Below, in pieces: positions 1-34,244 of a stretch of 34,244 nt of DNA. The notes beneath the pieces are model-generated. The model was not told the origin of the DNA and did not search any database. It saw nothing but the letters and a program-made list of their open reading frames with translations. The stretch lies in contig ONSU01000002.1 in assembly GCA_900320545.1 (NCBI GenBank), forward strand, positions 106,143 to 140,386, read 5' to 3'. Positions within the stretch are counted from its first letter, which is position 1. Every line of letters begins with the position of its first letter. The stretch is from an uncultured Bacteroidales bacterium (lineage in GTDB: Bacteria; Bacteroidota; Bacteroidia; Bacteroidales; UBA932). The position numbers and the translations under genes were made by a program.

Positions 1-1055
1 TCACGGAACTGATCGAGCCGACGGTCATTACCGACCCCATCGCCGCCAGTCTCCTGGAGGCCACTTCCTCCACGCTGTCGTTTGAATGGAACGAGGGCGG
101 CGAGGCGGCCGACGACGCCAATCTGGCCTACACGGCGACACTCTACAGCGACGTCGCCTGCACCAGTCCGGTACTTTCCTACAGTTTTGCCGAGGGGCAG
201 GGAACCTCGCTCTGGCGGGATAAATATCCCAAGTTCATCTTCGCGGGATTGAATGCCGGTACCCAGTACTATTTCAGGGTATCGGACGGAAACGGACAGA
301 AATCCAATATCGTCCCCGCAAAGACAGCCGCATTTACGGTCGTCACGATTCCCGCCTCCATCACGGGACCGGGAGTTATCCTTGCCGAAGACTTCAGCCT
401 CTTCACGTGGGACTTCGAATACGGGCAGGGCTGCGTCGGTATGGCCGCTCCGGACACCCAGACCAACTTCACCGTCCAGGGAACCGATCCAGTGAAATTC
501 GCAGAGAATGTCGGCGCCTATCAGGTCTTCACCTCCGGAGCCTTCGCTTCCAGCCGCCTCAATAAATGGGCGCGGGATGCAGGAACGGATGCCCGGGTAA
601 GGGTGCATCCCGGATACATCACCCTCGGATCCTTCACCAACAACCAGAAGGCATGGCTGCTTACGCCTCCGTTCCCGATTCCCGACGGGAAGGTCGCCAT
701 CGTCACCGTCTCGCTGACCGCCCGGAAGGGCATGACCGGTGCCACGGGAGACTACGCATTGGGAATCCTCAACAATTCCTCCAACAACGGAGCCAACGGC
801 GGCGGAGCCAATATGCAGGACGAAAACACTTCCGACTTCTCCTGGCCGGACGACCGCCCCTCCACGATATACAATGCGTTCACCGTCAACAACGACACAT
901 CCTGGCAGACCTTCAATTACACCGGAATGACGCTCAAGGCCGGTGACCGCATCGTGGTCGGATCCCGTGCCAACTACAGTTACTCGAGCAAGAAATCCTG
1001 CCTCAACCTTTCCGACATCACCGTTACCGTGACGGCCATCGAAGACGCTGAATAG
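1..1055 (+). CDS. Surface protein C-terminal part, fibronectin-III-like (5' truncated by window edge)
   Basis: The reading frame is open from base 3 and continues left of the window; about 350 residues are visible before the TAG stop. The first roughly 110 residues read like a fibronectin type III domain: alternating beta strands, a WNEGG turn, and the AGTQYYFRVSD strand typical of such domains in Bacteroidota cell-surface proteins. The remaining 240 residues (from about ILAEDFSLFTW) contain many Gly, Asn, Ser and aromatic residues and no catalytic motif I recognise; they could form a beta-sandwich carbohydrate-binding or adhesion module. An internal ATG at 249 is not a real start because it lies inside the Fn3-like domain. 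The function is unknown; extracellular location is inferred from composition only, since the signal peptide is outside the window. Confidence 0.75.
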   Translation, partial: TELIEPTVITDPIAASLLEATSSTLSFEWNEGGEAADDANLAYTATLYSDVACTSPVLSYSFAEGQGTSLWRDKYPKFIFAGLNAGTQYYFRVSDGNGQKSNIVPAKTAAFTVVTIPASITGPGVILAEDFSLFTWDFEYGQGCVGMAAPDTQTNFTVQGTDPVKFAENVGAYQVFTSGAFASSRLNKWARDAGTDARVRVHPGYITLGSFTNNQKAWLLTPPFPIPDGKVAIVTVSLTARKGMTGATGDYALGILNNSSNNGANGGGANMQDENTSDFSWPDDRPSTIYNAFTVNNDTSWQTFNYTGMTLKAGDRIVVGSRANYSYSSKKSCLNLSDITVTVTAIEDAE

Positions 1056-1082
1056 CGGATTTCCGCCAACGCTACAAAAAGG

Positions 1083-1108
1083 CGCGCCTCAAAAAAGGGG
1101 CGCGTTTT
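1083..1108. terminator. Bidirectional intrinsic terminator
   Basis: An 8-bp GC-rich stem (1083-1090 with 1097-1104, one G-T pair) encloses an A6 loop. On the plus strand it is followed by TTTT; on the minus strand it is followed by a T5 tract (the A run at 1076-1080). It sits between the convergent stops of the surface protein (1055) and the LacI-family gene (1114), so it can end both transcripts. Confidence 0.8.
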
Positions 1109-1113
1109 CGTAT

Positions 1114-2181
1114 TTATACCTCGTCGGTCCAGTAGTCGAGGTTTTCGCGGAGGACGATATCGATGGGCTGGCACTCCCGGAGCGTATGGTCCGGGACGCC
1201 GTAGAGAAGATAGTGCAGCAGGGATTCGACGGCGCTGAAGCCCTGGTGCTCGGGGTGCTGGTTGATCAGGAAGTCCAGGGAGCCCTCGCGGATGCAGCGC
1301 TCGTTACCGGATGTCACGTCGAAGCCGCCGATGACCGGACGCCGGGACTCCCCTTTTACGGCATCGGAAATCAGGTAGCCGGTCGAGATGACGACGGCGA
1401 CGCCGCCGACATCGGGATTCGCCTTCAGGAATGAGCGGATCTCTTCGTGCGCTTCGTCGGGGCTGGCAGCCGGGAAACTCACCTCGCGCAGGGTCCTTTC
1501 GCGTCCTTGCTCCTCGAAAAACGCTTTGAATGCCGCGAGGCGGATGGCCGAGTTGTTGGACATCTGCGTTCCGACGCGACGCGGAAGCAGCAGCGCCAAT
1601 TCCTTTCCGGCGGGCGTGAATCCGTCCATCAGGCGCGCCATCAGCCGCCCGCAGGTTTCCTGATCGGCCAGATAGGACGCGACTGGATGGGTCTCGGGCA
1701 CCTTTCCATCGACGAAGACATAGGGAATATGCCGCCCGTCGAGACGGCCGCAGAGCTCCCTTGTCTCTTCCACGAAGGTCGTACCCAGGATGACAGCGGA
1801 GCAGTTCATCGTGGCGATCCGTCCGAACGCCTCCCGGCACGACAGGGAATTGAACTGGTCGAAGAAGACGTATTCGCTCTTGATGGAGATGTCGCCGTAC
1901 TCGCGAAATGCTTTGTCGAAGCCCTTGCGGACCAGGTCCCAGTACTCCCCTTTCTCCGAAGAAGGGATGGACACGACGATCCGGAAGGTCTTGCCGGTCT
2001 TCTTGAACGCCACGGCGGAAGTATGGAGGTTGTATTTGTAATTCTGCTTCTCCAGGACGGCCTGGACGGCGGCCATCGCCGCCTCGGACACCCGCCCGCG
2101 GTTGTGCAGCACCCGGTCCACGGTCCCCACGGAGACCCCGGCCAGGGCGGCTATCTGTTTGATGGTGAGTTGCTGAGACAT
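1114..2181 (-). CDS. LacI-family transcriptional regulator
   Basis: Predicted 355-residue DNA-binding repressor. An N-terminal LacI-type helix-turn-helix is clear (LTIKQIAALAGVSVGTVDRVL, about residues 4-24, then HNRGRVSE). A periplasmic-binding-protein-like sensor domain follows (from about residue 60, with the IGGFDVTSGNERCIREG segment near the C-terminus), so it should respond to a small sugar-type ligand. I chose the ATG at 2181, which leaves 4 nt after the uxuA stop; an ATG at 2208 would add nine residues and overlap uxuA without improving the domain. It is the last gene of the leftward uronate operon and the most obvious candidate to bind the paired palindromes at 4180-4193 and 4279-4292. 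That link is inference: the palindromes lack the central CG common in LacI-family operators. Confidence 0.88.
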   Translation of the reverse strand: MSQQLTIKQIAALAGVSVGTVDRVLHNRGRVSEAAMAAVQAVLEKQNYKYNLHTSAVAFKKTGKTFRIVVSIPSSEKGEYWDLVRKGFDKAFREYGDISIKSEYVFFDQFNSLSCREAFGRIATMNCSAVILGTTFVEETRELCGRLDGRHIPYVFVDGKVPETHPVASYLADQETCGRLMARLMDGFTPAGKELALLLPRRVGTQMSNNSAIRLAAFKAFFEEQGRERTLREVSFPAASPDEAHEEIRSFLKANPDVGGVAVVISTGYLISDAVKGESRRPVIGGFDVTSGNERCIREGSLDFLINQHPEHQGFSAVESLLHYLLYGVPDHTLRECQPIDIVLRENLDYWTDEV

Positions 2182-2185
2182 AAGA

Positions 2186-3352
2186 TTAAAGCGTCTTGGA
2201 TAAAGCATGCTCGATGCCGCGAAGTTCGGCGAGGGAGCGCAAGCGGCCGTAGCAGGAATAGCCCGGATTGGATTTGCGGTGGAGGTCGTCGCACATCTGG
2301 TGGCCGTGGTCGGGGCGGAGGAAGATGCGGAAACCGCGCTTCTGCTCCACTTCCAGCATCGCCTTCATCATTTCGAAGACGGGCACGTCGCCTTCCAGCA
2401 GATTGGCTTCGTAAAAATTGCCGTCGGCGTCACGCTTGGTGCTTCTCAAATGAACGAAATCCACCCGGTCACCGAATTCCCGCATCATCGCGGGGCAGTC
2501 GTTGTCGGGGCGGACGCCGAGCGAGCCGGTGCAGAGATTGAGGCCGTTGGAAGGATTGGGAACGGCGGCGACGAGTTTCCGGAAGTCTTCCGCCGTGCTC
2601 ATGATGCGCGGCAGACCGAGAATGGGATACGGCGGGTCGTCCGGGTGAATGACCATCCGGGAGCCGACCTCGTCGCATACGGGGCACACCTGCTGCAAGA
2701 AGAAGATGAGATTGCCCCGCAGAGTCTCGGCGTCGATCCCTTTGTAGCGGTCAAGCGCCGCCTGGAACTGCTCCAGCGTGAAACTTTCCTCGCTGCCGGG
2801 AAGCCCCGCGATCATGTTGCGGGTAATGAGGGCAACTTCATCGGGCGACATCGCCTCATAGCGGGCCTTCGCCCGGGCAATCTCTTCGGCGGAATATTCT
2901 TTCTCCGCGCCGGGGCGCCTCAGGATAAACAGGTCAAAGGCCAGAAACGCAGCCCGCTCGAATCGCAGGGCGCGGCTCCCGTCCGGCATCTCGTAAGCAA
3001 GGTCGGTCCGCGTCCAGTCCAACACCGGCATAAAGTTGTAGGTGATGCAATGGATGCCGCAGGCGGCCAGATTGCGGATGGTCTGCTTGTAATTCTCGAT
3101 ATAATCCAGATAGCGGCCTTCCCGCGTTTTGATGTGCTCGTGGACCGGAACGCTCTCCACGACGCTCCAGACCAGCCCCTTTTCGGCGCACCGGGCTTTG
3201 CGTTTCTCGATTTCTTCGACGGGCCACACTTCCCCGTTGGGAATGTGGTGCAGGGCGCTCACGATGTCGGTCACGCCGGCCTGGCGGATGTTGTCCAGCG
3301 TAACGGGATCATCAGGCCCGTACCAGCGCCAGGATTGTCGCATCAAAATCAT
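2186..3352 (-). CDS. uxuA: Mannonate dehydratase
   Basis: 388 residues, the usual length for UxuA (EC 4.2.1.8), which dehydrates D-mannonate to 2-keto-3-deoxygluconate in hexuronate catabolism in the cytoplasm. It is a TIM-barrel enzyme needing a divalent metal. Family motifs are present: [17 protein letters not shown] (about 102-118), HPDDPP (236-241), CTGSLG (274-279), FVHLRS (299-304) and RPDHGH (346-351), including the Cys and His residues of the metal site. The start codon overlaps the stop of the upstream SDR (ATGA), so the two are probably translationally coupled. The order SDR, uxuA, regulator matches uronate loci known in Bacteroidota. Confidence 0.96.
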
Positions 3353-4167
3353 ATGCTGAAGCTATTGAATCCGCCGTCCACCACGGCGATGGTGCCGGTG
3401 ACGCCCTTGGAAGCGTCGGAGGCGAGATAGTGCAGGGCGCCGACCAGTTCGTCCGCCTCCAGGAAGCGGCCGAAGGGGGTATGGCCCAGGATCTTGCGGG
3501 AGCGGTCGGTCAGCGAGCCGTCCGGGTTGGTCAGGAGAGCGCGGTTCTGGTTGCTGAGGATGAATCCGGGGGCGATGCCGTTCACGCGGATGCCCTCTCC
3601 GTATTTGATCGCCAGTTCCGCGGCGAGCCACTCCGTCCAGCTGGCCATCCCCGCCTTGGCGATGCCGTAGCCGGCCACGCGCGTGAGCGGACGGAACGAC
3701 GACATCGAGCAGAAGTTGATGATGCTGCCTTTCTTCTGCGCCACCATCGGTCGGATGAAGACCTTGGTCGGAATCACCGTGCCGAAGATATTCAGTTCGC
3801 AGACCTTCTTCATCGCCTCGATGTCGAGATCCTCGATGGTCTGGTCGGGCTGCACGTTGGCCGGTCCCATATTGCCGCCGGCCGCATTCAGCAGAATGTC
3901 GATAGTACCATAAGCGGCGAGGATATCGGCCAGGTTCCGCTCCAGCGCCTCTTCGGAGAGCACATCCGTGGGGAGGAACATCGCCTCTCCCCCGGCGGCC
4001 TTGATTTCCGCAACCATTTGGTTGCCCTTATCTGTGGAATGCGCCCTGGAGAGCAACACAACCTTGCATCCCTCGGCAGCAAAATACTTGGCGATGGTGG
4101 AGCCGAGCACGCCGCAGGCGCCGGTTATCACCACGACCTTCCCCTTGATGTCAAAAAGATTATTCAT
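3349..4167 (-). CDS. SDR-family D-mannonate oxidoreductase (fructuronate reductase)
   Basis: 272-residue classical short-chain dehydrogenase. The Rossmann motif TGACGVLG is at 15-22, NAAG at 94-97, the catalytic Ser in the FCSMSS region, and the YxxxK pair is Y167/K171. Its coupling to uxuA (4-base overlap) argues for the step before it, reduction of D-fructuronate to D-mannonate, a role an SDR fills in Bacteroidota in place of the E. coli UxuB family. I place the start at 4167 ([10 protein letters not shown]): this is where SDR homology begins. An in-frame ATG at 4206 would require translating through the promoter box and palindrome at 4180-4199. Substrate assignment rests on context. Confidence 0.85.
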
Positions 4168-4179
4168 ACGGATTATAAA

Positions 4180-4193
4180 TGTGTAAGGACACA
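4180..4193. promoter_or_regulatory. Candidate operator, left copy
   Basis: Palindrome TGTGT-AAGG-ACACA. Read on the minus strand, its first TG is the last TG of the leftward -7 box (TAAATTTG), so a bound protein would block open-complex formation. A second copy with identical arms sits in mirror position at 4279-4292. Confidence 0.65.
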
Positions 4194-4222
4194 AATTTAT
4201 AAACATCCGGTGACAAAGCCAA
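4192..4222 (-). promoter_or_regulatory. Promoter of the leftward uronate operon
   Basis: On the minus strand the -7 box TAAATTTG (4199 to 4192) matches the Bacteroidota consensus TAnnTTTG. A TTGG at 4222-4219 lies 19 bases upstream as a plausible -33. The box ends 24 nt before the SDR start at 4167. Confidence 0.65.
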
Positions 4223-4248
4223 GAGAATGGTCCTTTTTACGGGGTAAA

Positions 4249-4280
4249 TTTGCATTATTTCTTTTCTTTTTTTATTTTTG
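4249..4280 (+). promoter_or_regulatory. Promoter of the rightward sugar-acid operon
   Basis: TTTG at 4249-4252, a 20-base spacer, then TATTTTTG at 4273-4280. Both elements match the Bacteroidota -33/-7 consensus. The box ends 24 nt before the ATG at 4305, the same distance as on the opposite strand. Confidence 0.78.
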
Positions 4281-4292
4281 TGTGCGGACACA
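4279..4292. promoter_or_regulatory. Candidate operator, right copy
   Basis: Palindrome TGTGT-GCGG-ACACA, with arms identical to the copy at 4180-4193. It begins at the final TG of the rightward -7 box and covers the expected transcription start. The centres of the two copies are 99 bp apart. Confidence 0.65.
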
Positions 4293-4304
4293 TAAACAAG
4301 GAAA

Positions 4305-5060
4305 ATGAACGCTTTGAAAGGAAAAGTTGCGGTCGTGACCGGCGGTTCCCGGGACATCGGCCGGGCCATCTCGATGAAACTGGCAGCCGAGGGGGCCAAA
4401 GTTTGCATCAATTATTGTCACAATGAAGCCAAGGCCCAGGAGACGCTGGAAGCCGTCAGGAGCATAGGCGGAGAGGCCATTCTCGTCAAGGCGGATGTCT
4501 CCAGGGCGGAAGACGTCAAGAGGATGTTTGAGGAGGCCGCCAAGGCTTTCGGCGGGCAGATCGATATTCTCGTGAACAATGCCGGCGGCATCGTCGGGCG
4601 CAAAGGGATCGAGGAGCAGGACGAGGAGTGGTTTCAGAAGCTGATGGACCTTAACTTCAAGAGCTGCTGGCTCTGCACCCGCGACGTGCTTTCCTATATG
4701 AAAAACGGCGGCAGCATCGTCAACATTTCCTCCCAGGCGGCCCGCGACGGAGGCGGTCCCGGATCGTCCATCTACGCGTGCGGCAAGGCGGCGATGCTTT
4801 GCCATACCCGCGCGATGGCCAAGGAACTCGGCCCCCGCAGCATCCGCGTCAACGCGGTCTGCCCCGGAATGATCAATACCTATTTCCACGACACCTTCAC
4901 CGCGCCGGAAGGCCGGGAAGCCCTGCACCGCAGCGCTCCGCTCCGGCGGGAAGGGGAAGCGGCGGAAGTGGCGAACCTCGTCAGTTTCCTCGCCAGTGAC
5001 GCTTCGGCCTATATCACGGGCAACGGCGTCGACATCAACGGCGGCTGCCTGTTCTCCTAA
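4305..5060 (+). CDS. SDR-family oxidoreductase (sugar-acid type)
   Basis: 251-residue classical SDR, full family length. TGGSRDIG is at 12-19, NNAG at 91-94, the catalytic Ser in VNISS (139-143), and Y157/K161 form the YxxxK pair. It resembles the broad FabG/KduD/IdnO group, so candidate reactions are 5-keto-gluconate or 2-keto-3-deoxygluconate oxidoreduction, or reduction of the unsaturated-uronate product DEH; sequence alone does not choose. It is the first gene of the rightward operon, directly behind a strong promoter and palindrome. Its stop is immediately followed by the ATG of the transporter with no spacing, which suggests tight co-expression. Confidence 0.85.
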   Translation: MNALKGKVAVVTGGSRDIGRAISMKLAAEGAKVCINYCHNEAKAQETLEAVRSIGGEAILVKADVSRAEDVKRMFEEAAKAFGGQIDILVNNAGGIVGRKGIEEQDEEWFQKLMDLNFKSCWLCTRDVLSYMKNGGSIVNISSQAARDGGGPGSSIYACGKAAMLCHTRAMAKELGPRSIRVNAVCPGMINTYFHDTFTAPEGREALHRSAPLRREGEAAEVANLVSFLASDASAYITGNGVDINGGCLFS

Positions 5061-6320
5061 ATGGCTGATTTTTTCAAAAAGATTCTGCGCTGGATCGCGC
5101 TGGTCGGGCCCGGACTGTTTTGTCTGGGCTTTACCATCGGTACGGGCAGCGTCACATCGATGGTCAAGTCCGGCAGCATGTTCGGCACCGGCCTGCTATG
5201 GGTGCTCGCCATCAGCGCTTTCTTCACCTGGGTGATGACCGACGCCTACGGCCGCTACGGCATCGCGACCGGCGACACCGCCATCCACGGCGTCAAAACC
5301 CATCTGAAAGGCGGAAAAACCTGGGCGGTCATCCTCATCGCCGGGCTCGTCGTCAGTCAGTGGATCAGCCTTTCCAGCATCCTCAACATCACCTCCAACG
5401 CCGTCTCGGAAGTCCTCTACCTATGCATCCCCGGACTCACCCCTTCGGCCAGTTACTGGATCGTGCTCGGGGCGGCCGTCCTGATTGCCGGCACGGTCTG
5501 GACCATCCTCAACAAGGGCAATTATTCCACCTTCGAGAAGATTCTATCCGTGCTGGTGACCCTGATGGGATTCGCCTTCATCCTCTCGATGTTCATCTCC
5601 CTCCCCGCTCCCGGCACCATCGTCCGCGGGTTCGTCCCCTCCATCCCGGAATCGGCCGATGCCAAACTTTTCATCGCCGCCTTCGTCGGCACGACCATGT
5701 CTTCGCCGACCTTCGTCATCCGGCCGATGATCCTCAAAAGCAAGGGCTGGGGCCCCGGTGACGGAAAATTGCAGCGGCGCGACGCCATCGTGAGCGCATC
5801 CCTGACCTTCATCATCAGCGCATCCATTATGATCTGCGCGGCGGGTGTGCTCTTCACGCGAGGTATCCAGGTCGAGAAGGTGCTGGATATGATCTATGTT
5901 CTCGAGCCGGTCGCCGGCCGGTTCGCCGTAGCGCTCTTCGTCACGGGCCTCCTGAGCGCCGGACTTTCGTCCATCTTCCCCATCATGATGCTTGCGCCCG
6001 AACTCATCAGCGACTACCGCGAAGGGGAAATGAAGACCGGGACGCCGCTGTTCCGCATTCTTACCGGCATCGCAGCCCTCGTCGGGCTTACCATCCCCAT
6101 CCTGGGCACACAGCCCGTCATCACGCAGATCGCCTCCCAGGTAACGCTCGTCTTCGTGCTGCCGCTGGTAATCCTGTCGATGATCTTCCTGATCAACAAG
6201 AAGTCGGTGATGGGCACCGCCCGTCCCGGGATCGTCTTCAACATCCTGATGGCCCTGGCGCTGGTTTTCGCCTGCGTCGTATCGTACACGGGCGTCGTCG
6301 CGCTCGGAAAACTGATCTGA
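5061..6320 (+). CDS. NRAMP-fold membrane transporter lacking metal-binding motifs
   Basis: 419 residues with about eleven hydrophobic segments and the overall pattern of the NRAMP (LeuT-fold) family, starting with a GPG-containing first helix. In true NRAMP metal carriers helix 1 carries DPGN and helix 6 carries an MPH motif, which together bind the metal. Here the first position reads GTGS (27-30) and the helix 6 region reads VGTTMSSPTF (209-218). The Asp, the Asn and the MPH signature are therefore missing. It lies directly between an SDR and a sugar-acid kinase, with zero- and two-base gaps. I infer it imports the operon's substrate, a hexonate or hexuronate, rather than a metal. An automatic label of 'divalent metal transporter' would likely be wrong. 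Confidence 0.8.
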   Translation: MADFFKKILRWIALVGPGLFCLGFTIGTGSVTSMVKSGSMFGTGLLWVLAISAFFTWVMTDAYGRYGIATGDTAIHGVKTHLKGGKTWAVILIAGLVVSQWISLSSILNITSNAVSEVLYLCIPGLTPSASYWIVLGAAVLIAGTVWTILNKGNYSTFEKILSVLVTLMGFAFILSMFISLPAPGTIVRGFVPSIPESADAKLFIAAFVGTTMSSPTFVIRPMILKSKGWGPGDGKLQRRDAIVSASLTFIISASIMICAAGVLFTRGIQVEKVLDMIYVLEPVAGRFAVALFVTGLLSAGLSSIFPIMMLAPELISDYREGEMKTGTPLFRILTGIAALVGLTIPILGTQPVITQIASQVTLVFVLPLVILSMIFLINKKSVMGTARPGIVFNILMALALVFACVVSYTGVVALGKLI

Positions 6321-6322
6321 TC

Positions 6323-7369
6323 ATGTCCTATTCCCTTCTGGTTCCCACAAGTATGGGTGTCCGCCTCACGCCGGCCGGCCGCCAGCCCGCCCATACCGGC
6401 GGGACCTTTACCCTCCAGGCCACCAGCGCCGAAACCAATGTCGCCAGCATTTCATCCAGTCTGGGCCTTCCCGTCAAGGTCCTGACCACCTTTGTCAAAG
6501 GGCATCCTTTCGCGGCATTCATCCGGGCCGATCTCTGCGGACGGGGGATGGACGTCGAGGGGCCGGAAGTGCCCCAGGGCGGCCCATGGGGCTATCGGCA
6601 CCAGATCAACATCGCCGACAGCGGGGCGGGACTCCGGGGACCGCGCGTCTGGAACGACCGCGCCGGAGAAGTCGGCCGGACGCTCAGCGCGGAAGATTTC
6701 GACCTGGACCGCATCTTCGAGGATGAAGGCGTGGAAATGATCCATCTGAGCGGACTCATCGCCGCGCTCGCCCCCACTTTCAGTCTCACGCTCGCCGAAA
6801 CGGCGATGCAATATGGCACCCGCATCAGTTTCGATCTCAATTACCGGGCCTCTTTCTGGGAGGGCCGAGAGGCGGAGCTCCGGGACACCTTCAAGGCCAT
6901 CGCCTCCCTTTCGGATATCCTGATCGGCAACGAAGAGGATTTCCAGCTGTGCCTGGGAATCGAGGGACCCGCGGCCGGCGGGAAGGATCTCGCCGGAAAG
7001 ACGGACGCCTTCCGCGCCATGATCGGAGATATCCGGCGGCAATATCCTCGGGCGAAGGTGGTCGCGACGACACTTCGGGAGGTTCTCGACGCCGAAACGC
7101 ATCTCTGGGGCGCCATCGTGTCCGATCCGGAGCGGACGGCCGTCATTCCGCCCAAAGTGATCAGCGTGCTGGACCGCATCGGCGGCGGAGACGGTTTCGT
7201 CGGCGGACTCCTGTACGGACTTCTGAAGAATTGGGACATCGAGAAGTGCGCGCAGTTCGGCTGGGCCTGCGGAGTGCTTGCCGTCACGCTGGAGACCGAC
7301 TATGCCCGCCCTGCCGACGAGGAGCAGATATGGAGCATCTGGAACGGCAACGCAAGAGTAAAAAGATGA
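6323..7369 (+). CDS. PfkB-family sugar-acid kinase (KDG kinase type)
   Basis: 348 residues. The C-terminal PfkB signature is LDRIGGGDGFVGG, whose Asp in GGGD is the catalytic base; Bacteroidota 2-keto-3-deoxygluconate kinases have a near-identical DRVGGGD motif. The ISFDLNYR strand and IGNEEDFQLCLG also match KDG kinases, and the tail GNARVKR resembles theirs. The N-terminal substrate side is atypical: the usual GGxxxNVA reads TSAETNVA. The expected reaction is KDG to KDPG with ATP. A gluconate kinase role is an alternative because the next gene is 6-phosphogluconate dehydrogenase. Its start is 2 nt after the transporter stop, and its stop overlaps the next start (ATGA). Confidence 0.85.
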   Translation: MSYSLLVPTSMGVRLTPAGRQPAHTGGTFTLQATSAETNVASISSSLGLPVKVLTTFVKGHPFAAFIRADLCGRGMDVEGPEVPQGGPWGYRHQINIADSGAGLRGPRVWNDRAGEVGRTLSAEDFDLDRIFEDEGVEMIHLSGLIAALAPTFSLTLAETAMQYGTRISFDLNYRASFWEGREAELRDTFKAIASLSDILIGNEEDFQLCLGIEGPAAGGKDLAGKTDAFRAMIGDIRRQYPRAKVVATTLREVLDAETHLWGAIVSDPERTAVIPPKVISVLDRIGGGDGFVGGLLYGLLKNWDIEKCAQFGWACGVLAVTLETDYARPADEEQIWSIWNGNARVKR

Positions 7370-8784
7370 CAAATCCTTCTGATATCGGCCTTGTCGGCCT
7401 CGGCGTGATGGGAGCGTCCCTCGCCCGCAATATGGAATCGAAAGGATTCCACGTCAGCGTATTCAATTACATTCCTTCCGTGACCGCCGAGTTCCTTGAA
7501 GGGCCCGGGAAAGGGAAGAATTTCTACGGTGCCACCTCCTACGCATCGCTTGTCGCCTCGCTGTCGGTACCGAGGAAGGTCTTTTTGATGGTTACGGCAG
7601 GGAAAGCGGTGGATGCTGTCCTCTCCGAACTGGTCCCGCTGCTCGCTCCGGGCGATGTCATCATCGACGGGGGCAATTCCGATTTCCACGATACCCGCCG
7701 TCGCCACGAAATGCTCACCGCCAAGGGCATCCGCTTCGTCGGATGCGGGGTGTCCGGCGGAGAAGAAGGCGCCTTGAAGGGCCCTGCCATGATGCCAGGC
7801 GGATCTCCGGAAGCCTGGCCGCTCATCCGTCCGATTTTCCAGGCCATCGCGGCCAAAGCGGCGGACGGAACGCCCTGCTGCGACTGGATCGGTCCCGACG
7901 GCAGCGGCCATTTCGTCAAAATGGTCCACAACGGCATCGAGTACGGGGATATCGAACTCATTTGCGAGTGTTACCAGCTGATGCGGGACGGGCTGGGTCT
8001 GACGAATCCGGAAATGCAGGAGACTTTCATGAGGTGGAACGAAGGGGAACTGGGCAGTTACCTTATCGGCATCACGTCGCAGATCCTGGGGAAAAAGGAT
8101 TCCCCGGACGACGGCTTTCTCATCGACTCCATCCTGGATACCGCCGGGCAGAAAGGAACGGGGAAATGGACCGTACAGGCTGCTCTGGACGAGGGAATTC
8201 CCCTGACACTCATCGGAGAAGCGGTCTTCGCCCGCTGCCTCTCCGCCCGAAAGGAGGAGCGGGTCGCCGCAGCCGGGGTGCTCTCCGGGCCGGAGATTCC
8301 CGGTCGAGCCGGGGGAAATCAAGACCTGACCGGCCAGCTGAAAGACGCCCTCCTCGCCGCCAAGATCGTCTCTTACGCCCAGGGCTTCGACCTCCTTCGG
8401 GCCGCCTCTGAAGAATACGGCTGGCAGCTGGACTGCGGGCGGATCGCCCGCCTCTGGCGGGGCGGCTGCATCATCCGGAGCGTCTTTCTCGACACCATCC
8501 ACGATGCCTTCCGGGAGCAGCCCGGCCTGCAGAACCTGATGCTGGCCCCCTGGTTCCGCGACACGCTCGCCCGCGCCCAGGAAGGTTGGCGGCAAGCGGT
8601 CTGTACGGCCACCCGCCTCGGCATACCGGTCCCGGCCCTCAGCAGCGCTCTCTCCTATTACGATGGCTATCGCTGCGCCCGGTCAGGCGCCAACCTGCTT
8701 CAAGCGCAGCGCGACCTGTTCGGCGCCCACACTTATGAGCGCACCGACCGCCCGCGCGGGGAATTCTTCCACACGCAGTGGTAA
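7366..8784 (+). CDS. gnd: 6-phosphogluconate dehydrogenase (decarboxylating)
   Basis: 472 residues, the normal family length. It oxidatively decarboxylates 6-phosphogluconate to ribulose 5-phosphate in the pentose phosphate pathway. Motifs: dinucleotide loop GLGVMG (11-16), GVSGGEEGALKGP (128-140), GHFVKMVHNGIEYG with the catalytic Lys at 185, the KGTGKWT loop, and the C-terminal AQRDLFGAHTYER substrate segment. At the end of the second beta strand E. coli Gnd has an Asn-Arg pair that holds the NADP 2'-phosphate; here it reads FNYIPS (33-38), so the Arg is Tyr, and NAD use is possible. It is the last gene of the operon and ends 3 nt from the convergent next gene. Confidence 0.95.
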   Translation: MTNPSDIGLVGLGVMGASLARNMESKGFHVSVFNYIPSVTAEFLEGPGKGKNFYGATSYASLVASLSVPRKVFLMVTAGKAVDAVLSELVPLLAPGDVIIDGGNSDFHDTRRRHEMLTAKGIRFVGCGVSGGEEGALKGPAMMPGGSPEAWPLIRPIFQAIAAKAADGTPCCDWIGPDGSGHFVKMVHNGIEYGDIELICECYQLMRDGLGLTNPEMQETFMRWNEGELGSYLIGITSQILGKKDSPDDGFLIDSILDTAGQKGTGKWTVQAALDEGIPLTLIGEAVFARCLSARKEERVAAAGVLSGPEIPGRAGGNQDLTGQLKDALLAAKIVSYAQGFDLLRAASEEYGWQLDCGRIARLWRGGCIIRSVFLDTIHDAFREQPGLQNLMLAPWFRDTLARAQEGWRQAVCTATRLGIPVPALSSALSYYDGYRCARSGANLLQAQRDLFGAHTYERTDRPRGEFFHTQW

Positions 8785-8787
8785 CAA

Positions 8788-10137
8788 TCAGGCATTAACG
8801 TCCCAGGGACCGCCGGGACCGAAGACTTTCTCTACGAGATCATCGTAAATACCCGCCCGTTTGGCGAGGTCCAGCAGATTGATGCGGTAGCGCATCAGCT
8901 GGGTGTATGGGACCATATCCTTCAACATTTGGCGGCTCACGCCGATATCGGAAGGATCGGTCGGAGCGCCGACAATCCGGAAGCACTCCTGCATCTTCCC
9001 GAAAGGCCACACCTGGGCACGGTATTGCTCCTTCAGCGCCGGCCAGTTGTCCCGGACCTTTGTCAGCTGCTCCCGGACCGCCGCCTTGTCACCATACTTT
9101 TTGGTAATCTCACGGACACCGAGTTCAGGATCGACGAAGCCCGCGAAGACCTTCCGGGCGCGGGCCTGCTCCTCTTCGAGGGACGGCCAGGCGGCTACGC
9201 AGGCATCGATATCGAGCGAAGTGAGATCCATCTTGAGGAACGCGTCGAAGAAAGCGCACATCGTCAGCGTGCCGATGGCAACCTGAAAGCCGTGGCTCTG
9301 GAGTTTCCCTTTGTAGCGGTGCGCCGTCATATCCAGATAATGGCTGAAGAGGTGGTCGGTGCAGGAGGCCGGCCGGCTGGAACGGGCGGCCTGCATCGCG
9401 AATCCGCTGTATGTGAGGCCCTCGAAGAGCAGGGCGATCGCGTCGGGATCGCCCGCCGCGACACCCTCCGGATCGGAGAGCATCTCGTCCAGGACATCCT
9501 GCAGGACGTGCCAGGCGGCGGGATGGATGGGCTCTGTCCCGAACAGATCGGCAATCATCCACTCCGCTCCGCAGGGCACCTTGGCCGCCAGATCGGCATA
9601 GCCGGCCGCGGTGAGTTCTTTCGGCGCGGCGGCGATCACGTCGATATCCGCGACGACCGCCACCGGAGCCGGGCACTCGAAGGTCTGCTTGAGGCCCTTA
9701 TAAGTAATGGAAGCGCCGAAGGACGTGTATCCGTCCACCGACGCGGCCGTCGGCAGGGTCAGATAGGACTGGCCGTGGTGATGGGACGAGAGTTTGCAGA
9801 GGTCGTTGATGACTCCGGAACCCACCGACACCAGCACGGCGTCAGGATTGGCGTCCAGCAGTGCGTCCACCCGCTCCACGTAACCCCACTCCGCGTGGAA
9901 TTCTTCCTCCTGAATGATGTCGCATTCCACGGGAATCCCGGCCGCCCGGAAGGAGGCGAAAACCTTCTCCCCGAGAGCCGGCCAGGTGTGAATGTCCGCG
10001 ACAATCATCGCCTTTCTGCCGGGGAAGCAGTCGTTAAAAACTTCGGCCGCCTTATCCGCGGCGCCACGGCCCATTTCGAACACTTTCGTGTCCGTTGCGA
10101 TGGAAAGGGCCTTCTGAATTCTTTCCTGTGCGCTCAT
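8788..10137 (-). CDS. sn-glycerol-1-phosphate dehydrogenase family (AraM/EgsA-like)
   Basis: 449 residues, iron-containing-alcohol-dehydrogenase-like fold. The family reduces dihydroxyacetone phosphate to sn-glycerol 1-phosphate, using Zn or Ni. Visible features: a GSGVINDLCK nucleotide loop (106-115), PTAASVDGYTS (129-139), and probable metal ligands D182 (AGYADLAAK), H266 (DHLFSHYLD; H262 adjacent) and H282 (SHGFQVAIGT). In Bacillus and some Bacteroides the relatives sit near arabinose genes; here the neighbour is the sugar-acid operon, read convergently with a 3-nt gap. The tail beyond about residue 350 is longer than in B. subtilis AraM. The exact physiological substrate is not certain. 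Confidence 0.88.
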   Translation of the reverse strand: MSAQERIQKALSIATDTKVFEMGRGAADKAAEVFNDCFPGRKAMIVADIHTWPALGEKVFASFRAAGIPVECDIIQEEEFHAEWGYVERVDALLDANPDAVLVSVGSGVINDLCKLSSHHHGQSYLTLPTAASVDGYTSFGASITYKGLKQTFECPAPVAVVADIDVIAAAPKELTAAGYADLAAKVPCGAEWMIADLFGTEPIHPAAWHVLQDVLDEMLSDPEGVAAGDPDAIALLFEGLTYSGFAMQAARSSRPASCTDHLFSHYLDMTAHRYKGKLQSHGFQVAIGTLTMCAFFDAFLKMDLTSLDIDACVAAWPSLEEEQARARKVFAGFVDPELGVREITKKYGDKAAVREQLTKVRDNWPALKEQYRAQVWPFGKMQECFRIVGAPTDPSDIGVSRQMLKDMVPYTQLMRYRINLLDLAKRAGIYDDLVEKVFGPGGPWDVNA

Positions 10138-10141
10138 ATTG

Positions 10142-10149
10142 CAAATTTA
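10142..10149 (-). promoter_or_regulatory. -7 box of the glycerol-1-phosphate dehydrogenase gene
   Basis: Minus-strand TAAATTTG ends only 4 nt before the ATG at 10137, so a transcript from it would be leaderless or nearly so. No good -33 TTTG is visible at the expected distance. Confidence 0.5.
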
Positions 10150-10171
10150 CACAATTTCAAGAATTATTTGC

Positions 10172-10179
10172 TATTTTTG
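10172..10179 (+). promoter_or_regulatory. -7 box for the membrane protein/DUF2007 pair
   Basis: TATTTTTG matches TAnnTTTG, 19 nt before the ATG at 10199. The -33 element is not evident. Confidence 0.5.
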
Positions 10180-10198
10180 TAAAACGACTGTATGAGAT

Positions 10199-10654
10199 AT
10201 GAGATATTTTATTCGCTCCGTTAAATACTTTATCCAGATGGCCGTGATCCTGACGCTGATCATCGGGATCATGATGGCGGCCGGATGGGTGGACAAGGAT
10301 ATCGACAAGGCCTTCAGCCAGGGCTGGACCTCGGTGGGATGGATCGCCCTGATGCTGGCGGGTTTTTCCGCCCTCTACCCTATGCTCGGCTACCGTAAAC
10401 GTACCCTGGATGCCTCCGGAGCCGGGGAAGATCCGCTCGCCAAAGTGCAGGAGGCCCTTGAAGAAAGAGATTACATCCTGGAGAAACAGCAGCACAACCG
10501 GGCCATTTTCCGGAGCCGCTCCGTCTACAACCGCATCACCCGCCTCGGCGAAGACCGCATTACGGCCACCCTCGAAGGCGGCACCCTCACCCTAGAAGGT
10601 CTCGCCCGCGACCTGGCGAGAATCTCCTTCTCCGTCGAACGAAAACTCTCCTGA
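10199..10654 (+). CDS. Small membrane protein of unknown function
   Basis: 151 residues. Two hydrophobic segments (about 13-29 and 46-62) are followed by a charged cytoplasmic tail with an acidic/basic stretch (KVQEALEERDYILEKQQHNRAIFRSRS, here split by no obvious motif) that could be helical. I do not recognise a family. It is followed after one base by the DUF2007 gene, so the two form a small operon and may act together at the inner membrane. Start chosen at the ATG directly behind the -7 box; the MRYFIRSVKYF beginning has the positive charge expected before a first membrane helix. Confidence 0.75.
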   Translation: MRYFIRSVKYFIQMAVILTLIIGIMMAAGWVDKDIDKAFSQGWTSVGWIALMLAGFSALYPMLGYRKRTLDASGAGEDPLAKVQEALEERDYILEKQQHNRAIFRSRSVYNRITRLGEDRITATLEGGTLTLEGLARDLARISFSVERKLS

Positions 10655-10655
10655 T

Positions 10656-10877
10656 ATGGAAAACAAGGATTTCAAGACTGTCGCCACCTACAATGAACTG
10701 ATGATGGCGCGCATTACGGCCGCGATGCTCAACGACCATGGCATCCCGGCTTCCGTATTCGGCTATGACTCCTCCTACCCCTCGCTGGGTTTCGCCCGGA
10801 GCATCGAGGTCAAAGTCAACGCCGACGACTACGACGAAGCGATGAGTCTCATCGCCGCCGCCGAAAGCGCGGAATAA
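10656..10877 (+). CDS. DUF2007-family small protein (putative signal-transducing)
   Basis: 73 residues, a typical length for this family. The pattern fits: a first strand (KTVATYNELMMARITAAML), then HGIPASVFGYD, then a strand ending in IEVKVNADDYDEAMSLI, a ferredoxin-like alpha/beta unit resembling a PII-like signalling fold. Members are small cytoplasmic proteins, often near membrane proteins, with no firmly established role. Co-transcribed with the preceding membrane protein. Its last 49 bases overlap the 3' end of the convergent DUF3109 gene. Confidence 0.8.
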   Translation: MENKDFKTVATYNELMMARITAAMLNDHGIPASVFGYDSSYPSLGFARSIEVKVNADDYDEAMSLIAAAESAE

Positions 10878-11431
10878 AACTCTTCTCCGAACAGATAGAT
10901 AAGCGGCTCGCGAAGGAACTGATACACCCGGATTCCTTCGCGGCGGCCCTTTTCAAAGGCCTCCTTGCAGATGGCCTGGCGGTCTACATTAAGCGCTTTG
11001 CCGCCGCCGGTAAGCGGAGTGACCCGGATGGGATAGAGCCAGCAGGAAACCGGTTTCCGGAATGAAGTCTTCCCCGCCAGAAAGAGGCGCTCCATCGCAC
11101 AGAAGCAATTCTCCCCTTCGAAATGGCAGAAAGCGCATTCTTCGCTTCCCGGGACGAGCGGCGTCACAATGTCTCCGTCGCGGTCAATCTCGAAAAAGCC
11201 CTTCTCATCCACCGTCCGGCGGCCCTCCTCCCGCATCAGGGGAGCATAGAGGGGATACTCCCGCTCGATCGGCTCCAGTTCCTCCTCCTCCAGCGGCGCA
11301 CCGCTGTCGCCGATGATGCAGCAGCACCCTTTGCACACCGGATAATCGCACGCAAAGTATTCCAGCACGACGTCCTCCGAGACGAGGACATCCCCTATCT
11401 GGATGATGGTTCCGAATTGTCTTTTCCCCAT
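10829..11431 (-). CDS. DUF3109-family cysteine-rich protein
   Basis: 200 residues from the chosen ATG at 11431 (MGKRQFGTIIQIGD); an upstream ATG at 11452 adds seven residues. Family signature near the N-terminus: QIGDVLVSEDVVLEYFACDYPVCKGCCC, here noted only as the Cys cluster at about 32-40. Further Cys groups follow (ECAFCHFEGENCFCAME, SCWLYPIRV, AICKEAF). The Cys spacing suggests bound Zn or an iron-sulfur cluster, as in the related YkgJ/Zn-ribbon group; biochemical function is unknown. The start overlaps the 3' end of the upstream M16-like gene by 37 bases, so translation is probably coupled. The 3' end overlaps DUF2007 convergently. Confidence 0.83.
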   Translation of the reverse strand: MGKRQFGTIIQIGDVLVSEDVVLEYFACDYPVCKGCCCIIGDSGAPLEEEELEPIEREYPLYAPLMREEGRRTVDEKGFFEIDRDGDIVTPLVPGSEECAFCHFEGENCFCAMERLFLAGKTSFRKPVSCWLYPIRVTPLTGGGKALNVDRQAICKEAFEKGRREGIRVYQFLREPLIYLFGEEFYSALSAAAMRLIASS

Positions 11432-13938
11432 TTGGCGATGTTTATGGCCCACGACCCGGCGGCGAGGGCGTTGACCGCCCCGGCGATATCCTCGCGGGTA
11501 ATGGACCGGATATTGGATTCGTACCGGGTCTTGAAATCCTTATTGTCGGCGTAGCGTGCCAGTACGAGCGCATTCACGCCCTCCGGTGTCTTGAAGGAGG
11601 CCTCCGCCGCGGCGAGAGCCATCGCACGGAAAGCCACTGCATCCTTGTTGTTGAGCACATTCCCGGAGGAAAGGGCCTTAAGGACATCGTCGACCACCTC
11701 CCCGTTCCGTCCGGAGACAAGGGTATAGGAGATTTCCAGCACCAGATGCTCCTCGGGCCAGGTGTCGAAACGGCATTCCACGCGGACATTCCGCGCCCGG
11801 AGCCCGGCTGCACGGACAAACGCCCGGCGAACCGTCTCGGTAACCGGCCCGGTCAGATAGCGGGTCTTCCCGGTAAGCGCGAACGGGCACTCCGCCCGAA
11901 GAAGGACCGTCCCGGGAAGGGCCTGCACGCCCAGCGCCTGCCGCCCGTCGGCAAAAGCATACCGGACCTGGCGGGACGAAGCGGTCGAGGAAGAGGGACG
12001 AATATGTCCCAGATAGGTCACAAGGACTTTCCGGATTTCCATCGGATCCACATTTCCGCTCAGGACCAGGAACCCCTTCGCGGCCGACGGGAACAGCTTC
12101 TCCCGGAAAAACCGGTCCGCTTTCGCGCCGAGGTCATCCTCGAGGACAGCCGGGTCCTTAAAAGGAGTCAGGGAGTACCCCGGATGCAGTACGGCATAAT
12201 CCTGCGCCTTCATCCGGTATGACATCATCCTGCGGGAGGACAGCCTGAGGCGCTCGCCCGAATAATAGGCCCGCAGCCGGGCCGTATCGGGGGCCGAAGG
12301 CGTATGGAGGGCGGTCATGACTGCGCGCAGCAGGAGCGGAAACCGTGACGGACGGACCGTTCCGGTAACCGTTGTCCGGGCGGCGCCCACCTCGGCTTCG
12401 ATCCCGATTCCATTGGCGGACAGCATCTCCTTCGGCAGATACATTCCCAACAGGTCCGAATAGAAACCGCCCTCTCCCGCCACGGGATTCGCCGCGGCGT
12501 ACCCCTGCGGGAAAACGAAACCATAATGCAGGTCCTCCGCATCCTTCACATGGTTGCAGATGATGCGAAAGCCATTGGAAAGCGTCCATACGGTACCGCC
12601 CGTGACGGGATCCACGGCCTCCTTGCGGACCTTGACCCGCGGTCCTTTACCGACAAGTGAAAGCGTATCACCCCTCGGAGAACAGTCCCTGTGACGGGGC
12701 GCAATCGTCGATCCCTCCAGATAAGTCAGGTTGTACCGGAAGAAGGCCTCCATATCGTCCAGCGTATCCAGCGGGGCCTCATACAGGATATCCGCATTGC
12801 AGGACGGATTGAGGAACGAGGCCGCCATCCGGTTGAAAAATGCGAGGCCGGAAGAATCCAGAGACGGGCGACGGGAAAAAATGCGGTATTCCTCTCCCCG
12901 CGAGGCGAGAGACGAACCGTACAGCCAGGAGCGGATGCACCGGTCGAGGTAGGACCGGTTGGAAGGACGGGTCCTGGCGCGGTTTCGGAAAAGCGGCAGA
13001 AGGTGCCCCCGCGCATCCACGAAATCGTCTTTTTCCACGCCGAACTCCGCCAGGGAGGCCACGCTCCGGGATATCTCCTCCATCGCGGCGTCCACATATT
13101 TCTTGTCCGTGTCGACGGTGATCGTATATTTGACGTCGCCCGAAGTATCGGCGCTGCGGAGATAGGCGACACTGATGGAGGAAAAGGGTATCGACTTCTC
13201 CTGCAGGGCGTCACGAAGCCGCTCCTTGACGATGACTTCGAACTCTTTGGCGAAGATATCCATAATGAGCGGCTGGGCGGTGTCCATATACCGTCTCGGC
13301 GTACGGGGCGCAAAGTAGGTGACGGAGACCGACGCCTCATCCGTCCCCTCCAGACGGGAGAATGTGAAGGACGGGGAAATATACGGTTCCCAGACATAAT
13401 CATCCTCCACCGCCTCGCGGCGCTGATAGGGGACAAGCATCGAGAATAGGCCCATCTTGCGGAAAATCTCGTCGGGAGCGATATCCCCGGCGATCATCAC
13501 CGCCTGCGGGGCGGGCGATTCGGCGACCAGGGCGAAACAGAGCAGCAGCGTGGAATCCGCCACCGCAGTATCGTACATCGGGACATCGGAGAAGCGGAAA
13601 ACAGTCGACCCGTCCCGGTCCTCGAAATAGCCCCGCCGGCCGGGGCCGATGCCGTTGCGGAGCAGGAAACGCTCCGGGGTGGTACCGGCGAATTTTTCAA
13701 TGCCCTGCATCTGGGAAACCGTCGCCGCGGAAGGAACTTCCCCTTTCCGGACCAGTGCGATATCGGCAAATCCTTTCTTGTCCGGAACGGCCGCGAGATA
13801 GTATTGGATGCCGTTTTCAAGGGTTCCGACACGGATATTTTTCTCGGCCGGGAGACGCGGCAGTTCCCGTGCTGGCACACTTATTGAGATACACAGCACG
13901 GCCGTAACGAAAAGGATATGTTTCCTCAGTCGGTCCAT
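11395..13938 (-). CDS. M16-like secreted protein without the HxxEH zinc motif
   Basis: 847 residues. A signal peptide is visible (positive MDRLRKH, hydrophobic core to about residue 20, VPA-R). The layout follows two-lobed M16 (pitrilysin/insulinase) proteins: an RVGTLENGIQYYL opening strand, repeated alpha/beta halves, and a second half beginning around GTVWTLSNGFRIICNHV. In active M16 enzymes the first half carries HxxEH about 30 residues after the opening strand. Here the region at 74-95 reads VSQMQGIEKFAGTTPERF, with no His pair and no zinc site. It is therefore probably a non-catalytic periplasmic or outer-membrane-associated partner or chaperone-like protein, as non-peptidase M16 subunits are elsewhere. 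It is upstream of and overlapping DUF3109. Confidence 0.8.
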   Translation of the reverse strand: MDRLRKHILFVTAVLCISISVPARELPRLPAEKNIRVGTLENGIQYYLAAVPDKKGFADIALVRKGEVPSAATVSQMQGIEKFAGTTPERFLLRNGIGPGRRGYFEDRDGSTVFRFSDVPMYDTAVADSTLLLCFALVAESPAPQAVMIAGDIAPDEIFRKMGLFSMLVPYQRREAVEDDYVWEPYISPSFTFSRLEGTDEASVSVTYFAPRTPRRYMDTAQPLIMDIFAKEFEVIVKERLRDALQEKSIPFSSISVAYLRSADTSGDVKYTITVDTDKKYVDAAMEEISRSVASLAEFGVEKDDFVDARGHLLPLFRNRARTRPSNRSYLDRCIRSWLYGSSLASRGEEYRIFSRRPSLDSSGLAFFNRMAASFLNPSCNADILYEAPLDTLDDMEAFFRYNLTYLEGSTIAPRHRDCSPRGDTLSLVGKGPRVKVRKEAVDPVTGGTVWTLSNGFRIICNHVKDAEDLHYGFVFPQGYAAANPVAGEGGFYSDLLGMYLPKEMLSANGIGIEAEVGAARTTVTGTVRPSRFPLLLRAVMTALHTPSAPDTARLRAYYSGERLRLSSRRMMSYRMKAQDYAVLHPGYSLTPFKDPAVLEDDLGAKADRFFREKLFPSAAKGFLVLSGNVDPMEIRKVLVTYLGHIRPSSSTASSRQVRYAFADGRQALGVQALPGTVLLRAECPFALTGKTRYLTGPVTETVRRAFVRAAGLRARNVRVECRFDTWPEEHLVLEISYTLVSGRNGEVVDDVLKALSSGNVLNNKDAVAFRAMALAAAEASFKTPEGVNALVLARYADNKDFKTRYESNIRSITREDIAGAVNALAAGSWAINIAKWGKDNSEPSSR

Positions 13939-13957
13939 TGAAATAATTTTTCAGATG

Positions 13958-13965
13958 CAAAATTA
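13958..13965 (-). promoter_or_regulatory. -7 box of the M16-like gene
   Basis: Minus-strand TAATTTTG matches TAnnTTTG, 19 nt before the ATG at 13938. No convincing -33. Confidence 0.5.
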
Positions 13966-13977
13966 AAACAAAATCAT

Positions 13978-13985
13978 TAAATTTG
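13978..13985 (+). promoter_or_regulatory. -7 box of the TPR protein gene
   Basis: TAAATTTG, 39 nt before the ATG at 14025. It lies back to back with the divergent M16-like promoter, 12 bases apart. Confidence 0.5.
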
Positions 13986-14024
13986 CATTCTGACCGGAAA
14001 ACGAACGATTAAAATTTTTGTGAG

Positions 14025-14954
14025 ATGAAAAAGATTGTCACCCTTCTTGCTGCGCTCGCATTGACTGCGGGAGTCGCTTTCGCCCAGGATCTCAATGCCG
14101 CGCTTGAAACGTACAACACCGCCCTTTCGCTGGCGGAGAACGACAAAGCCGCCGCACTGGACGGGCTCAAAGAGGCCCTCAAGCAGGGCGAAGCCCTCGG
14201 TGACGAAGGCGCCGAACTCGTGGGTAACTGCAAAAACGCCATCCCTCCGCTGATGCTTTCGATTGCCAAGTCGCACATCAACGAAGGTGAATTCGACGCA
14301 GCCCTCGAGAACCTGACCGCCACGGAAGCCGCCGCCAAGGAATATGACAACCCCGACGTCCTGTTCGAGATTCCCGACCTGTTCATCACCGTCTACAACC
14401 GCCGCGGATCCAAACTCTTCGCCGATAAGAACTTCGAGGCCGCCCTCGCCGACTTCGCCAAAGTGCTCGAGGCCAATCCCGAGGACGGGCAAACCCATCT
14501 GAAATCCGCCATCGCCCTGCAGTCGCTCGGCAAGGTCGACGAGGCCGTAGAGGCATACAAGCTCGCCGCCGCCAACGGCAAGGACAAGCAGGCCAATCCC
14601 CGGATCGCCAAGATCTTCCAGCAGAAAGCGATCCTCGCACAGAAAGCCGGGAAGTTCGCCGATGCCATCGAGGCGATGAATACTGCCAACGAATATGTCG
14701 AGAGCGCCGGCAACTTCCGCTCGCTGGGAGTCCTGTACTCCAAGATGGGCAAAGTGAAGGAAGCCAACGAGGCCTACGTCAAATATCTTGAACTCGATCC
14801 CAAGGCCAAGGATGCCGAAGACGTGAAGTACACGATCGCCGCCAGCGCCCAGAAGGTCGGCGACAAGGCGACAGCCCGCGAGTACTACAACCAACTGCTC
14901 TCCAGCGCCAAATACGCGGAAGCCGCCAAGCAGCAGCTCGCCACGATCAAATGA
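14025..14954 (+). CDS. Exported tetratricopeptide-repeat protein
   Basis: 309 residues. Clear signal peptide (MKKIVTLLAALALTAGVAFA, cleavage before QDLN). The mature part is helical with TPR units: for example GSKLFADKNFEAALADFAKVLEANPED (about 127-153), then TALQSLGKVDEAVEAYKLAA-like, then an unmistakable LGVLYSKMGKVKEANEAYVKYLELDP unit near 238-263. It most likely acts as a periplasmic protein-protein scaffold. Its stop overlaps the start of the U32 gene (ATGA), which couples an exported protein to a cytoplasmic RNA-modification type enzyme; the functional reason is not apparent. Confidence 0.85.
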   Translation: MKKIVTLLAALALTAGVAFAQDLNAALETYNTALSLAENDKAAALDGLKEALKQGEALGDEGAELVGNCKNAIPPLMLSIAKSHINEGEFDAALENLTATEAAAKEYDNPDVLFEIPDLFITVYNRRGSKLFADKNFEAALADFAKVLEANPEDGQTHLKSAIALQSLGKVDEAVEAYKLAAANGKDKQANPRIAKIFQQKAILAQKAGKFADAIEAMNTANEYVESAGNFRSLGVLYSKMGKVKEANEAYVKYLELDPKAKDAEDVKYTIAASAQKVGDKATAREYYNQLLSSAKYAEAAKQQLATIK

Positions 14955-16792
14955 CGCACCTCGAACTGCTTGCTCCGGCAAGGACCCTTGACATCGGCAT
15001 CGCAGCCATTGACTGCGGTGCCGATGCGGTGTATATCGCCGCCGGGGAGTTCGGAGCCAGGCAGGATGCGGGCAACAGCGTCGCGGACATCGCGGCGCTC
15101 TGCACCTATGCGCACCGGTTCGGAGCCAGGATTTTCGTCACGGTCAACACCATCCTTTATGACGATGAACTGTCCCGGGCCGGCGACCTCGTGGAGGCAT
15201 TGACGGCGGCGGGGGCCGACGCGCTGATCGTACAGGATCCGGCCGTCCTCGCCCTGGCCCGGGAGCGGGGCGTAAAGATTCCGATGCACGCTTCCACCCA
15301 GTGCTCAATCCGGACGCCGGAGAGGGCCCGGTTCCTGGAAAGTCTCGGTTTCTCGCGGCTGGTCCTGGAGCGGGAACTCTCCCTGGAGGAAATACGGGCC
15401 GTTTCGGAAGCCGTGGAAGCCGAAATCGAGGTTTTCGTACACGGAGCCGTCTGCGTATGTTACAATGGACAGTGCTATCTTTCGCAGGCCATCGAAGGCC
15501 GGAGCGCCAACCGGGGCCGATGCATCCAGGCCTGCCGGAGCCTGTACGACCTCGTAGATGCGAAAGGGATCACGCTCGTGAAGAAAAAGGCCCTCCTGTC
15601 CCTGAAGGATATGAACCTCATCGGGCATGTAGAGGATCTCGCACGCGCGGGCGCGTGTTCCTTCAAGATTGAAGGGCGGCTCAAGAGCCGCTCGTATGTA
15701 ATGAATACGGTGAAGGCCTATTCCGAAGCCCTTGACGCCCTCTGCCGGACGCACCCCGGCGAATTCACCCGGGCCGCATTCGGCCACGGGACCACCGCTT
15801 TTACGCCCGACCTTGATAAAACCTTCAACAGGGGCTATACCACACTGTTTCTGAACGGACGGCAACGCGGGATGTCCTCTATGGACACGGCCGGCAGCAT
15901 CGGAGAGAATATCGGGGTCGTCACCGCCGTCAAGGCGATCGGAGACAATCTGCGGGTGACCGTCAGGCCCGACGGAAGGGACATCGTCCTCGCCAACGGC
16001 GACGGATTCTGCTTTGCGGGTCCGGGAGGAGAAGCCGTGGGATTTCGGGGAGATGTCTGCGAGGGGAATGTCATCCGATGCAAGGCCGTCGGCGGCCTGC
16101 GGCCGGGCGTCAGGATCTGGCGCAATATCAGCGCCGCATTTGAAAAACGCCTCCGTGCCGAAAAAAGCGCCCGGGAGATGGACGTGCACGTCGATGTCCT
16201 CCTCAGGGATGACGGACTCACGGCGGAGGCCCGCTCCGAGGACGGGCGGCACGTTTCCGCCACGATTCCCGTCCCGGCGGAAACCGCCCGCGACAAGGAT
16301 CGGATGGAGGCCGTCATACGCGGCCAGCTCAGCAAAAAAACCGATATCTACGCCTTCAAGACCGACAAGGTCCGCAGTCTTCGGACAGACGGGAGCATCC
16401 CCCTGATGAGCGCCGCTTTCCTGAACGCAATCCGAAGAACCCTCTGCGAAAAACTGAACGCACTCCCCTGCAAAGCCATCCCGATGGCTTCCGGACGGAC
16501 CTTTACCGTCGCGGCTCCCCCGGCTATCTCCTACAAGGAGAATGTCGCAAACCACCTGGCCGAGGAAACGTACCGGTCCCGCGGCGCGCGGGAAATCGGC
16601 AAGGCCTACGAATGCGAGCCGGTCCCGGGAGCCGAACTGATGCGTTCGAAGTACTGTATCCGCTACGAACTGGGCCTCTGCCCCGTCCATCAGGGCGCGG
16701 CCGACACGGGGGCGCTCCGGCTGGTCAACAACGGGCGCAGTCTCCGACTCGGCTTCGACTGCGCCCGCTGCGAAATGACCGTACTCGGCTAA
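14951..16792 (+). CDS. Peptidase U32 family protein (RlhA-type)
   Basis: 613 residues. The N-terminal U32 domain (LELLAPARTLDIGIAAIDCGADAVY and MHASTQCSI) is followed by the family Cys signature: HGAVCVCYNGQCYLS and NRGRCIQACR, with C168, C175, C191 and C195 as probable iron-sulfur ligands, plus NFKIEGR-like FKIEGRLKS. A C-terminal DUF3656/collagenase-like extension completes it. In E. coli the close relative RlhA is needed for hydroxylation of 23S rRNA C2501; related U32 proteins act in ubiquinone or tRNA hydroxylation. I favour an rRNA hydroxylation role for this long form. Its last four bases overlap the convergent PIN-toxin gene. Confidence 0.9.
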   Translation: MTHLELLAPARTLDIGIAAIDCGADAVYIAAGEFGARQDAGNSVADIAALCTYAHRFGARIFVTVNTILYDDELSRAGDLVEALTAAGADALIVQDPAVLALARERGVKIPMHASTQCSIRTPERARFLESLGFSRLVLERELSLEEIRAVSEAVEAEIEVFVHGAVCVCYNGQCYLSQAIEGRSANRGRCIQACRSLYDLVDAKGITLVKKKALLSLKDMNLIGHVEDLARAGACSFKIEGRLKSRSYVMNTVKAYSEALDALCRTHPGEFTRAAFGHGTTAFTPDLDKTFNRGYTTLFLNGRQRGMSSMDTAGSIGENIGVVTAVKAIGDNLRVTVRPDGRDIVLANGDGFCFAGPGGEAVGFRGDVCEGNVIRCKAVGGLRPGVRIWRNISAAFEKRLRAEKSAREMDVHVDVLLRDDGLTAEARSEDGRHVSATIPVPAETARDKDRMEAVIRGQLSKKTDIYAFKTDKVRSLRTDGSIPLMSAAFLNAIRRTLCEKLNALPCKAIPMASGRTFTVAAPPAISYKENVANHLAEETYRSRGAREIGKAYECEPVPGAELMRSKYCIRYELGLCPVHQGAADTGALRLVNNGRSLRLGFDCARCEMTVLG

Positions 16793-17181
16793 GGAGTTAT
16801 CCAGTCCGCAATCTTAAGACCCGGAATGCGGGAGAAGTGCCGGACGTTATGCGTAACCAGCGTATACCCGTTTGCAAGGGCCGTCGCGGCAATAAACAGA
16901 TCCATATCTTTCAAGCCGATTCCTTCGGATTCGAGACGGGCTCGAGTCCGGGCGTAAGTCTTCACTGCGGATGATATCGGCACAATCGGGAGAGTCTCCT
17001 CCAAAAAGCTCAGAATAGGCTCCAATCTCTTCTTGTCTCCCTTATAGACACCGACATACAGTTCGGCCAAACTGATTTCCGAAATGGCGCATTTGGTCAA
17101 ACCGGCCCGGTTCATCCGGTCCTGGACGGATGTATTGCCCCGGCCCAAGGAAATCAAAGTGTCAGAATCAATCAGATACAT
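16789..17181 (-). CDS. PIN-domain toxin (VapC type)
   Basis: 130 residues, the standard length of VapC/FitB-type ribonucleases. Acidic residues of the PIN active site are visible: D5 (MYLIDSDTL), E40 (ISLAELYVG) and D94 (KDMDLFIAATAL); the C-terminal THNVRHF motif carries His where many members have Asp, which is also common. It would cleave tRNA or other RNA when released from its antitoxin. It starts 3 nt after the AbrB-like antitoxin stop, the normal antitoxin-first order, and shares its stop region with the convergent U32 gene. Confidence 0.9.
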   Translation of the reverse strand: MYLIDSDTLISLGRGNTSVQDRMNRAGLTKCAISEISLAELYVGVYKGDKKRLEPILSFLEETLPIVPISSAVKTYARTRARLESEGIGLKDMDLFIAATALANGYTLVTHNVRHFSRIPGLKIADWITP

Positions 17182-17184
17182 AAG

Positions 17185-17487
17185 CTACCAGGGTAATTCA
17201 CGTGTTTCTTTTCCCGTATCGTCCCGAAGCTGACGGACATACTCGACGGGATCCATATCCCTCCCTCCCCAGGCGTCCTCGTCCACGAGTTTCGCCAGGG
17301 CCTTGAACGGCCCGGTAAAGGGCCCGGTATACGGCTCCGCGGCCGGAAGGAAGCGGAGCGAGAGCGCGCCGTCCTCTTTCTGTTCGATTTCCACCTTGGA
17401 TCCTTCTTTGGCGCCGATCTTCTTCAGAAGGGCGGAAGGGATAATGATGCCCCGGCTGTTGCCGATGCGGATGACTGTCGTTTCCAT
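17185..17487 (-). CDS. AbrB/MazE-type antitoxin
   Basis: 100 residues from the ATG at 17487 (METTVIRIGNSRGIIIP). An SpoVT-AbrB swapped-hairpin DNA-binding domain occupies residues 1-45. The C-terminal part, with a TGPFTGPF repeat and an acidic DEDAWGGRDMDP segment, should bind and neutralise the PIN toxin. A longer frame reaching back to 17574 exists, but it would run through the -33/-7 promoter and the inverted repeat, so I reject it. The operator immediately before the start suggests autoregulation. Confidence 0.87.
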   Translation of the reverse strand: METTVIRIGNSRGIIIPSALLKKIGAKEGSKVEIEQKEDGALSLRFLPAAEPYTGPFTGPFKALAKLVDEDAWGGRDMDPVEYVRQLRDDTGKETRELPW

Positions 17488-17515
17488 ACCTTTGTCGATT
17501 TCAATGACAAAGGTA
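17487..17515. promoter_or_regulatory. Inverted repeat, probable antitoxin operator
   Basis: Perfect 10-bp arms: TACCTTTGTC at 17487-17496 and GACAAAGGTA at 17506-17515, with a 9-nt spacer. One arm contains the minus-strand -7 box; the other ends at the antitoxin start codon. Binding here would repress the pair, as AbrB/MazE antitoxins commonly do. Confidence 0.75.
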
Positions 17516-17539
17516 GGAAGATTATTACAGAAAAACAAA
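17508..17539 (-). promoter_or_regulatory. Promoter of the toxin-antitoxin pair
   Basis: Minus strand: TTTG (17539-17536), a 20-base spacer, TACCTTTG (17515-17508). Both elements match the Bacteroidota consensus. Confidence 0.8.
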
Positions 17540-17570
17540 TCTGTAACAACCTTTTGGGCCGCTGCCGCCG

Positions 17571-18764
17571 TCATAGCAGTTCCAATGCCAGTTCCACATC
17601 GCCGAAGGTACCCTTCTTGCCGCTATACTTCTCCACATAACGGCGGGAAAGCTGCCCGCGCCAGACGATATCGTCGGCAGATTTGAGCGGAAGGTCGATG
17701 TCGATCCCGAAAACCTTGGACTTGACCGTCACCTTGGTGGAGCAGTGCCAGGTAGTCCTCTTGCCGCCGTCATCCTCGGTAATCATAAAGGCGACGTTAT
17801 CGAGCTGTCCCGTCCATTCCGACACCAGGACGGCGTTGAAAGGAATCTCCTGGCCGATCTGGTCGCGCTTGACGACGATCATAAAGTCCGTGATGGAAGG
17901 GGTGTACAGCGAGATGTCCTCGACGGTCGCGGCGGTAAAGTTCTCTACGGCGCCGCAGCGGACGAAGAACTCCGACGCGCCGGCGAACCAGGTGTCGTAA
18001 CACCGGTTGGCCTTGAAGGAACGGAGCACCCAGGTCCTGATGTCGCCGCCGGCGTCCGCCTTGACGCTGATGAGACCGCCGCCGGTGCCCCAGTCGGGAT
18101 TCTCGCGGCGCAGCACTTCCAGACTCTGGAAAGAAGCGTCGTCGTTACGGTTGATGACCCATACGGGCCGGGAGCGGGCCATCTCCTCGTCGACGACGAC
18201 GCTCCGGAGCGTCCCGTCATCGCCGGCCACGAAACCGAGGTTCTTGTCGGAATTGTCTTCGGGGTCGAAGGTGATGACGGGCGAAGTCTCTCCGTCCCAC
18301 CCGTCGGAGAAAGGCCAGTAAATCTGCACGTCGGATGCCGTAAGGGCGTCGAGGAATTCTTCCGCGCTCACGCCGCCGTCCGCCGCTTTGGTGCCGTAGC
18401 GGGCGGTAACCGCCTCGGTAAGCAGCGCCCGGAGCGGGGTGTCGTAGGTCTTGGAGGAGGCCTTGACAGGACTGTCTCCGACGCCGGCTCCGGGCGTCTC
18501 GAACAGGTCCTTCATCGTATACTCCTCATCGTAGCCGTTTCCGGTGGAGGAGGTGACCGCATCGTGGACTTCCCCCATCTGGGAGGATCCGATCGGCACC
18601 GAGGAGAGGATTTGCGCGACCTCTTCGAGAGTCACGTAAGAGGGAAGGGGATCTTTGCCGGACGTGTGGTCGCGAAGATCGTCATCGAGATGCTCGCACG
18701 CGAGGAGCGAAAGGGCGAGGGTGACAAGGACAAGTTTCCTTGCAGGGTAAGTTCTCTTTTTCAT
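17571..18764 (-). CDS. Surface-exposed lipoprotein of unknown function
   Basis: 397 residues from the ATG at 18764 (MKKRTYPARKL); a frame extension to 18857 would run through palindromic leader DNA and spoil the signal peptide. The type II signal peptide ends in LSLLAC with the lipid-carrying Cys at 23. The residues after it (EHLDDD) are the acidic pattern that in Bacteroidota acts as a lipoprotein export signal to the cell surface. The rest is acidic, beta-rich and ends in a YVEKYSGKKGTFGDVELALELL tail; I recognise no domain. It is not in an operon with its neighbours. The role could be adhesion, binding or envelope interaction; no function can be assigned. Confidence 0.78.
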   Translation of the reverse strand: MKKRTYPARKLVLVTLALSLLACEHLDDDLRDHTSGKDPLPSYVTLEEVAQILSSVPIGSSQMGEVHDAVTSSTGNGYDEEYTMKDLFETPGAGVGDSPVKASSKTYDTPLRALLTEAVTARYGTKAADGGVSAEEFLDALTASDVQIYWPFSDGWDGETSPVITFDPEDNSDKNLGFVAGDDGTLRSVVVDEEMARSRPVWVINRNDDASFQSLEVLRRENPDWGTGGGLISVKADAGGDIRTWVLRSFKANRCYDTWFAGASEFFVRCGAVENFTAATVEDISLYTPSITDFMIVVKRDQIGQEIPFNAVLVSEWTGQLDNVAFMITEDDGGKRTTWHCSTKVTVKSKVFGIDIDLPLKSADDIVWRGQLSRRYVEKYSGKKGTFGDVELALELL

Positions 18765-18789
18765 AACTGTCAATAATTTGGTCCGGATG

Positions 18790-18821
18790 CAAAGAGAACA
18801 AGAAATAGCCGTTAGTGCAAA
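18790..18821 (-). promoter_or_regulatory. Possible promoter of the lipoprotein gene
   Basis: Minus strand: TTTG at 18821-18818, a 20-base spacer, TCTCTTTG at 18797-18790 (A of the TA replaced). The -33 falls in the loop of the palindrome at 18806-18834. Weak match. Confidence 0.35.
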
Positions 18822-18834
18822 CCACTGACGGCTA
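18806..18834. repeat. Palindrome in the lipoprotein leader
   Basis: 12-bp arms with one T-G position (TAGCCGTTAGTG at 18806-18817, CACTGACGGCTA at 18823-18834) around a CAAAC loop. It overlaps the proposed -33. Either an operator or a stable RNA hairpin; there is no T tract for a terminator. Confidence 0.7.
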
Positions 18835-18852
18835 AGTGCATTTTCATTTTTC

Positions 18853-18875
18853 AACACACTGAAAATCAGTGCGTT
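18853..18875. repeat. Second palindrome between prmC and the lipoprotein gene
   Basis: 10-bp arms with one mismatch or wobble (AACACACTGA at 18853-18862, TCAGTGCGTT at 18866-18875), loop AAA. It shares the CACTGA core with the palindrome at 18806-18834. It lies downstream of prmC and may end that transcript, but neither strand has a following T run. Confidence 0.6.
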
Positions 18876-18898
18876 AAAAATTCAAAAAAGAACGGAAA

Positions 18899-19756
18899 TC
18901 ACTGCAACTTGCAACAGGACACGAAACGGTCCTTCCCATAGAAATCCTTGATGATCAACACATTGTGGAACCCGAAATCCTCCATCAGCGCCTTAGCCGA
19001 AAGTCCGAGGGTCTCGTTGATTTCCGCAAAAATTTTTCCGCCGGGGCGCAAAACGGCGTCCGCCCACCTCGCGACGGCGCGGTAAAACAGCAGGGGATCC
19101 TCATCCGGGGCGAACAGCGCCTCCTCCGGCTCGTAGCACAGCACGTTGTCACGCATCATCCGCCGCTCCGACTCCAGAATATAGGGCGGATTGGAAACGA
19201 CCAGATCGAATTCTCCGGCGGGGAGGCCCTCCGGATCGGCGAGAATGTCCGCCCGGATGAACCGGGGAGGCTCCGGGACGTCAAAGGGCTGGCCGGACGC
19301 GAAAGCCAGCGCGGCGGGAGACTTGTCCACACCGACGACGCGGGCCCCGGGATGCTCCAGGGCTAGCGTCCAGGCGATGTTTCCGCTCCCCGTGCAGAGA
19401 TCCAGCACGGCGGGGTTCGACATCTCCCGGCAGGCGGAAAGGGCCATCTCGCAGAGCTGCTCCGTCTCGGGACGCGGAATCAGTACGCCGGGGCCGACCC
19501 GGAAGTCCCTTCCGAAAAAAGTGGCCTTCCCCAATACATATTGAACGGGCTCCCCTTCCCGTAAGCGCGCCAGCGCCTCCTCCAGGTCCGCCTCCCGGGA
19601 CGGGTCCACGGTATAGGAAGGTTCGATCAGGTGCGTATAACTCTTCGTCCCCAGCATCTCCCCGCAAAGCATCAGAAGAATACTCCGCGCCTCGGCCTCC
19701 GGATAGCGGGGCGAAAGCGCGGACATTCCCTTTCGCAGAAATGCGGAAAGCAGCAT
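18899..19756 (-). CDS. prmC: Release-factor glutamine methyltransferase
   Basis: 285 residues. PrmC methylates the Gln of the GGQ motif of peptide release factors with S-adenosylmethionine. The N-terminal helical part is followed by GEPVQYVLGKATFFGRDFRVGPGVLIPRPETE (about 68-99 region), the SAM loop VLDLCTGSGNIA, and the catalytic NPPY motif in VVSNPPYI. Length and motif order are normal. Its start overlaps the stop of ddl (TGATG), so it is translated from the same mRNA as PBP1A and Ddl. Confidence 0.94.
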   Translation of the reverse strand: MLLSAFLRKGMSALSPRYPEAEARSILLMLCGEMLGTKSYTHLIEPSYTVDPSREADLEEALARLREGEPVQYVLGKATFFGRDFRVGPGVLIPRPETEQLCEMALSACREMSNPAVLDLCTGSGNIAWTLALEHPGARVVGVDKSPAALAFASGQPFDVPEPPRFIRADILADPEGLPAGEFDLVVSNPPYILESERRMMRDNVLCYEPEEALFAPDEDPLLFYRAVARWADAVLRPGGKIFAEINETLGLSAKALMEDFGFHNVLIIKDFYGKDRFVSCCKLQ

Positions 19757-20775
19757 CAGGAGTTCTCGATGATCGACGAGAGGAAGGCCGTCATATCGAT
19801 GCCGGCGGTCCTGACCATCTTCGGCACGAGCGAGGCGCTCGTCATGCCGGGGATGGTGTTGACCTCCAGGAAGTACAGGCCGTCATCGGAGCGGATGTAG
19901 TCCATCCGGACCACGCCCCGGCAGCCCAGGCGGGCGTAAATCTGGCGGGAAGCCTCCTGCACTTCGGCGGCCATCTCGTCGGGGATGGGCGCCGGGCAGA
20001 GTTCGCGGCTGTGGCCGTTGTACTTGGCGTCGTAGTCGAAGTATTCGTTCTCGGTAACGATCTCGATGACCGGGAGGGCCCGGATGACCTGCCCGTCAAA
20101 ATAGACGGCACAGGTCAGTTCCCGGCCGTGGACGGATTCCTCGACGATGACGGTCGGCCCCTCTGTAAAGGCGAAACGGATGGCCTCGGGAAGCGCCGAG
20201 GACATCTTGACCTTGGTGATGCCGAAGGAAGAACCGGCGCCGGTGGGCTTGACGAAAATCGGCAGGTGCAGACGGGAAAGAATCTTCGCGGAGAAGGCCT
20301 CCACGTCATCGACACCCTCGCGGACAAGGTCGAAATCCGGCAGCTTGACACAGTCCATTCCCTCCAGATAGCATTTGCAGGAGAACTTGTCGAAGGCGAC
20401 GGCCGAAACGAAGGAACTGCAGCCCGCGAACGGGATGCCGAGCATCTCCAGATAGCCCTGCATCTGACCCGTCTCGCCCGGGAATCCGTGCTGCATGATA
20501 TAGGCGAACTCGAAGTTGATCTTCTCGCCGAACACGTTCACGGAAAAATCCGACTTGTCGACCTCGGGACGCGATCCTTCCGGGAACGGCACCCGCATCG
20601 AATTGCGACGGCGCATCGCGACCAGTTCCCACCGCCCGAAACGGGCGAAAATCTCATACACATCGTACGTGGCCCCGTCGATGCAGGAGGCGGTATATTC
20701 GCCGCTCCGGCAGGAGACCTCCCATTCCGATGAATCGCTGCCGTAAATTACGGCGATGATCTTGTACTTTGCCAT
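19756..20775 (-). CDS. ddl: D-alanine--D-alanine ligase
   Basis: 339 residues, ATP-grasp enzyme joining two D-Ala for the peptidoglycan stem peptide. Visible: HGFPGETG (95-102; the family has HGxxGEDG, so Asp is Thr here), GCSSFVSAVAFDKF, VKPTGAGSSFGI, the VIVEESVHGRELTCAV strand, and the metal/ATP segment FLEVNTIPGMT near the C-terminus. It lies between PBP1A (2-nt gap) and prmC (1-base overlap), a cell-wall context. Confidence 0.94.
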   Translation of the reverse strand: MAKYKIIAVIYGSDSSEWEVSCRSGEYTASCIDGATYDVYEIFARFGRWELVAMRRRNSMRVPFPEGSRPEVDKSDFSVNVFGEKINFEFAYIMQHGFPGETGQMQGYLEMLGIPFAGCSSFVSAVAFDKFSCKCYLEGMDCVKLPDFDLVREGVDDVEAFSAKILSRLHLPIFVKPTGAGSSFGITKVKMSSALPEAIRFAFTEGPTVIVEESVHGRELTCAVYFDGQVIRALPVIEIVTENEYFDYDAKYNGHSRELCPAPIPDEMAAEVQEASRQIYARLGCRGVVRMDYIRSDDGLYFLEVNTIPGMTSASLVPKMVRTAGIDMTAFLSSIIENS

Positions 20776-20777
20776 AT

Positions 20778-23084
20778 CTAGAAATATTCTTCTTCAAGTG
20801 CCTTGGTTTCCTCCCGCTGGCGGGGCGGCGTCGAACAGCCCACGCCGACAGCGGATGAGAACGTATCCGTCGCGGAGATGCCCAGCGTTCCGTCGGCAAG
20901 GACTTTCTTCATCCAGAGCCCCCAGATGGGGAGCGCCATATTGGCGCCCTGTCCGAGCGCGGTGGAAGTGAAGTGGACATAACGGTCTTCCGCACCGACC
21001 CAGACGCCGGCCGTGATCTTGGGGGTGTAGCCGATGAACCAGCCGTCGGAGTTGTCATTGGTGGTGCCGGTCTTGCCCGCGATCTGGCCCCGCAGGCCGT
21101 AGGCGTAACGGAGACGGCCGCCGGTACCGCCGTCGACCACCGACTGCATCATCGAGATCATCGCGGAGGCCGCACGGGCCGAGATGGCCGCACGGCGGTG
21201 CTCGGAGAACTCGGAGATGATGTTGCCCTCGCGGTCTTCGATCTTGGTGACGAACATCGGGGAAGAGTATACGCCATAGCCGGGGAAAGTATTGTAAGCG
21301 GCTACCATCTCGAAGACGGACAGGTCGGCCGAACCCACGCAGAGCGAAACGACCGGCTCCACATACGAAGTGATGCCCATCTTGTGCATCGTGCGGATCA
21401 CGGCGTCGGGGCCGAACTCACGCATCAGGTAGGCGGAAGCCATATTGGAAGAGGCGGCGAGGCCGCTGCGGAGACTCATTATGCCGGCCTGATGCGCATC
21501 CTTCGGAGCCCAGAAACGGCCGCGGCCGATGTTGATCTGGACATCCTTGGTGTCGATTTCGGTACAGGGATCCATCCCGCTCTCCATCGCGAGGGTATAG
21601 AGATACGGCTTGATGGTGGATCCCACCTGCCGCTTGCCCTGGCGGACGTTGTCGTACTTGAAGTAGCGGTAATCGGGGCCGCCGACATAGGCGCGGACAT
21701 GACCGGAGCCGGGTTCGATGGCCATGAAAGCCGCCCGGAGGAAGGACTTGTAGTAGCGGATGGAATCGTCCGGGGTCATCAGGGTGTCGACGTAGCCGGG
21801 AGCGTTCCAGGTAAACAGCCGCATCTTCTGCTTCTCCCCGAAACTCCTGGCGATCTCGCGGTCGCTCTTGCCGTCGAGGCGCATCATCCGGGTGCGGTCG
21901 CTCCATTCGCGTCCCTGCGCCATCGTCGTGGCGATGATCTTGTCGGAGACATTATTGGAGAAGGGAAAATGCTTGCGCCACTTCAGCTCGGAATCCAGGG
22001 TCTTCTGAAGGGTCTTGCCGAGATGCTCGGCCACGGCCTGCTCGGCATAGCGCTGCATCCGCGAATCAAGGGTCGTATAGATGCGGAGACCGTCGCGGTC
22101 GAGGTCGTAGCGGGCGCCGTCGTTGCGGACATTCTTGTTGAGCCAGCCGTAGAGCGGGTCATCCTCCCAAAGGAGGGAATCCACCCGGTATTCCTCTTCC
22201 TGCTGGTAAGAACGCTTGCGGGGCTTCTCCGCTTCCATATATTTGCGGAGCATGTCGCGGAAGTACGGGGCGGTGCCGATGGTGCGGTCCTCGACGGCGG
22301 TGGCGGTCCTGATCGGAATCTTCTGGATGGAATCCAGCTGACGCTCGGTCAGGAACCCGGCTTTCTCCATCTGGGAGAGGACGAAATTGCGACGTTTGAG
22401 GGAATTCTCGGGGTTGAGATTGGGGTTGTAGCGCGTCGGCTTGTTGATGGCGCCGATCAGCACGGCGCTCTCCTCGGGCCGGAGCTTGATGGGATCCTTG
22501 GCGAAGAAATGCTTGGAGGCCGCCTGGATACCGTAGGAATGGGAACCGAAGAACACCTCGTTGAGATACATGTTCATGATCTCTTCCTTGGTGAAGAATT
22601 TCTCCAGCTTGACTGCCGTGATCCACTCCTTGAGCTTGATGACGACCATCCTGGGCTTGCTGATGCGCTCGTCCTCGGGACGCGGGTAGAGCGCCTTGGC
22701 AAGCTGCTGGGAGATGGTGCTGCCGCCGCCCTGGCTGCTGCGGCTCATCAGGATGGTCTTGAAAAGCACGCGGAACAGACTCTTGATGTCGATGCCGGAA
22801 TGCTCGTAGAACCGGACGTCTTCGGTGGCGACGGCCGCGTGGATCAGGTTGTCGGGAATGCCGTCCTGGGGGATGTAGACACGGTTTTCGATGTGGTATG
22901 TCGTGAGGACCTGACGATCCCGGGAGATGACCTGCGTGGCCAGCATCGTCGGAGGGTTTTCCAATTCCTCGAAAGTGGGAATGTCGGCAAATGTATTTAC
23001 CAGTACCAGGAGAAGCGCCACACCCAGGAATGGGAGGGCGAGAAGTCCCCAGAACCAGCAGAAAAACTTTTTCTTCGTTATCAT
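20778..23084 (-). CDS. Penicillin-binding protein 1A-type bifunctional transglycosylase/transpeptidase
   Basis: 768 residues. One N-terminal transmembrane helix (about 8-32). Glycosyltransferase family 51 domain with catalytic Glu88 in ATEDVRFYEHSG, GGSTISQQLAK (119-130) and NEVFFG. The transpeptidase domain carries SxxK at S489-K492 (VGSTIKP), SxN at 545-547 (SSN) and KTG at 671-673. It polymerises glycan strands and cross-links them in the periplasm. It is the first gene of a PBP1A-ddl-prmC operon. The C-terminus ends in a short acidic tail without extra domains. Confidence 0.95.
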   Translation of the reverse strand: MITKKKFFCWFWGLLALPFLGVALLLVLVNTFADIPTFEELENPPTMLATQVISRDRQVLTTYHIENRVYIPQDGIPDNLIHAAVATEDVRFYEHSGIDIKSLFRVLFKTILMSRSSQGGGSTISQQLAKALYPRPEDERISKPRMVVIKLKEWITAVKLEKFFTKEEIMNMYLNEVFFGSHSYGIQAASKHFFAKDPIKLRPEESAVLIGAINKPTRYNPNLNPENSLKRRNFVLSQMEKAGFLTERQLDSIQKIPIRTATAVEDRTIGTAPYFRDMLRKYMEAEKPRKRSYQQEEEYRVDSLLWEDDPLYGWLNKNVRNDGARYDLDRDGLRIYTTLDSRMQRYAEQAVAEHLGKTLQKTLDSELKWRKHFPFSNNVSDKIIATTMAQGREWSDRTRMMRLDGKSDREIARSFGEKQKMRLFTWNAPGYVDTLMTPDDSIRYYKSFLRAAFMAIEPGSGHVRAYVGGPDYRYFKYDNVRQGKRQVGSTIKPYLYTLAMESGMDPCTEIDTKDVQINIGRGRFWAPKDAHQAGIMSLRSGLAASSNMASAYLMREFGPDAVIRTMHKMGITSYVEPVVSLCVGSADLSVFEMVAAYNTFPGYGVYSSPMFVTKIEDREGNIISEFSEHRRAAISARAASAMISMMQSVVDGGTGGRLRYAYGLRGQIAGKTGTTNDNSDGWFIGYTPKITAGVWVGAEDRYVHFTSTALGQGANMALPIWGLWMKKVLADGTLGISATDTFSSAVGVGCSTPPRQREETKALEEEYF

Positions 23085-23119
23085 CGGCGCGCGTTTGTCT
23101 TCAAATTCAATATGAATTA

Positions 23120-23127
23120 CAAAAATA
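23120..23127 (-). promoter_or_regulatory. -7 box of the PBP1A operon
   Basis: Minus-strand TATTTTTG, 35 nt before the ATG at 23084; a TTGA about 20 bases upstream is a weak -33. Confidence 0.5.
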
Positions 23128-23175
23128 AGGATTATTTTTGAAAAAATTCAATTTTTTATTTTCCCCGCTTTGTCG

Positions 23176-23183
23176 TATGTTTG
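23176..23183 (+). promoter_or_regulatory. -7 box of topA
   Basis: TATGTTTG, 18 nt before the ATG at 23202. Confidence 0.5.
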
Positions 23184-23201
23184 CAAAAAATTTGTACCGA
23201 T

Positions 23202-25532
23202 ATGGAGGGGAATTTATTCATTGTCGAGTCACCTACCAAGGCCAGGGAAATCAGCGAGTTCCTGAAAAAGGAGCCCGTGCAGTACAAGGTCGTTTCTTCC
23301 CGCGGGCACATCCGTGACCTGAGCGAAAAGAAACTCAGCGTGGACATCGCCCACGGATTCCGTCCGGAATACGAGATCCCGGCCGACAAGGTCCGCGTCG
23401 TCAGGGAACTCAAGGCCCTTGCCGACAAGGCGGAGACGGTCTATCTGGCCTCCGATCCCGACCGCGAGGGTGAAGCCATTTCCTGGCACCTCGCGCAGGT
23501 GCTCGGCCTCGACCCCGCCCGCACCCGGCGGATCACCTACCACGAAATCACCCCGGACGCCGTACGGGAAGCCATTCAGCATCCCCGGCAGATCGACATG
23601 AACCTCGTGGACGCCCAGCAGGCGCGCCGCATTCTCGACCGTCTGGTCGGCTTCGAACTCTCCCCCGTCCTCTGGCGCAAAATCCAGCCGAAACTCTCGG
23701 CCGGCCGCGTACAGAGCGTCGCCCTCCGTCTTATCGTCGAACGGGAAAAAGAGATCATGGCCTTCGAGAGCGAGCCCTACTATAAAGTGGAAGGGACTTT
23801 CCATCCCGCGGGCGCCCCGGCCGGTGTCAAGGTCAAGGCCCTGCTGGACAAGAAATTCGCAGGCGAAGAGGAAGCCCGCGCCTTCCTGGAGGACAGCATC
23901 GGGGCCCGCTACACCGTAGAGAGCGTCGAGAAGAAGGAAGGGACGCGCAGCCCCGCGGCTCCTTTTACCACATCCACCCTTCAGCAGGAGGCCTCGCGCA
24001 AACTGCACTTCCCCGTCAATACAACGATGCGCGTCGCCCAGCAACTGTATGAACGCGGTCTCATCACTTATATGAGAACCGACTCCACCAACCTCAGCGG
24101 CCTCGCGATCAGCACCGCCAAGAAATTCATCATCGCTCAGTGGGGCGAGGAGTATTCCCGGGTCCGCCAGTACAAGACCCGCGCGAAAGGCGCCCAGGAG
24201 GCCCACGAGGCCATCCGGCCGACCTTCATCACCAATACCGACATCGAGGGTACCGCGCAGGAAAAGAAACTCTACCGAATGATCTGGAAACGGACCCTGG
24301 CCAGCCAGATGGCGGACGCCCGCGTCCTCTCCACCACCGTTAAAATCGCCCAGGACCACCGGAGCGAGCGCTATGCGGCGAACGCCGCGGAGATTCTCTT
24401 CGACGGCTTCCTCAAACTATACACCGGAGGGGAGGAGGAAGACGAGGCGGAAAACGGAGAGGCCCTTCTCCCGGAAATCCATATCGGCGACGTGATGGAG
24501 GCGAAGACCATCAGCGCCCAGTGCAAATTCACCCTTCCGCCCCAGCGCTACACACAGGGCACCCTGACCCGCAAACTGGAGGAACTCGGCATCGGCCGGC
24601 CCTCCACCTGGGGGACCATCGTCTCCACCCTTTCGGCCGGCAGGGGCTACATCACCGAAGGCGACAAGGAGGGGCGGAAATTCGAGGTGGAGAACCTCAC
24701 CCTCACCGGCAGCACCATCAAGGCCTCGCAGAAAATCGAGACGGTCGGGGCGGAGAAGCGAAAACTGATGCCGCAGGAAATCGGCATCATCGTCTCGGAC
24801 TTCCTCGTCAAAGAATTCCCGGAGATTATGGACTATGACTTTACCGCCCGCGTGGAAGAGGATTTCGACCGCATCGCCGAGGGGGAAGTTTCCTGGGAAA
24901 GCACCCTGTCGTCGTTCTACTCCCCGTTCCACAACGTGGTCAGCCGGGTGATGAACACCGCGGCGCCCGGGAAGGTGGAGCGCCTGATCGGAAACGATCC
25001 GGCGACGGGAGCGCCGCTGACGGCCAAGTTCGGCAAATTCGGCGCCTACATCCAGAAAGGGGACGGCGACAACCGTCAGTTCGCATCCCTCGGCAAGGGG
25101 CAGCTGATCGAAACCATCACGCTGGAGGAGGCGCTGAAACTGTTCGAACTCCCGCGGACCGTCGGAGAGATCGGCGGCATCCCCGTCATCGCCACGAAAG
25201 GCCGCTACGGTCCCTATCTCAAATACGGCGACAAGAATGTTTCGCTCCCGAGGGGCACGGATCCGCTGTCGGTCACGCTGGAGGAATGCGCCGCCCTCAT
25301 CGAGGGGGACAGCGGGAAGACGCCGCTGAATGCCGTCATCGCCGATTTCGAGGAGAGCGGCATCCAGATCATCAACGGAAGATACGGACCGTACCTCAAG
25401 AAGGACGGAACCAACTACAAAATCCCCCGCGGAAAAGACGCCGCGACGCTGACGGAGGCGGAGTGCCTATCCATTATCAACGAATCCGGCCCCGCAAAAA
25501 AGACTTTTCGGAAATTTACACGAAAAAAGTAA
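23202..25532 (+). CDS. topA: DNA topoisomerase I
   Basis: 776 residues, type IA topoisomerase that relaxes negative supercoils. The Toprim domain begins at once (NLFIVESPTKAREI) with the acidic DPDREGE at 85-91. The catalytic Tyr is Y290 in GLITYMRTDSTNLS. The C-terminal third holds repeated topoisomerase C-terminal units with the pattern GRYGPYLKYGDKNVSLPRG and GRYGPYLKKDGTNYKIPRG, typical of Bacteroidota TopA in place of Cys4 zinc fingers. The ATG at 23202 is chosen: a TTG at 23181 in the same frame is inside the -7 box. Confidence 0.96.
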   Translation: MEGNLFIVESPTKAREISEFLKKEPVQYKVVSSRGHIRDLSEKKLSVDIAHGFRPEYEIPADKVRVVRELKALADKAETVYLASDPDREGEAISWHLAQVLGLDPARTRRITYHEITPDAVREAIQHPRQIDMNLVDAQQARRILDRLVGFELSPVLWRKIQPKLSAGRVQSVALRLIVEREKEIMAFESEPYYKVEGTFHPAGAPAGVKVKALLDKKFAGEEEARAFLEDSIGARYTVESVEKKEGTRSPAAPFTTSTLQQEASRKLHFPVNTTMRVAQQLYERGLITYMRTDSTNLSGLAISTAKKFIIAQWGEEYSRVRQYKTRAKGAQEAHEAIRPTFITNTDIEGTAQEKKLYRMIWKRTLASQMADARVLSTTVKIAQDHRSERYAANAAEILFDGFLKLYTGGEEEDEAENGEALLPEIHIGDVMEAKTISAQCKFTLPPQRYTQGTLTRKLEELGIGRPSTWGTIVSTLSAGRGYITEGDKEGRKFEVENLTLTGSTIKASQKIETVGAEKRKLMPQEIGIIVSDFLVKEFPEIMDYDFTARVEEDFDRIAEGEVSWESTLSSFYSPFHNVVSRVMNTAAPGKVERLIGNDPATGAPLTAKFGKFGAYIQKGDGDNRQFASLGKGQLIETITLEEALKLFELPRTVGEIGGIPVIATKGRYGPYLKYGDKNVSLPRGTDPLSVTLEECAALIEGDSGKTPLNAVIADFEESGIQIINGRYGPYLKKDGTNYKIPRGKDAATLTEAECLSIINESGPAKKTFRKFTRKK

Positions 25533-25565
25533 CATTCCGTAATCAAATATTTTAAAAATTATTTC

Positions 25566-25573
25566 TATATTTG
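25566..25573 (+). promoter_or_regulatory. -7 box of the Lrp/AsnC gene
   Basis: TATATTTG, 26 nt before the ATG at 25600. No clear -33. Confidence 0.5.
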
Positions 25574-25599
25574 CCGTTGGACTTCAATAAACGAACGAA

Positions 25600-26091
25600 A
25601 TGGCAAATTATCACATCGACCAGACCGACCAGAAAATTCTCTCTTTTCTCGTCAAGAACGCCCGGATGCCTTTCCTGGAGATCGCCAGGGAGTGCGGCGT
25701 GTCCGGCGCGGCCATCCACCAACGGGTCAAACGATTGGAGGCGAACGGTGTCATCACCGGATCCCGCCTGCTCGTCAAGCCCCAGGCGCTCGGACTCAAC
25801 GTCTGCGCGTTCATCAGCATCAGTCTCTCCGAGGCCAACAAGTATCCCGAAGTGGTGGCCAACCTCAAAAAAATCCCCGAAATTGTCGAGTGTCATTTTG
25901 TAACCGGCAAGTACGGCATCCTTGCCAAGGCCTACTGCCTCGACAATGACCACCTGATGGAGATACTCCTGAACACGATCCAGAAAATCCCCTACATCCA
26001 GTCGACGGAAACGATGATCTCGCTCGACGAAGCCATCGAACGCCAGGTCTGGGTCAAGGATTTCAAGAACGTCAGTTATTCGCGTCAGTAA
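25600..26091 (+). CDS. Lrp/AsnC-family transcriptional regulator
   Basis: 163 residues, normal for the family. N-terminal helix-turn-helix (DQTDQKILSFLVKNARMPFLEIARECGVSGAAIHQRVKRLEANGVITG, residues 7-55, not written here as one motif), then the RAM ligand-binding domain with alternating strands (VCAFISISL, VECHFVTGKYGILAKAYC). Such proteins sense amino acids and act as global or local regulators. It is a single gene with its own promoter, convergent with and overlapping the ispD-like gene by 20 bases. The target genes cannot be told from the sequence. Confidence 0.92.
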   Translation: MANYHIDQTDQKILSFLVKNARMPFLEIARECGVSGAAIHQRVKRLEANGVITGSRLLVKPQALGLNVCAFISISLSEANKYPEVVANLKKIPEIVECHFVTGKYGILAKAYCLDNDHLMEILLNTIQKIPYIQSTETMISLDEAIERQVWVKDFKNVSYSRQ

Positions 26092-26731
26092 GGACCCGCC
26101 AGAGGGCCCGGGCTGCGGCCAGGTCCTCCTCGGTGTCGATCCGGATATTGTACCTCTCTCCCTCAACCGGGGTGAGAGGTATGTTTATCCCCGCGGCGAC
26201 GGAAGCGGGATCGACGAAACGGAGGTCGTAGGCCTGCCGGTACGCTGCCTTGAGGTCTTCGGAAAGAAACATCTGGGGCGTCTGCGAAAGGCAAGACGCG
26301 GAAACGGGAATGAGCATGTCCTCCGAAAGCGTCATCGTCCCTTCATTCGCCGTGACGACGGGGACCAGCGCCCGGGCGCCCTCATCCATCCGGTCGAACA
26401 TATCGCGGATCAGCCGTGAGCTCACAAGAGGTCGCCGCCCGTCGTGCACCGCGACGACCGCGTCGTCGGGAATCCGCTCCAGGGCCTTCCGGATGGAATG
26501 ATACGGTGTGAAAGCCGCCGTGACCACCGACTGGGGGATGTTGAAATTGTTGACGCTGCAGTAATCCATCCACTGTCCCACCCTGCCTGCGGGCAGGATG
26601 ACCAGCACGCGGATATCCGGGCAGACGTCCACGAATTTCCGGATAGAGATCCGGAGGATGTCCCGACCGGAGATTTCCCGACCGGGAACGGCGTCCGTCA
26701 CGATCAGATATTTCTTTCGCTGCAGTGACAT
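26072..26731 (-). CDS. IspD-like nucleotidyltransferase homologue with a degenerate CTP site
   Basis: 219 residues; the ATG at 26731 (MSLQRKKYL) follows a -7 box closely. IspD makes CDP-methylerythritol in the MEP isoprenoid pathway. Conserved C-terminal landmarks remain: HDGRRPLVS (96-104), TPQMF (151-155), FVDPAS (172-177) and RYNIRIDTEEDL (193-204). But the N-terminal glycine-rich loop (AAGxGxRMG, followed by PKQF) is absent: the region reads LIVTDAVPGREISGRD (9-24). The GGxxR site also reads AAFTPYHS (72-79). Neighbouring frames do not encode the missing motifs, so a frameshift is unlikely. It may be a non-catalytic relative, an enzyme with altered nucleotide use, or a highly diverged IspD. 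It is divergent from mreB. Confidence 0.7.
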   Translation of the reverse strand: MSLQRKKYLIVTDAVPGREISGRDILRISIRKFVDVCPDIRVLVILPAGRVGQWMDYCSVNNFNIPQSVVTAAFTPYHSIRKALERIPDDAVVAVHDGRRPLVSSRLIRDMFDRMDEGARALVPVVTANEGTMTLSEDMLIPVSASCLSQTPQMFLSEDLKAAYRQAYDLRFVDPASVAAGINIPLTPVEGERYNIRIDTEEDLAAARALWRVLTDANN

Positions 26732-26740
26732 ATAATTATG

Positions 26741-26748
26741 CAAATATA
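26741..26748 (-). promoter_or_regulatory. -7 box of the ispD-like gene
   Basis: Minus-strand TATATTTG ends 9 nt before the ATG at 26731, so the leader would be only a few bases. Confidence 0.5.
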
Positions 26749-26759
26749 GAAAATTTTCG

Positions 26760-26767
26760 TAATTTTG
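26760..26767 (+). promoter_or_regulatory. -7 box of the mreB operon
   Basis: TAATTTTG, 37 nt before the ATG at 26805. An A-rich stretch precedes the start codon in place of a Shine-Dalgarno. Confidence 0.5.
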
Positions 26768-26804
26768 TCGGACTACACGAGTTTCAGACCCTAAAAGAAA
26801 AAAT

Positions 26805-27836
26805 ATGGCATTTTCGTTTTTCCCCTTCATGACGCAGCAGCTGGCCATCGACCTCGGTACGGCCAACACCGTCATCTTCCAGAATGACGAGATCGTCCTG
26901 GACGAGCCGAGCATCGTCGCCATCGACAACGCCACCGGCAAACTCAAGGCCCTCGGTCAGACGGCCAAGCTGATGAACGAGCGTACCAACCCCGGCATCA
27001 AGACGGTCCGCCCCCTCCGGGACGGCGTCATCGCGGACTTCAACGCCGCGGAGATGATGATCCGCGGCTTCATCAAGCAGGTCAACAACCGGCGCAAAAC
27101 CATCTTCGCCCCCAACCTCAAGATCGTCGTCGGCATTCCTTCCGGCTCGACGGAAGTCGAGATCAGGGCCGTGCGCGACTCCTCGGAGCACGCCGGCGGC
27201 CGGGACGTCTTCCTGATTTTCGAGCCGATGGCGGCCGCCCTCGGTATCGGCCTTGACGTGGAGGCCCCGAAAGGCAACATGGTCGTCGACATCGGCGGCG
27301 GCACCACCGAGATCGCCGTCATCTCCCTCGGCGGCATCGTCGTACAGGACAGCATCCGCGTGGCGGGCGACGTCTTCACGAGCGACATCCAGAACTATCT
27401 CCGCCAGCAGCACAACATCCGGGTCGGCGAGACGACCGCCGAGAAGATCAAGATCGCGGTGGGCAGCGTCATCCCCGAACTGGAGGTGGAGCCGGAGCCG
27501 TACAAGGCCCAGGGCCCGAACATGATGACGGCCCATCCGGTCGAAGCGACCATCACCTACCAGGAGATCGCCCACTGCCTCGACAAGTCCATCGCACGTA
27601 TCGAGGCGGCCATCCTCCACGTGCTGGAGCAGACCCCGCCGGAACTCTATTCCGACATCGTCACCAACGGCATCTTCCTCTCGGGCGGCGGCGCCCTTCT
27701 CCGCGGACTCGACCAGCGTCTCTCCGAGAAGGTCAACATCCCGTTCCACGTGAGTGAGGATCCGCTCCACGCCGTGGCCAGGGGCACCTGCATCGCCCTC
27801 AAGAATACGGACAACTATTCATTCCTGATGCGCTGA
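26805..27836 (+). CDS. mreB: Rod-shape-determining protein MreB
   Basis: 343 residues. Actin-fold ATPase that forms membrane-attached filaments guiding lateral wall synthesis. The phosphate-1 loop IDLGTANTVIF (15-25) and the VDIGGGTTEIAVISLGG phosphate-2 segment (about 162-178) are clear, and the FLSGGGALLRGLDQRL adenosine region is near the C-terminus. First gene of the mreBCD-mrdA-rodA operon; its stop overlaps the mreC start (TGATG). Confidence 0.97.
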   Translation: MAFSFFPFMTQQLAIDLGTANTVIFQNDEIVLDEPSIVAIDNATGKLKALGQTAKLMNERTNPGIKTVRPLRDGVIADFNAAEMMIRGFIKQVNNRRKTIFAPNLKIVVGIPSGSTEVEIRAVRDSSEHAGGRDVFLIFEPMAAALGIGLDVEAPKGNMVVDIGGGTTEIAVISLGGIVVQDSIRVAGDVFTSDIQNYLRQQHNIRVGETTAEKIKIAVGSVIPELEVEPEPYKAQGPNMMTAHPVEATITYQEIAHCLDKSIARIEAAILHVLEQTPPELYSDIVTNGIFLSGGGALLRGLDQRLSEKVNIPFHVSEDPLHAVARGTCIALKNTDNYSFLMR

Positions 27837-28663
27837 TGCCCAAGGAAAGGAAAATCGTTCCGTTCATCGTAAGCGCAGCAATCTTCATCCTGATGGAGAT
27901 TGCTGCTATCCACTTGATCCGCCGGAACGACTCCCTCCAGGACATCTGGTTCGCCCGCGGCGCCCACCGTTTCATGGCGGCCGTATGGGGCGGGAGCGAG
28001 AATATCAAGCACTATTTCTCGCTGGGCAAGGAAAATAAGGCGCTCGCCCTGGAGAATTTCAACCTCCGGACCGAACTCGTCCGCCTGAGCGGCGAAGGGA
28101 GCGAAGCGTACATCGATTCCATTTCCCGGAGCATCCCGTTCATCAAGTACGTCAGGGATTTCAGTTACATCCCGGCGGAGGTGGTGAAGATCAGCCGCAA
28201 CAAGCAGCACAACTACCTCATCATCAACAAGGGCTACGAGGACGGCGTCGTGGAGAATTCCGGCATCATCACCGGCCGCGGCGTGGTCGGCATCATCGAC
28301 GCGGTGGGCAAGCACCATTCGTATGCCCTCTCTCTGATGAACACCGACATCAGCGTCAGCGCCCGGCTCGGGACGGAAGGCGCGGTGGGATCGCTGACCT
28401 GGACGGGTACCGGCTCCTCGCACTGCGTCGTACGGGACATCCCGCTCCATTTCAACTATGAGGAGGGAGACACCGTCTACACGAGCGGCTTCTCCGCCAT
28501 CTTCCCGCCCGACATTCCGCTCGGAACCGCCGGCACGTCGCGGGTCGTGAACGGCTCCTCCAACGAAGTCAAAGTCGAACTGTTCCAGGATTTCACGGCG
28601 CTGCGCTACGTAACGGTCGTGGGGAATCTCTCCCGGGACGAAATCAATGCGCTTGTGCAATGA
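27836..28663 (+). CDS. mreC: Rod-shape-determining protein MreC
   Basis: 275 residues. One N-terminal membrane helix (about 8-24), a coiled-coil rich in Leu, Glu and Asn (about 58-82, KENKALALENFNLRTELVRL), then two periplasmic beta domains with the NKGYEDGVVENSGIITGRGVVGII segment typical of MreC. It links MreB to PBP2 and RodA across the membrane. Start overlaps the mreB stop; stop overlaps the mreD start (ATGA). Confidence 0.95.
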   Translation: MPKERKIVPFIVSAAIFILMEIAAIHLIRRNDSLQDIWFARGAHRFMAAVWGGSENIKHYFSLGKENKALALENFNLRTELVRLSGEGSEAYIDSISRSIPFIKYVRDFSYIPAEVVKISRNKQHNYLIINKGYEDGVVENSGIITGRGVVGIIDAVGKHHSYALSLMNTDISVSARLGTEGAVGSLTWTGTGSSHCVVRDIPLHFNYEEGDTVYTSGFSAIFPPDIPLGTAGTSRVVNGSSNEVKVELFQDFTALRYVTVVGNLSRDEINALVQ

Positions 28664-29175
28664 AACAGTACAACTTCTTCCTCACATACGCGCTGCTCGT
28701 CCTGATCCAGATGGTGATCTGCAATTATTTCCATCTGTCGGCCTACATCCTGCTGAGCATCCTGCCGGTCATGGTGCTGTGCATCCCGATCCGCTATTCC
28801 ACGACGATGGCCCTGTGCATCGCCTTCGTGACGGGGCTCCTTGTAGACCTCCTGTCGGAGGGCCTGCTCGGCATCAACACCCTCGCCATCGTTCCCGTCG
28901 CCTTTGTCCGGAAGGTCGTCATCCAGCTGGTCTTCGGCGAAGAGGTTTTCGCGCGAAACGAAGATTTCTCCATCGAGAAAAGCGGACTCGGCAAGGTCTC
29001 CATCGCCCTTATCATCGTCCAGGCCCTGTTCCTGGTGGTATACATCCTGGCGGACAGCGCAGGCACGCGGCCGTTCTCCTTCAACCTCGCCCGCTTCGCG
29101 GCCTCCCTTTCGGCCGGCTATGTCGTCTCGATCCTGCTGGTCGACGCCCTCGCGCCTGATTCTTCCCGGAAATGA
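28660..29175 (+). CDS. mreD: Rod-shape-determining membrane protein MreD
   Basis: 171 residues with about five membrane helices and few charged residues, the normal MreD form (TYALLVLIQMVICNYF opening; VTGLLVDLLSEGLLGINTLAI middle). Sequence conservation in MreD is low, so the call relies on length, topology and its place between mreC and mrdA, with ATGA overlaps on both sides. Confidence 0.9.
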   Translation: MKQYNFFLTYALLVLIQMVICNYFHLSAYILLSILPVMVLCIPIRYSTTMALCIAFVTGLLVDLLSEGLLGINTLAIVPVAFVRKVVIQLVFGEEVFARNEDFSIEKSGLGKVSIALIIVQALFLVVYILADSAGTRPFSFNLARFAASLSAGYVVSILLVDALAPDSSRK

Positions 29176-31013
29176 GAAATCCCCGCGTCACCACACTCCT
29201 GATCGGATTGGGCGTGGTCGCCCTGCTGCTGCTGGGACGGATTTTTTCCATCCAGATCCTCAACCCGAAGTATAAGCGGGACGCGTCCCACAATTCGATG
29301 CTGTACGAGGTGGTCTATCCCACCCGCGGGGTCATCTACGACCGCAACGGCAAGATCCTGGTGGGCAACAAAGTCGCCTACGACATCATGGTGACGCCAC
29401 AGGAAGTGACGGAATTCGACACGCTGGAATTCGCCGCCCTGCTCGGGGTGGAGCCGGATTTCGTCCGCGAGAAGATGGAAGAATACAACCGGGATCTCCG
29501 CAAGATCGGCTACAACTCCGTCGTCATGCTCAAGCAGGTGCCGGTCGAGACCTATTACCGTTTCAGCGAGAAAATCTACAAATTCCCCGGCTTCCGGGGA
29601 CAGGCACGCAGCGTCCGGGAATATCCCATCAATGCCGGCGGCAACCTCCTCGGCTATGTTTCCGAGGTGGACGCCGACTACATCAAAAAGCACGAGGGCG
29701 AATACAAGAGCGGCGACTACGCCGGCCGGACCGGCATCGAATCGGCCCGGGAGAAGGATCTCCGCGGGGAGAAGGGTTACAACATCTACATCAAGAACTC
29801 CCGGGGCAAGATCGAAGGGCGGTACAAAGACGGGGAGATGGACAAGGAAGCCGTCCCGGGAAAAGACATCGTGACGACCATCGACGCCGAACTCCAGCGC
29901 TACGGGCAGACCCTGATGAGGGGCAAGGTGGGCGCCCTCGTCGCCATCGAGCCCTCCACCGGAGAGATCCTGGCGATGATCTCCTCGCCGGGCATCGACG
30001 TCAACGTCCTGTCCGACATCGGGAAACACTGGGAAAGCATCTCCTCCAACCCGTACAAGCCGATGTTCAACCGCGCGGTGCAGGCCTCTTACCCGCCGGG
30101 ATCCTGCTTCAAGGTCGTCAACGGCCTGATCGGCCTCCAGGAAGGGGTGCTGCGTCCGGAGAACTCCTACCCCTGCTATAAGGGATACCATTACGGCAAC
30201 CAGGTGCTGGGATGCCACGTGCACAAATCGCCCCTCAATATGGAAGAGTCGATCATGATGTCGTGCAACGCCTACTACTGCTATGTCCTGAAGAACATTC
30301 TGGAGAATAAGAAATACGCCTCGCTGGAAGAGGCGTTCACCGCCTGGCACGACTATGTGGAGAGTTTCGGATTCGGACGCAAGCTGGGAAGCGACTTCCC
30401 TGCCGAACTCGGCGGCAACATTCCGACGGCCAAGCGGTACGACAAGATGTACAAGGGGCGCTGGAACGCCCTCACGGTCATCTCCCTGTCGATCGGCCAG
30501 GGCGAAATCGGCGTCACGCCCCTGCACCTGGCGAACTTCTGCGCGACGGTCGCCAACCGGGGCTACTATTACATTCCCCACGTCATCAAGGACTCCGAGG
30601 ACATCTCCATCGACCCCAAGTACCACGAGCGCCAGTATACAATGGTGGACACGACGCAGTTCAAGAAGGTGATCCGGGGCATGTGGCGGGCGGTCAACAG
30701 CGGCGCAGGATCCGGCGGAACGGCCTCGGTCGCCCACGTGCCGGGACTGAATATCTGCGGCAAGACGGGCACCGCCCAGAATCCGCGGGGAGACGACAAC
30801 TCGGTGTTCATGTGCTTCGCACCGATGGACCATCCGAAGATCGCCGTCGCCGCCTATGTGGAGAACGGCGGATTCGGAGCGGCCTGGGCCGCGCCCATCG
30901 CATCCCTGATGGTGGAAAAATACCTGAACGGAGAGATCGCCCAGGGCGAACGGAAGGATCTGGAAGCCCGGATGCGGGGCGGCAATCTGCTCTATAAAGT
31001 GAGGAAACGGTAA
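29172..31013 (+). CDS. mrdA: Penicillin-binding protein 2 (elongasome transpeptidase)
   Basis: 613 residues, class B transpeptidase. One N-terminal membrane helix (about 8-26), a dimerisation/pedestal region (VVYPTRGVIYDRNGKIL; GYVSEVDADYI; AGRTGIES), then the transpeptidase domain with SxxK S311-K314 (PGSCFK), SxN at 364-366 (SCN) and KTG at 531-533 (GKTGTAQNP). It cross-links peptidoglycan made by RodA during elongation. Its stop and the rodA start share a base (TAATG), fitting the known partnership. Confidence 0.96.
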   Translation: MRNPRVTTLLIGLGVVALLLLGRIFSIQILNPKYKRDASHNSMLYEVVYPTRGVIYDRNGKILVGNKVAYDIMVTPQEVTEFDTLEFAALLGVEPDFVREKMEEYNRDLRKIGYNSVVMLKQVPVETYYRFSEKIYKFPGFRGQARSVREYPINAGGNLLGYVSEVDADYIKKHEGEYKSGDYAGRTGIESAREKDLRGEKGYNIYIKNSRGKIEGRYKDGEMDKEAVPGKDIVTTIDAELQRYGQTLMRGKVGALVAIEPSTGEILAMISSPGIDVNVLSDIGKHWESISSNPYKPMFNRAVQASYPPGSCFKVVNGLIGLQEGVLRPENSYPCYKGYHYGNQVLGCHVHKSPLNMEESIMMSCNAYYCYVLKNILENKKYASLEEAFTAWHDYVESFGFGRKLGSDFPAELGGNIPTAKRYDKMYKGRWNALTVISLSIGQGEIGVTPLHLANFCATVANRGYYYIPHVIKDSEDISIDPKYHERQYTMVDTTQFKKVIRGMWRAVNSGAGSGGTASVAHVPGLNICGKTGTAQNPRGDDNSVFMCFAPMDHPKIAVAAYVENGGFGAAWAAPIASLMVEKYLNGEIAQGERKDLEARMRGGNLLYKVRKR

Positions 31014-32533
31014 TGCAGGGGAACATTCACGAAAGAGGGCTTCGGCATTCGCTGGACTGGCGGCTGATACTGTACTACCTGCTGCTGGTCTTCTTCGGGT
31101 GGATCAACATTTACGCCTCCACCCAGTCGGCGATGCCTTCCTCCATCTTCGACTGGGAGTTCCGCGCGGGAAAACAGATCGTGTGGATCGCCTCGGCCAT
31201 CGTGCTGGCCGCCCTGATCATCTTCGTCATCCGCCCGGGCATCTGGCAGCAGGCGTCCCTGCCGATCTATGGTTTCGTCGTCATCCTCCTCATCGCCGTC
31301 ATCTTTCTCGGAAGCGAGGTGAAAGGCTCCCATTCGTGGTTCCAGTTCGGCCCGGTAAGTTTCCAGCCGGCGGAAATCTCGAAAATATCCACCGCCCTGC
31401 TGCTGGCGTCCTTTCTGGCCCAGCCCAACCTGAAGGTGATGACGGCCAAGAACCTCGGGATGGCTGCGCTGATCATCGGCCTCCCGATGCTGGCCATCCT
31501 GTGCGAGAAGGAGACCGGCTCCGCGCTGGTGTACATCGGATTCATCTTCGTGCTGTACCGGTTCGGCCTCTCGGGCTGGATCATCGGCCTGGTGGGAATG
31601 GTCATCCTGCTGTTTATCGTGACGCTGACGGCCTCTCCCTACACGGCCATCCTGCTGATGATCGGCATCATCTCCTTTATCAACGCCCTCGGCGAAAAGC
31701 ATTTCTGGCGATGGTTCTGGATTCTGGCCGGATCTATCCTGGTCCTTTCGCTGCTGCCCTGGATCCACTCCCTGATCAGCGGCTCCATCACGGCGGCACA
31801 GGCGCAGATCGACAGCACCTACACCGTCACCCTTCCCGGGAAAGAGCCGCACGTTCCGCTGGGATTCCTCAAGGGATTCAAACCCATTTACCTGCTGCTC
31901 GCAATGAGCGCGGCCGCACTTCCCTATTTCGCCGTCAAGGCCTTCCGCAAGCGGGATGCGGCCGGATATCTGTCGATCGCCGCGTACCTGACCGGCCTCC
32001 TCCTCGTGCTGACGACGCCGTTTATCTTCAACCATCTGCCCGACCATCAGCACAAGCGCATCGAGGTGCTGCTCGGTCTCAAGGACGACCCGACCGGCGT
32101 GGGCTACAACGTCAACCAGAGCATGATCGCCATCGGGTCGGGCGGTTTTACCGGGAAAGGATACCTCAACGGGACGCAGACCTCCTACGGCTTCGTGCCC
32201 GAACAGTCGACCGACTTCATCTTCTGCACGGTCGGCGAGGAATGGGGTTTCATCGGCTGCGCCGCGGTGATCCTGCTGTACGTGCTGATGATCATCCGGC
32301 TGATCGTGGACTCCGAGCGCTGCCGCGACCCCTTTACGGCCGCCTATGGCTACTGCGTGGCGGCCTGCATCTTTATGCATCTGTTTATCAACGTCGGCAT
32401 GACGGTAGGCCTGATGCCGGTCATCGGCATACCGCTCCCGCTGCTGAGTTATGGAGGATCCTCTCTCTGGGCCTTCACCATCCTCATCTTTATCTTCATC
32501 GCGCTCTATCGCGAAGAGAAGAAATATTATTAG
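31013..32533 (+). CDS. rodA: SEDS peptidoglycan polymerase RodA
   Basis: 506 residues and about ten membrane helices. SEDS signatures: GSEVKGSHSWFQFGPVSFQPAEISKI (about 101-126, split here only by name), a long extracytoplasmic loop after about residue 245, the GIGSGGFTGKGYLNGTQTSYGFVPEQSTDFIF region near 380-410 that carries the catalytic-loop Asp, and the C-terminal PVIGIPLPLLSYGGSS. It polymerises lipid II into glycan strands with PBP2. It is longer than E. coli RodA, as Bacteroidota forms generally are. Ends 3 nt from the convergent small EF-hand gene. Confidence 0.95.
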   Translation: MQGNIHERGLRHSLDWRLILYYLLLVFFGWINIYASTQSAMPSSIFDWEFRAGKQIVWIASAIVLAALIIFVIRPGIWQQASLPIYGFVVILLIAVIFLGSEVKGSHSWFQFGPVSFQPAEISKISTALLLASFLAQPNLKVMTAKNLGMAALIIGLPMLAILCEKETGSALVYIGFIFVLYRFGLSGWIIGLVGMVILLFIVTLTASPYTAILLMIGIISFINALGEKHFWRWFWILAGSILVLSLLPWIHSLISGSITAAQAQIDSTYTVTLPGKEPHVPLGFLKGFKPIYLLLAMSAAALPYFAVKAFRKRDAAGYLSIAAYLTGLLLVLTTPFIFNHLPDHQHKRIEVLLGLKDDPTGVGYNVNQSMIAIGSGGFTGKGYLNGTQTSYGFVPEQSTDFIFCTVGEEWGFIGCAAVILLYVLMIIRLIVDSERCRDPFTAAYGYCVAACIFMHLFINVGMTVGLMPVIGIPLPLLSYGGSSLWAFTILIFIFIALYREEKKYY

Positions 32534-32536
32534 GCG

Positions 32537-32983
32537 TTAATTCTTGCCGAAAAGGGAGCCGATGATGCCCTTGGCCACGCCGAGAATGCCGTCTCCGCCC
32601 TTGAGCATCAGAATGAGGTCGTCGAGGTCGATGTCGCCGTCGCCGTCCTGATCCTTGATGATGCCGCCGAGCTTGCCCATCGCAAGCGGAACAAGGCCTT
32701 TGAGCTTGTCACCGGCCGCTCCCAGGTTGAGGTTCTTGAGAATGTCGTTGTCGAAGATGTTGCCCGCCAGAGCCGTCACGGGCGAATCCGCGGCTTTGAC
32801 CTTCCCCGTCACCAGATCCTTGATCTGATCGACGCCGCCGGGTTTGGTAACCGTCTGCGTCAGACTGCCGAGAACGGAATCGGAAAGGCCGCCGAGGACC
32901 TTGTCCTTAAGGTCGCCGGGAATGTTCGCATTGCCGCCGAGGGACGAAACCTGGGCAGAGATCAGTTCTTTGAGAGATGCCAT
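32537..32983 (-). CDS. Small EF-hand-containing protein (DUF937-like)
   Basis: 148 residues, no signal peptide. The body is rich in Gly, Ala, Leu and Lys with amphipathic helices (VLGGLSDSVLGSLTQTV; GDKLKGLVPLAMGKLGGI) similar to small DUF937-type proteins. One loop, D111-D122, matches the calcium-binding EF-hand or dockerin consensus (Asp at 1, 3, 5, 9 and 12 of the 12-residue loop). It may bind Ca2+, but only one loop is present. Its function is unknown. It faces away from tRNA-Leu and ends almost on the rodA stop. I saw no clear promoter box. Confidence 0.7.
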   Translation of the reverse strand: MASLKELISAQVSSLGGNANIPGDLKDKVLGGLSDSVLGSLTQTVTKPGGVDQIKDLVTGKVKAADSPVTALAGNIFDNDILKNLNLGAAGDKLKGLVPLAMGKLGGIIKDQDGDGDIDLDDLILMLKGGDGILGVAKGIIGSLFGKN

Positions 32984-33023
32984 AATTATAAGGGTTTAAA
33001 TGTCGGGTTAAATATACAAAGAA

Positions 33024-33055
33024 TTTCCCGAATGGAAAATATTTTGTTATCTTTG
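33024..33055 (+). promoter_or_regulatory. Promoter of tRNA-Leu
   Basis: TTTC at 33024-33027, a 20-base spacer, TATCTTTG at 33048-33055. The tRNA begins 24 nt later, after a short CCCGC/GCGGG hairpin in the precursor leader. Confidence 0.6.
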
Positions 33056-33079
33056 CAGTCCCGCTCCCTTGCGGGAAAC

Positions 33080-33164
33080 GCCTTGGTGGTGGAATGGTAG
33101 ACACGAGGGACTTAAAATCCCTTGGCCCGAAACGGCCGTGCGGGTTCGATTCCCGCCCGAGGCA
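33080..33164 (+). tRNA. tRNA-Leu (anticodon UAA)
   Basis: Class II tRNA of 85 nt. The acceptor stem pairs GCCTTGG with CCGAGGC (one G-T), discriminator A at 33164. The anticodon stem AGGGA/TCCCT has loop CTTAAAA with anticodon TAA at 33113-33115. A variable arm (GGCCC/GGGCC-type, around 33124-33138) and a normal T loop (GGGTTCGATTCCC) follow. The 3' CCA is not encoded. It reads UUA codons. It marks the last point of housekeeping DNA before the AT-richer accessory segment. Confidence 0.95.
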
Positions 33165-33165
33165 C

Positions 33166-33220
33166 ATTAAAGACTTTGTATGTTGCTAATTTTCAGGCAC
33201 TTACAAAGTCTTTAATTTTT
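33166..33220 (+). terminator. Terminator behind tRNA-Leu, 15-bp perfect stem
   Basis: Arms 33166-33180 and 33202-33216 pair perfectly (ATTAAAGACTTTGTA and its complement) around a 21-nt loop, followed by TTTT. It is an intrinsic terminator for the tRNA, but the loop is long and holds a second AGGCAC like the tRNA 3' end, so part of it may be an attachment-site remnant. Confidence 0.65.
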
Positions 33221-33226
33221 CTATTC

Positions 33227-33249
33227 ACCAAATTTGGTCGCATTTGGTC
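33227..33249. repeat. Palindrome and ATTTGGTC direct repeats next to tRNA-Leu
   Basis: ACCAAATTTGGT at 33227-33238 is a perfect 12-bp palindrome; ATTTGGTC occurs at 33232-33239 and again at 33242-33249, one helical turn apart. They resemble recombinase arm-type sites. No integrase is in the window. Confidence 0.5.
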
Positions 33250-33360
33250 ACATTTTATTCCCCAATAAAGATAGAAGCCCCATTGCACTAATTCACGGAA
33301 GTATTGCCGGAACGGGTTTTCCAGATAGAGCCATCATTATTAAAATAAAATGCAAAAAAC

Positions 33361-33392
33361 TACGGCCATTTCAAAAATTAGCCGTATATTTG
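33361..33392 (+). promoter_or_regulatory. Promoter and inverted repeat of the AbiE-type operon
   Basis: -7 box TATATTTG at 33385-33392, 16 nt before the ATG at 33409. Inverted arms TACGGC (33361-33366) and GCCGTA (33381-33386) flank the -33 zone and touch the box, consistent with an AbiEi autoregulation site. No TTTG -33 is visible. The DNA from 33250 to 33360 holds nothing I can support. Confidence 0.5.
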
Positions 33393-33408
33393 TCGCAAAT
33401 TAACGCCT

Positions 33409-33987
33409 ATGGCCAAATTTTATCAAGATATTTCCGCGAGCGGAGGAACAATACGGACTCATGAGCTGCGTGAGCCCAGGGCTTATTATGGAATCAGCAA
33501 GGGTATAAAATCTGGCAATGTCATCAGACTCAAGAATGGTGTGTACATTCTCCCCGAAGAACTGGCCACCACAATGGTCGATGTCGAAAGAATCGTCCCC
33601 GGCGGTGTCGTTTGCATGTATTCCGCATGGGATTATTATGGGCTTACCACTCAAATCCCTGACGGATTCTACGTCGCTATTGAAAAGCACAGGAAAGTGG
33701 TGGTCCCTGAGATTTCAGGCATCGTTCTCTGCTATTGGGAAGAAAAATACTGCACGATGGGCGTTGAAGAAACTGACATTGCCAATCATAAGGTTAAGAT
33801 TTTCTGCATTGAGAAAAGCGTCTGCGACGCTGTAAAGTTTCGCAACAAGATCGGGACTGAGGTGGCTGTTGAGATTCTTAAGAACTATCTCAAGCGCAAG
33901 GATCGTAACATTTCCCGTCTTATGGATTACGCAAAACAAATGAGAGTGCTGTCAACAATGAGACAATACCTTGAAATGGGGCTGTAA
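33409..33987 (+). CDS. AbiEi-type antitoxin
   Basis: 192 residues. An N-terminal winged helix (ASGGTIRTHELREPRAYYGISKGIKSGNVIRLKNGVYIL, described by position 10-49) is followed by the AbiEi antitoxin C-terminal domain with IEKSVCDAVKFRNKIGTEVAVEILKNYL, a pattern I recognise from type IV antitoxins. It represses its own operon and counters the AbiEii nucleotidyltransferase. The gene is visibly more AT-rich than its left-hand neighbours. The partner gene starts two bases after its stop. Confidence 0.85.
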   Translation: MAKFYQDISASGGTIRTHELREPRAYYGISKGIKSGNVIRLKNGVYILPEELATTMVDVERIVPGGVVCMYSAWDYYGLTTQIPDGFYVAIEKHRKVVVPEISGIVLCYWEEKYCTMGVEETDIANHKVKIFCIEKSVCDAVKFRNKIGTEVAVEILKNYLKRKDRNISRLMDYAKQMRVLSTMRQYLEMGL

Positions 33988-33988
33988 T

Positions 33989-34244
33989 ATGGAAAAGAAA
34001 AATGTAGCAAAGTCGGTTCGGGCGAAACTCCTGAACATCCGGAATTCAGAGCCCGGGACCGAATATATGCAAGTTCTGCTCAGATACATCCAAGAGCGGA
34101 TGTTGTACAGGCTGTCGATGAGCCAGTATCGGGATAACTTCTGCCTGAAAGGAAGTGCACTTCTCTTCGCCTACGAAAAGTTCAAGGCTCGTCCGACGAA
34201 AGACATTGATTTCCTGGGCGACAAGATCAGCAGAGACAAAGAAA
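33989..34244 (+). CDS. AbiEii-type nucleotidyltransferase toxin (3' truncated by window edge)
   Basis: 85 codons are visible, beginning MEKKNVAKSVRAKLLN. The nucleotidyltransferase signature is present: LKGSALLF (Gly-Ser motif of the family) followed by RPTKDIDFLG, with the Asp-x-Asp catalytic pair. AbiEii toxins transfer nucleotides, in characterised members to tRNA acceptor ends, stopping growth, and give phage abortive infection. The rest lies outside the window, so completeness cannot be judged. Co-transcribed with AbiEi. Confidence 0.88.
   Translation, partial: MEKKNVAKSVRAKLLNIRNSEPGTEYMQVLLRYIQERMLYRLSMSQYRDNFCLKGSALLFAYEKFKARPTKDIDFLGDKISRDKE

What the first reader, a model, noticed from the sequence alone, without database searches (positions are those of the whole stretch)
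4180..4292. Mirror-image operator pair fused to both -7 boxes of a divergent sugar-acid promoter
The palindrome TGTGT-N4-ACACA occurs twice in the 137-bp divergent region. On each strand it starts at the last TG of a TAnnTTTG box. Each box ends exactly 24 nt before its start codon. The copies are 99 bp apart centre to centre. Such symmetry suggests one regulator switching both operons together, perhaps by looping. The LacI-family protein of the left operon is the natural candidate, but the palindromes lack the usual central CG.
Basis: partly seen in the sequence, partly recalled or inferred. Interest (0 to 1): 0.7.

Follow-up and report, generated by a model that had tools for sequence, protein, structure and literature searches.

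The report
LacI operators on a sugar-acid promoter pair
Two matching DNA sites sit right on top of two back-to-back promoters in a Bacteroidales-type genome; they are most likely ordinary landing sites for a LacI-type repressor that also has sites beside a nearby polysaccharide-degradation gene cluster.

Summary
TGTGT-N4-ACACA occurs exactly twice in the 137-bp divergent region (4180-4193, 4279-4292). Each copy begins at the TG of a TAnnTTTG box ending 24 nt before its start codon; the copies are 99 bp apart. One detail is wrong: the right copy (TGTGTGCGGACACA) has the central CG; only the left (TGTGTAAGGACACA) lacks it. The pair belongs to a regulon. The genome has six exact copies, all within 31 kb of one contig that also holds a SusC/SusD cluster. 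In 400 genomes of the genus, TGTGTNCGNACACA is found in 58 of 73 with a homologue of the window's LacI protein and in 15 of 327 without. The operator is fused to the -7 box in 13 of 15 testable SDR2 promoters, the window's included, and in 17 of 19 SDR1-uxuA promoters of a paralogous LacI group. Best explanation: classical LacI-type repression by covering the -7/start region, relieved by an unknown inducer. Looping is not supported: spacings are unphased and the predicted structure shows no tetramerisation helix. The left operator may be a paralogue-type operator retuned in place. New member of a known kind; modest interest.

The parts
4180..4193 (-). left operator, TGTGTCCTTACACA read towards SDR1; lacks central CG
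4279..4292 (+). right operator, TGTGTGCGGACACA; central CG present
4192..4199 (-). -7 box TAAATTTG of the left promoter, sharing TG with the operator; ends 24 nt before the ATG
4220..4222 (-). TTG 20 nt upstream of the left -7 box, candidate -33 element
4273..4280 (+). -7 box TATTTTTG of the right promoter, sharing TG with the operator; ends 24 nt before the ATG
4249..4252 (+). TTTG 20 nt upstream of the right -7 box, candidate -33 element
1114..2181 (-). LacI-family regulator, last gene of the left operon (the conserved start MSQQ lies 27 nt inside the longest ORF, 1114-2208)
2186..3352 (-). uxuA, mannonate dehydratase
   Evidence: TIGR00695, 562.7 bits, cut-off 199.55
3349..4167 (-). SDR1, D-mannonate oxidoreductase-like SDR (left operon, first gene)
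   Evidence: NF006132, 328.4 bits, cut-off 281
4305..5060 (+). SDR2, short-chain dehydrogenase (right operon, first gene)
5061..6320 (+). Nramp-family transporter
6323..7369 (+). PfkB-family kinase; NCBIfam hits to KDG kinases are all below their cut-offs
7366..8784 (+). gnd, 6-phosphogluconate dehydrogenase (start inferred from MTNPSDIGLVG)

Best explanation
The two palindromes are operators of the LacI-family protein encoded at 1114-2181. A dimer bound at each site covers the promoter from the end of the -7 box into the start of the transcript, much as the first lac operator does in E. coli (recalled comparison), and so blocks RNA polymerase on both the SDR1-uxuA-lacI and the SDR2-Nramp-PfkB-gnd operons. 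The same protein binds further copies 6 to 31 kb away, in and beside a SusC/SusD cluster, so one signal opens both polysaccharide uptake and sugar-acid breakdown. lacI lies in the left operon, so it represses itself. Shown by sequence: the sites, their position on the promoters, their conservation, and their co-occurrence with the LacI gene. Inferred: that this protein binds them, that binding represses, that the genes of each side form operons, and that an intermediate of uronate breakdown is the inducer.
For: Six exact sites in the genome, all on C29:79853-110434; reversed control 2. TGTGTNCGNACACA 5 times, control 0. Motif in 58 of 73 genomes with the LacI (E<=1e-50) against 15 of 327 without, Fisher p 2.4e-41; 19 of 21 genomes with a LacI of >=63% identity, 65 sites. 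Of the 15 genomes with sites but no such LacI, 11 were fetched: flank GC 0.41-0.61, inside long open frames, against flank GC 0.19-0.45 at 48 LacI-associated sites. All 16 SDR2 promoters have the exact palindrome (15 at 23-36 bp before the start, one at 70); 13 of 15 testable, the window included, have it fused to TAnnTTTG, 12 of those 13 with TTG 19-20 nt upstream. A 17th SDR2 promoter (L168, G356) is fused too. TAnnTT precedes the site at the fused offset in 16 of 81 strand views (16 of 41 sites) against 4 of 261 other TGTGT words. Of 12 distinct sites on contigs away from lacI, 4 lie directly upstream of a SusC-SusD pair and one at an SDR2 promoter. The Nramp gene is in 17 of 400 genomes, all with this LacI. 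HTH and core domains pass Pfam cut-offs.
Against: No binding or expression data. The left operator lacks the central CG, and its conservation could not be tested: in the closest relative (G246) the contigs break in this region. G295 (65% LacI) and G279 (LacI fragment) have no site. Most genomes are fragmented drafts. The paralogous LacI group has a similar motif, so part of the co-occurrence (39 of 52 genomes) comes from it. Several loci are near-identical (G256/G281; G261/G263/G304; G414/G369), so counts are not all independent. Of the 12 distinct sites away from lacI, 3 (L163, L165, L169) lie near no recognised homologue of the window's cluster. Two of 15 testable SDR2 promoters are not fused (L086, L093). 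Activation rather than repression cannot be excluded from sequence.
Confidence: 0.84

Rival explanations
1. A LacI tetramer bridges the two operators and represses both promoters through a DNA loop.
For: Two sites 99 bp apart, each on a promoter; 99 bp is 9.0 turns at the 11-bp repeat sometimes seen in vivo (recalled), and pairs of sites occur elsewhere in the regulon.
Against: At 10.5 bp per turn 99 bp is 9.43 turns; spacings of neighbouring sites (57, 59, 61, 68, 68, 70, 73, 73, 76) share no phase. In the predicted structure (mean pLDDT 87.3) the last strand, 341-343, is followed only by an 8-residue helix, 345-352, and the end. In 12 of the 13 loci where lacI faces SDR2 the gap holds a single exact operator (L093 has two).
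Confidence: 0.07
2. Another regulator, for example a paralogous LacI protein or a regulator encoded elsewhere, binds these sites.
For: A paralogous LacI group (43-47% identical in the 18 loci fetched) uses the related operator TGTG-N-ACGT-N-CACA on SDR1-uxuA promoters, and the left promoter resembles the paralogue-type promoters of G034 and G122.
Against: In the window's genome (93.3% complete) no such paralogue was found; its other two LacI hits are 30% identical. The preferred sequence differs between groups (TGTGTGCGCACACA against TGTGNACGTNCACA). Eleven proteins of the nearby cluster scanned with Pfam gave no DNA-binding domain; the cluster's other proteins were not scanned.
Confidence: 0.07
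3. The two palindromes are chance or a non-regulatory repeat.
For: Allowing two mismatches the window holds no excess.
Against: 0 of 60,000 shuffles of the gap hold two exact copies; conservation and co-occurrence.
Confidence: 0.02

Closest known systems
LacI-family local regulons of sugar-acid catabolism in Bacteroides (KdgR, UxaR, UxuR, UxmR; PMC3878776 and PMC4052901, passages read)
   Same: LacI-family regulator beside sugar-acid catabolic genes in Bacteroidales; even palindrome with central CG; autoregulation by position
   Different: Their motif logos are in figures and supplements that I could not see, and orthology to BT1434, BT0487 etc. was not tested; here the sites also lie beside SusC/SusD clusters and a Nramp/gnd operon
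E. coli lac operator O1 / LacI (recalled)
   Same: Operator placed over the start of transcription, repression by blocking polymerase
   Different: No tetramerisation helix in the predicted structure and no phased auxiliary operator; Bacteroidetes -7/-33 promoter rather than -10/-35
Engineered LacI-repressed promoters in Bacteroides thetaiotaomicron (PMC9259675, passages read)
   Same: LacI-type repressors work on Bacteroides promoters, with operators between -33 and -7 and near the start site
   Different: Synthetic; there more than 80% of factors were inadequate with single operators and tandem ones were used, whereas here a single natural operator shares its TG with the -7 box

Membership tests
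LacI/GalR transcription factors | N-terminal LacI HTH domain | tested here: met
   PF00356 46.7 bits, cut-off 27
LacI/GalR transcription factors | periplasmic-binding-protein-like effector core | tested here: met
   PF13407 91.3 bits, cut-off 35.1; match to 3gbv, a putative LacI-family regulator
LacI/GalR transcription factors | even palindromic operator with central CG (1173 of 1303 regulators in PMC4052901, section 9) | tested here: met
   5 of 6 exact genome sites, including the right copy; the left copy fails. That the protein binds them is inferred
LacI/GalR transcription factors | sugar-type effector relieves DNA binding | not testable with these tools
   needs binding assays
Bacteroides UxuR/KdgR orthologue | orthology to BT1434 or BT0487 | not tested
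   those sequences were not fetched; the 15 NCBIfam LacI-type hits all fall far below their cut-offs
Tetrameric looping LacI | C-terminal tetramerisation helix | tested here: not met
   AlphaFold2 model: only an 8-residue helix after the last core strand; oligomeric state itself not tested
Polysaccharide utilization locus | adjacent SusC and SusD homologues | tested here: met
   C29:94927-98202 SusC-like (Plug, TonB barrel) and C29:93097-94914 SusD (PF07980 163.8 bits)

The most novel reading that the evidence does not exclude
The left operator records a regulon takeover caught part-way. The uxuA operon arrived with a promoter built for a paralogous LacI repressor (operator TGTGTTCGTGCACA in G034 and G122). 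In this lineage, where that paralogue was not found, the operator was rewritten in place to the half-sites of the polysaccharide-cluster LacI (TGTGTCCTTACACA) while keeping the -33/-7 geometry, losing the central CG on the way.
Probability: 0.4. Interest if true: 0.5.

Novelty: new member of a known kind. Interest (0 to 1): 0.34.

Why it matters
It gives a testable LacI-family regulon in Bacteroidales of which several relatives come from rumen MAGs, in which a repressor appears to have sites at SusC/SusD clusters together with sugar-acid catabolism. Hybrid two-component systems are a major class of regulators of polysaccharide genes in Bacteroides (start of the abstract of PMC11253607), so a LacI-type repressor there would be a less usual arrangement. 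It also shows a conserved promoter design in which the Bacteroidetes -7 box and a LacI-type half-site share their TG.

Tried and rejected
Looping was considered and rejected as unsupported: spacings are unphased and no tetramerisation helix is predicted.

That the -7/operator fusion might be a general rule for Bacteroidales LacI proteins was tested on 25 loci of more distant LacI homologues (L012-L036). Only 1 of 25 (L013, TATCTTTGTGTGCGAACACA) shows it at the fused offset, against 3 of 25 at one unrelated offset (+8), so there is no support for a general rule. The scan had at most 1.5 kb of flank per locus and required a central CG and at least 5 of 6 arm pairs.

Whether the motif follows the LacI gene or the right-hand operon could not be separated: all 17 genomes with the Nramp gene also have the LacI gene.

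On checking, one of them (L129) lies about 1.9 kb from its SusC hit. I then fetched the other contigs visible's list (which was cut), giving 13 listed CG sites on 12 contigs of seven close-group genomes (G034, G225, G256, G356, G395, G414, G418). Two of the 13 (L126, L164) are the same site at overlapping contig ends, so 12 distinct: 4 directly upstream of SusC-SusD, 1 at an SDR2 promoter, 4 others (L129, L166, L167, second site of L168) with cluster homologues in the stretch, 3 with none.

Rows dropped: L111 was left out of the paralogue promoter count because its SDR1 hit was only 32% identical; the 19 promoters counted are 17 of the 18 paralogue-group loci fetched plus L150 and L154. Of 52 genomes whose best LacI is more distant, loci from 18 were fetched. 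Of the 21 close-group genomes, G279 (a LacI fragment) was not fetched. L153 starts inside the -7 box and was left out of the fused count. L161 (G249) starts inside SDR2 and has no promoter to read. The start codon of SDR2 in L084 is uncertain. The 48 sites are those in the loci fetched by then, not all 65. Sites in 4 of the 15 genomes without the LacI (G166, G182, G358, G406) were not fetched.

Papers: PMC4052901 passages and section 9 read; PMC3878776, PMC9259675, PMC4666351 and PMC7366714 passages only; PMC11253607 only the start of its abstract in a listing; all others listings only. I found no report of this regulon in the listings, which search open-access full text only. The motif logos of PMC3878776 were not visible.

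Full report
What is there. The divergent gap between SDR1 (start 4167, minus) and SDR2 (start 4305, plus) is 137 bp. It holds exactly two copies of TGTGT-N4-ACACA, at 4180-4193 and 4279-4292. No other exact copy is in the window. In 60,000 dinucleotide shuffles of the gap, 16 had at least one copy and none had two. On each outward strand the palindrome begins with the TG that ends a TAnnTTTG box; each box ends 24 nt before the ATG, and a TTG lies 20 nt upstream of each box. TAnnTTTG at -7 and TTTG near -33 is the consensus of the primary sigma factor of Bacteroides (passage in PMC7366714), so both are complete candidate promoters.

Genes. Left: SDR1 (D-mannonate oxidoreductase-like), uxuA, lacI. 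Right: SDR2, a Nramp-family transporter, a PfkB kinase, gnd. The lacI product has a LacI HTH and a periplasmic-binding core above Pfam cut-offs but matches no NCBIfam model at its cut-off. Nine of the ten named loci encoding relatives are Bacteroidales, Bacteroidia or Prevotella MAGs, several labelled as sheep rumen, water-buffalo reticulum or RUG; the tenth is a weak Erwinia match.

The regulon in this genome. The exact palindrome occurs six times in 2.55 Mb, all on one contig between C29:79853 and C29:110434; the reversed control pattern occurs twice. Five of six fit TGTGTSCGSACACA. A further site with one mismatch (C29:104241) makes a row of three with spacings of 68 and 70 bp. The four exact sites outside the window lie upstream of a LamG protein gene, between a phosphodiesterase gene and a GH63-like gene, and (two) between two divergent genes for fn3-like proteins. 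SusC and SusD homologues lie in the run of minus-strand genes, C29:90136-103935, that begins beside the row of three. The cluster also has a glucuronoyl-esterase-like, a heparinase II/III-like and a metallo-beta-lactamase-fold protein.

Relatives. In the same 400 genomes of the genus, 73 have a LacI match at E<=1e-50 and 73 have TGTGTNCGNACACA; 58 have both, 15 only the LacI, 15 only the motif, 312 neither (Fisher p 2.4e-41). Among 21 genomes with a LacI of at least 63% identity, 19 have the motif, 65 sites in all; G295 and G279 have none. In the other 52, whose best match is 37-47% identical, 39 have it. Sites in 11 of the 15 genomes without the LacI were fetched: all lie in long open frames with flank GC 0.41-0.61, as chance matches in genes would, while 48 LacI-associated sites have flank GC 0.19-0.45. 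Open-frame length alone does not separate the groups (28 to 1301 codons at the LacI-associated sites).

Position. Sixteen SDR2 promoters, the window's included, were read; all have the exact palindrome, 15 at 23-36 bp before the start and one (L086) at 70. Fifteen reach far enough to judge the -7 box, and in 13 the palindrome is fused to TAnnTTTG with the same shared TG; 12 of those 13 have TTG 19-20 nt upstream. The exceptions are L086 (site upstream of the box) and L093 (site 8 nt downstream of it). A further SDR2 promoter found later (L168, G356) is fused as well. Over 41 sites in the window's contig and 19 neighbourhoods, 16 are fused at this offset; the next commonest offset has 7 strand views. 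In 81 strand views that is 16, against 4 of 261 for other TGTGT words in the same DNA. Of 12 distinct sites on contigs away from lacI in seven close-group genomes (those visible in the cut list), 4 lie directly upstream of SusC-SusD pairs, 1 at an SDR2 promoter, 4 have other cluster homologues in the stretch and 3 have none. This points to a diffusible regulator.

The paralogues. A LacI group 43-47% identical (18 loci fetched) lies divergent from SDR1-uxuA. Its SDR1 promoters, with two more from G034 and G122, carry TTG-N19 to 22-TAnnTTTGTG-N-ACGT-N-CACA-like operators, fused to the -7 box in 17 of 19 read. The design is therefore shared by both groups. The window's left promoter resembles those of G034 and G122, which carry TGTGTTCGTGCACA at the same place with the same 20-nt spacing. 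No LacI of that group was found in the window's genome (93.3% complete). The simplest reading is that the uxuA operon came with a paralogue-type promoter and its operator was rewritten to suit the resident LacI. This rests on resemblance by eye of three short promoters and is not a phylogenetic proof.

Mechanism. A LacI dimer on either operator would cover the end of the -7 box and the first transcribed bases, so simple occlusion is the most economical reading. Looping is not needed and not supported: 99 bp is 9.43 turns at 10.5 bp, other spacings are unphased, and in the AlphaFold2 model (mean pLDDT 87.3, ten sequences) only an 8-residue helix follows the last core strand. The match to 3gbv runs to within 7 residues of that chain's end. 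The inducer is unknown; an intermediate of uronate breakdown is a guess from the genes.

Known or new. LacI-family regulons for uronate use in Bacteroides (KdgR, UxaR, UxuR, UxmR) are in print (passages in PMC3878776, PMC4052901), and about 20% of LacI-regulated operons have more than one site (PMC4052901, section 9). This is a new regulon of that known kind. Its less usual points are sites at SusC/SusD clusters and the TG shared between the -7 box and the operator. A test on 25 more distant LacI loci found the fusion in one only, so a general rule of the order is not supported.

Noticed in passing
G000 contig C29:104103, 104171, 104241 (about 2 kb left of the window start): Three operators in a row (the third with one mismatch), 68 and 70 bp apart, between two divergent genes for large fn3-like proteins; G129 keeps a 68-bp pair, its second member with one mismatch.
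   Followed up: partly
G000 contig C19:37876 (L114): A one-mismatch copy preceded by TATCTTTG; the only gene-like ORF it points at is convergent, so probably a chance match.
   Followed up: partly
window 8788-10137 (-): Glycerol-1-phosphate-dehydrogenase-like iron-containing alcohol dehydrogenase (Pfam PF13685), convergent with gnd; role in the pathway unclear.
   Followed up: no
window 16789-17574 (-): Two neighbouring small ORFs that look like a PIN-domain toxin with an AbrB-type antitoxin (label recalled from the sequence, not searched).
   Followed up: no
L013 position 2644 (G062, another family of the order): TATCTTTGTGTGCGAACACA: the same fused box and operator beside a LacI homologue only 31% identical.
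   Followed up: no
G246 contigs C45 and C12: The closest relative's assembly breaks in the divergent gap, leaving SDR1 from codon 42 on one contig and the right operator at the start of another.
   Followed up: partly
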